From positions 1 through 43,189 of the IMG/VR virus record IMGVR_UViG_3300009538_000029: a stretch of 43,189 bases of DNA; one strand, 5' to 3'. How positions within the stretch are numbered: position 1 is the first letter of the stretch; every line of letters begins with the position of its first letter. The stretch is from a virus. Positions 1 through 43,189 of the stretch are shown here, piece after piece. The notes below the pieces were generated by a model. That model made no database searches and was not told the origin of the DNA. It was given only the letters and a program-made list of their open reading frames with translations. The translations under genes and the position numbers were made by a program.

Positions 1-372
1 ATAATCAAATAGATCGTTGAGGCCGAAGACGGTCACATCATGATAGCGCGCCTGCGAGACCATCAGCTTGAATGGATCGCCCATCTCACGCCGCACCTGG
101 CATCGGAGACTGGCCGTCTTACAGGCCGATTCAAACTTTCCAATTGCCTCTTCAATGCGCTCCTTCGTGATGTCGCGCCGATGCTCTCGCAGTCTTCTCG
201 CGTAGGCGTCACCGCCGATCGACACCGGACCGACGTTCGCCAACCGCTTCAGATCACTCACCGCCATCCCCGTCAATTCTGCGCGATGGCGTTGGGCCAC
301 GTCGATGGCGTGCCGAACCGCCGCATCCGTCGAGGGGGTGCCGCCAAGGCCGACAAGAATTCTCTTCATCAT
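1..372 (-). CDS. Universal stress protein (UspA family), truncated by window edge
   Basis: Reading the minus strand from 372 to 1 gives 124 codons without a stop, and the gene continues past the left edge. The N-terminus MMKRILVGLGGTPST followed by DAAVRHAIDVAQRH is the typical UspA beta1-alpha1 start: a hydrophobic strand, a GxxxS/T turn, then an amphipathic helix opening with an acidic residue. A later segment reading HDVTVFGLNDLFDY resembles the beta4 strand. A Shine-Dalgarno GGAGGG lies about 7 nt before the tandem ATG ATG at 372. Usp proteins are cytoplasmic nucleotide-binding stress proteins. The C-terminal ATP-binding glycine motif would lie outside the window. This is the only gene here that looks like ordinary host chromosome, so it suggests where the mobile DNA ends. 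Confidence 0.8.
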   Translation of the reverse strand, partial: MMKRILVGLGGTPSTDAAVRHAIDVAQRHRAELTGMAVSDLKRLANVGPVSIGGDAYARRLREHRRDITKERIEEAIGKFESACKTASLRCQVRREMGDPFKLMVSQARYHDVTVFGLNDLFDY

Positions 373-410
373 TTTTTTACCCTCCAGGCTGACTAATTCC
401 GAATGGACTA

Positions 411-430
411 TGTGAACAAAATTGTTCACA
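411..430. promoter_or_regulatory. Palindrome upstream of the usp gene, operator-like
   Basis: TGTGAACAA and TTGTTCACA form perfect 9-bp arms around a 2-bp centre, about 40 bp upstream of the usp start codon. The half-sites look like TGTGA/TCACA (CRP/FNR superfamily), but the arms are 10 bp apart rather than the usual 6, so this is not a standard CRP box. No convincing -10/-35 pair is visible beside it. Confidence 0.4.
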
Positions 431-487
431 CGTAATTTTACAGTCTGCCGAATTAGCCCAACATGATCCCTCGGTAACGGAAAGCGC

Positions 488-526
488 AAAATAAAAAACC
501 GCCATCTCACAAACGCTAGGTGGCGG
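488..526 (-). terminator. Rho-independent terminator after the Cas4-like nuclease gene
   Basis: On the minus strand CCGCCACCT (526-518) pairs with AGATGGCGG (507-499), 9 bp with one G-U, around a 10-nt loop. The stem is followed directly by TTTTTTATTTT. It lies about 125 bp beyond the stop of the nuclease gene and would end the defence-island transcript before usp. Confidence 0.75.
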
Positions 527-546
527 CCCGACCACTAGAAAACTCC

Positions 547-565
547 TCCGGGCAACATGCCCGGA
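547..565. repeat. GC-rich hairpin in the intergenic region
   Basis: TCCGGGCA and TGCCCGGA form a perfect 8-bp stem with a 3-nt loop (ACA). On the plus strand it is followed by CCCTTTT, a weak U-tract. It may be part of a bidirectional termination region together with 488-526. The remainder of 373-650 shows no gene. Confidence 0.4.
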
Positions 566-650
566 CCCTTTTCAGAACACTGAATTGTAGGTTCATCGTA
601 CCAGAAATGATGCGCGCAATCAATCAAAGCAACAACCCAGATTAGGACGC

Positions 651-1880
651 TTAGCGCTCCTTCGACTCCGTCTTGGACAATGTCACCCGGATAGTCTCTT
701 CAATAGGCGCGATGTGCTCGATCTGCTTCAGGGTGACGGCATCCACCTCGCCGGACTTCAGGCGCGCGTCTAACGCATACGGATCCACAGTACTGACGTC
801 ATCCCAGAGGCCCACTTGGTGGAGAATCCGTACCAAGTCCTCGCGTTCGGGATCGTTCTTGCCGGGAATCTTCCACTTCGTACCGAGCTTGACCTTGGCC
901 TGGTGCTGACTGCCCTGGATGATCTCTAGGCCCTCGCGCTTAGCGAGCTCGATCAGGTCGGCTTCGACGTCCTCAATGCGGGCCTCAATCCCCTCCATCT
1001 GACCTTCGACGGAGTCCTTGATCTTCTGCCGCTCAGCTTTGAGCTTGGCCAGCTGGTTGACCAGCTTGACCCCGGAGTCCTTCTTGAACTCTTTCGGTGC
1101 CAGGGGCTTCACCTTGGTGGGGTGCTTCCAGAGCGGGCAGATGTCCTGGAACTCGCACCAGTCGCAGAGGGCGCTCTTGCGTGGCGGAAACTCTTTCGCC
1201 GACTCAATCTGGCGGATCAGCTCCACGGTGCTGAGCTGCAGCTCCTCGAGCTGCTGCTGATTCCGCTCGGAAAGGAGGGTCTTATCGAACGCCATATAGT
1301 GCCAGACGAGCCGGACCTGGGTCGCATCGCGGAACTCCTGCTGGACGCCGATTTGGTAGAGCGCTAGTTGCCGGTCCTGGTCCACATCGGGTTGACCAGG
1401 AAGGTGGCCGGAGGTCTTGTAGTCATGGATCTCGTACACGCCGTCCGCCTGCTGAGCCAGCCGGTCCATATAGCCCTTCAGGCGGTGATCACGCGGCAGG
1501 GTGACTATTACCTGCCGCTCAATGCCCAGGGTCCGCGTCTGGTCGAAGGGGTGGTAGCGCCGGTAGTAGTCGTTGATGCAGCGCTCGCCCACGCCGCGGT
1601 AGTGCTCGGGGGCATACTCCTTATGGACGATGATGATCTCGTCCGTCCACTCCTGCTCCCACCGCTGGCGGTAAAAGGCCAGGAGACCCTCGACGCTGTT
1701 GGGCTTGGTGTAGCTCAGATCGTGATAGAGCTTCTCCATTGTCTCATGGACCAGGCTGCCCATGAATGCCTCGACGGAGTCACGCCGGTCGCGGTCCAAC
1801 TTGTCGATGTAAGTGTACTTGTACTTGAGGGGGCAATCTTCGAAGGCGGAGAGGCGGGAGTGAGAATACACAGGGGCCAT
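651..1880 (-). CDS. PD-(D/E)XK nuclease, Cas4/RecB-like, with Fe-S cysteines
   Basis: The 409-residue protein has the Cas4/AddB-type layout. C16 lies in an FEDCPLKYKY motif, H45 in GSLVHE, D139 in GYMDR, D153 and K155 in HDYKTS, and the helical motif Q171-x3-Y175 follows. A cysteine cluster at C239, C242 and C248 closes the nuclease domain. C16 plus these three cysteines match the 4Fe-4S cluster of Cas4 and AddB nucleases. Residues 255-409 are a charged, coiled-coil-like extension of unknown role. The predicted activity is DNA exonuclease or end-processing. The start is the ATG 6 bp after the stop of the DUF262 gene, so the two are probably cotranscribed. No cas1 or cas2 is nearby, so a CRISPR adaptation role is not indicated. 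The exact substrate is unknown. Confidence 0.75.
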   Translation of the reverse strand: MAPVYSHSRLSAFEDCPLKYKYTYIDKLDRDRRDSVEAFMGSLVHETMEKLYHDLSYTKPNSVEGLLAFYRQRWEQEWTDEIIIVHKEYAPEHYRGVGERCINDYYRRYHPFDQTRTLGIERQVIVTLPRDHRLKGYMDRLAQQADGVYEIHDYKTSGHLPGQPDVDQDRQLALYQIGVQQEFRDATQVRLVWHYMAFDKTLLSERNQQQLEELQLSTVELIRQIESAKEFPPRKSALCDWCEFQDICPLWKHPTKVKPLAPKEFKKDSGVKLVNQLAKLKAERQKIKDSVEGQMEGIEARIEDVEADLIELAKREGLEIIQGSQHQAKVKLGTKWKIPGKNDPEREDLVRILHQVGLWDDVSTVDPYALDARLKSGEVDAVTLKQIEHIAPIEETIRVTLSKTESKER

Positions 1881-1886
1881 GCGAAA

Positions 1887-3590
1887 TCACTCCACCCCTA
1901 GAAATTCATTCAGTCTTACGGCGATCCGTTCTCTTCGTTTTTGCAGAAATGCTTTGTAGTTAGCGGCCTCCAGCAGCGGTGGGTCTGTTGGAATGGACTG
2001 CGCCTCGAAGGCTTCCGGTCCCGCCTTTGGGATGAGCGTGGGGAAATAGACCACTGGAGCTTTATCGCTGATCTGCCGATTGGTCTTGCCTGAGATAAAG
2101 CAAAGGTTCGCGATGTCGTCGGCCTCTCGACCGGAATACGCCTCCTTCAGGATAGCCTTTGGGAAGATGTGATGGAATTGTAGTCGGTGTTGTGCTCCGG
2201 AATGGTCTAGGGCAATCGCCAACTTTGATCGCCAGTCTTTCGCTCCTGAGGCTCTGAAGGCGAGGAACATCATCTTAAAAAGAGCGCTTCGCTGATTTCG
2301 TCCCTCGAGTTCATCTGCTGTGATGTTCAGCCGACCGACCTGTTGGCGCAAGCGGTCTATCAGCTCCTGCGCGCCACCGTCGGCTTTCAAGGTGGCGAGG
2401 TCTTGATCGAGGAGCGTCTCGCTCGACCCACGCGAGTAGCGGCCCTTCGCGTTTGCAACGAGTACCCAGTACCGCAGGCGCTGCGACTCCTCAGGCGATA
2501 ATGAGTAGTCGCGCTTATGTCCGTGATAGGCAAGCGTGATCAGTAGGAACGGCGACGACAGCAGCGCTGGACTGTCAATGCCCGCGTTGTTCTTCAAGAA
2601 GTTCAACGCGAACTCCATCCCGCGGCAGCTCTCCTTCCACCCTGCCTGTAACGCCTCGAGCTGCAAGCCGCCGACGGTAAGAAAGCGCGACTGTCCGGTG
2701 GTAAAGACCACGAGGCTCTTGATGTACAACCCAAGGTCCAACTCGAAGCCGATCTTGCTGCATTGCTGCTGGAACGCCTCAAACGTTTTCAGTGAGTTGC
2801 GCCATTTGGCGGTGATCTGCGCGAGCGCCAAGTCAGAGCTGCGTAGCTTGGCGCCGAGCGAGTTCACGCGCACGAAGATCTCGGTGACCTCGTCATACGA
2901 GAGCTTCCGCTCAAGCACATCCATCCGGTAGACATACTTGCGGATGCCCCGCAGACGGGCCAACCGCTGGCTATACCGCTCATAGTTCGGATCATCAAAG
3001 CCGCTTACCCCGGCACGCCTCAGAAAGCTCGCATCGCTGTCGGTCTTGAATACCTCAGTCACCTTGACCCAGTGCGGCAGCTGTTCGAGCTTCCGCGTTG
3101 TCACCACAAAGGTCATGCGGTCGAAGCGCTTCTGCAGCTCGTCCTCGCTCGAATCTGCCTCGTCGTCGATCAGCTCGTCATCCTCATCTTCGTCATCGCC
3201 ATCCTCGGTCACTTCAGTCACAACGGTGAGCTGGTCGGGGTGATCGAGGTTAAATAGTAGTTCGACGGGCTTCTTGCGGCCGCGCACCTTGACCACCTCG
3301 CCGCGGATCACTGCTGAAAGCGAGGTGAGGCGCTGCTGCCCGTCGAGCAGGAGCCGCGTGCTCTGGTAGGGATTCGTCTGCTGGGTGACCGCCATGTCCT
3401 GCAATGGCACCTCCTCGTCGGTCTCCCAGAGCAGGATCGCACCAGAGGGGTAGCCACGATAGAGCGAGTCGAGCAGGTCGCGCACGCGGGTCGAGCGCCA
3501 GACGTAGCGGCGCTGCATCTCCGGCAGGCGCAGTTCGCCGCGCTCGATCATGCCGACTAGTTCTTCAACGGTGGCTTCAGCTTTGGCCAT
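1887..3590 (-). CDS. DUF262/DUF1524 protein, GmrSD-like restriction nuclease
   Basis: This 567-residue protein has an N-terminal DUF262 (ParB/Srx-like NTPase) domain. Its hallmark LPEMQRRYVW lies around residue 22 and DGQQR at residues 83-87. A C-terminal DUF1524 HNH domain begins HHIFPK at residue 473 and continues with NLCFISGKTNRQI to about residue 504. The same pair of domains makes up GmrS and GmrD, the type IV enzyme that cuts glucosylated hydroxymethylcytosine DNA. Here they form one chain, as in many GmrSD homologues. An unusual acidic run of Asp and Glu lies near residues 130-152. The ATG at 3590 is preceded by AAGGA about 10 nt upstream. The likely role is restriction of modified phage DNA; the modification recognised cannot be predicted. 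Confidence 0.8.
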   Translation of the reverse strand: MAKAEATVEELVGMIERGELRLPEMQRRYVWRSTRVRDLLDSLYRGYPSGAILLWETDEEVPLQDMAVTQQTNPYQSTRLLLDGQQRLTSLSAVIRGEVVKVRGRKKPVELLFNLDHPDQLTVVTEVTEDGDDEDEDDELIDDEADSSEDELQKRFDRMTFVVTTRKLEQLPHWVKVTEVFKTDSDASFLRRAGVSGFDDPNYERYSQRLARLRGIRKYVYRMDVLERKLSYDEVTEIFVRVNSLGAKLRSSDLALAQITAKWRNSLKTFEAFQQQCSKIGFELDLGLYIKSLVVFTTGQSRFLTVGGLQLEALQAGWKESCRGMEFALNFLKNNAGIDSPALLSSPFLLITLAYHGHKRDYSLSPEESQRLRYWVLVANAKGRYSRGSSETLLDQDLATLKADGGAQELIDRLRQQVGRLNITADELEGRNQRSALFKMMFLAFRASGAKDWRSKLAIALDHSGAQHRLQFHHIFPKAILKEAYSGREADDIANLCFISGKTNRQISDKAPVVYFPTLIPKAGPEAFEAQSIPTDPPLLEAANYKAFLQKRRERIAVRLNEFLGVE

Positions 3591-3758
3591 GACTCAGTAT
3601 TCCTTTCACAAGCCTAGACTCCGGCTGAGAACGGGAGACCGTGGATCGATTCCCATTCGGATCACCGGCAAGTGGTGGTGCGACAAGGCGGATCGAGGTA
3701 CTGGCTGATCCCTAAGTTGGCAAATACTTGTCCCAGAGGTGACCGTCGCCTTGTCTAA

Positions 3759-4625
3759 TTAAGCGGCCACTTTCCAAAGAATATGGTTCTTCTGAAAGCA
3801 CTGCGACCATTCCTTCGCCTTCTTCAAATGACCCATAGCTTTTATCACGTTTTTCTGTAACACAATCTTGAGAACTCTGGAAAAAACCAACCAGAGCATT
3901 AGTTGGAATTTTAGTGCATTTCGCACTGCCCACTCATATTCCTTGCTGCCTTTTTTCCCTTCGTCCTTATAGCTACAAGCGAAGCCACCAAACCTACTAA
4001 AGCCGCTCAGCGTGGTCTGTGATGAGACTGGGTCCGAATGGGTAAATGAACTATATTCGTGGACGAGGATCTCATAATGAGACAATAGCCCAACTGCTTC
4101 GCAGCGCCTTCTCAATGACAAGCCAGACCAGTGTTTGGTGCTGCCCTGTTTGTAACGACGACGAAGACTTTCGCCTTCCTGAACTACTTCATGATACTTC
4201 TTCATTCGAACGCTGTCCGCATCCCTTGGGAAATCCGAGTGCTTTTTGATTGCAAGGAAGAGGTCAGCTCGATGAATCATCCAGAACATTACATAACGTC
4301 GAACCCTCGCGCGTGGGGCTTTAGAGATGTATAGAGCATCTACCAAACGCTCGAATAAACTTCTAACTAAGATGATTGCTGCCGCCAAGTGACCGACCCT
4401 GAATAATGGAAGAATAGCGTCGTACAATCTCAAGCTGTCTGCAAAGAGCAGAGTCATACATCGCTCATATGGACTATCTGATTTGACATAGATTTTTTCG
4501 TCGCGCAGCATATGATGCCCTTTGAGGTCAGCTTCGATCTCTCGCAATAAGCTGTGCGCCTCACGGTACAATCCTTGGTTGTACCTGGCTTGCTTTTCAG
4601 CATCGGCACGTGCGTCAGTCCACAT
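3759..4625 (-). CDS. DUF5677-like protein, function unknown
   Basis: This 288-residue basic protein resembles the DUF5677 group. It has a helical core around residues 60-110 containing AAAIILVRSLFERLVDALYI, a later YSSFTHSDP motif near residue 190, and a long hydrophobic helix near residues 240-260 (LKFQLMLWLVFSRVLKIVL). Proteins of this group are often found among mobile and defence genes, but no activity is established to my knowledge. The DNA is clearly AT-richer than the phage region (3841-3900 has 21 G+C of 60), which suggests separate acquisition. The 81-bp gap to the upstream gene holds no obvious promoter. Family assignment is by recall of the pattern only. Confidence 0.55.
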   Translation of the reverse strand: MWTDARADAEKQARYNQGLYREAHSLLREIEADLKGHHMLRDEKIYVKSDSPYERCMTLLFADSLRLYDAILPLFRVGHLAAAIILVRSLFERLVDALYISKAPRARVRRYVMFWMIHRADLFLAIKKHSDFPRDADSVRMKKYHEVVQEGESLRRRYKQGSTKHWSGLSLRRRCEAVGLLSHYEILVHEYSSFTHSDPVSSQTTLSGFSRFGGFACSYKDEGKKGSKEYEWAVRNALKFQLMLWLVFSRVLKIVLQKNVIKAMGHLKKAKEWSQCFQKNHILWKVAA

Positions 4626-4706
4626 TACATTCCTACTGTCGAGACTCTCAGCGGGACGCGTATCCGAAGGCGCGGGACAGTCGAACCTGTGTCCACTTTG
4701 AGTTGA

Positions 4707-6581
4707 CTATCTAGCCGCTCTGAAATCGAGAAGATAGGACAGTGCGTTTTGTCGCCTGATTTCTTTGCTTTCCCTACGGTAGTCAAGCACTGGAGGAACT
4801 ACCAGTGGGGCAGCCACGGCACAGCCTTTTACGAAAAGTTCGAACCAGGACAATCCGGTGAAGCAAGACAGGGCCAAGCCTGCGGAGGCTGCTTGCGACG
4901 CCCTCTTTACTGCTGTCTTGACGATTTCGCCGAACATCTTTTCCCAAATCCGTTTGCACTCTACCTGGAACTGTAATGCTTCGGGGATGACCTCCTGTGC
5001 GATGATCCTATCCAATTCATCTTTTAGCGACGGGTTCCAAGCTTCGGCCTGAAGGCGCGAGTCGATCTTCAGCAAATATGCCCTGAAATTGTTGTAGCTA
5101 TCGCGGGTCGCATGACGGTATGAAATCACGTCCTTAAACGACGCCGCCTCAAGAAGATGATCCGGGACAATCGACTGAAACAGCCTGAATGAGATAAACG
5201 ATAATCGGGCTGAACGCCCTGTTTCTTTTGCCGCTTCACGGTCAGCGATCCTCTGAGTTCGGAGCGCCACCAATCTCTCGAATGTCGGGTGTTCGGTGAA
5301 AGGTATCAGAGAATATTGATGGGCAAGGATACAACCCAGACTCACATGGACTGAAGCGCCAGTAAGAAGCTGCACAAACGTTTGTTCCAGACTGACCGCG
5401 CTCCTCGGATCAAAAGGTTTGACCGTGCATTTCTTGTATTTGGCTAAGTCGTAGGGCTTGCCGCCTAGATCGAGCTTCATCAAGGCATCGCTGATTTCTT
5501 GGCCTTTGCCTTCAACATAATCCGACTCGTCATGGATGAATAGATTTCGGAACTCCGAGTCTTGAAGACCCTGAAAGAACAACAATGAGAATTGCGGGTC
5601 TTCAAGATCAGCAGCAACCGATTGTTCAAGAATATCTCCGCCAAACCAGGCCGAAGCAGGGTCATGAACCAGCACTGGGACGCCCTCTCTTGCAAACCCG
5701 TAGGCGTACCTTCTCACTCGAGACGCCGAGCCAATACCGCCCCAATCACCAAAAAAGTAGCCTGGTCGATCATGAAAATGGAGATCATCAAATAGAAGCA
5801 TGGCCCGTTTTATTGCGAGGGGAGAACAAATATCGTTCCCATAGAAAAGCACCCGCAATTTCTGTTTGAGTTTATCGTCCTGCGGATTTCCCGCGACCCC
5901 GTATCCGAACTTAATGCCGATAAGGGCCATCTGTGGATCGCGGATTCCAAGATGCTCCCGGGCGATGTCTGTGATGATTCCATCAACAAGACTTTCCGGG
6001 ATAAGTTCTTTGAAAAGCGACTCGACTTCATTCCCTTGATCATTGACGAGACGTGCATGGTAGACAATCAGCAAGGTCTTCAGCGGACTTCCAAAGAACG
6101 CCCCGTTCGTCTGGAAGTGGCTCTCTTGCCCCCAGATTTCCGGCGTCGTCTGGACACTGGCCGGGATAATTGCAATGAGTATGTCCTTCTGATCAAATCC
6201 GGGGTATCGTAGCGAATCGCCGTTGGCCACCGGCTTCGTAGTGGTGAACAGCTCTAATCGCCACCGAATCGGCGAGTCAACCGATAGCCAGCCATCCATT
6301 GCGTTGTACCTTGACTGCTTAGGAGGGATGACGTTCTCGATCAGGTGCTTTGAAAACTGGGTAAGACTTTCGTCAAATAGTGTCCGAACGCCGCAGTGCC
6401 GGAACAATTCGTATTCATCCATCAACTTAGCGATGTTGCGGCACAGGTCGAGATAGCGACCAGGCTCAGGCAAGCCGTTATAGACTATCGGGATGATCCG
6501 TATGGTTGGGGGAGAAGAAGCTTTCTGTTTCACGGGATTTGGGAATCCCGGGGACACATTACCTAACCCGGCTGTTTTCAT
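4707..6581 (-). CDS. Unrecognised 624-residue protein in defence island
   Basis: I do not recognise this protein. It is mostly soluble, with alternating hydrophobic strands (for example TIRIIPIVYNGLPEP near residue 30 and KTLLIVYHARLV near residue 170). A glycine- and aspartate-rich stretch near residues 270-290 reads YFFGDWGGIGSASRVRRY. A hydrophobic, possibly membrane-associated segment lies near residues 560-600 (FELFVKGCAVAAPLVVPPVL). No Walker, nuclease or methyltransferase motif is evident. It starts 51 bp after the helicase gene and reads the same way, so it may be an accessory part of that operon. The DNA is AT-rich (5581-5640 has 26 G+C of 60). No clear Shine-Dalgarno precedes the ATG at 6581, so the start is uncertain. 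Confidence 0.6.
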   Translation of the reverse strand: MKTAGLGNVSPGFPNPVKQKASSPPTIRIIPIVYNGLPEPGRYLDLCRNIAKLMDEYELFRHCGVRTLFDESLTQFSKHLIENVIPPKQSRYNAMDGWLSVDSPIRWRLELFTTTKPVANGDSLRYPGFDQKDILIAIIPASVQTTPEIWGQESHFQTNGAFFGSPLKTLLIVYHARLVNDQGNEVESLFKELIPESLVDGIITDIAREHLGIRDPQMALIGIKFGYGVAGNPQDDKLKQKLRVLFYGNDICSPLAIKRAMLLFDDLHFHDRPGYFFGDWGGIGSASRVRRYAYGFAREGVPVLVHDPASAWFGGDILEQSVAADLEDPQFSLLFFQGLQDSEFRNLFIHDESDYVEGKGQEISDALMKLDLGGKPYDLAKYKKCTVKPFDPRSAVSLEQTFVQLLTGASVHVSLGCILAHQYSLIPFTEHPTFERLVALRTQRIADREAAKETGRSARLSFISFRLFQSIVPDHLLEAASFKDVISYRHATRDSYNNFRAYLLKIDSRLQAEAWNPSLKDELDRIIAQEVIPEALQFQVECKRIWEKMFGEIVKTAVKRASQAASAGLALSCFTGLSWFELFVKGCAVAAPLVVPPVLDYRRESKEIRRQNALSYLLDFRAAR

Positions 6582-6632
6582 GGATGTCAGCGGAATTCTC
6601 GGCTGTTTCTCCGGAGCGCGATCATTGCAATC

Positions 6633-9170
6633 TCACTCCCTTGCCACCACGGTGCTATATAGCCCGTAGTGGGCCAGACCCTCGTGGCTATCGATTCCCG
6701 TGTAGCGAAGCGAGGCGTCTTCGTAACGTCGGAAGTAGAAAACAGCTTGATCCATCTGCTCGGTATTGAAAACCTTTAACTGTACGAGCAGGTGGAAATC
6801 CTTCACCGTCAGACCGGTAACAGCGAGAAACAGGTCCGGCTCGAGCCTCGTAATGACATCCTGGAGCGTGTTCTCGCGGAAATCGGTCAGGTACATAAAC
6901 GCGGGGATACGAGTGGCGAACTTGATCAGCTTCTCCTGGACGAGCTTCCGCTTGGACTTGTATTCCTTCTCCTCCTCAGTGAGCTGCTTCTTCTCTTTCG
7001 CTGTCAGGTCGCCGTCCTTGGCTTTTTTCTTGAGTTCCTTAACCTTGTCGCTCTTGTTGATGATGGTCTCGATAATGTTGTCACCAAGCGCGCGCCAGCC
7101 TTCAATGCGCTCCACTGCAGCCATTGCTTCGGGATTTTCCAAGATGCGGCGCAGGGTGTCGTTGTCAACGTTCACGAGCAGCGCGGACTCCCATTTTCGA
7201 GCTAGGAGCGTGGCTGAAGTGCCGGCCATCGCGATATCGAGAATCCCGCCTGCGTCAATTTGCGTCATATTGGCGCCGTCATAGGCAAGCACGGGCAGGA
7301 AGGACACCAGATCCTTGACGGCATTCTCAGGGTTCGACTCGCTTGGTGAAAGTCGAATCCCGTACTCGGACAGCTGGCGCAGCGCACGGGTAGGTGCGAA
7401 GTCGAATACGAAGCAGACGGGCTTGAGGATCTCCTCTTCATTTGGGTTGTCACCGTTGGGGTTCTTGATGGACCACGGTGACTGCACCCGGAACGCGGCC
7501 TGGAAGTAGGTTTCGGGCGACTTTAGGTTTCGAAGCATCAGGATCGAGGACCATTGCGGTACAGTCACGCCGGTCGTGAGCTTGCCACACGAAAGCGTGA
7601 TCGTCTTCGTCTCGAATCCGCTGCCGATAGCTGAACGCACGGGCGGCAACGCATCGACCCCGATGCCCGCCGATGCACCGGCCGCGACAACCACCTTATA
7701 GTCGCGCCAGAACGAGTTGTGCTTCTCAGCCAGCAAGTTCGCCATCGCGCGACACGCGGCAACGTTTGGCAAGAACCAAAATGAGTGCTGAAGGTACGGC
7801 AACAGGCGGACATCCGAGTATGGAAACGGCGGCCGCGTTCCGGTCTTGAGACTCTCGATCGCTTGCGGTGTGTACGAGCCCCGGATGATGTCCAACCACT
7901 TTTGCACATCGTCCTTGTGCTTGAACTGCGCATCCTTGCCTTTGCCAGAGGCCGCGAAGAACTCGTTAAGGTCGAACTCATCGAACTCCCCAGCATTCGC
8001 AATCGCTAGGAGCTCGTCCGGCATTTGATAGGTCAGCAGCCGCATCTGTGGTAGCGCGCCATAGGGATTCCATTTGCCAGGATTCCTAGCGGCGAACTCT
8101 TCTTTGGTGCGCTGCTCGTCGGTATACGTCCAGTTGAAGATCTGCTCCTCGATAAACTCGCCCGTAGCCAGCGCCTTGAATGGCGTGCCGGACAGGTAGA
8201 GATACGCCTTGGTCGTGATTGGAAGGAACTCTGCCTCCTTCTCCGAGAGCACGCCCAGGTCTTCGTTTACCACCTCCAGGCCGGCGGCGTATTCAAGCCC
8301 GCTCTCTTTCTTGGCGACCGCCTCCTCCTCCCCTTCAAACAGCTCTTTCGCGGTCTCCCGCCACGCGCCGAAGTGGTATTCGTCAAAGACCACGAGATCC
8401 CAGTTCACCTTATGGATCCATTCGTTCTTGGGCTTAATATTCCCCGACTCATCACGGCCGAGGAGGTCCTGAAAAGAGCCGAAATAGACCACCGGCTTCT
8501 TGCGGTCAATCTTGGTGGGATCCTTTTCGGAGTGGCGGGATAGATACTGCCAGCCGTCGAAATCCACATGAGACTCGAGGTCTGTCTGCCACGCATCCTC
8601 CACGGCGGGCTTGAAGGTCACCACAAGCACCCGCTTGGCCCCGAGCTTTTTGGCCAACTGGTAGGTTGTGAAGGTCTTGCCGAAGCGCATCTTCGCGTTC
8701 CAGAGGAAGCGAGGAACGGCGTGCATATTCTCCTTCCAAATCGAGTGGAAGTAGGCGTGCGTCTTGTTTACGGCCTCGGCTTGTTCCCAACGCATAGGGA
8801 ACGTCTCGTGATGGGTGCCGGTGAAGTGCTGGCCCGTTCGAAGTTCCGTGAGCACGGTCCGGACATCGGCCACTGAGCACTGCATCCATTCCAACTTACC
8901 ATTCGCGAATCCCTTCTTCCCGAGCGCAACGCGGACTTGGTGATCGGAGAAAACAGCGCCGCCGTCACATTCGGCGGATTCGTCCAACTCAATCGTGTAG
9001 TTGCTGATGGCGGGGGTCTTGAGCTGTTCGGCGATGCGTTGCTTCACGTCGCGCGTCGTCTGCCCAATCTTAAGGAGTCCCTTGTGAGCCTTGTCGTCAA
9101 TCGAGTAGGCGTAGATGCGCGGGCGCGCCAACGGTTTAGGAGCAAGGATCTCCTCGATGGTCTTACTCAT
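6633..9170 (-). CDS. GIY-YIG-type nuclease fused to SF2 helicase (restriction subunit)
   Basis: The N-terminal 50 residues read RIYAYSIDD then GLLKIGQTTRDVKQRI, the pattern of the GIY-YIG superfamily (T5orf172/MUG113-like branch). A superfamily 2 motor follows: Walker A NAKMRFGKTFT at about 158-168, DEYH at 263-266, SGTP at 328-330, and C-terminal motifs LTTGVTVP and QAAFRVQSPW. The protein is 845 residues. The expected role is the ATP-dependent translocase and nuclease of a restriction-modification system whose methyltransferase is encoded just upstream. It overlaps that gene by 8 bp, with AAGGAGG just before its ATG. A Lys- and Glu-rich region near residues 725-755 is probably a coiled coil. 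The helicase call is firm; the GIY-YIG call rests on a short motif. Confidence 0.8.
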   Translation of the reverse strand: MSKTIEEILAPKPLARPRIYAYSIDDKAHKGLLKIGQTTRDVKQRIAEQLKTPAISNYTIELDESAECDGGAVFSDHQVRVALGKKGFANGKLEWMQCSVADVRTVLTELRTGQHFTGTHHETFPMRWEQAEAVNKTHAYFHSIWKENMHAVPRFLWNAKMRFGKTFTTYQLAKKLGAKRVLVVTFKPAVEDAWQTDLESHVDFDGWQYLSRHSEKDPTKIDRKKPVVYFGSFQDLLGRDESGNIKPKNEWIHKVNWDLVVFDEYHFGAWRETAKELFEGEEEAVAKKESGLEYAAGLEVVNEDLGVLSEKEAEFLPITTKAYLYLSGTPFKALATGEFIEEQIFNWTYTDEQRTKEEFAARNPGKWNPYGALPQMRLLTYQMPDELLAIANAGEFDEFDLNEFFAASGKGKDAQFKHKDDVQKWLDIIRGSYTPQAIESLKTGTRPPFPYSDVRLLPYLQHSFWFLPNVAACRAMANLLAEKHNSFWRDYKVVVAAGASAGIGVDALPPVRSAIGSGFETKTITLSCGKLTTGVTVPQWSSILMLRNLKSPETYFQAAFRVQSPWSIKNPNGDNPNEEEILKPVCFVFDFAPTRALRQLSEYGIRLSPSESNPENAVKDLVSFLPVLAYDGANMTQIDAGGILDIAMAGTSATLLARKWESALLVNVDNDTLRRILENPEAMAAVERIEGWRALGDNIIETIINKSDKVKELKKKAKDGDLTAKEKKQLTEEEKEYKSKRKLVQEKLIKFATRIPAFMYLTDFRENTLQDVITRLEPDLFLAVTGLTVKDFHLLVQLKVFNTEQMDQAVFYFRRYEDASLRYTGIDSHEGLAHYGLYSTVVARE

Positions 9171-10734
9171 CGTCCTCCTTGCCGAGGCTCATCGCCCGCA
9201 CCTGAGACTCGATGTACGCCTGTTCCTCCGATATGATGCCGTACTTCTTGTAGAGGGCTTTGTCTGTCCACGGACAATCCCACGGCTGCAAAGGAACCCA
9301 TGTATATGTCGAGTGCGTCGCATCTTGCGTGATCTTGCGGAGGGACACGAGAAATCGAAAGAAACGTGTCGTGTAGTACGCCTGCAGGCTCTTGGCCTCA
9401 TCGTCGGAGTTGACGTAGAAGAAGAGGAAGGATTGGGTGCACACCGACGGAGATGGAGCAATCAACGGCTTGCCCACGATCTGGTGCGGCACGCCATCGC
9501 CCCCATTGAAGGCCTTGGGCACGAGAACCTTCCAGGTATCAATGAGGTGTGCGCTCTTGGTCACCTCTTTGCGTGCGATGTGGCCCACGTTGCGCTTCAT
9601 CGCGCGGATGTAATAGACGGGCAGGTCACCCGTCCGCTTCGTCTCGTGGAAACCGTCGAAGTTTGAAGTCCAGCCGAACTCCTTGTCTCGTGCGAGAATC
9701 GTGTTGATTGATGGCTCTCCGCGTTTGAGCACCTTGTGCAGAATCGATATCGCACGCGCATCGCGGACGAACACATCGTATTCGCCAAGATTCCGAGGCA
9801 CTGGTCCTAACACCTCGCCACTGCGGACCGTCGTCACTTTGCAGTCGCCGTCATGAGACGCATCCCAAAGGAAGTAGCAGACGCCGGCTTTAACCTCGAC
9901 ACCAGGAAAGACGTCGTTCGCGGCTGGGTAGTCCACCAACTCACGCAACCGCCGGTCACTAAGCATCGACTGACGAAATTCAGTAAGCCCAAGACCTGAC
10001 GCCATCCACCGCGACGGAATGACCATTGTGAGGTATCGGGGCTCCAGCCGCTTCGCTTGCTCGACGAAGTGCTGGTAGATAGGCACGTCGCGCGTGCCGC
10101 CATCGGAGCCCAGTTGATACGGCGGATTTCCGATGATCACGTCGAATTGCATGTCTCCTCCGAACAACTTGGTGATATGTGTGGTGATGTCGTCGCTATG
10201 GATGAACGCATAGGCGTGCGACTCACGCTCCGTGCCCCGTTCATAGGTCGCCTTGCTCGCACCACAATACGTGCAGCTGCCGTGTGCCCACGTGTGCTCA
10301 GTCCGCTCGAACCAGATATTTCCATCGTCACTCTTGAACCTCTTCGCAATTGAGTGACTCCCCTTCGCGTGCTTGGAACAATACACGCTCCGGCGCGCAA
10401 GAAGGCTGGTGAGATTGGTGATGCCGATGCCAAACACTTGCTTGGTCAGGATGTGATTGACGCGATCTTCTAGATTCGGAATCCCATCTGCCAAGCCTTT
10501 CGTGAGGCGACTGGTGATCTCACGCAGGAACACGCCCGACTTGGTGCACGGGTCAAGGAACCTCACCGAACTGTCCGACCAGATGTTCGCACCGTCGTTC
10601 TTGGCCGCCCACGCCTCAGCGAGGGTGTCCAGCATCCTGTTGGCAAACTCGGGCGGCGTGAACACCTCATCGTTCGAGAGGTTCGCAATGCACGTCAACA
10701 CATCTGGATTGCGACCGCGCAGCGAGAAGGCCAC
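9163..10734 (-). CDS. N6-adenine DNA methyltransferase (Eco57I-like) with NPPY motif
   Basis: This 523-residue gamma-type methyltransferase has FTPPEFANRMLDTL near residue 25 and a variant SAM-binding motif I, FLDPCTKSGVFL, at 59-70. A zinc-ribbon-like insert carries cysteines and histidines between about 118 and 158 (VYCSKHAKG, HGSCTYCGAS). The catalytic NPPYQ is at 203-207. The second half, from about residue 330, is likely the target recognition domain and ends with KKYGIISEEQAYIESQV, typical of this group. The chosen start is GTG 8 bp after the stop of the upstream gene. In-frame codons extend a little further upstream (CTG AAC AAC), so initiation could be a few residues earlier. It probably sets the DNA specificity of the operon. 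Confidence 0.85.
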   Translation of the reverse strand: MAFSLRGRNPDVLTCIANLSNDEVFTPPEFANRMLDTLAEAWAAKNDGANIWSDSSVRFLDPCTKSGVFLREITSRLTKGLADGIPNLEDRVNHILTKQVFGIGITNLTSLLARRSVYCSKHAKGSHSIAKRFKSDDGNIWFERTEHTWAHGSCTYCGASKATYERGTERESHAYAFIHSDDITTHITKLFGGDMQFDVIIGNPPYQLGSDGGTRDVPIYQHFVEQAKRLEPRYLTMVIPSRWMASGLGLTEFRQSMLSDRRLRELVDYPAANDVFPGVEVKAGVCYFLWDASHDGDCKVTTVRSGEVLGPVPRNLGEYDVFVRDARAISILHKVLKRGEPSINTILARDKEFGWTSNFDGFHETKRTGDLPVYYIRAMKRNVGHIARKEVTKSAHLIDTWKVLVPKAFNGGDGVPHQIVGKPLIAPSPSVCTQSFLFFYVNSDDEAKSLQAYYTTRFFRFLVSLRKITQDATHSTYTWVPLQPWDCPWTDKALYKKYGIISEEQAYIESQVRAMSLGKEDDE

Positions 10735-10742
10735 CTGGTTGT

Positions 10743-11399
10743 TCAGACCGATTCCTTCGGCGCATCGCTGACTTCCGCGCCCGCAAGCTCGCTCACCGTC
10801 ATCGGCGGGTATGTCCTAGCCGGCGTGAAGATCTCGTGCCTGCCGAGGTGGGCAAAGAGCGTGCCCTCCTCAGTAAAGGCCGACATTTGGGTGAGGACGT
10901 CCAATCGAAAATCTCGACGCTGAAACTTCCCCTTACCGAGGTAGCCCCATTCGGCGAAGGTAATCGCCTGGCCACCGCTGGTGCGCATCATCAAGGCATC
11001 ACCATGCACGAGGTTCTGCGACAGCACGTAGGAAGCGGCTCGATAAAGGTCATCCGACTCTTCCAGATTCAGGTAGTCGGCAAGAATCTCCACCATATTC
11101 GAGCGGCAATTAGCGATGTTGTCCGCCAAGAGTTCGATCCCGTAAGTGCACATCAGAGCGAGAAGGGCGTAATGGCGCTTTTCAAAGTCAGACTTCCCGA
11201 ACTTGAGTTCGACAGCGGCGAGCTTGCGCTTCAGGATCTGAATAAGGAAGTTCCCGCTTCCGCACGCCGGCTCTAAGAAGCGGGAATCAATCCGCTCGGT
11301 CTCGCCCTTGACGAGATCGAGCATCGCTTCGACCATCCACTGCGGTGTGAACACCTCCCCGTGGTCTGCTACACGTTGTTTTGACTTGATCAGGCTCAT
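10743..11399 (-). CDS. Short methyltransferase-domain protein (first gene of RM operon)
   Basis: The 218-residue protein begins SLIKSKQRVADHGEVFTPQW and carries a canonical SAM-binding motif I, FLEPACGSGNFL, at 41-52. YGIELLADNIANCR follows near residue 85. It has no NPPY/NPPF catalytic motif and ends after about 170 further residues, so it is either a non-catalytic partner or works as a heteromer with the next gene, which has NPPY but a variant motif I. Comparable pairs next to a GIY-YIG helicase occur in other bacteria as I recall. The ATG at 11399 lacks a good Shine-Dalgarno (C-rich upstream). It leads the operon 11399-6633. Confidence 0.75.
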   Translation of the reverse strand: MSLIKSKQRVADHGEVFTPQWMVEAMLDLVKGETERIDSRFLEPACGSGNFLIQILKRKLAAVELKFGKSDFEKRHYALLALMCTYGIELLADNIANCRSNMVEILADYLNLEESDDLYRAASYVLSQNLVHGDALMMRTSGGQAITFAEWGYLGKGKFQRRDFRLDVLTQMSAFTEEGTLFAHLGRHEIFTPARTYPPMTVSELAGAEVSDAPKESV

Positions 11400-11467
11400 G
11401 TAAATGGGGGACGGTTCTATTTCGTGGACGCCATGGTGAAATTAGGACCACACATTTTGACGTACTT

Positions 11468-11481
11468 TCGACACGTATCGA
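11468..11481. promoter_or_regulatory. Imperfect 14-bp palindrome between HTH gene and RM operon
   Basis: TCGACACGTATCGA differs from its reverse complement at only two positions (arms TCGA and an ACGT centre). It lies in the 99-bp gap upstream of the methyltransferase operon, where a promoter is expected. No strong -10 hexamer is visible beside it, so an operator role is speculative. Confidence 0.3.
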
Positions 11482-11498
11482 CTTCGTTGGACATATCG

Positions 11499-11696
11499 TC
11501 AACGTTTCTTTCTTCGGTGGTCACCGTTGGTCCGTGTCTCAATCCATCTTTCAAACTGATCCTTTCGAACACGCCACACGCCACCCACTTTGAATGCGGG
11601 AATCTTGCCCTCTCTGGCTAACCGTGTGACGGTGAACGGGTGAAGTTTCAGGATTTTGGCGACTTCGCCTGGTGTGAAAGTCTCGATTGTTTTCAT
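11499..11696 (-). CDS. Excisionase-like MerR/HTH_17 DNA-binding protein
   Basis: This 65-residue protein has the whole HTH_17 (excisionase-type) fold: FTPGEVAKILKLHPFTVTRL, REGKIPAFKVGGVWRVRKDQF, then a basic tail RRKKR. Such proteins act as recombination directionality factors or small repressors. GGAGGTG at 11705-11711 precedes the ATG at 11696 by 8 nt, and an extended -10 promoter lies just upstream. It is the last phage-like gene before the restriction block. No integrase is found nearby, so an excisionase function is inferred from family only. Confidence 0.8.
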   Translation of the reverse strand: MKTIETFTPGEVAKILKLHPFTVTRLAREGKIPAFKVGGVWRVRKDQFERWIETRTNGDHRRKKR

Positions 11697-11724
11697 GTGT
11701 AGAGCACCTCCGGTAGGCTCACAG

Positions 11725-11733
11725 ATTATAACA
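11725..11733 (-). promoter_or_regulatory. Extended -10 promoter for the HTH gene
   Basis: On the minus strand TGTTATAAT is a perfect TGnTATAAT extended -10 element, with the expected transcription start near 11718 and a short leader of about 22 nt to the ATG. There is no good -35 hexamer, as is usual for extended -10 promoters. The neighbouring inverted repeat (11733-11772) occupies the -35 region. Confidence 0.6.
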
Positions 11734-11772
11734 ACGCAAACAGGAAAAGGACAGCATTTTCCTGTTTGCGTT
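11733..11772. repeat. Perfect 16-bp inverted repeat overlapping the HTH-gene promoter
   Basis: AACGCAAACAGGAAAA (11733-11748) is followed after an 8-base loop by its exact reverse complement at 11757-11772. It lies 28 bp beyond the stop of the metallopeptidase gene and immediately upstream of the -10 of the HTH gene. It could be an operator for a dimeric regulator, or an RNA hairpin ending the upstream transcript, although no U-tract follows. Confidence 0.7.
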
Positions 11773-11799
11773 GGGGTTGCGGAGGTATGTTGAACCCGA

Positions 11800-12600
11800 T
11801 CAGGTGCTGCTTTTTGCCCGTACGGCCTGCGCGCTCTTGCTGTTTCCGCTGAGCCAGGCTTCGTAGCGAACCTTGGAACGCTTCGCCCACGTCTCCTGGT
11901 GCTGCTTGAACAACTCCGCGTCGCCTCGCTCGAGCAACGCCACCAGCTCGTCTCGCTTGGCATCGGCCATGTACTTGGCTGCCGGCCACGTCTCCTTCAC
12001 CCGCGCTTTCAGCGCTCCGAGCGATACCCGTTCTCGTGCCTCAGGACCTTCTGGTGCCTTGGCGGGTGCCTCTGGGGCGCGCTCAGGCGCCGTCTCCGTT
12101 GGTGGGGCTGTCTTGACTTCAGCCGGCTGCTTCCGGCCTTTCTTGGCTGCTGCCACGCCCTCACGCATGGCCCGTTTCTTTGCCAGGTGCTCCTGGTTCT
12201 TCTTGCGCAGTTCCTTCCGTTGCTCTGGAGTCATTGTTTCTCCCTTATTGGTTGATGGTTCCGCCATGATGCCACGCCGCGTTCGATGCCACGCCTTCGT
12301 CTCCCAGTGATTGATGGCGCCTCCGAGCCGCCTCACCTCCTTCCTCCAGGTATCGTCATGCCCATGTCCCGTCAAAATGTGCGCCAGCTCATGCCACATG
12401 AGCTTGGACGGCCGGTCCGTGCCCCGCACGTAGAGCCGCTTGGCTGAGCGAACACAGATCCAGCCTCTATTGGGCTCCTTCGTGTGCGCGTGCGCCTTGG
12501 CCCGGAAACTTGATCCATCGCCGCGGTCGATGCAGCCGCCGACGAAGACCCCTCTGAACTCCGGGTACTGCTGAAATGCCGGGTACTCAACGCGGGGCAT
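11800..12600 (-). CDS. HExxH metallopeptidase-like protein with basic C-terminal domain
   Basis: This 266-residue protein has an N-terminal zincin domain: LMWHELAHILTGHGHDDTW, with HELAH at 70-74 and a further conserved GHGHDDTW at 78-85, resembling the SprT/WLM-type pattern in which a downstream H supplies the third ligand. After about residue 120 it becomes Lys-rich, then Pro/Ala/Glu-rich, and ends in a helical domain (SLGALKARVKETWP onward). The start at 12600 is supported by GGAGG 7 nt upstream. A second in-frame ATG at 12234 has its own AAGGGAG at ideal spacing, so the C-terminal 144 residues could also be made separately. The substrate is unknown. Confidence 0.65.
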   Translation of the reverse strand: MPRVEYPAFQQYPEFRGVFVGGCIDRGDGSSFRAKAHAHTKEPNRGWICVRSAKRLYVRGTDRPSKLMWHELAHILTGHGHDDTWRKEVRRLGGAINHWETKAWHRTRRGIMAEPSTNKGETMTPEQRKELRKKNQEHLAKKRAMREGVAAAKKGRKQPAEVKTAPPTETAPERAPEAPAKAPEGPEARERVSLGALKARVKETWPAAKYMADAKRDELVALLERGDAELFKQHQETWAKRSKVRYEAWLSGNSKSAQAVRAKSST

Positions 12601-12769
12601 GCCGTGGCCTCCGCATCCACTTCGCCTTCCGCGGCAGCTCGAACTGCCGACGGAGTACGTCGTTGAAGCTCTGCCCGGGTCCTCGCCGGCGTGACAGCAT
12701 CCGGTAGACGTCGTCATCGACCCGGATCACCACGCTCTCCGGAGACTCCTGTACGGCTCTGATCGTCAT
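12587..12769 (-). CDS. Small ribbon-helix-helix-like (VapB/CopG-type) protein
   Basis: This 60-residue protein has ESVVIRVDDDVYRMLSRRR followed by GQSFNDVLRRQFEL, the strand-helix-helix pattern of VapB-like antitoxins and CopG repressors. No toxin-like partner is evident: the overlapping next gene is the metallopeptidase, with a 14-bp overlap. The Shine-Dalgarno is weak (AGAGAGACGG). The start at 12769 was chosen because the family pattern begins just after it. Confidence 0.55.
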   Translation of the reverse strand: MTIRAVQESPESVVIRVDDDVYRMLSRRRGPGQSFNDVLRRQFELPRKAKWMRRPRHAPR

Positions 12770-12804
12770 AACCGTCTCTCTGCTGCTTCCAGGCAGCCCG
12801 CGTC

Positions 12805-12996
12805 CTACTCGGCCTCGATGTATTCCTGGCAAATCCCCAATGCCTCGTCGTAGGACGTCGCCTTGAACACCCGCTGCGTCATCTCTTTGGCCTGGTCCGG
12901 TAGCCCGGCCTGCTCCAGCGCCTGCTTGCACCGGCCGACGACCGCGAAGATGTTGCCGTCGGTTCCGACGAGCTTCACCCGTGGTTTGTCCTGCAT
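12805..12996 (-). CDS. Small conserved phage/mobile-element protein, function unknown
   Basis: The 63-residue protein reads KLVGTDGNIFAVVGRCKQAL then helical segments ending YDEALGICQEYIEAE. I recognise this pattern from small acidic proteins on phages and plasmids, commonly near DUF932 genes, but no function is known to me. AGGAG lies 8 nt before the ATG at 12996. Confidence 0.65.
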   Translation of the reverse strand: MQDKPRVKLVGTDGNIFAVVGRCKQALEQAGLPDQAKEMTQRVFKATSYDEALGICQEYIEAE

Positions 12997-13053
12997 TGTT
13001 CCGTCTCCTGTCTGGCCTGCCTCATCAGCGGACCGGTGGCCACTCCGGCCCGG

Positions 13054-13073
13054 ACCCGGGTTTGCACCCGGGT
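13054..13073. repeat. Hairpin downstream of the DUF932 gene
   Basis: Two copies of the self-complementary octamer ACCCGGGT are separated by TTGC, giving an 8-bp stem with a 4-nt loop. It lies 6 bp beyond the DUF932 stop codon. There is no U-tract, so it may be an attenuator or RNA-stabilising hairpin rather than a classical terminator. Confidence 0.5.
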
Positions 13074-13079
13074 TTCGGC

Positions 13080-14093
13080 TCACTTCACGAGGGTGACTGC
13101 CGCGTCCCAGGCCCGCGCTTTGATCGTGGCACCGTAGCCGAACCAGGCGCTCTCCAGGCGGCTGCTGGTCTGCTCCTGTTCCGTCTTGCCGCGGCCTGGC
13201 CGCTGATGGTCGACGTACTCCACCACTCCGTTAAGCGCCGCCCAGGCCGTGCCCCGGATCCCCGGCAGGTCGTTGCCTTGGCCGTGCTCGACCAGGTGCA
13301 GCACATCCTTCCGGACGTTTAGGATCCGCGTGCTGGGCTGCTGCTCCTTGGTGGGGAAGACCGCCGCGACGTACTGCTCTAGCTCCTTTGCCTTGAGCGC
13401 TCGGCTGGCCAGCGCCTCGGTGAGCTGGGCCAGGTCGTCGTAGAACTTGACCGCCAGCCCCAGGGCCCGCTGGGCTTCGCTCACCTTGTGCTTGATCTCT
13501 CCGCTGTGCTGAATCCGGATACCGGACCGGAGTTCCGGCCTCCGTGAGAGCGCCGCGTTGAGCGTGTTCTGGCAGACCACCCGGATCGGCGTGAAGAACA
13601 TCCGCAGGCTGCTCCACCCGTTGTGGCTGTTGGACAGGAGCAGGAACCGCTCCGTGCGGTCCTCCGTCCCTTGACGTTTGATCACGATGTCCTCGGGCAG
13701 CTTTGCCAGGATCCACACCCGTTCCCCTTCGCCCAAGGCGCCGGCCGTGTGGTAGATCGCCTGGCCCTGGCCGACCACCGCGTCGAAGAAACTGAACGCC
13801 TCCCGATTCTGGATGGGCTGGTACCGGTTGCCCACAACCCCCAGCACGTGGCCGGTGTCCTGCCGGACGTTGGCCACGTGATCCTCGATCTCCACCGTGC
13901 GGGCGGTTTTCCAGTCCTCGCCCACCTTGGTGTAGAGCGGCTGCTGGACGACATTCCAATCGAGCCCGGCCGCCGCGATCGCTTCGGCTGCGGTCGCCGG
14001 AGCCTCTAGCTCCGTACCCAGCCCATGCCAGGGCCGCTCCCCGACGTAGAACATCTCCGGCCGTCCGCTGGCCTCGCTGATGTTGTGCCCCAT
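13080..14093 (-). CDS. DUF932 (TIGR03299-type) phage/plasmid-like protein
   Basis: The 337-residue protein matches the DUF932 family. It begins GHNISEASGRPEMFYVGERP and WHGLGTEL, has YQPIQNREAFSFFDAVV near residue 92, GALGEGERVWILAKLP near 117, and FFTPIRVVCQNTLNAAL near 165. These proteins are common on phages, plasmids and integrative elements. Their function is unknown, although a role in DNA transactions has been suggested from context. Length and domain order are normal. It heads a run of small accessory genes, each with its own GGAGG-type ribosome binding site. Confidence 0.85.
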   Translation of the reverse strand: MGHNISEASGRPEMFYVGERPWHGLGTELEAPATAAEAIAAAGLDWNVVQQPLYTKVGEDWKTARTVEIEDHVANVRQDTGHVLGVVGNRYQPIQNREAFSFFDAVVGQGQAIYHTAGALGEGERVWILAKLPEDIVIKRQGTEDRTERFLLLSNSHNGWSSLRMFFTPIRVVCQNTLNAALSRRPELRSGIRIQHSGEIKHKVSEAQRALGLAVKFYDDLAQLTEALASRALKAKELEQYVAAVFPTKEQQPSTRILNVRKDVLHLVEHGQGNDLPGIRGTAWAALNGVVEYVDHQRPGRGKTEQEQTSSRLESAWFGYGATIKARAWDAAVTLVK

Positions 14094-14118
14094 GACTGCT
14101 GTCTCCTTCTGCTGTGCG

Positions 14119-14322
14119 CTACCGCGCCGCCTCGAACAACCGATTGATCTGCCGCTCGATCAGCACCACGCTGATCGCCATGGCGCGCGCCGCGTCTGCG
14201 TTCTCGTCCTTGATCGCCTGGTCGAGCCACTCCTGCATCGTGCTCTTGGACCGCTCCAGCGCCTCGGCGTTGGCCGCATCGAGCCCGGCCTGTCCTCGAA
14301 GCTGCCCCTCCGTCATCGCCAT
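14119..14322 (-). CDS. Small helical protein, unknown
   Basis: This 67-residue protein (AMTEGQLRGQAGLDAANAEA onward) is predicted to be all helix, with no motif I recognise. The ATG at 14322 is preceded by GGAGG 9 nt upstream. It ends 26 bp before the DUF932 gene and starts 5 bp after the next gene upstream, so it is part of the small-gene cluster. Confidence 0.55.
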   Translation of the reverse strand: MAMTEGQLRGQAGLDAANAEALERSKSTMQEWLDQAIKDENADAARAMAISVVLIERQINRLFEAAR

Positions 14323-14326
14323 GTTC

Positions 14327-14521
14327 TCAGTCCTCCACCGCATCCAGGTCCATGAGGTACCGCCGGCCGCAGGCGTACCCGATCACCACGTCCAGCTTCA
14401 GTCCGAGCCCCTCCGCGCGGTCCAATAGCGCCTGTTGGTCTGAAGTCAGCGGGAAGGTGAAGCGCGCCTTGAAGTCCTCCACCGTCATCCGGTAGGCCCG
14501 CTCGTCGATCTGCCGGCTCAT
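14327..14521 (-). CDS. Small unknown protein, coupled to upstream gene
   Basis: This 64-residue protein contains TVEDFKARFTFPLTSDQQAL and ends RRYLMDLDAVED. Its ATG overlaps the stop of the upstream gene as TGATG at 14521, pointing to translational coupling. No family is recognised. Confidence 0.6.
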   Translation of the reverse strand: MSRQIDERAYRMTVEDFKARFTFPLTSDQQALLDRAEGLGLKLDVVIGYACGRRYLMDLDAVED

Positions 14522-14757
14522 CAGGCGACTCCCCAGAGCTGCCGCGCCTGTGGGAATCCGATCCACTTGCCGTCCTTGCCCAGGCCCCGGCTAGCCAATT
14601 CGATCCGGACGAGCTCTGTCGGATCCACCTGGCCGCTGACGATCTCCAATAGGACGTCCGTGTCGATGCCCTGAAAGATCGCGTACCGCTCAATCGCGGC
14701 GTCCTCGTTGTTCAGAAGCCGCCGCCCGATCTCGCTGATGCCCTTGTGCTGTGTCAT
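14521..14757 (-). CDS. Small unknown protein
   Basis: This 78-residue protein begins MTQHKGISEIGRRLLNNEDA and ends KWIGFPQARQLWGVA. It is mostly helical and is coupled to the next gene by TGATG at its end. No family is recognised. Its position in the accessory cluster and the tight overlap support it as real. Confidence 0.6.
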   Translation of the reverse strand: MTQHKGISEIGRRLLNNEDAAIERYAIFQGIDTDVLLEIVSGQVDPTELVRIELASRGLGKDGKWIGFPQARQLWGVA

Positions 14758-14775
14758 CGCGCTCTCGCCTCCCGC

Positions 14776-14943
14776 TTACTCGCGCCCTTCAAGCTCGAAC
14801 AGTGCTCGCTCGAGCTGTTCCTCGACCTCGCCCCGTGTCGCATCCGTATGTGCATCCGGGTCCACCGATGCCCCGATCTGCTCGAGGAGCCACCGCAGCT
14901 CCCGCGCTGTCAGCGTCACCTGAGCTCTCCGTTCCTCTGCCAT
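14776..14943 (-). CDS. Small acidic protein, unknown
   Basis: This 55-residue protein (MAEERRAQVTLTARELRWLL onward) ends in a Glu-rich helix. The ATG at 14943 was chosen because GGAGG lies 6 nt upstream and because the start sits at the end of the duplicated leader, as in the gene at 15712. No known family. Confidence 0.55.
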   Translation of the reverse strand: MAEERRAQVTLTARELRWLLEQIGASVDPDAHTDATRGEVEEQLERALFELEGRE

Positions 14944-15036
14944 CGTCTGCCTCCGCGTTGCCGTGCGGCTCCGTGCCATCGTGCGGGACAGAGGAGGCCG
15001 GAACCGGCCGTAGGAGTCAAGGCAAATGGGACCGCC
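14944..15036 (-). promoter_or_regulatory. Duplicated leader, copy B
   Basis: This intergenic stretch aligns over about 90 bp with 15713-15803. Shared blocks on the plus strand include CGTGCGGG, GAGGAGGCC, a GAA-CGGC segment, and CAAGGCAAAT, in the same order and at the same spacing. Both copies end at the ribosome binding site of a small gene. No consensus sigma-70 promoter is clear, so it may be a phage-specific promoter or a structured 5' leader. Confidence 0.55.
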
Positions 15037-15038
15037 GC

Positions 15039-15500
15039 TCATCGCGTCCGACCCCATGAGACCTTGCCGCTGGCTCTTAAGCTCAGGTGGGCTCCGTCGC
15101 AGAGGATCAGATGATCCAGGAGCTCGATACCGAGCAGCTTCCCAGCCTCGATCAGTCGTCGCGTGAGGTCCACGTCGTGCTCGGATGGCTCCAGCTCGCC
15201 GCTTGGGTGGTTGTGCGCGAGAATCACCGCGCTGGCGTTAGCTAGGATCGCCGGCTTGAACACCTCGCGGGGGTGCACAAGCGAGGCGCTGACCGTCCCG
15301 ATCGAGACGGTGTTGAGGCCGATGACCTTGTTGCGCGCATCGAGCAGGACGGCCACGCAGTGCTCCCGATCCGCGCCCTTCAGATAGGCCGCGACCACCG
15401 CGGCCGCATCCTCAGCGCTGGCCACCGGACGCCGCGCCGCTTTCAGCGCGCCCTCCCGTACCAGCTGCACTTTCCAGATGGGGACCTCCGCCTCGCTCAT
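15039..15500 (-). CDS. radC: RadC-like JAMM/MPN+ domain protein
   Basis: The 153-residue protein is a full RadC/DUF2466 domain with the JAMM metal site: H96 and H98 in AHNHPSG, S100, and D109 ten residues on (EPSEHD). VAVLLDARNKVIGL and HPREVFKPAIL are also typical. It lacks the N-terminal HhH domain of chromosomal RadC, as mobile-element copies usually do. Predicted to be a zinc hydrolase or nuclease; its role in mobile elements is unsettled. Its ATG overlaps the previous stop as ATGA (15500-15497). Confidence 0.9.
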   Translation of the reverse strand: MSEAEVPIWKVQLVREGALKAARRPVASAEDAAAVVAAYLKGADREHCVAVLLDARNKVIGLNTVSIGTVSASLVHPREVFKPAILANASAVILAHNHPSGELEPSEHDVDLTRRLIEAGKLLGIELLDHLILCDGAHLSLRASGKVSWGRTR

Positions 15501-15712
15501 CGCCGCGCCTCCGGGGTGATCTTGATGTCATCCAAGGTCACCACGAACGATCGCTGATCCATCCACGCCCCGTTGCTGGTCGCCGCCCAGCCGGTCGCGT
15601 CGTTGTAGGCGGTTACTTTCCTTGACCCCACGAACGTCTCCAGGTAGGCCCGGCTCTCCCGAATGGCTCGGTGGACCTCCTCGAGCCGCTGCTGCTGTTT
15701 CTCCGCGCTCAT
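15497..15712 (-). CDS. Small unknown protein, first gene of accessory operon
   Basis: This 71-residue protein begins with a charged helix (MSAEKQQQRLEEVHRAIRES) and ends in a strand-rich part, RSFVVTLDDIKITPEARR. The ATG at 15712 has GGAGG 5 nt upstream and lies just after the terminator of the late operon and copy A of the duplicated leader. It is coupled to radC by ATGA. Family unknown. Confidence 0.65.
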   Translation of the reverse strand: MSAEKQQQRLEEVHRAIRESRAYLETFVGSRKVTAYNDATGWAATSNGAWMDQRSFVVTLDDIKITPEARR

Positions 15713-15803
15713 CCTCGCCTCCGCTGTGGTCGTCCGCTCCCCGTGTCCGTCGTGCGGGCAGGAGGAGGCCAGAATCGGCAGGAGAGAGCAAGGCAAATCG
15801 GGC
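15713..15803 (-). promoter_or_regulatory. Duplicated leader, copy A, upstream of accessory operon
   Basis: This sequence lies between the late terminator and the start at 15712. It shares ordered blocks with 14944-15036 (CGTGCGGG, GAGGAGGCC, CAAGGCAAAT). Its place directly after a terminator and before a gene run suggests that it contains a promoter, but no standard -35/-10 pair stands out. Confidence 0.55.
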
Positions 15804-15837
15804 GAAAAAATGACCCCCGGCGGTGAGTCCGAGGGTC
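15804..15837 (-). terminator. Rho-independent terminator of the late operon
   Basis: On the minus strand GACCCTCGG (15837-15829) pairs with CCGGGGGTC (15820-15812), a 9-bp stem with one G-U and an 8-nt loop. It is followed by ATTTTTT. It lies about 30 bp after the lipoprotein stop and separates the structural and lysis operon from the accessory genes. Confidence 0.85.
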
Positions 15838-15868
15838 GTGGCGCGGCCGTGCCCACCGACGAATGGCG

Positions 15869-16450
15869 TCAGGAGACGGGCGGCTTCGCCTCTGCGACCG
15901 GTTTGACCTTGTTGAGCTCGACGTTGACGGCGCCGAAGAATCCGGCCAGCCCGACCACGACCAGGGCGTAGTTGGCGTGCCCGGTCAGCCACTCCTGAAA
16001 ACCGGGGATCGTCGGCACGGCCGCCAACGTCGCCAGTCCGAATGAGACCGTGATCTTCCACGCGCGCTGCGCGCCGGTGTCCTGCTTGCCGAGCAGCGTG
16101 AAGAGTCCGGTCGAGAAGTTCGAGAGTGTTTGCATCAGCCCTTCCAGGACCGGCACCCGGTCGCCCAACGCGCCGGTGAACGGCCGCACGCTCGGCGGCA
16201 GCCCCTGCCGGATCCGGGCCCCGCGCCGCTCCGTGTACCAGGCGCCCAGGATGGCCGCGACGAAGGGATACGCCACGTTGCCATAGGGCAGGCTCTTGAT
16301 CGGCTCCGCGTCCTGCTTCGCCTGATCCGCGGGGCTGATTTCGTGTCCCTGAAGCGGAGTCCCCTTTCCAGTCTTGTAGTCCTCGACCGGCTTGCAGCCG
16401 GCCAGCACCAGCAGCAGCGCGCACGCTGCGACGACCCCAACTCGTTTCAT
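15869..16450 (-). CDS. Lipoprotein with two hydrophobic segments, lysis-region
   Basis: The 193-residue protein starts MKRVGVVAACALLLVLAGC, a type II signal peptide with lipobox LAGC and lipidated Cys19. Two further hydrophobic stretches follow, near residues 55-72 (VAYPFVAAILGAWY) and 150-173 (YALVVVGLAGFFGAVNVEL). GGGGTGACGG precedes the ATG. Small lipoproteins in phage lysis cassettes are often outer spanins, but those are shorter and lack extra membrane segments, so spanin is only a possibility. It is the last gene before the late terminator. Confidence 0.65.
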   Translation of the reverse strand: MKRVGVVAACALLLVLAGCKPVEDYKTGKGTPLQGHEISPADQAKQDAEPIKSLPYGNVAYPFVAAILGAWYTERRGARIRQGLPPSVRPFTGALGDRVPVLEGLMQTLSNFSTGLFTLLGKQDTGAQRAWKITVSFGLATLAAVPTIPGFQEWLTGHANYALVVVGLAGFFGAVNVELNKVKPVAEAKPPVS

Positions 16451-16473
16451 CCGTCACCCCTTGGTTGCGCCGC

Positions 16474-16740
16474 CTAGCGGCCCAGATACGCCACCACCAC
16501 TCCCACCAACAGCGAGCTCATGACCGTGATCACGATGGAAACCGCCCAGCTCGGCCGGCCGGAGATCCGCTTCCACACCTCGTGGCGGAATTCGTCGAAG
16601 CGCTTGATGAGATCGGTGGTGCTCGTCGCAATCGCCACCAGTTGCTCCTTGATCCCCGGGTCCCCGTTCCCATACAGCGTCCGCTCGATGCGGGCCATCG
16701 CTGCCTCGAGGTGCTCGATCCGCTGCTCAAGCTCGCGCAT
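16474..16740 (-). CDS. XhlA-like holin/hemolysin family protein
   Basis: This 88-residue protein has an N-terminal coiled coil (RELEQRIEHLEAAMARIERT) and a single C-terminal membrane helix (WAVSIVITVMSSLLVGVVVAYLG). This is the XhlA layout, a membrane partner in phage lysis cassettes. The start at 16740 overlaps the preceding gene by 14 bp. Function is inferred from topology and position. Confidence 0.7.
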   Translation of the reverse strand: MRELEQRIEHLEAAMARIERTLYGNGDPGIKEQLVAIATSTTDLIKRFDEFRHEVWKRISGRPSWAVSIVITVMSSLLVGVVVAYLGR

Positions 16741-17224
16741 GCGATTCCTCCGATTTGCGCCGGTCGATCGCGTAGGCGACCAGGAAACCGTGCAGACCGA
16801 ACACGACAGTTTCAGTCCATTTATGAGTCCACCAGTCGACCGCCGCGGAGAGCGCCAGAAGGCCAACCAGCGTGGCGGCCGTGAGGATTGGCCACAGCAG
16901 TGCCTGCCAGCGGAACCGCGGCTTGAGTCCGGTCGTCATCCAGCGGACCAGCAGCCAGGGCGTCATGCCATACGTGGCGCCGACTGCGGTGATCACGAGC
17001 CAGCTCTGGCGATCCGGCGAGTACGGCAGGCTGAAGGCCATCGTCGTCGCCACCGCATAGCCCACGCAGCGCTGACGCTTAATCCCATAGGCCAGCGCCA
17101 AGAGGCCGCCCGTGATCGGCAGCGCATAGCGGCGAAGCCACTTAAACGACCATCCGCCCAGCGCGCCGAGGAAGGCCGCCAGTGGCGGAAACGTCCAGTG
17201 CAAGTCGCGCAGCTTCGCGCTCAT
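16727..17224 (-). CDS. Multi-pass membrane protein in lysis region
   Basis: The 165-residue protein has about four to five hydrophobic helices: near residues 10-28, 36-45, 52-65, 72-95 and 108-130. A basic C-terminus follows (DRRKSEESHARA). It could be a holin, but holins are usually smaller; no family is recognised. Its ATG overlaps the upstream stop as ATGA at 17224-17221. Confidence 0.6.
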   Translation of the reverse strand: MSAKLRDLHWTFPPLAAFLGALGGWSFKWLRRYALPITGGLLALAYGIKRQRCVGYAVATTMAFSLPYSPDRQSWLVITAVGATYGMTPWLLVRWMTTGLKPRFRWQALLWPILTAATLVGLLALSAAVDWWTHKWTETVVFGLHGFLVAYAIDRRKSEESHARA

Positions 17225-17487
17225 GTGATGTCCATGACCGGCGCGTTCGCGACCGCGTCGTCCTGCGCCTGCTTGATGCGCTGCTGGAGCTCATCGAGCA
17301 CAACCTCGTTCTTGAGCATGTTGATCAGCCAGCGCCGGATGAACTGCGCTTTCGTCTCCGGATTCGGAATGGTTTTGGTCGGATCCATCGGATCCTGGAT
17401 CGTGTCCCGATAGCCCTGCCGCCGCGCCACGGCCTCCGCCAGCCGTGTGAGCTGCGCGTCATTGACGGTCAATACGATCTGCGCCAT
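17221..17487 (-). CDS. Small conserved phage protein, unknown
   Basis: This 88-residue protein (AQIVLTVNDAQLTRLAEAVA, with IPNPETKAQFIRRWL in the middle) is of a kind commonly found between tail fibre and lysis genes. Its function is unknown. GGGAGG lies just upstream of the ATG at 17487, and it is coupled to the next gene. Confidence 0.65.
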   Translation of the reverse strand: MAQIVLTVNDAQLTRLAEAVARRQGYRDTIQDPMDPTKTIPNPETKAQFIRRWLINMLKNEVVLDELQQRIKQAQDDAVANAPVMDIT

Positions 17488-17498
17488 GGATCCTCCCG

Positions 17499-18173
17499 TT
17501 AGGTATCGCGGTACTCGATGACGATCAGGACGGCCTTCGACTGTTGGCCGATTTGTGTGCCGTTGCCCGGGGCCGCGTAGATACCGGCGTTGCCGGCGAT
17601 GCCTTGGACCTTGAACGTAATCGAGGAGGTGGTCCCGGGTGAGTCCCGGTAGATGAGGCAGCAGGGCGCCATGGACGACCGGCCCTCAGCGCCCCCTTCG
17701 TCATAGACCTTCTTGTCCAGCTCGCTGCCATCGCGCAGCAGCCGGAAGCCGTGCTCGCCGCTTGAGCCGCAGCCGGCCCCTTGGCACGCCGTACCGATCG
17801 TGGCGATGACGAAGAATTTGCTCGTGGTGGCTTGCGGCGTAACCCCCAGCGAGAGGCCCCCGATGTCCGTCCAGCCGGTCCCGATGTTCGTGGGGCTTGA
17901 GGTCTCCGCCTGGTAGATGTTGACGAGCTTGAGGACCGCCGCCGCGATCTTACTGAGCGTCACGACGCTATCTTTGAGGGTGCCGTCATCGTTGAGCGAC
18001 TGGGCGAGCCGCGTTTTCACGTCCGTGGCCGTGCCGCGCGGGTTCGTCCCCAGCTCCGTCTCGATCGCGGTGATCTCGGCGTTCGGATCGTTCTGGTGCG
18101 AGGCCAGGACGTCATCAACGCCGTCGACGAGCGTCGTGAAGGTCTTGATGGCGCTGGGATAGGACGCGGGCAT
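17499..18173 (-). CDS. Tail fibre/receptor-binding protein
   Basis: The 224-residue protein begins with the widespread phage fibre N-terminal motif: YPSAIKTFTTLVDGVDDVLA, NDPNAEITAIETELGTNP, then DVKTRLAQSLNDDGTLKD. The C-terminal 130 residues are beta-rich and Gly/Ser-rich, likely a trimeric tip domain. Several cysteines sit close together (CQGAGCGSSG, APCCLIY). It lies 3 bp downstream of the hub gene, at the end of the tail module, a usual place for receptor-binding proteins. Confidence 0.75.
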   Translation of the reverse strand: MPASYPSAIKTFTTLVDGVDDVLASHQNDPNAEITAIETELGTNPRGTATDVKTRLAQSLNDDGTLKDSVVTLSKIAAAVLKLVNIYQAETSSPTNIGTGWTDIGGLSLGVTPQATTSKFFVIATIGTACQGAGCGSSGEHGFRLLRDGSELDKKVYDEGGAEGRSSMAPCCLIYRDSPGTTSSITFKVQGIAGNAGIYAAPGNGTQIGQQSKAVLIVIEYRDT

Positions 18174-18176
18174 GGG

Positions 18177-19358
18177 TTACCTCGCCGCTTCGAGCTGTTC
18201 CACTTGAAACTCCAACAGACCGACGGACTCCGCGATCGACGGCGCCTCTTGGCTCAGGTCCATGTCCGTCAGCACGCCGTTGTCATCCAGCGTGTAAGTC
18301 GCCACCCCAAGCTGATAGCCGAACTCGCCGCCGTACTTCTTGCCGGCCGCCCCGTACTTGAACGTGCCGTACTTGTTGACGAACACCCCTGACGTCACCG
18401 CGATCTGCCCGATGGGTGTCGCCACCTCCAGCCGGTTGCGGCGAAGTGCGACCGACAGCGTTGAGCGGCGCACGGGGATCGCTTTCTCCGCCAGCAGCGC
18501 GTTGAGGTAGCTGTTGCCGGTTGGATTCGTCGTGATCGACGGGTTCGTGATGATCTCCTCGCGCAGCCCCCATGAGCTCTGCGAGCCGGTATCCTCCCGG
18601 GTCGTGCTGAAGGCCGGGCTGCCGCCGCCCTTGAGATAGAGCCGGTTCTTGACCCGGCTGTAATCGATGAAATCCTCAAAGCGCACGACGTCGTGCCCCG
18701 GGATGAAGCGGTGCTTGATCGTGCTGCTCTGCGCTCTGAAGAAGAACTTGCGGTCGGTGCCCACGCCCCATTCGCGCGTCCCGACGATGGTTGCGATGGT
18801 TTTGAGGGCGTTGTCCGCGTAGGTGTCGAACTTCAAGCTCTCGCCCGCCTGCAGGCTGACTCCGGTCGCATCGATCAGGGTCGTGTCGTAGAGAATCTTC
18901 GAGTTGGGTGCGACGATGGTCTGGACGATGTCCCGCACGATCGTCTCCAGGCTCTCCTGGCTGTTGTAGGTCTTACTCACCCGGATCCAGCCGAGTTGCG
19001 CGCCGTAGCCCGCGCAGATCACGTCGATGCTCTCCGGATCGTCCAGGCTCGGCGCGATCTGCTGGATGAGGCCGCGGTACCAGAGGTCATAATTCCCGGT
19101 GGCGCGATTGGAGATGAGCAGCTGGACGTCATAGGTGCCGTCAATGTCGCCCTTCGCGTCGTACGGCCGCGAGAGCTTGAAGCGCAGCGTCCCGCATCCG
19201 CCGATCCGCCGGTACTCCCACCGAATGCTTGAGGCCTCATTGTCCGGCTCGAAGATGTCCACCAGCGTGAACGCCTTGTTGCGCAGCTCGATGCGCCACT
19301 GGAAGACGTCGTTGGTGATTTCAAATGGGATGATCGCGTCACGGAAGACTGCCGGCAT
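18177..19358 (-). CDS. Baseplate hub/tail-associated protein (ReqiPepy6 gp37-like)
   Basis: This 393-residue protein resembles gp37-like tail proteins, which carry a gp27/Tal-type hub fold. It has FTLVDIFEPDNEASSIRWEY and GTLRFKLSRPYD near the N-terminus, DLWYRGLIQQIAPSLDDPES near residue 95, SIDVICAGYGAQLGWIRV near 112, and LKFDTYADNALKTIATIVG near 180. Such proteins cap the tail tube and bridge to fibres. It is followed 3 bp later by a fibre gene. Its distance from Dit (six genes) is unusual. Confidence 0.7.
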   Translation of the reverse strand: MPAVFRDAIIPFEITNDVFQWRIELRNKAFTLVDIFEPDNEASSIRWEYRRIGGCGTLRFKLSRPYDAKGDIDGTYDVQLLISNRATGNYDLWYRGLIQQIAPSLDDPESIDVICAGYGAQLGWIRVSKTYNSQESLETIVRDIVQTIVAPNSKILYDTTLIDATGVSLQAGESLKFDTYADNALKTIATIVGTREWGVGTDRKFFFRAQSSTIKHRFIPGHDVVRFEDFIDYSRVKNRLYLKGGGSPAFSTTREDTGSQSSWGLREEIITNPSITTNPTGNSYLNALLAEKAIPVRRSTLSVALRRNRLEVATPIGQIAVTSGVFVNKYGTFKYGAAGKKYGGEFGYQLGVATYTLDDNGVLTDMDLSQEAPSIAESVGLLEFQVEQLEAAR

Positions 19359-19723
19359 CAGGTGACCTTGTTCACGTTCTCCACACGGATAATGAACTCA
19401 TGGTTGTTCTTCTTCGCATCGCTTGACCAGCCGAGCTCGAAGAGTGCGATATGCTCTTCGTAGCTCAGGGTCGCGTCGATGATCGGGTTATCGGCCGGCT
19501 CTATCGTCCAGGTCAGATTGCCGCTGTCATCGATCGTGACGCCGTTGGCGTTGAGCACGTTCTGCTGATTGCGGCTGTTGATGATCGCGCCATCCGCCCG
19601 GTTGTAGAGCGTTAGCTTCAGGGAGGAGATCACCCCGCCGCCGATCGCGGCACCAGTCTCATCCTTCAGCGCGGCCGTGTAGCGCCGCGTCGTCTTTTCC
19701 CGCACGTTGAAGATCGCCGCCAT
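19358..19723 (-). CDS. Small beta-rich tail/baseplate protein
   Basis: The 121-residue protein is beta-strand-rich: TRRYTAALKDETGAAIGGGV, SLKLTLYNRADGAII, SGNLTWTIEP, HEFIIRVENVNKV. This resembles the Ig-like or BppU N-terminal domains that attach baseplate or fibre proteins. Its stop shares one base with the hub gene start, which supports joint translation. Confidence 0.6.
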   Translation of the reverse strand: MAAIFNVREKTTRRYTAALKDETGAAIGGGVISSLKLTLYNRADGAIINSRNQQNVLNANGVTIDDSGNLTWTIEPADNPIIDATLSYEEHIALFELGWSSDAKKNNHEFIIRVENVNKVT

Positions 19724-19735
19724 GATCGACTCCTG

Positions 19736-20989
19736 TCAGGCCACGCTTTCGCTGCCGGGCGCCGGATCCGCCAGCGCTTCGTCGGCCAACCTCGGTCCGC
19801 TCATGGCCTCGCTCGCCAGTGCGCCGCCGGCCATCGCGACGTCGCTGAGGCGGAGGAAGATGATCACGCCGCGCGCCTCCCACGGGATGTCGCGGTCCCC
19901 CAGCACCGAGCCATCCGCGCTGAGCGGGATGAGGGTGTTTCCGATGACGACCGCCAGCGCCTCCACGAGCAGGATGCGGTGGCCGGACATCACCATCAGC
20001 GCGTCCCACAGCGGTTGCGCATCCTGCGCCAGCGCCATCAGCGCTTCCACCAAGATCAGTCGATCGGCCGCCGTCGTCCCGAGCGCGTCCCACGGAATGG
20101 CTCGATCCCTATGGAGAGCGCCCAGCGCCTCCCACACTGTTGCGCGCTCGCCAGCGCCTACGCTCAACTGCTCGAACGGCATCACGCGATCCATGGCTCC
20201 GAGGACTGACGCCTCCCATACGGTCAGACGATCCAGCGTGATCGCCCTCAGCAATTCCCAGAGCGTCCGCCGGTCGATGGAGACGACCCCCAATGTGTCG
20301 TAGAGCATCTGATGGTCGCCGAATCCGATGCCCAGGCTCTCCCATGGCTCGATGTGATCAGCGGTTCCGAATCCGAGCGCCTCCCACAACGACTGCCGAA
20401 CTCCAGAGGCTGGGCTGAGGGTCTCCCATGGCGCAGCCGCATCCTCGAACACCGCCGGGCTCGTCGCATCCCATGGCACGCGCTGCTCGACATACCGCTC
20501 ATTGAGAACTTCCCATGGCATGAGCCGATTGAGTAGGATCGGACTGGCGCTCTCGTACGGCACGACGCCGTCCACCAGCAGCGCACTCGATATCTCCGAA
20601 AGGATGCTGTGATCAGCGAGCGCTGGACTCAGCACCTCGAAAAGCAGCGCGCGACCTTCCTGCAATAGGCGCACGACGTCCCATGATTGAATCCGATCCG
20701 CCATCGCTGGACTGAGATGTTCACATGGGAGGCTGCGATCCAGCGCTGACAGGCCCAGCGACTCCCAGGGGAGTGCCTCGTCATGTTCAGCCAGCGCGAG
20801 CGATTCAAACGCGAGGCGATCGTCACGCTGCACAGGAATCGTGCTCGTCGTCTGTTGGTGCTGGATGACCGCTGGAAGCCCGAAGAGCCAGCGGCTCTGT
20901 GCGCCGAGGTTGAACTGGTCCGTGTGGTATTGGAGGATGGCCGGAAGGCCGGAGACCCAACGGTCCTGTGTTCCGAAGTTGACGGCCAT
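19736..20989 (-). CDS. Repeat-built structural protein (23x14-residue W-E/D repeats)
   Basis: This 417-residue protein lies among tail fibre genes. Three repeat classes fill it. Residues 4-48 hold two copies of a 23-residue unit (QDRWVSGLPAILQ and QSRWLFGLPAVIQ). Residues about 58-373 hold 23 units of 14 residues, each with an aromatic or aliphatic residue followed by E or D. The marker positions are 61, 75, 89, 103, 117, 131, 145, 159, 173, 188, 202 and so on to 370, with a single 15-residue step (173 to 188). Residues 381-410 hold three units of 10 (LSDVAMAGGA, LASEAMSGPR, LADEALADPA). ATG at 20989 overlaps the upstream stop as TGATG. No family is recognised; probably a fibrous virion component. 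Confidence 0.75.
   Translation of the reverse strand: MAVNFGTQDRWVSGLPAILQYHTDQFNLGAQSRWLFGLPAVIQHQQTTSTIPVQRDDRLAFESLALAEHDEALPWESLGLSALDRSLPCEHLSPAMADRIQSWDVVRLLQEGRALLFEVLSPALADHSILSEISSALLVDGVVPYESASPILLNRLMPWEVLNERYVEQRVPWDATSPAVFEDAAAPWETLSPASGVRQSLWEALGFGTADHIEPWESLGIGFGDHQMLYDTLGVVSIDRRTLWELLRAITLDRLTVWEASVLGAMDRVMPFEQLSVGAGERATVWEALGALHRDRAIPWDALGTTAADRLILVEALMALAQDAQPLWDALMVMSGHRILLVEALAVVIGNTLIPLSADGSVLGDRDIPWEARGVIIFLRLSDVAMAGGALASEAMSGPRLADEALADPAPGSESVA
19870..20818 (-). repeat. 42-bp-period coding repeats (14-residue units)
   Basis: The region encodes 23 degenerate units of 42 bp. The core often reads PWEALG or PWESLG with a DR pair 9-10 residues after the Trp. CCATGG recurs at many Pro-Trp positions. 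The nucleotide copies are diverged while the protein phase is kept, suggesting an old array under selection. Confidence 0.8.
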
Positions 20990-22881
20990 CACGCGACCTC
21001 GACGTCATCGACGCCGATGTCACCGGTCGTCGCGCCGTCCTTGGCCTCGAAGACGACACGGCAGAAGCCCGTCTGCGATGGGGTGACTGGCGTCGCCGCG
21101 TACTGCGCCCAGCTATCCGTCAGCGTGACGCTCTGCGCATCCAGCAGCTTCGTCACCTCGTCGGCGTCATACATGGTGCACGTCAGCGTCGGATTGGCGG
21201 CAGATGAGGTTTTCCGGACGTAGGCCTTCAACGTAAACGCCGTCGCCGCCGTGACCGGCACGTAGAACTCCCACCGGAGGCCGTTGGTTTGGGAGCTGGG
21301 ATTCAGCAGCAGCGCAAGCCCGTCGCCGCCCCGCGCCCAGTTGGCCGCCTGGCCGCCGGTGATATGGTCCGCGACCACTCCGTAGCGGAATTGGCTGGCG
21401 TGCCGGTCGGCCACTTGCCCGAGGTGGGTGATCTGCACCGCGTAGTGCTCCTGGAGCGCCGTGGCGATCGCGCTGTCGATGCTCACCTTGGTCGTGGAAC
21501 TGAGCTTGCACCAGGCGCCGATGAGAAACGCCGCAGCGCGCCCGGTGAGCCGAATGTCGGCGGAGGTGTTCGCGGTGGGATCGCCCAGCGTGTTGTTGTC
21601 GAAGCGTCGGCACCACGAACGGTCGAGGCGGATGCCATAGACTGAGCAGCCCCAAATGACACACCCGCTGAACTTCGTGATGGTCTCGCAGGAGGTGACC
21701 TCGAATCCGTCGCCCGTCTGCGCGTAGATCCAGTTGTCGTGCAGCTCGGTGTAGCCATACGCTGAGCCGCCCGCCTTGATGCCGCGATCCCCCGACCCCC
21801 CGCCGCAGGCGATGACCCAGTTGCCGGAGCAGAGCAAGTTTTGCTCCCAGGTCCGGCCGTTGTCGCCGGTTCCCACGAGAATCCCGCTGCCCGAGGTGCA
21901 GTTGAGGATCACGTTGTCCTTGATGTTCGTGTCCGTGATCGTGGGCCCGGCAAGGCTGAAGCCTGCGCCGTGGTTGTAGACGACCGTCTTCTGAATGTCC
22001 CACTGCGGCTCGTTGCCGGACTCGGCCGCTCTGGGTGTGCCGCCGTCGAACACGCAGCCCAGCAGGATCGCCCCGGAGTTGCTGCCGTAGTAGGTGGAAA
22101 TCGCGCCGTTGTACGACCAGTGGCCGCTGTTGCCTTTGAGGTTCTTGAAGCGGACCCACTGATAGAGCACGTTTTGGCCGCTGACGCCGCTGCCGCCGGT
22201 GTTGATGTTCGTGCCGTAGCTGTCGTTGTAGTTCGTAATGAGGATGTTGCGCGTCAGGTGAACGACCGGCGTGCCGGCCTCGTGGGTGTACGTCAGGTTG
22301 GCGTTCAGCGTCACCTGATTGCCGGCGATGGATTGAATCGTGCGCGCTTCAGTCTGCGACTTGGTGGTGTTGGCTGTGGCGATCACGAGCTCATCGCCCA
22401 CGGCCCAGCCGGTCGCATCCGCGACGTTGATCACGGCTTGCCCGGAGGCGGCCTGCGCCGTCAGCGTGGTGCGATAGGATGTCGCGTACGGACGTCCGTA
22501 GAACTTGAGCAGGCTGCCGTTCATGCGGAACTCGTTGGCCGCCAGCGTCGCCGAGTAGTTGAGCTTGATCGTGAATTTCCTGGCGGAGTCGAGCGGGGAG
22601 CCGGAGGAGGCGATCTCGAAGCCGCCGCCGTTGCAGTTCAGATCCCCCTTGCAGGTCAGCGTGTAGTCGGCAGCCGGGCTGCTCGGCAGCACGAGCTTGC
22701 CGGTCCCGCTCATTTGAATGGCGGGCGTTGATGTGTCTGCTCCGACGGTGATGTTCTGGTTGATCGTGACGGTGTGACCGGTCTGGATCGTGACTGTATC
22801 GCCCTCGCCGGGAACGACACCGCCCGTCCACGTGCCGGTTGCCGACCAGTTGCCGGAGGCGGCGGAGGTTATCGCTGCCAT
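20989..22881 (-). CDS. Right-handed beta-helix tail spike/fibre with C-terminal jelly-roll domain
   Basis: The 630-residue protein starts with a G8-like domain (SGNWSATGTWTGG, VPGEGDTVTIQTGHTVTI), continues through a long Asn/Gly-rich region typical of parallel beta-helices (about 150-460, for example LHDNWIYAQTGDGFEVTSC), and ends near residues 505-630 in a carbohydrate-binding-module-like beta sandwich (LRWEFYVPVTAATAFTLKAY, then VFEAKDGATTGDIGVDDVEV). Beta-helix tail proteins commonly bind or cut surface polysaccharide, so a depolymerase is possible; no catalytic residues can be assigned by eye. The ATG at 22881 overlaps the upstream gene by 13 bp, with GAGGT before it. Confidence 0.75.
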   Translation of the reverse strand: MAAITSAASGNWSATGTWTGGVVPGEGDTVTIQTGHTVTINQNITVGADTSTPAIQMSGTGKLVLPSSPAADYTLTCKGDLNCNGGGFEIASSGSPLDSARKFTIKLNYSATLAANEFRMNGSLLKFYGRPYATSYRTTLTAQAASGQAVINVADATGWAVGDELVIATANTTKSQTEARTIQSIAGNQVTLNANLTYTHEAGTPVVHLTRNILITNYNDSYGTNINTGGSGVSGQNVLYQWVRFKNLKGNSGHWSYNGAISTYYGSNSGAILLGCVFDGGTPRAAESGNEPQWDIQKTVVYNHGAGFSLAGPTITDTNIKDNVILNCTSGSGILVGTGDNGRTWEQNLLCSGNWVIACGGGSGDRGIKAGGSAYGYTELHDNWIYAQTGDGFEVTSCETITKFSGCVIWGCSVYGIRLDRSWCRRFDNNTLGDPTANTSADIRLTGRAAAFLIGAWCKLSSTTKVSIDSAIATALQEHYAVQITHLGQVADRHASQFRYGVVADHITGGQAANWARGGDGLALLLNPSSQTNGLRWEFYVPVTAATAFTLKAYVRKTSSAANPTLTCTMYDADEVTKLLDAQSVTLTDSWAQYAATPVTPSQTGFCRVVFEAKDGATTGDIGVDDVEVA

Positions 22882-23330
22882 GCGTACCTCGTGTCTGCCT
22901 TCAGCTCGGTGATTAGCGCTGCGAGCTTTGCGCGGCGATCCTGAATCTTCGTGCGCAGCGCCGCGATGGCTGTGTTATGCTCCGCGTCGGTTTGGCCGGG
23001 CTGTTTGCCGAGGCGCTCGATGTCCGTCAGCTCCGCAAGTTGCTGCGCTTCCTGGTCGAGGGCCCGCTGGCGCAGTTCCTCCATCACGGTGTCTCGATCC
23101 ACGAGCGCTCGCGGATTGGCGACCCCGTCAGCTGACAACGCACTCGCCCAGATGCCGACGATATCCCGGTCGTGCTGCAGCTTCTTGAGGTAGTCCGAGA
23201 GCGCCGCATCTTGCTGAGCCGTGCGCGATGGCAGCGCCTGCAAGACGTCCGCCCGCTGGCGGATCTCCAGGTACTGGATCTCCGTCTCGTAGAGTTGGCG
23301 GACGAGCAGGGCTCGTTCAACGGCTGTCAT
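22869..23330 (-). CDS. Coiled-coil structural protein, unknown
   Basis: This 153-residue protein is almost entirely helical and charged (ALLVRQLYETEIQYLEIRQR at the start, LRTKIQDRRAKLAALITELK at the end), likely a coiled coil. It lies between two virion protein genes and may be a fibre chaperone or connector. No family is recognised. Confidence 0.6.
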   Translation of the reverse strand: MTAVERALLVRQLYETEIQYLEIRQRADVLQALPSRTAQQDAALSDYLKKLQHDRDIVGIWASALSADGVANPRALVDRDTVMEELRQRALDQEAQQLAELTDIERLGKQPGQTDAEHNTAIAALRTKIQDRRAKLAALITELKADTRYAWQR

Positions 23331-23337
23331 GGGCGCC

Positions 23338-24321
23338 TTATGTCGTGTTGCCCGTCAGTCGCAGCGTGTAGGTGCTATCCTGCGGGCTGTCGCCGGCCGC
23401 CAGGCTCAACTCGAGCCAGACCCCGATCGTCTCGCCAGCCGCCAAGGAATTGGTCGGCACGGCCTTGGTTGCGCTGTCGAACGTGATCCCGCTCGGCGCC
23501 ACCTGCCGGTTGTTGCCGGCGCCATTGCCGCCGGTGTCGCCCTTGCTCGCCGGCAGCCCGAAGGCGATCTTGCCGGTCGGGTCCGCCTGCTCGACCACCT
23601 GCGCCGTCGTCAGGCTCAAGGTCCCGTGCGTGTTCTTGAAGAACAGCTTGTCGTAGTACTTCCGCGTGCCGCTCGTCGGCGCCACCGCGTTGTAGAACGG
23701 CCGGCGGATCTCGGTGGTCTCGGCTGGGCTCTTGTCGAAGACGCAGCCTTGGCTGATCCGGAAGGTCGACGTCGCATCCGGGTTCGTGCCCCAGTTGGCA
23801 CCCACCGTGGCGACCTTCGTCGCTCCCACATAGCCGATGATTTCCCGGATCTGGTTCGCGCCGGTACCGCCCGTCAACCGGATGACCATCCCCTTGTAGT
23901 AATCGTCGGTCGCGTTGGCACCCGCATCGAGCGTGATCGTGTTGGCGCCGCCGGCTTGCGCCGTGCCGGTGCGCTCCGCCGTCACCGCCTCGATGGCCAC
24001 ATCGCCGGTCGTGCTCGCGGACTTGACGGCCTTCAAGATGCGCTCCCAGTTCGTGTTGGTGGTCATGGCGACCGGGGTCGTCCCGCTCAGCGTCTTGACC
24101 TCGCTGATGATCGCCCCGCCGGCGTCGCGCCCGCTGATGGTCACGGTCTGCGTCGTGTCGCCGGCTGCGCTCGAGACGATCTGCAGGTTGCCGGTGGGGT
24201 TGATATCCTTGAACTCCACCTTCTTGCTCGTGGCGATCGCGCCGCCGATGTTCTGCGTCGTATCGTCATCCGGCATCGTCGCCGAGCCGTAGAGTTTCAG
24301 ATCGCCTGGACTGATGGACAT
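23338..24321 (-). CDS. Structural tail/fibre protein
   Basis: The 327-residue protein is Thr/Gly-rich and beta-rich: DLKLYGSATMPDDDTTQNIG, TQTVTISGRDAGGAIISEV, KVATVGANWGTNPD, and SLAAGETIGVWLELSLAAGD near the C-terminus. This composition is usual for upper baseplate or fibre proteins that sit beside Dit. I recall similar proteins in other siphovirus tail modules, without a known name. Confidence 0.65.
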   Translation of the reverse strand: MSISPGDLKLYGSATMPDDDTTQNIGGAIATSKKVEFKDINPTGNLQIVSSAAGDTTQTVTISGRDAGGAIISEVKTLSGTTPVAMTTNTNWERILKAVKSASTTGDVAIEAVTAERTGTAQAGGANTITLDAGANATDDYYKGMVIRLTGGTGANQIREIIGYVGATKVATVGANWGTNPDATSTFRISQGCVFDKSPAETTEIRRPFYNAVAPTSGTRKYYDKLFFKNTHGTLSLTTAQVVEQADPTGKIAFGLPASKGDTGGNGAGNNRQVAPSGITFDSATKAVPTNSLAAGETIGVWLELSLAAGDSPQDSTYTLRLTGNTT

Positions 24322-24342
24322 GGCCGTGCCTCCCTCCTGCTG

Positions 24343-25083
24343 CTAGACATACCGATCCCGCCACTCGGTGACGACCGCGACGGTGATGCCTCCCGTGTAC
24401 TTCAGGATGTTGGCCCCGACGGCCAACTCCCAAAACTCGCCTTGCCAGTTCGTCAAGTCTTCGACTCCGGCGTTTTGGATCGAGCGCGCCTGCATGTCGA
24501 TGATCAGGGTGTTGGCATTCTTGAGCGTGCCGGTGAAGACCAGCGCTTTGCTGAGCGTCAGGTTCTCGATCTTGAGGTTGTTGACGATGTCCGCGCCGGA
24601 GTTGTTCGTGATGCGCAGAGTCGGCCGCGTGCGGATGCTGCCGCCGGGTGTCACCGTCCACTGGGTTGGTGAGACGCTCACCGTCTGGCTGTTTGAGTTC
24701 AGCGCCACGGACTGCAGGAACGGCAGCTCTCCGATGAAGGCCAGGTCGTACTTCGCGGCGAGCATCCCGGAGCCGGCCACGAAATCGTCCGCGTAGCTGG
24801 TGAGCTGGCAGTCGATGAAGCGATCGTCGAAGAGGGTGAGTTTGTCCCGCGTCTTGAATAGCGCGGCCTTCATGGCGTCGAACTCCGTCCGCAGCAGCGT
24901 GTTCGAGCTCTTGAAGATTCTGCCGGAGAGTGTGACCTCCAGCGGCCCCAACAGCGCGATGTCCGCCCGCACGCCGTCGCGGCGGGGAATGAGGATCTGC
25001 TTCACGCGCGGCCGCTGGCGGAGGGCATATTTCTCGGTCGTTGTGCCGAAGTTGTAGGCCCCGAACATCACCGAGACGGCCAT
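24343..25083 (-). CDS. Distal tail protein (Dit-like)
   Basis: The 246-residue protein lies directly after the tape measure and shares one base with it, the standard position of Dit. The N-terminal half (SVMFGAYNFGTTTEKYALRQ, LEVTLSGRIFKSSNTLLRTE, MKAALFKTRDKLTLFDDRFI) matches the ring-forming Dit domain. The C-terminal half is a beta sandwich typical of the Dit galectin-like part. Dit forms the hexameric platform between the tail tube and fibres. Confidence 0.75.
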   Translation of the reverse strand: MAVSVMFGAYNFGTTTEKYALRQRPRVKQILIPRRDGVRADIALLGPLEVTLSGRIFKSSNTLLRTEFDAMKAALFKTRDKLTLFDDRFIDCQLTSYADDFVAGSGMLAAKYDLAFIGELPFLQSVALNSNSQTVSVSPTQWTVTPGGSIRTRPTLRITNNSGADIVNNLKIENLTLSKALVFTGTLKNANTLIIDMQARSIQNAGVEDLTNWQGEFWELAVGANILKYTGGITVAVVTEWRDRYV

Positions 25084-27224
25084 CAGCGCTGCACTCCCGC
25101 CGGCATCATCTGGCGGATGTCGATGATGCGGCCGATCTTCCGGGCGAGCTCATGGGCAAACTGATCGATGTTCTCCGCGGTGTTGATCAACGCCTTGTCG
25201 ACCTGTACGGTGACGTTGACGACTGTCTCGCCGAAGCCACCTCCGGCCCGATCGAGCGGCACCACCGCCTCCGGGCCCGCTTCCCCGATGAGCGCCAACG
25301 TCGGCTCCGTGATGATGCCCCCGTGCTGCATCTTCGGGATGGTTCCGCCGGCTGCGCCGGCGAACGCGTTCACCGCGCCCGCCGTCACGCCGAGCGCGCC
25401 GCCGATGGCGATGGGCGCCTGGATGGCCGCGGCCCCGAGCGTCGCGATGGTGGCCAGCACCGCCGCGGGCAGCCAGGCATTGGCGATCGCACCCGCCGTG
25501 GTCGCAATGAACGCGCTGAAGATCAACGAGAAGGCCTTGGCGACCAGGAGTTGGGCGACGTACTCGGCGACGAACTCCACGATCGCGCGGATGATCAGCT
25601 TGCCGAATTCCTTGAAGGCTTCGCTCGCACTCTTGGTGCCGAGGATGATGTCGCTGATCGCCGTGCCGAGCCCATCCGCGATCGTTTTCGCGGAGACCTG
25701 GACGAAGTTGGAAATGAAATTGCGCATGCTCCCGAAGCCTTCGCCCCACTTCTGCTTCAGGCTCTCGAGGAAGGCGATGAGCCCATCGCCGAATCCCTGG
25801 ACGGTTTGGTTCATGGCATCGAACTGCACCTGCATGTCCTGCGCCATTTGCGCGAAGGCCGCCTGCCAGACGATCTGCGCCTCCTGCGCTTGCCCGGTGA
25901 TGCCCTCGAGCAACTGCGGCGGCAAGCCCCCACCACCGCCAGCGCCATCAGCTCCTGCCGCACCGCCCCCGGCGCCTGTCGCACCCCCGAACAGTCCCGT
26001 GCCTTGCAGGCTGTCGGTGAGCGGCTGGAAGAAAGCCTTCGCGTCCTCTCCGACGTTCGAGAGCGAGTTCTTGAGGTTGTCGATCGAGTCGTTGGCGAGC
26101 CCGTCCACGGTCTGCCGTAGCTGATCCACCTTGTTCGCCAGGAACTCGAAGCCGCCTCCGATGAGCGGCAACTTCGCCAGCAGCTCCAACAGCCGCTCCA
26201 CGGCCGTGATGACGAAGTTGATCGCGGCCAGGAATGCCGATTCCAGGGCATCCGCCACGAGGGTCAGGACGTCGTCGAAGTTCACGAAGGCGAACCACAG
26301 CGCGACGACCGACGCGGTCAGCGCCAGCACCTCCGCTGCGAGCACGGCCAGGTCCGCCAAGAGCGGCAGAATGATGATCGTGAGCGCCTTGAAGGCGGTG
26401 ACCAGTTGTGGCCAGAAGGTGAGGATCGGGGCTAAGGCGAGTGCGACGAGTCCAATACCACCGGCGAGCTGCACCATCGCGGCCGTCAGCTTCGGGTGCG
26501 CCTTGGCGAAATCGTCCGCGCCTCGGGTGGCACTGGCGAGCTGCTTGACGAGATCGGTCAGCCCTGGTAGGAGCACGTTGCCGATCGTCTCGGCGAGATC
26601 ATTGACCGCGTTCTTGAACTGCGTGAGTCGCCCCTCGAAGGTGGCCGCCTGCGCCTCCGCGGTCCCGAAGAGCGTCAACCCCTTCGCCATGATCGTTTGG
26701 AAGCGCTCCTGCTGGGTCGCGTTCGCGTCGAACTGCACCCCGAAGCGCCCCAGGCTGTCGGCTGAGCCATCGATCGCCAGCGCCACGCGCCGTGCGGCGG
26801 AGTCGAGATCAACGCCGAGGGCCGCTGCAAAGCCGATCGTCGCCTTCGTCGCCTCCTGCAGGGCAGGCCCGGAGAGGTGCCCGAAGTTGACGAGGAGCGC
26901 CTGCATGCGGGTGATCGCGTCATCGCTGAAGGCGGTTGTGCGCTGCAGACTCGCGGCGAAAGCGAGCTGGCTCTGGAGTGCGGCCTCCGTGAAGGTGCCG
27001 GTGTTGCGCATGGCGGCCGCCAGCGATTCGGTCGCCTGCTGCTGGTCGGCTGCGGCTTTAACGGTGAGCGCGATGGCGCCGGTGATGGCGGTCCCAGCGA
27101 TGGCGAGGCCCGCCCCGATGTCTTTCAGAGACTTGTTGAGCGCGTCGCTCTCCTTCTTGATGCCCGCGAGCACCTGCGACGCTGCGTCAACGCCTTCGAT
27201 GATGACTTGAATCCGATCCGCCAT
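25083..27224 (-). CDS. Tape measure protein
   Basis: The 713-residue protein has an N-terminal coiled coil, many hydrophobic helices in the middle (residues about 230-330 and 520-640), and the C-terminal motif GGIITEPTLALIGEAGPEAV then VPLDRAGGG, which marks tape measure proteins. At about 0.15 nm per residue it implies a tail of roughly 105 nm. It follows the G/GT chaperone genes as in lambda-like tails. No peptidoglycan hydrolase domain is visible inside it. Confidence 0.9.
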   Translation of the reverse strand: MADRIQVIIEGVDAASQVLAGIKKESDALNKSLKDIGAGLAIAGTAITGAIALTVKAAADQQQATESLAAAMRNTGTFTEAALQSQLAFAASLQRTTAFSDDAITRMQALLVNFGHLSGPALQEATKATIGFAAALGVDLDSAARRVALAIDGSADSLGRFGVQFDANATQQERFQTIMAKGLTLFGTAEAQAATFEGRLTQFKNAVNDLAETIGNVLLPGLTDLVKQLASATRGADDFAKAHPKLTAAMVQLAGGIGLVALALAPILTFWPQLVTAFKALTIIILPLLADLAVLAAEVLALTASVVALWFAFVNFDDVLTLVADALESAFLAAINFVITAVERLLELLAKLPLIGGGFEFLANKVDQLRQTVDGLANDSIDNLKNSLSNVGEDAKAFFQPLTDSLQGTGLFGGATGAGGGAAGADGAGGGGGLPPQLLEGITGQAQEAQIVWQAAFAQMAQDMQVQFDAMNQTVQGFGDGLIAFLESLKQKWGEGFGSMRNFISNFVQVSAKTIADGLGTAISDIILGTKSASEAFKEFGKLIIRAIVEFVAEYVAQLLVAKAFSLIFSAFIATTAGAIANAWLPAAVLATIATLGAAAIQAPIAIGGALGVTAGAVNAFAGAAGGTIPKMQHGGIITEPTLALIGEAGPEAVVPLDRAGGGFGETVVNVTVQVDKALINTAENIDQFAHELARKIGRIIDIRQMMPAGVQR

Positions 27225-27228
27225 ACCT

Positions 27229-27776
27229 TCACCCGAGTGTGTTGAAGTCGATCACCGGCCACGCCTTGTTCTGCTTCGCTTTGTTGAGCATCCGACTGCG
27301 CCGTGCGTTGCCCTCCTCGAGCAGCGCTGCGACCTGCGGCATCGTGAGCTCGCCGACCTCCGCGTAGCCCACGCCGAGCCGCATCAGGTCGAGCCAGAGC
27401 CCGGCCCAGTTGAAGGCGCGGCCGCTCCGCTGACCGCTGTCGCTTTTGGGGCGAGCCCGGAAATGGTCATGATGTGCTCGAGCGCGGTGCGCAGCTGCGG
27501 CGTATCCGTGAGCTCGAAGAGGTCCGCCACCCCCTCCGGGGTCAGCTCCTTCGCGGCCGGATCCCGCCGGATCGACAGCCAGAGGATGAAACAGAGCACC
27601 TCGACGTCCTGCAGCTTCTCCCGCGTCTGGGCGCTGTCCCATTGACTGGTCGGGCCCAATTTCGTCTGCAGCTTGGCGAGGTCCGAGAGTTTCAGCGGGA
27701 AGAGCTTGAAGGCGCGCCCGTCCTGCGTCTTGAGTTCGCCCTGCGCCTCTCCCAACATGACCTGCAGCGTGCTCAT
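27229..27776 (-). CDS. Tail assembly chaperone frameshift product (gpGT-like)
   Basis: A -1 ribosomal frameshift at CCCAAAA (27450-27444) extends the gpG-like protein by 71 residues, from SDSGQRSGRAFNWAGLWLDL to PVIDFNTLG, ending at 27229, for about 182 residues in all. The extension has no good start of its own, yet it is clearly protein-like and ends 4 bp before the tape measure start. The arrangement matches lambda G/GT, in which the T part recruits the tail tube protein. Confidence 0.8.
27384..27776 (-). CDS. Tail assembly chaperone (gpG-like)
   Basis: This 130-residue protein begins STLQVMLGEAQGELKTQDGR and FKLFPLKLSDLAKLQTKLG. It is a helical protein between tail tube and tape measure, the position and size of lambda gpG. 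It chaperones the tape measure during tail assembly. The ATG at 27776 overlaps the previous stop (ATGA). Residues 107-111 span the slippery site, and without the shift the protein ends at 27384. Confidence 0.8.
   Translation of the reverse strand: MSTLQVMLGEAQGELKTQDGRAFKLFPLKLSDLAKLQTKLGPTSQWDSAQTREKLQDVEVLCFILWLSIRRDPAAKELTPEGVADLFELTDTPQLRTALEHIMTISGLAPKATAVSGAAAPSTGPGSGST
27444..27450 (-). other. -1 programmed frameshift slippery site (CCCAAAA)
   Basis: In the gpG frame the codons are GCC CCA AAA GCG, so the heptamer C CCA AAA fits X XXY YYZ exactly. After slipping, the next codon is AGC (Ser) in the -1 frame, which stays open for 71 codons. Confidence 0.8.
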
Positions 27777-28033
27777 CGCGTCCGACCCTCCGTTGCCTGC
27801 GGCTCTGCTGGGAACAGCTCGTCGTATTTCTGGAAGTCGTTGCCGAAGTAGCGCGAGAACTGCGCCGCCTTGCGCGGCTGCTCCTTCGTGCCGAGCACAT
27901 AGAACAACACGGGCTTGCGGCCGCGGATCAAGCTGAACGAGAAGTCGCACTCGATGAGCTGCGGCATAACCTTCCCATTGAGCGTGACCACTGTGTGTTC
28001 GATGCTCCCGTCGGTTTCAATCTCTACCTTCAT
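27773..28033 (-). CDS. Small tail-region protein, unknown
   Basis: This 86-residue protein (KVEIETDGSIEHTVVTLNGK; NDFQKYDELFPAEP near the end) sits between tail tube and chaperone genes. It overlaps the upstream gene by 17 bp and the downstream gene by 4 bp. No family is recognised; probably a tail assembly or decoration factor. Confidence 0.6.
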   Translation of the reverse strand: MKVEIETDGSIEHTVVTLNGKVMPQLIECDFSFSLIRGRKPVLFYVLGTKEQPRKAAQFSRYFGNDFQKYDELFPAEPQATEGRTR

Positions 28034-28238
28034 CGGCTTCCTTCTCCTTCTCGTCTATGAGTTCCCGTGTCACGAGTTCCAACTTCACCTGTTCACTTGG
28101 CGCGATATCGCGATCTGTGAGATTGCGCCCTCCGTCCCGATAGCACAGCGTCACCACCTGCCGTCCGGTCGCCGTCTTCGAGACTCTGCAGAGGTGCCCC
28201 GGCTTCATCCGCTTGAGATAGATCACAAGTCGCGCCAT
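28017..28238 (-). CDS. Small basic protein, unknown
   Basis: This 73-residue protein begins ARLVIYLKRMKPGHLCRVSK and ends in a charged helix (LIDEKEKEADEGRD). It starts 9 bp after the tail tube stop. No family is recognised. Confidence 0.55.
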   Translation of the reverse strand: MARLVIYLKRMKPGHLCRVSKTATGRQVVTLCYRDGGRNLTDRDIAPSEQVKLELVTRELIDEKEKEADEGRD

Positions 28239-28247
28239 TCGCCGGAA

Positions 28248-29219
28248 TCAGATTGGGCTCGCCGTCAAGTTGGTCAGCGTCAGCTTCAGCTCGTTGTTGC
28301 TGGCATCCCGAAAGGCCCTGAACTGAATTTCGACCGTGATGCGCCCCTCGTCATCGACCGAGACCGGGTAGTCCATGATCTGCGAGACGTTGCACTCGAG
28401 CAGGAACGTATACTTCTGCGTCAGCACCCCGATGCTGGGCCCGGTGAAGGTAACCTTGAGGATGCGGTTGGCGCCGTTGCGGAAGTCCGTGTACTGCGCC
28501 GTGCTGTCGAACTCCGCCATGAAGCTGCCGGTCACCTCGATCTTGCCGGAGCGTAGCGGCTCGCTCCGCAGCCGGCTGCCGATAAAGCGCCGGTCGGCGT
28601 CCAGCTTGTTGTCCAGCTTGATGCTGAACTGCTGGACATTGAGCTGGATCGCGTTCCAGAGCAGCACCGCCTGCGGCGCCGAGAAACGGTTGACGCTAGT
28701 GAAAGTCGGGCTTGTTGCTGAGGCGGTGGTGACGTCCTCGCCGAGGAGATCCGCCACGATGCGGAGCAGCTCGGTCGGCCCGCCGACTGAGAACTCCATG
28801 CTGCTGACCTTGCAGCCTTCGTACACGAAGGCCGTCACGTCCCGGTTGACCTCAATCGTCATGCCGGCCGGCAGCGCGTCGGCGATCGTGAAGATGTGCT
28901 GCCAGACCGTCGGATCCGTCCCGGGATTCGGCTGGCTGCTCGCCACCGAGCCGAAGGAGTGCTTGAAGAGCTTCTCGGCGCCGTCATATGGCACCTCGAG
29001 GGTCAGCGAGCCTTCGACCGAGACCGCCCCCTGCTGCACCTCGATGTCGCCGCGCACCCCGATGTCCTTGACCCCTTGCACGAGGATCTTCTCCTCCTTG
29101 ACCGCGAGCCCGTCGCCGCCGGTCACCAGCTCGAGGAACTTCGTGCGGGCGACCGGGGTGCCCCAGACCGACTCATCCCCGACGCCGATGTAGCTTTTGT
29201 GCCCGAGTCCAATCGCCAT
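28248..29219 (-). CDS. Major tail tube protein
   Basis: The 323-residue protein begins AIGLGHKSYIGVGDESVWGT and PVARTKFLELV, the usual start of this tail tube family. It continues with strands such as GAVSVEGSLTLEVPYDGAEK and WQHIFTIADALPAGMTIEVN. It lies between the tail terminator and the chaperone genes, as expected. No sheath gene is present, so the tail is non-contractile. Confidence 0.85.
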   Translation of the reverse strand: MAIGLGHKSYIGVGDESVWGTPVARTKFLELVTGGDGLAVKEEKILVQGVKDIGVRGDIEVQQGAVSVEGSLTLEVPYDGAEKLFKHSFGSVASSQPNPGTDPTVWQHIFTIADALPAGMTIEVNRDVTAFVYEGCKVSSMEFSVGGPTELLRIVADLLGEDVTTASATSPTFTSVNRFSAPQAVLLWNAIQLNVQQFSIKLDNKLDADRRFIGSRLRSEPLRSGKIEVTGSFMAEFDSTAQYTDFRNGANRILKVTFTGPSIGVLTQKYTFLLECNVSQIMDYPVSVDDEGRITVEIQFRAFRDASNNELKLTLTNLTASPI

Positions 29220-29225
29220 CGTGCG

Positions 29226-29726
29226 TTACCTCCTGGTGATGGCGACCACGTCAAAGGTGATCGCCGTCGCAAACAACCACACGTTCAAGCTCCCGGCCAG
29301 CTCATCCTCGATCGGCTCCCACTCGATACTCGAGGGCAGGCTGCGGATAATCTGCCCATTCGGCAGCGCGAGCGCGTTGAGATCCATGTTGTCGATCAGC
29401 AGCTCCGCGATCTTCAGCGTCTCCGCCACCTTGCGGTCGATCACCTGTTCCGTCGTGGCGAACTGCCGGAGGTAGACGAGGCGATGTTTGTACACGACCT
29501 CATACTCCTGGCCCATCGCCCGGAAGCTGAGCTCGTTCGTCGGGCTCGGCTTGACGAAGAGAGCCGGCAGCTCTACCGTCAGGCTGTCCTTGCCCGCGTA
29601 GAAGCCGAGGTCGCCCTTGGCGATGGTCACCAGGCCGAGCCCGGCCGGTGGGGCGGGGCTGAGGTTCGCGTCGATCAGGCTGATGAGCCGATCCAGAATC
29701 TCGTTGGTGTGCAGCCGCTGTGCCAT
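29226..29726 (-). CDS. Tail completion/terminator protein
   Basis: This 166-residue protein lies between the HK97 gp10-like protein and the tail tube. It has KDSLTVELPALFVKPSPTNE and YEVVYKHRLVYLRQF, typical of tail terminator proteins that cap the tail tube. Its start shares one base with the upstream stop. Assignment is by position and pattern. Confidence 0.65.
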   Translation of the reverse strand: MAQRLHTNEILDRLISLIDANLSPAPPAGLGLVTIAKGDLGFYAGKDSLTVELPALFVKPSPTNELSFRAMGQEYEVVYKHRLVYLRQFATTEQVIDRKVAETLKIAELLIDNMDLNALALPNGQIIRSLPSSIEWEPIEDELAGSLNVWLFATAITFDVVAITRR

Positions 29727-30298
29727 CAGGGGGCCTGCAAGCTCGCCTTGACCTCGCGGCCGAAGAGTGCGCGCAGCCGCGGCCGGTTGCTCTGCAGCGC
29801 CCGCTCCATGTAGTGCTTGCCCCTCACCGTGATGCTCTTGGTGAGCGCAAAGAGCGGCCGGATGCCGCCACCGTGCCGCTGCATGATGAGGAGTGATCCG
29901 CTGCGGCTCCGGATGATAAAGGTGTTCGCAAATGTCCGCGGTCCGCCCCGCACGCGGCCTGACGGTGTCTTGGCGGCTTCCAGCGGCACCGCCAGATACT
30001 GCGCATGCACCGGTTTAATCTCGCCGCCCATCTCCTGGATCCTGGCGTAGATGACGTCGCTGCCGACGACGCCGAAGCTCGCCCCGAGCAGGCGGCTCTC
30101 CTCGACGCGCCCGCGGATCGAGCGCCGCAGCCGGCCGCTCACATGCGGGGCGTTGAGGACCGCATCCGCGCGCACGATCGCGACGCCTTCTTTCAGGGCC
30201 TTCACGACACCCTGGTGCACGCGGGCCTCGCTCTGCTCCAGCATCTTGAGAAAGCGCTCCGCCCCCTGAACCGTGATCCGAAATCCCACACCTGCCAT
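29726..30298 (-). CDS. HK97 gp10-like neck/tail component protein
   Basis: The 190-residue protein has ITVQGAERFLKMLEQSE, then ALKEGVAIVRADAVLNAPHV and SGRLRRSIRGRV, and VVGSDVIYARIQEMGGEIKP, the standard HK97 gp10 family sequence. It is found between the stopper and tail terminator genes. Its start shares one base with the previous stop. Confidence 0.85.
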   Translation of the reverse strand: MAGVGFRITVQGAERFLKMLEQSEARVHQGVVKALKEGVAIVRADAVLNAPHVSGRLRRSIRGRVEESRLLGASFGVVGSDVIYARIQEMGGEIKPVHAQYLAVPLEAAKTPSGRVRGGPRTFANTFIIRSRSGSLLIMQRHGGGIRPLFALTKSITVRGKHYMERALQSNRPRLRALFGREVKASLQAP

Positions 30299-30636
30299 CA
30301 GTCGTTCTTCGCCTCAAGGATCGCCTCGATGTGATGCCCGAAGAAGTTGCTCACCTCATGGACGACGTACTTCTGACCGGTCGCCTCATCGGTGATGAGG
30401 TCGTTGGCCCGGATGTCCTGCCGGCTCGTGAAGAGCCGGTGCGTCGCGCTCGGGATGCGGCCCAGCACCGTCTGCTGCAGCCGGCCACTCAGCGGCTCGA
30501 GACGCGCCCGGATCCCGGTCGCTTGCGGCGTCTCGGTCACGATCGGCTGCTTGGTGCCGCTCGCATAGGAGCGCACCGGCCGCGTCAGCGTGACCGCCTG
30601 GATGAGCAGCGAGCCGGGGACGGTGCCGGAAGCCAT
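30298..30636 (-). CDS. Head-tail stopper protein
   Basis: The 112-residue protein is beta-rich, with QATGIRARLEPLSGRLQQTV and DIRANDLITDEATGQKYVVH, like the phage head-tail joining (stopper) family. It follows the adaptor and precedes gp10, as in HK97-like modules. Its start shares one base with the previous stop. Confidence 0.75.
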   Translation of the reverse strand: MASGTVPGSLLIQAVTLTRPVRSYASGTKQPIVTETPQATGIRARLEPLSGRLQQTVLGRIPSATHRLFTSRQDIRANDLITDEATGQKYVVHEVSNFFGHHIEAILEAKND

Positions 30637-31199
30637 CAGCTCACCCGGGTCCTCCGGTACGCCTCCAGCACGCTCCTGATCTCGCCGGGCAGCTCCTCCT
30701 CGCTGTAGTCCACCCGGTAGCTGCCGATGCCTAGGCTGCGGATGCCCTGGTTCTCTTTGTTGCGAAAGCGATCCGCGATGAGCTCAATGAGCGCTTGCTG
30801 CAGGTCCTGCGGGATGTCCGCGTAGCCCGCTTCGTAGGTGGCCTTCACATTCTGGATCCCCACTGAGAAGACCAGCCCGTCGAGCCGGATGAGGCCCTGG
30901 TTGGGATACACGGCGAAGTCGCTTGCGGCGATCTGTGTGGCGGCCCCAAACACCCGGAGCGGGTCGTCGTACAGGCTCGTGACGCTCAGCAGCGGCCACT
31001 GGCGCACGACGAGGGTGTCTGTGCCGTCCCCGTCGCGCTGCTCCGTATACGTCGCCTTGGCGAATGACCGATCGCAATAGCGCTCCATCCAGGCGCCGAG
31101 GCGCGCGATCAGGTCCTGCAGCAGCACATCCTGCGCCGTCTCCGTGTTGGCGATCTCCAGGTATGTCTTGACCCGCTCGATGGTCACGAGATTCGTCAT
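30636..31199 (-). CDS. Head-tail connector/adaptor (HK97 gp6-like)
   Basis: The 187-residue protein has an N-terminal helical part (LVTIERVKTYLEIANTETAQ, DLIARLGAWMERYCDRSF) and later VKATYEAGYADIPQDLQQAL, ELIADRFRNKENQG, the gp6/adaptor signature. It joins the portal ring to the stopper. It starts 3 bp after the preceding small ORF. Confidence 0.85.
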   Translation of the reverse strand: MTNLVTIERVKTYLEIANTETAQDVLLQDLIARLGAWMERYCDRSFAKATYTEQRDGDGTDTLVVRQWPLLSVTSLYDDPLRVFGAATQIAASDFAVYPNQGLIRLDGLVFSVGIQNVKATYEAGYADIPQDLQQALIELIADRFRNKENQGIRSLGIGSYRVDYSEEELPGEIRSVLEAYRRTRVS

Positions 31200-31202
31200 C
31201 CC

Positions 31203-31349
31203 CTAGGCCTTCGTGTGGTAGCGTCGCAGCTGTGTATCCCTCGGCGAGAGCAACTGCTTCGCCGGACGGGCGAGCTGCGTCTCACGACGCTCCTCGTCCT
31301 CTTCACGACTCGGCTTGACCCGTCGTGTCCTTGGTCTCAGTGGTTTCAT
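31203..31349 (-). CDS. Small basic protein between capsid and adaptor genes
   Basis: This 48-residue protein begins KPLRPRTRRVKPSREEDEER and ends DTQLRRYHTKA. The ATG at 31349 has GGAGA 6 nt upstream. The frame overlaps the upstream small gene by 47 bp and stops 3 bp before the adaptor ATG, so it exactly fills the gap. No known family; it is short enough to be uncertain. Confidence 0.45.
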   Translation of the reverse strand: MKPLRPRTRRVKPSREEDEERRETQLARPAKQLLSPRDTQLRRYHTKA

Positions 31350-31524
31350 GCGCGGTCTCCGGTGCCGGCTGCGTGGGCGCCGGGCTGGGTGGCAGGGCTG
31401 TCTGAAAGAGGTTCGGGTAGCTCGCGCAGAGCCGCTCCAGCTCCTCTTCGTCGAGCTCCACATAGCCGGCCTTGTACTCCTTGCCGTCGACGTTGCAGTC
31501 TTTCTGGCAGTACCCAGTCGCCAT
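31303..31524 (-). CDS. Small acidic head-region protein
   Basis: This 73-residue protein begins ATGYCQKDCNVDGKEYKAGY and has a Pro/Thr/Glu-rich tail. CxxxC (C6, C10) near the N-terminus may bind metal. GGAGGACGGC precedes the ATG at 31524. Small proteins at this position are often head decoration or accessory proteins, but this one is not recognised. Confidence 0.6.
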   Translation of the reverse strand: MATGYCQKDCNVDGKEYKAGYVELDEEELERLCASYPNLFQTALPPSPAPTQPAPETAHETTETKDTTGQAES

Positions 31525-31596
31525 GCCGTCCTCCTGTCGGGCGTGGCGGCGGAGGACACCGACTATGGGCCCTCCGCCGCGTCACGCGACGTGCGA

Positions 31597-33015
31597 TTAC
31601 GAGAAGTTGCGACCTTGCGCCGTGTGCGTTTCCGCCGTGCCCAGCACGCGCTGGAAATCTCCGCGCCAGGTCACGACCGCGATTAGCTGATCCGTCTCGA
31701 TGTCCTCCTTCGTCTTGATGGTGGGTGCTCGCCGCACCCCGCGGATCCACGCTCGGCGATTCGCGAGCACCAGATTCGAGAGGGTGTTGGGCCCAGCCCC
31801 GGTGTTGACGCCCGTGGCGGCGACGTCATCCCGCATGTGCTCCGAGACCACCACCGGGATCCCATCGAGCGAGGCGAGTTGCCCGGTCACGATCGTGGCC
31901 AGTGGGCCGTACTTCTCGACCGTGATGACTTCGGCCAGGCCCAGCATCTTGATGAGCCCCTTGACCGACACGATCCAGGCCAGATCCCGCGGATCGGCTC
32001 CGTACTTGCCGAGGCTGCCGCGCAGCGCCCGGAGATTCGCCGTCGAGAAGGTGGCCAGGTCCGTGGTCAGCGAGTTCGCCTGCGCGTGCTTGCGCAGCCC
32101 GACCCAGGTCTTTTCGGCCAGATCCGCGCTTCCACCGTTGGTGTCGTTGTCCATGTGGGTGCCGGAGCTGTCGCCGTTGAGGTAGGCGGTCTCGAGGCCG
32201 TAGGCCAAGCCTTCGATGATCTCATCGCGCAGGAAGGGCGCCATCGCGATGATGCTGTCCTCATCGAGCTCCAGGGACCAGAGCACCCGCACCCCGAGCT
32301 TCTGCGCATCCAGAGTCACCTGGCGGGTTCCTGGGGTCTTGGCCGTCGCCTTGGAGGCGGCATCGGCCGTTGACTCGCTGAGCTTCACAGCGTTCTGCCG
32401 GGCGAACGCGCGCGCCGGCAACTTGAAGGGATCCGTCGGCATGTTGATTTCGGGGAAGAGCTGCCCGACCGCCGCCGCGATCCGCACGCGGTCGATGAGG
32501 TCTCGGCTGAATCCCGTCGGGATGAACTCGAGCCCCTCCGCCGCCGTGGCCGAATCGAGCGCCTTGCTCAGCTGGGTGTAGTGATCCTTCCAGTCCGCCC
32601 AGCCTTTCGTCTTGGGCTTCTCGATCCGGCTCTGGATGAAGCTCGCGACCTTCTCCTCCGTGTCCAGCTCGACGTTGCGGCCCGCGCTCAGCATCGCGGT
32701 GATGACGGCGTAGTCGTTGAGCTTGGCCAGCTCCTCCACATCCGGCGTGAACAGCGGGTTCGTGGGGACCGGCGCTGACCACGCGTGCGGCGGCACGTAC
32801 TTCGGGCTGATGCCGTGCACCGCGAACTTGATGCTCATGTCCCGTCCGCGCACCCCCAAATCGAATTGTCCCCGGCGCTGTGGTGTGCGGGCGTCCGCGA
32901 TCGCTTTCGAGATTTCCCCCTGCACGATCTTCGCCAGCATGTCCTGGCTGGTGCCTTGCTCGACCTGTTCCTTCAGGTCATGCACGAGCTTCGTCAGCTC
33001 TGCGAGTCCTTCCAT
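31597..33015 (-). CDS. Major capsid protein (HK97 fold)
   Basis: The 472-residue protein starts with a coiled coil (LAELTKLVHDLKEQVEQGTS), the delta domain usually removed by the prohead protease. The HK97 capsid body follows from about residue 165: LEFIPTGFSRDLIDRVRIAA, LGVRVLWSLELDEDSIIAMA, DEIIEGLAYGLETAYLNGDS, and a C-terminal GIPVVVSEHMRDD. It follows the protease gene, as in HK97. The long region 60-160 before the body is larger than in HK97. Confidence 0.85.
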   Translation of the reverse strand: MEGLAELTKLVHDLKEQVEQGTSQDMLAKIVQGEISKAIADARTPQRRGQFDLGVRGRDMSIKFAVHGISPKYVPPHAWSAPVPTNPLFTPDVEELAKLNDYAVITAMLSAGRNVELDTEEKVASFIQSRIEKPKTKGWADWKDHYTQLSKALDSATAAEGLEFIPTGFSRDLIDRVRIAAAVGQLFPEINMPTDPFKLPARAFARQNAVKLSESTADAASKATAKTPGTRQVTLDAQKLGVRVLWSLELDEDSIIAMAPFLRDEIIEGLAYGLETAYLNGDSSGTHMDNDTNGGSADLAEKTWVGLRKHAQANSLTTDLATFSTANLRALRGSLGKYGADPRDLAWIVSVKGLIKMLGLAEVITVEKYGPLATIVTGQLASLDGIPVVVSEHMRDDVAATGVNTGAGPNTLSNLVLANRRAWIRGVRRAPTIKTKEDIETDQLIAVVTWRGDFQRVLGTAETHTAQGRNFS

Positions 33016-33047
33016 AGCCCTATTCCTCCCTCTCTCTGTCGCGGCGA

Positions 33048-34010
33048 TCAGCGCACCGCGTATTGCACCGCTGCTTGCACGGCGCGGCCGATCGCGCCAT
33101 CCCGCTCCGCCAACCGCTGGCTGAGCGCCTGCACTTCCTGCTTCAATGCGTCAAGCTCCTGCTGCTTCGCCGTGTCCTCGCCGGTCTCGATCGTCACCTG
33201 CAGCCCATAGGCCTCCGCCAGGGCAAGATGGTGACGCTGCAACCCCTTGCGTTCGACGTCGGTCATGGTCTCTGCTGTCACCTTCGCCTGTGTGACCTCG
33301 GCCTGGCGCCGCTCGTCCAGCGTCGGCTCCTTCGGTGGCGGCGGGGTCGTATCCGATTGCGGCAGGTAGACCTTGATCGGGCTGACCGTGTCCGGCGACC
33401 AGATCTTCTCGATCGTCGTCGCCTCATCGGAGGTCAGCAGCCCCTTCTGCGTGGCGAGGGTCAGCGCCTCGGGATTGCTGGGCACCGGAACGCTGCTGAT
33501 CTCCAGCAGCTCCTGCTGTTGGAACTCGAAGCCCGTCAGCCGGCCTTGCCCGTCGCGCCGCTCGATCGCCGATAGCGGCCGGAAGCCCACGGATTCCGCG
33601 CAGACCCCGGCCAGGTGCGCCTTGAGGGCAAGCGCGGCCAGCTCGAAGCTCTCCGCCATGAAGAAGTCCACGTCATTGATCAACCGCCCCTCCTGCTGCT
33701 CGATCCGGATCGTCTTGCCGATCGGGGGGTTGTCCGCCCGCATGTTGTGCGCCCAGAGGTGCACGGGGTTGGCGAGAAAGTTCTTGAGGTCCCACCCGGC
33801 CACCCGGATGATGTCCCCATCCCGATCCTCCAGCTCCGTGGAGGCGATGAAGCGCAGCACCCGACTGTCCTTGCCGCCCAGTTGCTTGACATCCACGCCC
33901 ATCGCCATGCGCAGCAGTGGGCTGGTCCCCGTTCGCGTAATCACCTCGCCGGCTTCATAGGCCCGCCAGAGCCCTCCGCAGGCTTCCTGCACTGTCCGAA
34001 ACGTGAGCAT
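33048..34010 (-). CDS. Prohead protease (U35) with C-terminal scaffold-like extension
   Basis: The 320-residue protein has the HK97 gp4 pattern: RFIASTELEDRDGDIIRVAG, then LWAHN with H88, CAESVGF with S140 and QELLEISSVPVPSNPEAL with E170, likely catalytic or structural residues. The family is usually about 200 residues. Here residues 190-320 add a Pro-rich linker and a coiled coil (QQELDALKQEVQALSQRLAE) ending QYAVR, which could act as scaffold. The ATG at 34010 is preceded by AAAGGAGGAGC, a very strong ribosome binding site 12 bp after the portal stop, so it was chosen over an upstream in-frame start. Confidence 0.8.
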   Translation of the reverse strand: MLTFRTVQEACGGLWRAYEAGEVITRTGTSPLLRMAMGVDVKQLGGKDSRVLRFIASTELEDRDGDIIRVAGWDLKNFLANPVHLWAHNMRADNPPIGKTIRIEQQEGRLINDVDFFMAESFELAALALKAHLAGVCAESVGFRPLSAIERRDGQGRLTGFEFQQQELLEISSVPVPSNPEALTLATQKGLLTSDEATTIEKIWSPDTVSPIKVYLPQSDTTPPPPKEPTLDERRQAEVTQAKVTAETMTDVERKGLQRHHLALAEAYGLQVTIETGEDTAKQQELDALKQEVQALSQRLAERDGAIGRAVQAAVQYAVR

Positions 34011-34021
34011 TTGCTCCTCCT

Positions 34022-36130
34022 TTACCTGCTGATGACTTCGAGCAGGACGCATCGACAGTTCACGACTTCCTCCGCCGCACCGGCCTGATCCCCCGGGTAC
34101 ATCAGCCCGTTAGAGAACGGCGCCATGAGGCTCACTGGGGCGCCACTCCGCGCCGGATCGGTCTCCGCATCCAGTTGCTGGTGACTCTCCCGCACATGCC
34201 CGTCGCGCGCGCTGAGCCACTGTTTTCCGCTCACAACCCCGCTCTGGCTCATCCCTGTGAGGCTGCCGAAGTTGGCCGCCCCCACCATCTCCGTCTGCGC
34301 GATGCGCAGGCTGCGCACCTGTTGCGCGTTGTGGAACACGGCGTTGATCCGGTCGGCAATCTGGGTGATGCCTTCACCCAGCCGTTCCCCGGCCACCAGC
34401 GCCTGCCGGATCTCCTCGCGCATACTCTCGGTCGTGCCCCGCTTGAACTTGAAGACTTGCTGACTCAGGAACTCCGCAATCCGCGGATCCTTCAGATTGA
34501 AGTCGAAGTCCGCGCCGAGCAGCGCCAGCACACGAGCCCCACGCCGCTCGATGGCCGCCGTCATGGCGCGCCGGCCGATCTGCTCCAGCTCGCGCTCGGC
34601 TTCCACTACGTCGAACATGATTTGCTCCAGCGTGATGCGCTGCTTCAGCATCACGCCGCCATTGACCGTCAGCTGCATGCTGTCCTGCAGCAACGCCTCA
34701 TGCAGGCGCCGGATGACCTCCTCGCGTTGCCGAATGAAGAGGCTGCGCAGCTGGGCCGCCATCGGGCCCGCCAGAATCTCCACATCGTTCATGAACTCCC
34801 GCCACCGCGCGGTCTTGATGGTCGTGAGGCGCGCCTTCTCCGGCGTCATCGCCCCCTCCACACCGGGCCCCACACCTGGCTGCGCCGGGGCCGTGCCCAG
34901 CGGCACGACCGTGAACGGCACGGTAATGTCATCCATGCCGGGCAGCGGCAGCGTCTCCAGTCCCATCTCCTCCCGCGCCTCGTTGCGCGTGATGATGCCG
35001 CCCTCGATGAGTTTCCTCACGCGCTCGACCCGGTCGTTCTCATCCTCGCGGAGGGCTTCGATATGGCCGAGATCGAAGCGCAGCCGGATGTCCTCGCCGT
35101 ACTCGCTGGCCAGCTGCTCGTTGAGCTGATCCTCCACCCGTTGCAGGCGCGGCAGCATCGCCAGCTTCCAGAAGATCTGCAGCTGCTCGCGCACGTTCGC
35201 CGCGAACTGCCCATCGAGCAGCCCCACCAGCACCGGCGGCACGCCGAAGGCGGCGAGGATCTCCTCGCGGCTCATCTTGCGGGAGTCGATAAACTGCGCT
35301 TCGCGCTGCTTCATCCCCATGCTGACCCAGGTCCACTTGCCGCCGAGGAAGCCGACCTTGCCGGTGTTCTTCGGGCCCCGGAAGTTCTTCTCGAACTCCT
35401 GCTTCACGCGGTCGACGTCTTCCTGCTTGACCGCCGCCTCCGTCGTGAAGACCCCCTCCGGCATGGCGTTGTTGCGGAAGAAATTCCGGTTGTAGGCGAT
35501 GGCGAACTGATCGTGCTCCACGCTCAGCGCCGCGGCCTCCAGCGTGGAGAGGCCGTAGTAGTCATCGAGCGGGTTGTACGTCTTCAGGTGCATGACGTCC
35601 TGCGGCTCGAAGCGGATCCGGCGCCCGTTCACCTCGTAGAGAAAGCCGGCCAGATAGTCCACCGGGTCCGGGATCACCCGCATGCGATCCGGCCGCAGCG
35701 GGTAGAGCTCGACCGGCGGGCCGCGCTTGGTCTTGCGGACTTTCTCGATGTAGCCGTTGCCCATCAGCTCGATGCTGGCCATGAGCGTCTCGATGAAGAT
35801 GGCCTTGCCCATGTACGGGTTGATGCTCTCGAAGAGGTCCAGGAGCGGATGCGACTCCAGCGGTTTCTCCTCGCCCTTCACGCGCTGCACGACGAGGAGC
35901 GGCACATCGGCCGCGGCCTCCGCGATGCGCTTCACGCAGGCATAGACCCAGACCTCGCGCCGGAAGACCCGGCCGAAATCGGCGAAGGTCGCGATCGTCT
36001 CCGGACGGGGCACGCCCTGCGCGGCTTGCCAGGGCATCGTGATCATGGGGAACGTGGCGGACTGCTTCTCGATGCGGCGCGGAAGCCAGCGATCCGCGAC
36101 CGCGTGGCGGAGACGCTCCAGGAGCGCCAT
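34022..36130 (-). CDS. Portal protein fused to MuF/SPP1 gp7-like head protein
   Basis: In this 702-residue protein residues 1-400 match HK97-type portals: VWVYACVKRIAEAAADVPLL-like core, ELYPLRPDRMRVIPDP, QDVMHLKTYNPLDDYYGLST, NFFRNNAMPEGVFTTEA and MSREEILAAFGVPPVLVGLL. The C-terminal part, from about 440, ends with the MuF/gp7 pattern LRIAQTEMVGAANFG, WLSARDGHVRESHQQL, FSNGLMYPGD and NCRCVLLE. Portals of this type are usually 400-450 residues with MuF as the next gene, so this is a fusion in one frame. The start ATG overlaps the terminase stop (TGATG); a GTG one codon earlier is possible. Confidence 0.85.
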   Translation of the reverse strand: MALLERLRHAVADRWLPRRIEKQSATFPMITMPWQAAQGVPRPETIATFADFGRVFRREVWVYACVKRIAEAAADVPLLVVQRVKGEEKPLESHPLLDLFESINPYMGKAIFIETLMASIELMGNGYIEKVRKTKRGPPVELYPLRPDRMRVIPDPVDYLAGFLYEVNGRRIRFEPQDVMHLKTYNPLDDYYGLSTLEAAALSVEHDQFAIAYNRNFFRNNAMPEGVFTTEAAVKQEDVDRVKQEFEKNFRGPKNTGKVGFLGGKWTWVSMGMKQREAQFIDSRKMSREEILAAFGVPPVLVGLLDGQFAANVREQLQIFWKLAMLPRLQRVEDQLNEQLASEYGEDIRLRFDLGHIEALREDENDRVERVRKLIEGGIITRNEAREEMGLETLPLPGMDDITVPFTVVPLGTAPAQPGVGPGVEGAMTPEKARLTTIKTARWREFMNDVEILAGPMAAQLRSLFIRQREEVIRRLHEALLQDSMQLTVNGGVMLKQRITLEQIMFDVVEAERELEQIGRRAMTAAIERRGARVLALLGADFDFNLKDPRIAEFLSQQVFKFKRGTTESMREEIRQALVAGERLGEGITQIADRINAVFHNAQQVRSLRIAQTEMVGAANFGSLTGMSQSGVVSGKQWLSARDGHVRESHQQLDAETDPARSGAPVSLMAPFSNGLMYPGDQAGAAEEVVNCRCVLLEVISR

Positions 36131-37605
36131 CACTCGTCTTCCTCCGCGCGGCGCTCGCTGTGCCGCGAGGCGAATCCAACGACCGGGGTGGTCTGCAGCT
36201 CGGCGGCTTTGCAGGCCAGCATGATGCTGAAGAAGCTGTCGCCATGGCCCTCGGCGGTGTCCGGGGCGTCCAGGTTGTCATCGACGCTCAAGAGTTGCCG
36301 GCGCTGCCGGGGGTCCGGCAGCAGGCGGATCGTCTTCTGCCGCACGCGGCGGCCGAACATCGCGGCGCACTCGAATTTGGCTTTGGCGGTCATCGGCACG
36401 CCGAGGGCGCAGCGGGGCAGCTCCCGTCGCTCTTTGAAGCCCTCCAGCTCGGCGCGCGTGTCGTCGTAGCAGAAGCCGGAGAGGGTGTAGAGCGCATCCA
36501 GCGCTTTCACTACCTCGACTTGCTCGGTATAGTCCGTGCGGTCGAACCACCGCGAGAGCCGCTGCACAAGCTCCGTGCCGGTGTCCTCGAAGAACGCCAG
36601 GTGGGACGGGTGAGTCTTCTTGCCCAGATCGAGCCCGATCACATAAGCGGCGCCTGGGGTGGCCATTCCGATCTCGAGCGGCTGCAGGCTCGAGTCGATG
36701 ACCGTGTCGAGCTCCGCCTCCTCGAAGTAGCTGCTGACCTCCCGCACCGGCCGGCACTGGTACTCTTTCAGGAAGGCCTTCTTGCCGACTTCCTTGTCGC
36801 GGATCTCGATCAGGCGCTCGTATGGGAACATCTCCGGCCAGAGCACCTCCTGGCGCTCGAAGTCGATCACCGCCGGGTACTCCGCCACGTCGAAGCTCTC
36901 CATCTCCTTGAGCGCCTTAAACAGATCCTCCTTGTCCTGCGGCGTGCCCGCGATGTGCAGGAAGCCGCCCTCCTGCGGCATGCTGACGATCTCCTCCAGG
37001 AAGATGCGGGTGATCTTCTCGATCTGCGTGAGGTCCAAGCGCACCTCCGGGTCGCGGAGGATGTCATCGCACAGCACTCCATGCGGATGCCGGCCGCGCT
37101 TGAAGGTCATCACGCCCGCCGGCTCGATCAGCACCTCCCGGCGCTCGCTGGTGCCGGCGACCTCCGGCGTGCGGTAGTGGAGGATGCTCTCCGCGTCAGT
37201 CAAACTCACCAGCGGCTTGAACCACGGGTTCGCCTCGACGTAGCGCTTGACCTTCTTCAGGTGGTACTGCGAGAGATCCGTGCTGTAGCTCATGTAGAGC
37301 AGTTCCTCAAACGTCGGCGCCTCCGGGGCATAGAGCATGCGGAATAACTGCCAGGCCACGAAACCGTAGAACGTCGTGCTCTTGCTGTGCTTCCGGGCGG
37401 AGATCGTTCCGGTCTTCTGGCGCTCCTGCAGCCGCGTACACCACTGGTCGATGTGCCGCCCTGGCACGAACCGCCCGTCGATCAGCTCCAGGCTGTCGCG
37501 GAAGACGTGGTTGACGAAGACGTCGAGCCGGCGCGGGGCCACCGACCGCACCAGCTCAACGTACTCGTCCGAAGAAATCAGCGGTGCGGAGAGCGAGCTC
37601 GTCAT
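36130..37605 (-). CDS. terL: Terminase large subunit
   Basis: This 491-residue protein has an N-terminal ATPase with variant Walker A ARKHSKST (70-77) and Walker B LCDDILRD (D180, D181). A C-terminal RNase H-like nuclease follows, with likely acids D326 (IGLDLGKK), D381 (CYDDTR) and D456 (EGHGDSFFS). It packages phage DNA through the portal. It overlaps the small subunit gene by 50 bp and is coupled to the portal gene. GGAGGTGC lies about 12 nt before the ATG. Confidence 0.85.
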   Translation of the reverse strand: MTSSLSAPLISSDEYVELVRSVAPRRLDVFVNHVFRDSLELIDGRFVPGRHIDQWCTRLQERQKTGTISARKHSKSTTFYGFVAWQLFRMLYAPEAPTFEELLYMSYSTDLSQYHLKKVKRYVEANPWFKPLVSLTDAESILHYRTPEVAGTSERREVLIEPAGVMTFKRGRHPHGVLCDDILRDPEVRLDLTQIEKITRIFLEEIVSMPQEGGFLHIAGTPQDKEDLFKALKEMESFDVAEYPAVIDFERQEVLWPEMFPYERLIEIRDKEVGKKAFLKEYQCRPVREVSSYFEEAELDTVIDSSLQPLEIGMATPGAAYVIGLDLGKKTHPSHLAFFEDTGTELVQRLSRWFDRTDYTEQVEVVKALDALYTLSGFCYDDTRAELEGFKERRELPRCALGVPMTAKAKFECAAMFGRRVRQKTIRLLPDPRQRRQLLSVDDNLDAPDTAEGHGDSFFSIMLACKAAELQTTPVVGFASRHSERRAEEDE

Positions 37606-38041
37606 TGGGATAGCGCACCTCCACGCGGAGGCGCAGGTCCTTCTTTTCGGTGTAGGTGATGTCGTGCTTGGTGGTCAGATCCGGTGTGGGCTCCAGCAGG
37701 CTCAGGCGCACCGCGAGCTTTTCCAGGATGGCGTCTTCTTCCTGTAAGAGCTTGAGGCAGGTCGGCTTCACGACCTCCAGACGCGCCGAGGTATAGAGCT
37801 GCCAGAGGACGCGCCGGCGCTCCCGCGTATTCTCGAACAGCTCCCGCAGAATGCCTTCCTTGTTGAGGTGCCGGATCTCGCCGTCGGTCAGGTCCTGGCC
37901 GGCGTGGACGATGTGCCGGACCGTGCGCTCCGGAATGCCCTGGGTTTCGGCAATTTCCCGGCTGGTCCAGCCGCGAATCCGCAGGCGGTAAACCTGCAGC
38001 GCTTTTGGACTTGTGACGAGCCGACGCTTGCCGCGACTCAT
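37556..38041 (-). CDS. terS: Terminase small subunit-like HTH protein
   Basis: The 161-residue protein has an N-terminal HTH (LQVYRLRIRGWTSREIAETQ, GIPERTVRHIVHAG), then a helical middle and a strand-rich C-terminus (YTEKKDLRLRVEVRYPNDEL). It lies just upstream of terL, where the small subunit recognises DNA for packaging. Its ATG overlaps the ParB-like stop (ATGA). Assigned by HTH and position. Confidence 0.7.
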   Translation of the reverse strand: MSRGKRRLVTSPKALQVYRLRIRGWTSREIAETQGIPERTVRHIVHAGQDLTDGEIRHLNKEGILRELFENTRERRRVLWQLYTSARLEVVKPTCLKLLQEEDAILEKLAVRLSLLEPTPDLTTKHDITYTEKKDLRLRVEVRYPNDELALRTADFFGRVR

Positions 38042-38709
38042 TGCCGCGCGACCTCCTCCGGGGCGGGCTTTCCTGCGGCCCTTAAATAACCCTTCACGAT
38101 GACTTCCAGCGCATGGCCACGCCGGTTCGGCCCGTCCACTTCCTTCTCGACCTCCGTGATGACGTGCTCCACCAGTTCCGCCTGCGGCTTGCGCATGACG
38201 AAGGTGACCACCTGCAGCGCCTCGCGCTCCTCCATCTCCGCCTGCAGCTCGATGGTCTTCTCGATGTCATCCGGCAGCTTCAGCAGCTCCAACTGGTCGG
38301 CCAGCTCGTGCTCCTCGAAACCGAGCTCTTTCTCCAAGGCCTCCACCGGGATGCGCTTGGACAGCTCCGCGATGACCAGCGCGACCTTGACCGGCACCAG
38401 GTTGCCCCGCAGCTGGTTCATGCTGATCGTGTCCATCATCGCTTCGTCCTGCGTGGCCGGTAGGACGACGCAGGGCAACGTCTGGATGCCGCTCTCTTTG
38501 GCGGCCCGCCAGCGATGCTCGCCGTCTACGATGGTGTAGCAGCCGGTCTCATCCGGCGGCCGGACGTAGATGGCGCTCTTGAAGCCCCGCGCTTTGATGC
38601 TGGCGACCAGCGCCTCGTAGGTCTTGGCCGGCATTGCGTTGGGGTTGTAGTCATTGGCCCGAATGCGCTCGACCGGGATCAGCTCAACCGTGTGGAATGT
38701 CTCGGACAT
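38038..38709 (-). CDS. ParB-like nuclease/Srx-fold protein
   Basis: This 223-residue protein has the ParB N-terminal domain: IPVERIRANDYNPNAMPAKT, LVASIKARGFKSAIYVRPP, and TIVDGEHRWRAAKESG, the last being the ParB GEHR/GERR motif. A helical middle domain follows, with YNPNAM at the usual place. The C-terminus lacks the ParB dimer motif I would expect for a partition protein. There is no parA nearby, so a role in partition is doubtful; phage ParB-like proteins of this kind are common near methyltransferases and terminases. ATG overlaps the methyltransferase stop as TGATG. Confidence 0.8.
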   Translation of the reverse strand: MSETFHTVELIPVERIRANDYNPNAMPAKTYEALVASIKARGFKSAIYVRPPDETGCYTIVDGEHRWRAAKESGIQTLPCVVLPATQDEAMMDTISMNQLRGNLVPVKVALVIAELSKRIPVEALEKELGFEEHELADQLELLKLPDDIEKTIELQAEMEEREALQVVTFVMRKPQAELVEHVITEVEKEVDGPNRRGHALEVIVKGYLRAAGKPAPEEVARQ

Positions 38710-39773
38710 CAAGCTGTGACTCCCTCGTGGGCGATGACCGCCATGAGCTCCTTGCGGACGGCCTCGGCGTCGGTTTTCCGAGTGAAGGGATATCGTAGGT
38801 TCACCTTGAAAACCTCCGCCTTCGGCTCAACCGACTTGACCGTCTCCTCGAACTCCTCGAAGGTGTAGCGCTGGCTGCCGTAGCTCAGGACGACCACGCG
38901 GAACTTCTTGGTCGCCTCAAGCAATCGCACTAACATTTGCCGCGCCTCGGGGCCGTTGAACGGGTTGGCCTCGTGATCCCGCGGCGACCAACGCAGCCGG
39001 CGGAACTCTCGGTCGAGGATTTGGTCGAGCACGCTGTAGAAGATTTCGTAGGGCTGTGCCCCCGCATAGGGCGGATCGAGATAGCAGATGTCGCCCTCCG
39101 CGCTCGCGAGGAAGTCGAACACGTCCTGCTGATGCGCTTCGTTACGGTGGCCGTTCGGGAAGATCGCCCGATTGATCTTGGCTTGCAGCTCGGCCAGGAT
39201 GCGGATCGGGTGCATGCAGGTGTACGGAATCTTCTTCACCCGCGACATGCCGAGGCGATGGAACTCCTCGCCCTCGATCTTCTGGAAGTAGTCGACCGAG
39301 TGGATCTGGCTATACGGCGTGATGCGGAGCATGTACTGGATCAGCGCGAACTTCATCAGCTGCCGCTTGGTGACATGTTGGATCCGGTCGATCTGCGCCA
39401 GGGCGTTGTCGATGAACTGCGCGTGCTTGCGCATGAACATCGAGGGCACGAAGTGCTCCTCGACGAAGTGCGGAGGCTCCGCGCCATTGACGAACAGCCG
39501 GTGCAGATCCTCGTCGGCGATCGTCACCCGGTCGTTGGCGATGAAGACATCGGCCGCAATCTTGGCGCGGTTGGCGAGGTCATTGGTCAGCACCCGCATG
39601 CCCTGGGCTTTCGCATAGAGCGCCGTGGCTCCGCCGCCGAAGAAGCCATCGACGAACGTCGCCCGCGTCCACTCCTGCTGCGGAATGTGCTGGCTGATGG
39701 CTTTGAAGATCACCGGGCAGAGTGATCTCTTTCCGCCAAAATACGGCACGAGGGCGCTGAATCGGCTCCACAT
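38709..39773 (-). CDS. D12-class N6-adenine DNA methyltransferase (Dam-like)
   Basis: This 354-residue protein starts ALVPYFGGKRSLCPVIFKAI, then VDGFFGGGATALYAKAQGMR (SAM-binding motif) and ICYLDPPYAGAQPYEIFYSV with catalytic DPPY. This is the D12 (Dam) layout. The ATG at 39773 was chosen over one 48 bp upstream because AGAGG lies 5 nt before it and the conserved part begins at once. Likely methylates phage DNA against host restriction. Confidence 0.85.
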   Translation of the reverse strand: MWSRFSALVPYFGGKRSLCPVIFKAISQHIPQQEWTRATFVDGFFGGGATALYAKAQGMRVLTNDLANRAKIAADVFIANDRVTIADEDLHRLFVNGAEPPHFVEEHFVPSMFMRKHAQFIDNALAQIDRIQHVTKRQLMKFALIQYMLRITPYSQIHSVDYFQKIEGEEFHRLGMSRVKKIPYTCMHPIRILAELQAKINRAIFPNGHRNEAHQQDVFDFLASAEGDICYLDPPYAGAQPYEIFYSVLDQILDREFRRLRWSPRDHEANPFNGPEARQMLVRLLEATKKFRVVVLSYGSQRYTFEEFEETVKSVEPKAEVFKVNLRYPFTRKTDAEAVRKELMAVIAHEGVTA

Positions 39774-39837
39774 CTCAACCTCTATGGTGATCAAGACCGT
39801 CGGACAAATGCGATGGGACAAACGTCGGCCAAACGGA

Positions 39838-40035
39838 TCAGATCGGTTGTGGCGCCGACCGCCACCGACGATAGCGCCGCGACCACGCGAGGCAGCGTCG
39901 ACGATACCTCACATCTCGTTGATAGCGCCGTCGACGCCTGGCGTTCTTCGCGCCTGCTCGACATCGCTCCGAGCAGTAGCGCTGACGGTAGAACCCGACC
40001 GTCGTGAATCCTCTGCGGCAATACTTGCACGTCAT
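39838..40035 (-). CDS. Small Arg-rich zinc-finger protein
   Basis: The 65-residue protein begins TCKYCRRGFTTVGFYRQRYC and SERCRAG, giving a CxxC...CxxxC zinc site (C3, C6, C20, C24). A strongly basic Arg-rich tail of about 35 residues follows. The ATG at 40035 is 13 bp after the upstream stop. It is probably nucleic-acid binding, possibly HNH-like without visible catalytic His. Confidence 0.6.
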   Translation of the reverse strand: MTCKYCRRGFTTVGFYRQRYCSERCRAGAKNARRRRRYQRDVRYRRRCLAWSRRYRRWRSAPQPI

Positions 40036-40048
40036 TCCCACCGCATCC

Positions 40049-40333
40049 TTATCGAAGCCGCAGCACCGCCAAGCCAATTCCGGCGGCACTGAGCCAATAG
40101 AGCGTCTTCCAGCCTTGTCCTTGTGCTGCGTACAGCAAGGCCGCGATCAGGTACTGCGCGATGAACGAAGCCGCCCACCAGTCCGCCAGGATCATGCCTG
40201 AGCGACTGGATTCCTTTGGCGGCATCACTGCGTGCTTGTCGCAGCGCCACCGGTCATCCTTCCCGTACAGCGGCGTCTCACTCGCCCGCGCCTCGCAGAC
40301 CTCGCATCGCGGTTCTGGGCCGTTGGCGCTCAT
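40049..40333 (-). CDS. Small protein with Cys/His site and membrane segments
   Basis: This 94-residue protein has CEVCEARASETP and CDKHAV, forming a C-x2-C...C-x2-H zinc-ribbon-like site (C10, C13, C31, H34). Two hydrophobic helices follow, near residues 52-70 and 77-92. It starts 4 bp after the previous stop. Function unknown. Confidence 0.6.
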   Translation of the reverse strand: MSANGPEPRCEVCEARASETPLYGKDDRWRCDKHAVMPPKESSRSGMILADWWAASFIAQYLIAALLYAAQGQGWKTLYWLSAAGIGLAVLRLR

Positions 40334-40337
40334 TGCC

Positions 40338-40655
40338 TCACCTCCCTGCAGATAGCCGATTCGATGGGATAATCCACGCTCCGAACTCCTTTTTGATCCG
40401 GTGCAGGAACTTGATGGTGTCCGGGGCGTCCTTCACGCGCTTCAGCTCCTCGACCTCCGGCGGGAAGTAGATCACCGTGCCGGGATAGGCCTGGCGCGCC
40501 TCCGCGAGCCAGCGCTTCTCGAAGACGAGCAGGATGCGCTCGCCTTCGAGCAGCTTCGAATCCAGCAGGAGCCATTTCCGCGACGCCGCTACAGGCTTCG
40601 TGGGTTCGTCGCGGAGCCCGCCCGTGACCCAGTCGGACAGATCGCCCAGCTTCAT
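40338..40655 (-). CDS. Small protein of unknown function
   Basis: This 105-residue protein reads KLGDLSDWVTGGLRDEP, KWLLLDSKLLEGERILLVFE, YPGTVIYFPPEVEELKRVKD. It is an alpha/beta protein of no family known to me. The start at 40655 was chosen because GGAGG lies about 15 nt upstream and the conserved-looking part begins there; the further upstream in-frame stretch resembles non-coding sequence. Confidence 0.55.
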   Translation of the reverse strand: MKLGDLSDWVTGGLRDEPTKPVAASRKWLLLDSKLLEGERILLVFEKRWLAEARQAYPGTVIYFPPEVEELKRVKDAPDTIKFLHRIKKEFGAWIIPSNRLSAGR

Positions 40656-40675
40656 GGCGCACGTCCGGTTCCTCC

Positions 40676-40892
40676 GAGTGTCAGGGGTTGACTCATTGAG
40701 CCGTAAGGCGTTACGTGCGCTTTCGTGGTGAACCTGACACACCAAACGGCTCTCCTCCGGTCACCGCAGAAATCAGCCGTGAGGCTCGTGTACGGGGTGG
40801 TCCTCAATGTGGCATTGTGAGTGTCAGGTGCTGAGGCCCTCATTCGATAACTCCTTGCTGTTCAGTCTGTTTCGCCTGTTTGGAACCTGACA
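40676..40892. repeat. Four copies of TGTCAGG/CCTGACA around an intergenic gap
   Basis: TGTCAGG occurs at 40679 and 40822, and its complement CCTGACA at 40733 and 40886. The first two form an inverted pair (GTGTCAGG and CCTGACAC), and 40676 and 40819 share the longer GAGTGTCAGG. All lie in or near the 184-bp gap after the primase-helicase gene. A small hairpin CGTAA-GGCG-TTACG is at 40702-40715. These could be binding sites for a regulator or replication protein. Confidence 0.45.
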
Positions 40893-43189
40893 GTCCTTCG
40901 GGCTGCGCGCCGTTGAAGAACTCAGGATTGGCGCGGACGAACCTGCGGATGAATTTGTTGAACTTCGGCTTCTTGATGTAACCCTGCGGGGTGGTTTCGA
41001 TCAGGGTGAAACGCTTGAGGAGCCGGACCATCCGGCTGATCGTTTCGACCGAGCAGCCGACCTGCTCGGCCAGATCCTCGCGGCGGATGGCATCGCTCAC
41101 GCGCAGGGTAAAGATCGCTCGGGGGAAATTGGCCCCGTCTTCCGCGTCATGGCGCTCGCGCTCGAACTTCTCCAAAAACGCCTGCTCGATCTGCTCATAG
41201 TCCAAGAGCTGGCTGCCGATTCGTTGGATCTCTGAGTAGTCATCCAGGCTGCAGTTGTCATGCGAGTAGATGCGCCGCAAGAACTCCGCCGCCATCAGCG
41301 CATGCTCCGGCAACACAACGAGACGCGTGAAGTCCTCGCTGGCTGAGACGCGCACCGCGGCGATCGCTGCGGCGATGCGCGCGAGCTTCTTGCGGAAGTC
41401 CGACAGCGTCACCAGCGGGATGTCGGCCGCGTAGCCGTAGCGCTCCGTCATGGCCTTGGCCTGCGCCAGGCACACATCCTCGGTCTCTGGCCGGAAGTCT
41501 ACTTGCTCTGGCTTCAGGTTCCAGACCCAGTAGATGAGCGCACGGAGCATCTCGGGCGTGATCCGCGAGGCTCGGACAACGCCGGCCTTCTGGTTGATGA
41601 AGGAAAGATCCGTGAGGTCGCCCGCGTTGGCGAAAACCACAAAGTCGGTGCGCCGGATAACCGTCGGCGGGAAGAGGCGTTTGAGCGACTCGCACCCGAA
41701 GGAGAAGTGATCCATGATCTGGTCCTTCCTCGGGTTGGCGATGAGGATCAGGCGCGTCTGGCTCTCGTAGCCGCGGGATTGGACCCGGTCGATCTGGAGG
41801 AACCCCTCTTCCATCGCCTTCGAGATCGCGCGCAGATCCCAGTCCGGCAGATGCTGCGTCTCATCGACGGCGAGAATCTTGCGGGAGTTGGCCGGGTAGC
41901 GGCCGACCTTGACCTGCCAGCCTTTCTGCGCGTGCTCGACCAGCGCATAGGCGAGCCCTGTGCGGCTGCCCGTGAGCCCTGAGAGCGTATCGCCCACATT
42001 CACGAACTCCGCGAGGCGCTGGTAGGTCTGCGTCTTGCCGGAGCCGGAGTCGCCCATGATGATCGTGACCAGCCAGCCCCGAATGATCTCGCCATTGAAT
42101 CGGAACCACCGTGGCGAGCAGTACGTGAGCAGCACAGCCAGCAGGATTTCCTCGCGCTCGTAGACCCGCGTTACGTTGCGCGTGAGTTCCTCGATCACGC
42201 CGGCCCAACCGAGCGCCTGGAAGGCTTGCAGGTGCGGGATCGCGGGGCGCAACTCGAAGGCCTCGTAGTCATCCTCCAGCGGGGTGAGCGAGTCGATCAG
42301 GAACGTGACCTGCTGGGTCTTCGGGTGGCTCTTGACCCAGCCGGTGGCCAGGTAGTTGCCCGGCTTCGGGTGTTCGGAGGAGAGATGATAGACTCGCTTC
42401 TCGACGATCTCCTGCTTCTTGCCGTCGATGACCTGGACGATGTTGCCCGCCGCATCGTGCAGCTGGGTCAGGCGGTTGACGCGCTGGTGGCAGAAGAATT
42501 CCTTCACGGTCGTGCGGCGCAGGATGTCCAGCGAGGGCTTCTGCCCGTACTTGCAGGCGTACTCACGCAGCATCGCTTTCAGTTGCACATTCGTGGACAT
42601 GCAGGAGCCGATGTACTCCTGGGCTGAGCGCGGCAGGCGCGCGGGCTCGACGACCCCCTTGCACTCGAAGCAGCCGCCCTTCTGCATCCGCGGACAGAAG
42701 GTGATGCGGAACTCCTCGACCGCGTGGAAGGCCTCGGAGGTCTCACCGCAGACGGTGATCGGCACCTGGACTTTCTGGTCGATGACGTCCGGCCGCTCGA
42801 CCTCGGTGAAGGAGTCCAGCGGGATGAGCGCTTCGGCCTCCTCCGGCGGTTGGTAGCGATGGACCGGGGTCTCATCGATGAGCTTCTGCAGATCCGCACC
42901 GGCGAAGCCGCGCTTGTGCAGAAAGTCCGTCACATCCTTGTCATCCTTGTCGCCGCGCAGGGGCAGGACGACGTGCTTGATGGAGACGATCTCCGCGACG
43001 CGGAAGCCCTCCAGGATGGCGCGCGCCGCGGCCTGGCCCTCCTTGTCGCAGTCGAAGAGCAGGACCACCTCCTTGCCGCTGAAGTAGCGAATCCATTCCG
43101 GCCGGAAGACCGCGCAGCCGTGCGTGCCGGTCACCGCCATGAAGCCCTCCTGCTGAAGCATCAGGCGGTCCCACTCGCCCTCACAGACG
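40840..43189 (-). CDS. Primase-helicase: TOPRIM plus AAA+ ATPase, 5' end outside window
   Basis: The reading frame is open to the right edge, so the gene is partial. At least 773 residues are seen from the internal Met at 43161, and codons before it read CEGEWDRL, the catalytic start of a TOPRIM domain. VVLLFDCDKEGQ near residue 32 gives the TOPRIM DxD. A middle region has cysteines that may bind zinc (near 151-163). An AAA+ motor follows: Walker A GDSGSGKT near 370 and Walker B ILAVDETQH near 430, of MCM/helicase type. A winged-helix-like end (EDLAEQVGCSVETISRMVRL) lies near 705. It likely primes and unwinds phage DNA. Confidence 0.8.
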   Translation of the reverse strand, partial: VCEGEWDRLMLQQEGFMAVTGTHGCAVFRPEWIRYFSGKEVVLLFDCDKEGQAAARAILEGFRVAEIVSIKHVVLPLRGDKDDKDVTDFLHKRGFAGADLQKLIDETPVHRYQPPEEAEALIPLDSFTEVERPDVIDQKVQVPITVCGETSEAFHAVEEFRITFCPRMQKGGCFECKGVVEPARLPRSAQEYIGSCMSTNVQLKAMLREYACKYGQKPSLDILRRTTVKEFFCHQRVNRLTQLHDAAGNIVQVIDGKKQEIVEKRVYHLSSEHPKPGNYLATGWVKSHPKTQQVTFLIDSLTPLEDDYEAFELRPAIPHLQAFQALGWAGVIEELTRNVTRVYEREEILLAVLLTYCSPRWFRFNGEIIRGWLVTIIMGDSGSGKTQTYQRLAEFVNVGDTLSGLTGSRTGLAYALVEHAQKGWQVKVGRYPANSRKILAVDETQHLPDWDLRAISKAMEEGFLQIDRVQSRGYESQTRLILIANPRKDQIMDHFSFGCESLKRLFPPTVIRRTDFVVFANAGDLTDLSFINQKAGVVRASRITPEMLRALIYWVWNLKPEQVDFRPETEDVCLAQAKAMTERYGYAADIPLVTLSDFRKKLARIAAAIAAVRVSASEDFTRLVVLPEHALMAAEFLRRIYSHDNCSLDDYSEIQRIGSQLLDYEQIEQAFLEKFERERHDAEDGANFPRAIFTLRVSDAIRREDLAEQVGCSVETISRMVRLLKRFTLIETTPQGYIKKPKFNKFIRRFVRANPEFFNGAQPEGLSGSKQAKQTEQQGVIE

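What the first reader, a model, noticed from the sequence alone, without database searches (positions are those of the whole stretch)
4707..6581. Unrecognised 624-residue protein placed after a restriction operon
It reads in the same direction 51 bp after the helicase gene, has no motif I can name, and lies in DNA of clearly lower G+C (26 of 60 at 5581-5640). Unknown large proteins embedded in restriction blocks are frequent sources of new antiphage systems. A hydrophobic segment near residues 560-600 suggests membrane association.
Basis: inference. Interest (0 to 1): 0.65.

Follow-up and report, generated by a model that had tools for sequence, protein, structure and literature searches.

The report
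Uncharacterised mobile cargo protein, likely antiphage
A real but unnamed 624-residue protein sits beside a common restriction system by chance rather than as part of it; its distant relatives ride on phages and mobile elements in places crowded with antiviral genes, so it is a fair but untested candidate for a new phage-defence gene.

Summary
The ORF is real and where stated. It matches no Pfam, PADLOC, NCBIfam or PHROG model above cut-off. The operon before it is a DrdVI-like restriction system; 0 of 108 such loci fetched carry a relative of the protein, and in the 87 with enough sequence the first downstream genes fall in 75 clusters. It is a neighbour, not a subunit. Residues 1-237 have no relative found. 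Residues 238-624 are a module found alone in one bacterial genome beside tRNA-Ser, in two near-identical phage contigs between terminase and portal, and as a wreck on an acidobacterial element beside known defence genes. The terminase-portal gap is a cargo slot: 58 of 71 comparable phage loci carry cargo, and about 13 of 38 cargo types belong to defence-linked families. The module's first 200 residues also match a chromosomal protein of Nitrospirota with ordinary neighbours (14 of 148 genomes), which counts against a purely defensive family. Best reading: mobile accessory gene, probably antiphage, mechanism unproven. Both structure models failed (pLDDT 36 and 31).

The parts
4707..6581 (-). 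The 624-residue protein of the finding (P0001)
5871..6581 (-). N-terminal part, residues 1-237: no relative found in anything searched; absent from the stand-alone relatives
5202..5870 (-). Core of the shared module, residues 238-460: aligns with P0008, P0009/L116 and the Nitrospirota proteins
5769..5780 (-). H268-F269-x-D271 motif; H268, F269, D271, G281, L437 and R444 are the only columns identical in all 16 sequences aligned
4707..5201 (-). C-terminal part, residues 461-624 plus stop: shared by the mobile members only, absent from Nitrospirota proteins; ends in a borderline hydrophobic stretch
6633..9170 (-). Upstream neighbour: helicase with GIY-YIG-type N-terminus of a DrdVI-like restriction system; not a functional part of P0001
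9163..10734 (-). Neighbour: Eco57I-type methyltransferase of the DrdVI-like system
10743..11399 (-). Neighbour: small N6-methyltransferase-like subunit of the DrdVI-like system
3759..4625 (-). Downstream neighbour: DUF5677 protein, 81 bp after P0001; no evidence of partnership
1887..3590 (-). Neighbour: GmrSD-like (DUF262) protein, best PADLOC match HEC-05

Best explanation
P0001 is a stand-alone accessory gene carried as cargo by mobile DNA, most likely protecting the cell (and so the resident element) from other phages. It is a fusion of an unmatched N-terminal part (residues 1-237) to a module of about 390 residues that elsewhere works as a whole protein. Proposed working, all inferred: the N-terminal part senses or binds an infection signal; the core with the invariant H-F-x-D motif acts or switches; the long helical tail with its hydrophobic end either oligomerises or touches the membrane; the outcome is abortive infection or exclusion rather than DNA cutting. 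Shown: the two-part build, the module family, its mobile and defence-rich contexts. Not shown: any activity. Probability of a phage-defence or exclusion role about 0.45; of the detailed mechanism as written about 0.1.
For: Module found in four separate mobile-looking settings: the window beside a restriction system and a GmrSD-like gene; phage contigs L115/L116 between terL and portal; genome G420, 131 bp after tRNA-Ser with housekeeping genes around; genome G1450 as a C-terminal wreck in two frames beside a dCTP-deaminase-type defence protein (PADLOC dCTPase E=3e-151) and a PDC-M30 pair. The terL-portal gap is a cargo slot in 71 of 80 related loci with both ends: 13 hold 49-131 bp, 58 hold 383-3439 bp; of 38 cargo types scanned about 13 belong to families linked to defence (AAA_21 in 4, RloB in 2, and one each of Abi_2, AbiV, TIR, AlbA_2, DndB, Schlafen-type helicase, PDC-S46). 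The gene is lower in G+C than its surroundings in three settings: 50.9 v 56.9-64.6, 45.6 v 54.4, 41.7 v 46-48%. Rare and patchy: 1 true hit in 398 Pseudomonadota genomes.
Against: Few members: L115 and L116 are one lineage (99% identical), so only four independent mobile cases, one of them a wreck and one (G420) with no defence gene nearby. A distant branch is chromosomal in 14 of 148 Nitrospirota genomes next to hemW-, chaA- or ychF-like genes (names by eye), which suggests a cellular role for the core. No defence model hits P0001, P0008 or P0009. About 25 of 38 cargo types in the slot have no family I count as defence. No structure (pLDDT 36 and 31).
Confidence: 0.45

Rival explanations
1. 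P0001 is a subunit of the DrdVI-like restriction system, such as its nuclease or specificity factor.
For: Same strand, 51 bp after the helicase gene.
Against: 0 of 108 DrdVI-like loci (20 viral, 8 plasmid, 80 genome contigs) carry a relative; first downstream genes in 87 loci fall in 75 clusters; the characterised pDrdVI plasmid has a KTSC-domain gene there.
Confidence: 0.02
2. The core is a cellular protein, as in Nitrospirota, that mobile elements picked up; the mobile copies alter host physiology or lysogeny and do not fight phages.
For: 14 of 148 Nitrospirota genomes have it with housekeeping-type neighbours; profile match 96.4% probability, E=1.3e-9, absent in 21 reversed or shuffled controls.
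Against: The mobile members share a C-terminal part the Nitrospirota proteins lack and sit in defence-rich places.
Confidence: 0.25
3. A phage moron that acts for the carrier phage in another way: superinfection exclusion at entry, anti-defence, or lysogenic conversion.
For: In L115/L116 the gene lies inside the late operon and reads the same way as terL and portal; other cargo in the slot is of unknown function.
Against: The window copy, G420 and G1450 copies are not inside a phage structural operon.
Confidence: 0.2
4. A transient passenger with no selected function in this record.
For: The G1450 copy is decayed and the L116 copy has a frame slip in its record.
Against: The window ORF is intact over 624 codons and keeps the residues conserved in the family.
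Confidence: 0.08

Closest known systems
Prophage and satellite defence hotspots (Rousset et al. 2022, PMC9122126; passages read)
   Same: Small variable slot of 1-5 kb between two conserved phage genes, filled with turnover of defence genes; the L115/L116 member sits in such a slot.
   Different: Those hotspots lie by cos in P2/P4-like elements; here the slot lies between terL and portal of another phage group, and none of its cargo has been tested.
DrdVI restriction system of Deinococcus wulumuqiensis 479 (PMC6430315, whole text read)
   Same: The three genes upstream of P0001 match pDrdVI: helicase 76%, large methyltransferase 55%, small one 71% identity.
   Different: pDrdVI has no P0001 relative; P0001 is not part of it.
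Unnamed chromosomal Nitrospirota protein of about 220-235 aa (14 of 148 genomes)
   Same: Aligns with the core of P0001 over 198 columns, shares H-F-x-D.
   Different: Lacks the N-terminal part and the C-terminal 160 residues; chromosomal, with housekeeping-type neighbours.

Membership tests
DrdVI-like restriction-modification system | Gene recurs with the two methyltransferase genes and the helicase gene | tested here: not met
   0 of 108 loci; 75 clusters in 87 downstream positions
Any named family in Pfam, PADLOC, NCBIfam or PHROGs | Profile match above cut-off or at E<=0.001 | tested here: not met
   for P0001; for relatives (best weak listing for P0008: NF008478, E=0.0032, 16.5 bits against a cut-off of 520)
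Module family of P0008 and P0009 | Full-length alignment of residues 238-624 with a significant E-value | tested here: met
   tblastn 1.4e-33, 3.0e-34 and 4.9e-34; alignment
Antiphage defence gene carried in a mobile hotspot | Lies in a variable slot or island with known defence genes | tested here: met
   Relatives. One of four independent settings (G420) shows no defence neighbour
Antiphage defence gene carried in a mobile hotspot | Confers phage resistance | not testable with these tools
   Needs a plaque assay
Membrane protein | Clear transmembrane segment | tested here: inconclusive
   Best 19-residue hydropathy means 1.65 and 1.61 in P0001, 1.28 in P0008

The most novel reading that the evidence does not exclude
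The module defines an undescribed single-gene antiviral effector family: a compact core with an invariant H-F-x-D motif plus a helical tail, used alone in phages and on tRNA-linked sites, fused in the window to a separate sensing part, and descended from or parallel to a chromosomal Nitrospirota protein that may itself be an immune factor.
Probability: 0.2. Interest if true: 0.6.

Novelty: new member of a known kind. Interest (0 to 1): 0.4.

Why it matters
If true it adds one unmodelled protein family to the cargo of phage defence hotspots, points to a little-noticed terL-portal slot rich in defence-type genes, and gives a clean test: the stand-alone P0008 and P0009 versions can be assayed without the rest of the locus.

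Tried and rejected
Rejected: restriction subunit. Rejected as chance: G331 match in CTP synthase DNA read backwards; G1183 and G1089 short matches at E about 0.004-0.01 inside long frames, not examined further; G1355:C9 row with an in-frame stop; L246 and L247 matches at E about 0.02. Genome-contig and viral-contig scans with P0001 alone found nothing; plasmid and phage tblastn with P0001 and P0008, and plasmid tblastn with the N-terminal part, found nothing; no solved structure resembles the N-terminal part or the module: the only listings are chance-level, best E=0.27. Nitrospirota proteins were not found in viral contigs. AlphaFold with three-row alignments gave pLDDT 35.8 and 30.9; no fold search was run on them. 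A weak impression that part of the N-terminus recalls an Argonaute MID segment is recalled only and was not tested. Origin of the window's left end is unsettled: a nhaA-I riboswitch above cut-off at 518-568 and a fragment at 1-372 that reads to me as universal-stress-protein-like but has only E=0.035 support among chance-level hits suggest bacterial chromosome; related phage records stop at or before window 11802 because their contig ends there or an unrelated transposase-like gene begins. PADLOC and Pfam scans of the 38 cargo types report counts per family, not per protein; my count of 13 assumes each counted family falls on a different protein, which the lengths and sequences suggest but the tool did not print. 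Rows dropped: 11 of 14 Nitrospirota proteins went into A4 (L138, L140, L141 left out, shown to carry the motif); 12 Nitrospirota and 4 mobile sequences. The 38 cargo types are cluster representatives of at least 138 aa from loci with both slot ends; the L181, L174, L170-group and L172 short clusters, two short L215 clusters and the L165 copy of the family itself were left out. In one search the loci of 50 of the 80 genome contigs were given (49 genomes searched).

Full report
What is there. The window is an IMG/VR virus record of 43,189 bases. About 12-43 kb is a tailed phage: terminase, major head protein and tape measure match PHROGs, and a second record matches it at 87-93% over most of window 11,802-39,038. 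The first 11.4 kb has lower G+C, 55.5% against 64.6%, and carries seven genes on the minus strand: two methyltransferases and a helicase, P0001, a DUF5677 gene, a GmrSD-like gene and a PD-(D/E)XK nuclease. Whether this block belongs to the phage or to flanking host DNA is not settled.

The neighbour. The helicase and methyltransferases match the DrdVI system of Deinococcus wulumuqiensis 479 at 76, 55 and 71% identity, a system assigned GCAGCC by cloning and methylome analysis (whole paper read). Close copies occur in many phyla (594 stretches matched, 585 confirmed, the best 80 kept). None of the 108 loci I held (20 viral, 8 plasmid, 80 genome contigs) has a relative of P0001. In the 87 with at least 1.5 kb beyond the helicase, the first downstream ORFs fall in 75 clusters.

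The family. P0001 has no profile hit above cut-off. Searching it against 398 genomes of the phylum of Bradyrhizobium cytisi gave two rows: one real match (G420, E=1.4e-33, residues 236-619) and one spurious. A motif pattern then found two viral contigs with further members, 26-27% identical to P0001 and about 45% to P0008. In G420 the 386-aa protein stands alone 131 bp after tRNA-Ser. In the viral contigs the gene lies between terL and, where the contig reaches it, portal. In the phylum of an Acidobacteria record, 1 of 149 genomes has a decayed C-terminal copy, 53% identical to P0008 over 73 residues, on a stretch with an integrase-like gene, a tRNA-Val and genes that match PADLOC dCTPase and PDC-M30 models. 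Searches with the two- and four-row profiles gave 0 of 246 in the phylum of an Aeromicrobium record, 1 of 33 in G420's order, which is G420 itself, 0 of 274 in the class of a Thiocystis record, and 3 of 289 in G420's class, of which only G420 is convincing. Several of these draws overlap.

A distant branch. In the phylum of a Nitrospira record the four-row profile matched 14 of 148 genomes. These proteins of about 220-235 aa align with the module's first 200 residues: hhalign probability 96.4%, E=1.3e-9; one reversed and 20 shuffled controls gave at most 1.4% and E 0.037 or worse. Neighbours look like hemW, chaA or ychF (by eye). In a joint alignment of 16 sequences only H268, F269, D271, G281, L437 and R444 are identical throughout. 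D265 is kept in all four mobile members but not in Nitrospirota.

The slot. I fetched 80 phage loci with a terminase like that of L115 (263 relatives found, best 80 kept). In 71 both terL and portal are present: 13 have 49-131 bp between them and 58 have 383-3,439 bp. The cargo falls in many unrelated clusters on both strands. Of 38 representatives, Pfam counts AAA_21 in 4, RloB in 2 and Abi_2, AbiV, TIR, AlbA_2, DndB and a Schlafen-type helicase in 1 each; PADLOC matches the largest to PDC-S46 and others to AriA, AbiLi, Old and GajA models. The tool reports counts, not assignments, so 13 of 38 is my reading. This resembles the hotspots described by Rousset et al. (PMC9122126, passages read). 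I did not find this terL-portal slot described in the two searches I made, which cover only an open-licence library.

How it may work. Two-part build, mobile settings and defence company favour a stand-alone antiphage or exclusion protein. The invariant H-F-x-D could be catalytic or structural. The tail is predicted helical, but in models too poor to trust. The hydrophobic end is borderline. I commit to abortive infection or exclusion as the likeliest outcome, at about 0.45 for the role and about 0.1 for the detailed mechanism.

Against it. Four independent mobile cases is a small number. One has no defence gene near it, one is a wreck. The chromosomal Nitrospirota branch argues that the core began as, or still is, a cellular protein. 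Most cargo types in the slot have no family that I count as defence. No activity has been shown for any member.

Noticed in passing
L115, L165-L243, gap between terL and portal: A hypervariable cargo slot in a large group of related phages, 49 to 3,439 bp, with AAA/RloB, TIR, Abi_2, AbiV, DndB, Schlafen-type and many unnamed genes.
   Followed up: partly
window 6633-11399: DrdVI-like restriction system whose helicase is 80-90% identical across many phyla while the large methyltransferase is often only 40-70% identical, as if specificity changes around a constant motor.
   Followed up: partly
window 518-568, minus strand: nhaA-I riboswitch, 44.8 bits against a cut-off of 37; this class is reported to sense lithium (PMC9646797, search listing only).
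   Followed up: no
window 11732-11773: Perfect 17-bp inverted repeat with an 8-base loop between the restriction block and the phage genes, possibly a terminator.
   Followed up: no
L153 9897-17032: Acidobacterial element cargo with an NB-ARC-like ATPase (by eye), a TcmP-like and DUF5131-like pair, and a dCTP-deaminase-type defence gene.
   Followed up: partly
Nitrospirota loci L128-L141, L244: Conserved chromosomal protein of about 220-235 aa without any family model in Pfam, PADLOC or NCBIfam for those tested.
   Followed up: partly

Follow-up and report, generated by a model that had tools for sequence, protein, structure and literature searches.

In a virus contig of 43,189 bases, analysed at full length and referred to here as the window, one gene of the tail region encodes a protein of 417 residues built largely from short tandem units, which raises the question of what this repeat is, how it has been maintained and what the protein may do. 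Repetitive tail-fibre shafts are already known, and the 14-residue unit described here is new to Pfam, NCBIfam, solved structures and the literature searched.

Repeat architecture of the 417-residue protein

The gene and its parts, all on the minus strand, are as follows.

19736..20989 (-): repeat protein, 417 aa, ATG at 20989, translated without an internal stop
20822..20989 (-): N-terminal region, residues 1-56, with two QxRWxxGLPAxxQ copies
19853..20821 (-): array of 23 units of 14 residues, residues 57-379
20441..20485 (-): the one unit of 15 residues, residues 169-183; both close relatives have the 15 step as well
19868..19936 (-): degenerate unit LIPLSADGSVLG followed by IPWEARG, residues 352-374, kept in the close relatives
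19739..19852 (-): C-terminal segment outside the 14-residue pattern, residues 380-417

A sequence-only reading of this DNA had listed 23 positions at which an aromatic or aliphatic residue is followed by an acidic one, and all of them were recovered at a spacing of 14, with a sole 15 step from 173 to 188. The acidic partner was present in 22/23 units, the exception being L-S at 356, and our counts for the first position (aromatic in 18/23 units, Trp in 13/23) agreed with those given; the description of this position as aromatic or aliphatic held for most units but not for positions 89 and 131, which carry Cys and Ser. The unit of the window protein is best written D-R-x-[IL]-P-W-E-A-L-G-x-x-x-x, and IPWEARG is the last unit of the array. 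Hydrophobic-acidic pairs at lag 14 numbered 18, when 2000 shuffled sequences gave 8 at most over all lags of 5-40; residue identity at lag 14 reached 91/403 (shuffle maximum, 52), peaking at this lag and multiples of it alone (30 at lag 8 vs 91). Tandem Repeats Finder found no DNA tandem array over the gene, and DNA identity at lag 42 was 51, 51 and 41% at codon positions 1, 2 and 3, indicating that the repeat is kept at the protein level. The 14-residue repeat of the window protein is real and is a property of the protein.

Scans of IMG/VR with degenerate DNA patterns derived from the repeat recovered two close relatives, P0002 (L001/L003/L073) and P0003 (L007/L074), which are 53-56% identical to the window protein. 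Unit number varies in this family (23 vs 28), with the phase retained.

Three classes of tandem repeat had been proposed for the protein, of which the 14-residue class proved substantial and the N-terminal pair real, but the C-terminal pair (LASEAM and LADEAL) weak. The N-terminal copies, QDRWVSGLPAILQ and QSRWLFGLPAVIQ, are identical at 8/13 positions by eye, lie 23 apart and are missing from both close relatives. The N terminus of the window protein matched either close relative at 12/53 positions, whereas residues 375-417 were conserved, with 25/43 and 38/43 identities to the two. Trp accounts for 15 of the 417 residues. Lysine is absent from the window protein, numbers 0 and 1 in the close relatives, and occurs 6-26 times in each of eight other structural-block proteins of the same phage.

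Tail module, cassette exchange and rate of change

Terminase, portal, major head protein, minor tail protein, tape measure and Dit genes were all recognisable in the window, indicating a siphophage-type module; the closest portal proteins among cultured phages were ~32% identical (Geobacillus phage GBK2). The repeat gene lies inside this tail module, as its surroundings had earlier been read, between Dit and a conserved downstream block encoding products of 121, 393 and 224 aa, and its start codon shares bases with the TGA that ends the upstream gene (TGATG). The neighbouring features are listed in order.

25083..27224 (-): tape measure protein
24343..25083 (-): distal tail protein Dit
23338..24321 (-): 'KLYGS' gene, 327 aa, whose homologues in L008 and L016 are neighbours of the repeat gene
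22869..23330 (-): 153-aa gene within the exchanged cassette
20989..22881 (-): upstream gene, 630 aa, with a G8 domain (PF10162) above the curated cut-off and weak beta-helix and CBM_4_9 matches
19900..23344 (-): exchanged cassette, where DNA alignment to the close relatives breaks off and then re-enters within the array
19358..19723 (-): conserved downstream gene, 121 aa, with a BppU-like N terminus by eye only
18177..19358 (-): conserved downstream tail gene, 393 aa, in PHROG 6185, where no function is assigned

The 630-aa product is a candidate receptor-binding protein. The N-terminal third of this protein is 34% identical to a region of Curvibacter phage PCA1 annotated hypothetical protein / tail fiber protein. 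Its gene is missing from the close relatives, in which other genes occupy that place, encoding two proteins of 277 aa and one of 109 aa. DNA alignment to these relatives ended sharply at 23344, resumed in the array near 20490-20570 and reached ~90% by 19700, while L073 and L074 have a different upstream cassette in common (85% DNA identity). From this break and the identities at the two ends of the protein, it seems that one block carrying the upstream genes and the N-terminal part was swapped while the C-terminal end stayed in place, the co-variation of the N terminus with the cassette representing one exchange event. Most phage fibres have the opposite arrangement to a conserved C terminus and a variable N terminus, and the arrangement seen here could be just where recombination fell.

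Tail proteins on either side of the repeat gene were highly similar in the window and both close relatives (Dit, 91-96% identical; KLYGS, 94-96%; 121-aa protein, 86-90%; 393-aa protein, 97-98%), whereas the repeat protein of the window was 52-54% identical to theirs. Comparing L073 with L074, which share their cassette, the repeat proteins were 67% identical and the 277-aa neighbour 95%; the repeat protein had a dN of 0.203 and a dN/dS of 0.32, compared with a dN of 0.015-0.055 and a ratio of 0.03-0.13 in its neighbours, with dS at 0.30-0.64 throughout. Across the three phages its dN/dS was 0.32-0.43 vs 0.03-0.18 in the flanking genes. The repeat protein is by far the fastest-evolving of its tail block, and its several-fold faster change at the protein level marks the usual place to seek host-range evolution, although relaxed constraint could alternatively account for the rate.

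Constraint followed the 14-residue phase, bearing out the earlier suggestion of selection on the protein: dN/dS was 0.13 at core positions 1, 5, 6, 7 and 9, a set selected after the consensus was seen, and 0.46 at the remaining positions. Glu7 was nearly fixed (26/28 units; dN 0.03). Position 3 differed in 21/28 units, with a dN of 0.56 vs a dS of 0.27, which we regard as a lead towards positive selection, given ~24 synonymous sites and one position picked of 14.

We somewhat favour the view that the protein is an exposed tail-fibre shaft that joins receptor-binding proteins, which can be exchanged, to the conserved proteins of the tail tip. Its conserved C-terminal end would dock onto the tail-tip proteins encoded downstream, and its N-terminal end would carry or contact the exchangeable receptor-binding proteins encoded just upstream, namely the 630-aa G8/beta-helix protein in the window and the two 277-aa proteins and 109-aa protein in the relatives. 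Incorporation into the virion, fibre shape, oligomerisation, orientation and a role in adhesion are features that we infer for it.

The rates also bear on a rather improbable alternative in which the repeats themselves are the adhesin, a long multivalent surface whose exposed positions track a host glycan or filament, making a separate receptor-binding protein unnecessary. Faster evolution than in the neighbouring putative receptor-binding proteins, dN above dS at position 3 and the richness in Trp would all suit such a surface, but conservation is highest at the aromatic, Glu and Leu positions, a pattern that resembles a core rather than a binding surface, dN/dS of the whole protein is below 1, and a candidate binding protein with G8, beta-helix and CBM matches is encoded directly upstream.

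A wider repeat family and its likely structure

That no named repeat family would account for the unit, as first supposed, agrees with our library searches. The window protein had no match in Pfam (E<=10), NCBIfam (E<=1) or PDB sequences, nor in PHROG, where family 6079 gave none at E<=10, and a Pfam search of P0002 and P0003 returned none at E<=10. BLAST-type searches of phages with the window protein, and of phages and plasmids with P0002 (INPHARED, PLSDB), found no match, and no paper on a 14-residue repeat in tail proteins emerged from the literature searched. Matches of relatives to Phage_CI_repr and Hao_C covered only ~20 residues and were rejected as spurious.

The IMG/VR scans also yielded about ten distant repeat proteins, L008 (also L009 and L010), L016, L018, L019, L021 and L022/L023, with further members in L063, L064, L065/L070 (one contig), L067 and L068/L072. 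Their consensus is D-x-x-I-P-[V/I]-E-W-x-x-x-L-x-x, at a spacing of 14 and occasionally 15-18. A profile built from distant repeats, among them L018, L021, L067 and L068, and leaving out the window family, recovered the window protein (P1) at 4.7e-12, P2 at 2.4e-32 and P3 at 1.5e-31 (E for 1000 sequences), compared with at least 0.24 for shuffled or reversed controls, and the reciprocal window-family profile recovered L021 at 1.4e-31. On these profile matches we treated the window family and the distant repeats as one superfamily, with the reservation that scores of this kind run high for repeat proteins.

Through the relatives a single library family was reached, PHROG 6079, which was matched in the repeat region by L021 (1.7e-13), L018 (2.6e-12), L067 and L068, and also by the close relative P0002 (4.7e-6). 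The distant-repeat profile places a common unit in the window protein and in the proteins matching PHROG 6079, so this family of 605 positions, named 'tail protein' and lacking a repeat definition, structure or mechanism, almost certainly contains the 14-residue repeat, as judged from profile matches. Outside the phage records, scans of GTDB genomes gave no relative: one yielded none that tblastn confirmed, and the 37 matches of another turned out, on inspection of the open frames, to be isolated or of low complexity. Nor did any relative emerge when 397 actinobacterial genomes were searched with a profile. A weak PHROG 6079 match in one actinobacterium (L093) was attributed to chance; the sole long ATG/GTG/TTG ORF there resembles an FAD-dependent oxidase by eye.

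The superfamily is unnamed and scattered widely over phages, with the unit present in phages of several types. In L022 a Baseplate_J gene is located upstream of the repeat, indicating a contractile-type tail. In L008 and L016 the window's 'KLYGS' gene is found near the repeat gene, L008 also having a tail-fibre gene (phrog_4492). This gene (L008:5776-6867; L016:1655-2404; window 23338-24321) is 32-41% identical among three otherwise different phages. Another gene set surrounds the repeat in L063, L018, L021, L064, L067 and L068, which are presumed podophages; among them, L018 and L063 matched a portal family (phrog_156) and a head family (phrog_334). In several of these, the array is preceded by a 16-18-residue VRISAAYAAVLY-type repeat and followed by WxAD repeats, and the protein has an additional N-terminal domain. 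In L067, L068, L021, L018 and L064, VRISAAYAAVLYTDDTTP-type units precede the 14-residue array, and in most of them the WxAD units that follow are often ~9 residues apart.

Placement of Trp differed between the two groups. In the window family, an aromatic residue stood at position 6 in 56/79 units but at position 8 in two, each of which has Leu or Val at 6. Among the distant proteins, Trp occupied position 8 in 253/270 units and position 6 in five, all of them IPWEARG or IPWEALG near the array end with Ala at 8. Such units near the array end were seen in L021, L063, L064, L065 and L067, as in the window array. As Trp is almost never at both positions, 6 and 8 may share one packing site, the independent changes between them being few, perhaps two or three.

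A long solenoid or fibre had been proposed from the gene's surroundings, and two AlphaFold2 monomer runs neither confirmed nor refuted a fold: the window protein (12 rows) and the L067 repeats (13 rows) gave pLDDT values of 34 and 33, with confidence uniformly below 50, and although both models placed about one weak beta strand per unit at ~14-residue spacing, they were not interpretable. Units of the distant group had a hydrophobic moment of 0.46 at 180 degrees vs 0.16 at 100 degrees, a two-residue alternation that is not clear in the window family. This alternation and the low-confidence strands point to beta rather than alpha structure.

The favoured shaft would accordingly be pictured as extended, beta-rich and probably oligomeric, standing at the tail tip of the virion. 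Each 14-residue unit may contribute one short strand, with a predicted buried core of hydrophobic residue 4, Pro 5, Trp or another aromatic at 6, Glu 7 and Leu 9; Asp 1 would serve as an acidic turn residue, and the other positions of the unit would be exposed to solvent. The regularity of the unit makes this a small, testable structural problem.

We consider it unlikely that the protein is instead a flexible, mostly disordered tether or spacer in which the 14-residue pattern represents short linear interaction motifs. The AlphaFold2 confidence would suit a tether, but it is expected equally for an oligomeric fibre and so decides nothing, which leaves the spacings of 15-18 residues that distant relatives allow between units and the weak constraint on spacer positions as the features that such a protein would explain. 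Against them stand the strict phase across 23-28 units in three close phages, the 15 step included, the high and phase-locked content of aromatic and aliphatic residues, and the reciprocal Trp placement, which suggests packing. A non-virion protein, for example an assembly factor or a secreted decoy, is very improbable, because the gene lies with translational overlap inside the tail-tip block and relatives match the 'tail protein' PHROG and sit among structural genes, even if the lack of lysine sets the protein apart from all neighbouring tail proteins checked.

Comparison with known fibre and tail repeats

Short tandem units of beta character, with a fibre role that is proposed here by analogy, would liken the putative shaft to the triple beta-spiral of the adenovirus shaft, a trimeric intertwined fold (PMC8869412), yet the window protein had no sequence match in the PDB. 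The Orsay virus CP-delta beta-bracelet, a pentamer with the eight-residue period (L/V)x2Vx4V (PMC7565637), may similarly be compared as a viral fibre made of many very short beta units, but its eight-residue unit does not fit the window protein, whose period is 14. The only PDB sequence match of the repeat profile, to lysostaphin propeptide repeats, was rejected for their 13-residue period; the alignment needs a gap in nearly every unit, and these repeats, although they have PVE-containing units, consist of near-identical, low-complexity copies.

Two sets of cultured phages carry repeats of equal length, which we recorded, from sequence comparison, as likely analogues. Aeromonas Casjensviridae tail proteins of the tip-attachment-J-like kind end in tandem 14-residue units (BUCT552, MW978786.1, L075:5783-10213, and L097-L101), those of BUCT552 (QVW27843.1) comprising 20 units of ELLAPYNLRSTVQA with one 15 step. 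They resemble the window array in the period of 14, the one 15 step, Pro-aromatic-x-hydrophobic at positions 5-8 and the tail location, but differ in being fused to a J-like protein with PDB matches and in having Asn/Gly in place of Glu; two Aeromonas phages (A18P4 and pAEv1812) have 16-residue units. None of the window-superfamily profiles (A, B and BCD) matched the Aeromonas J-like repeats (P0004). A match of BUCT552 to L018 lay on the antisense strand and was put down to chance, the coding strand holding the genuine 14-residue repeat.

In KVP40-like Vibrio phages, gp15, a tail completion/sheath stabiliser protein, bears a C-terminal extension of 14-residue units (L076:2164-3678, L095:1009-2142 and L096:838-2067) that is missing from the matched part of T4 gp15. 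The extension shares the period and a hydrophobic-x-Trp core with the window protein, but it has no Pro-x-Glu and is fused to a T4-gp15-like domain. The gp15 profile gave a marginal signal (P1 0.002 and P2 0.0033 vs 0.27 for the best control), and the reverse search did not rise above shuffles.

A bolder form of the shaft reading, which we hold to be doubtful, is that the unit forms a fibrous beta fold not described before, which serves phages of different tail types as an interchangeable shaft, that the length of 14 was independently reached in the Aeromonas J-like and KVP40-like gp15 proteins, and that position 3 is exposed and diversifying. Repeats of equal length in cultured Aeromonas and Vibrio phages offer a laboratory way in.
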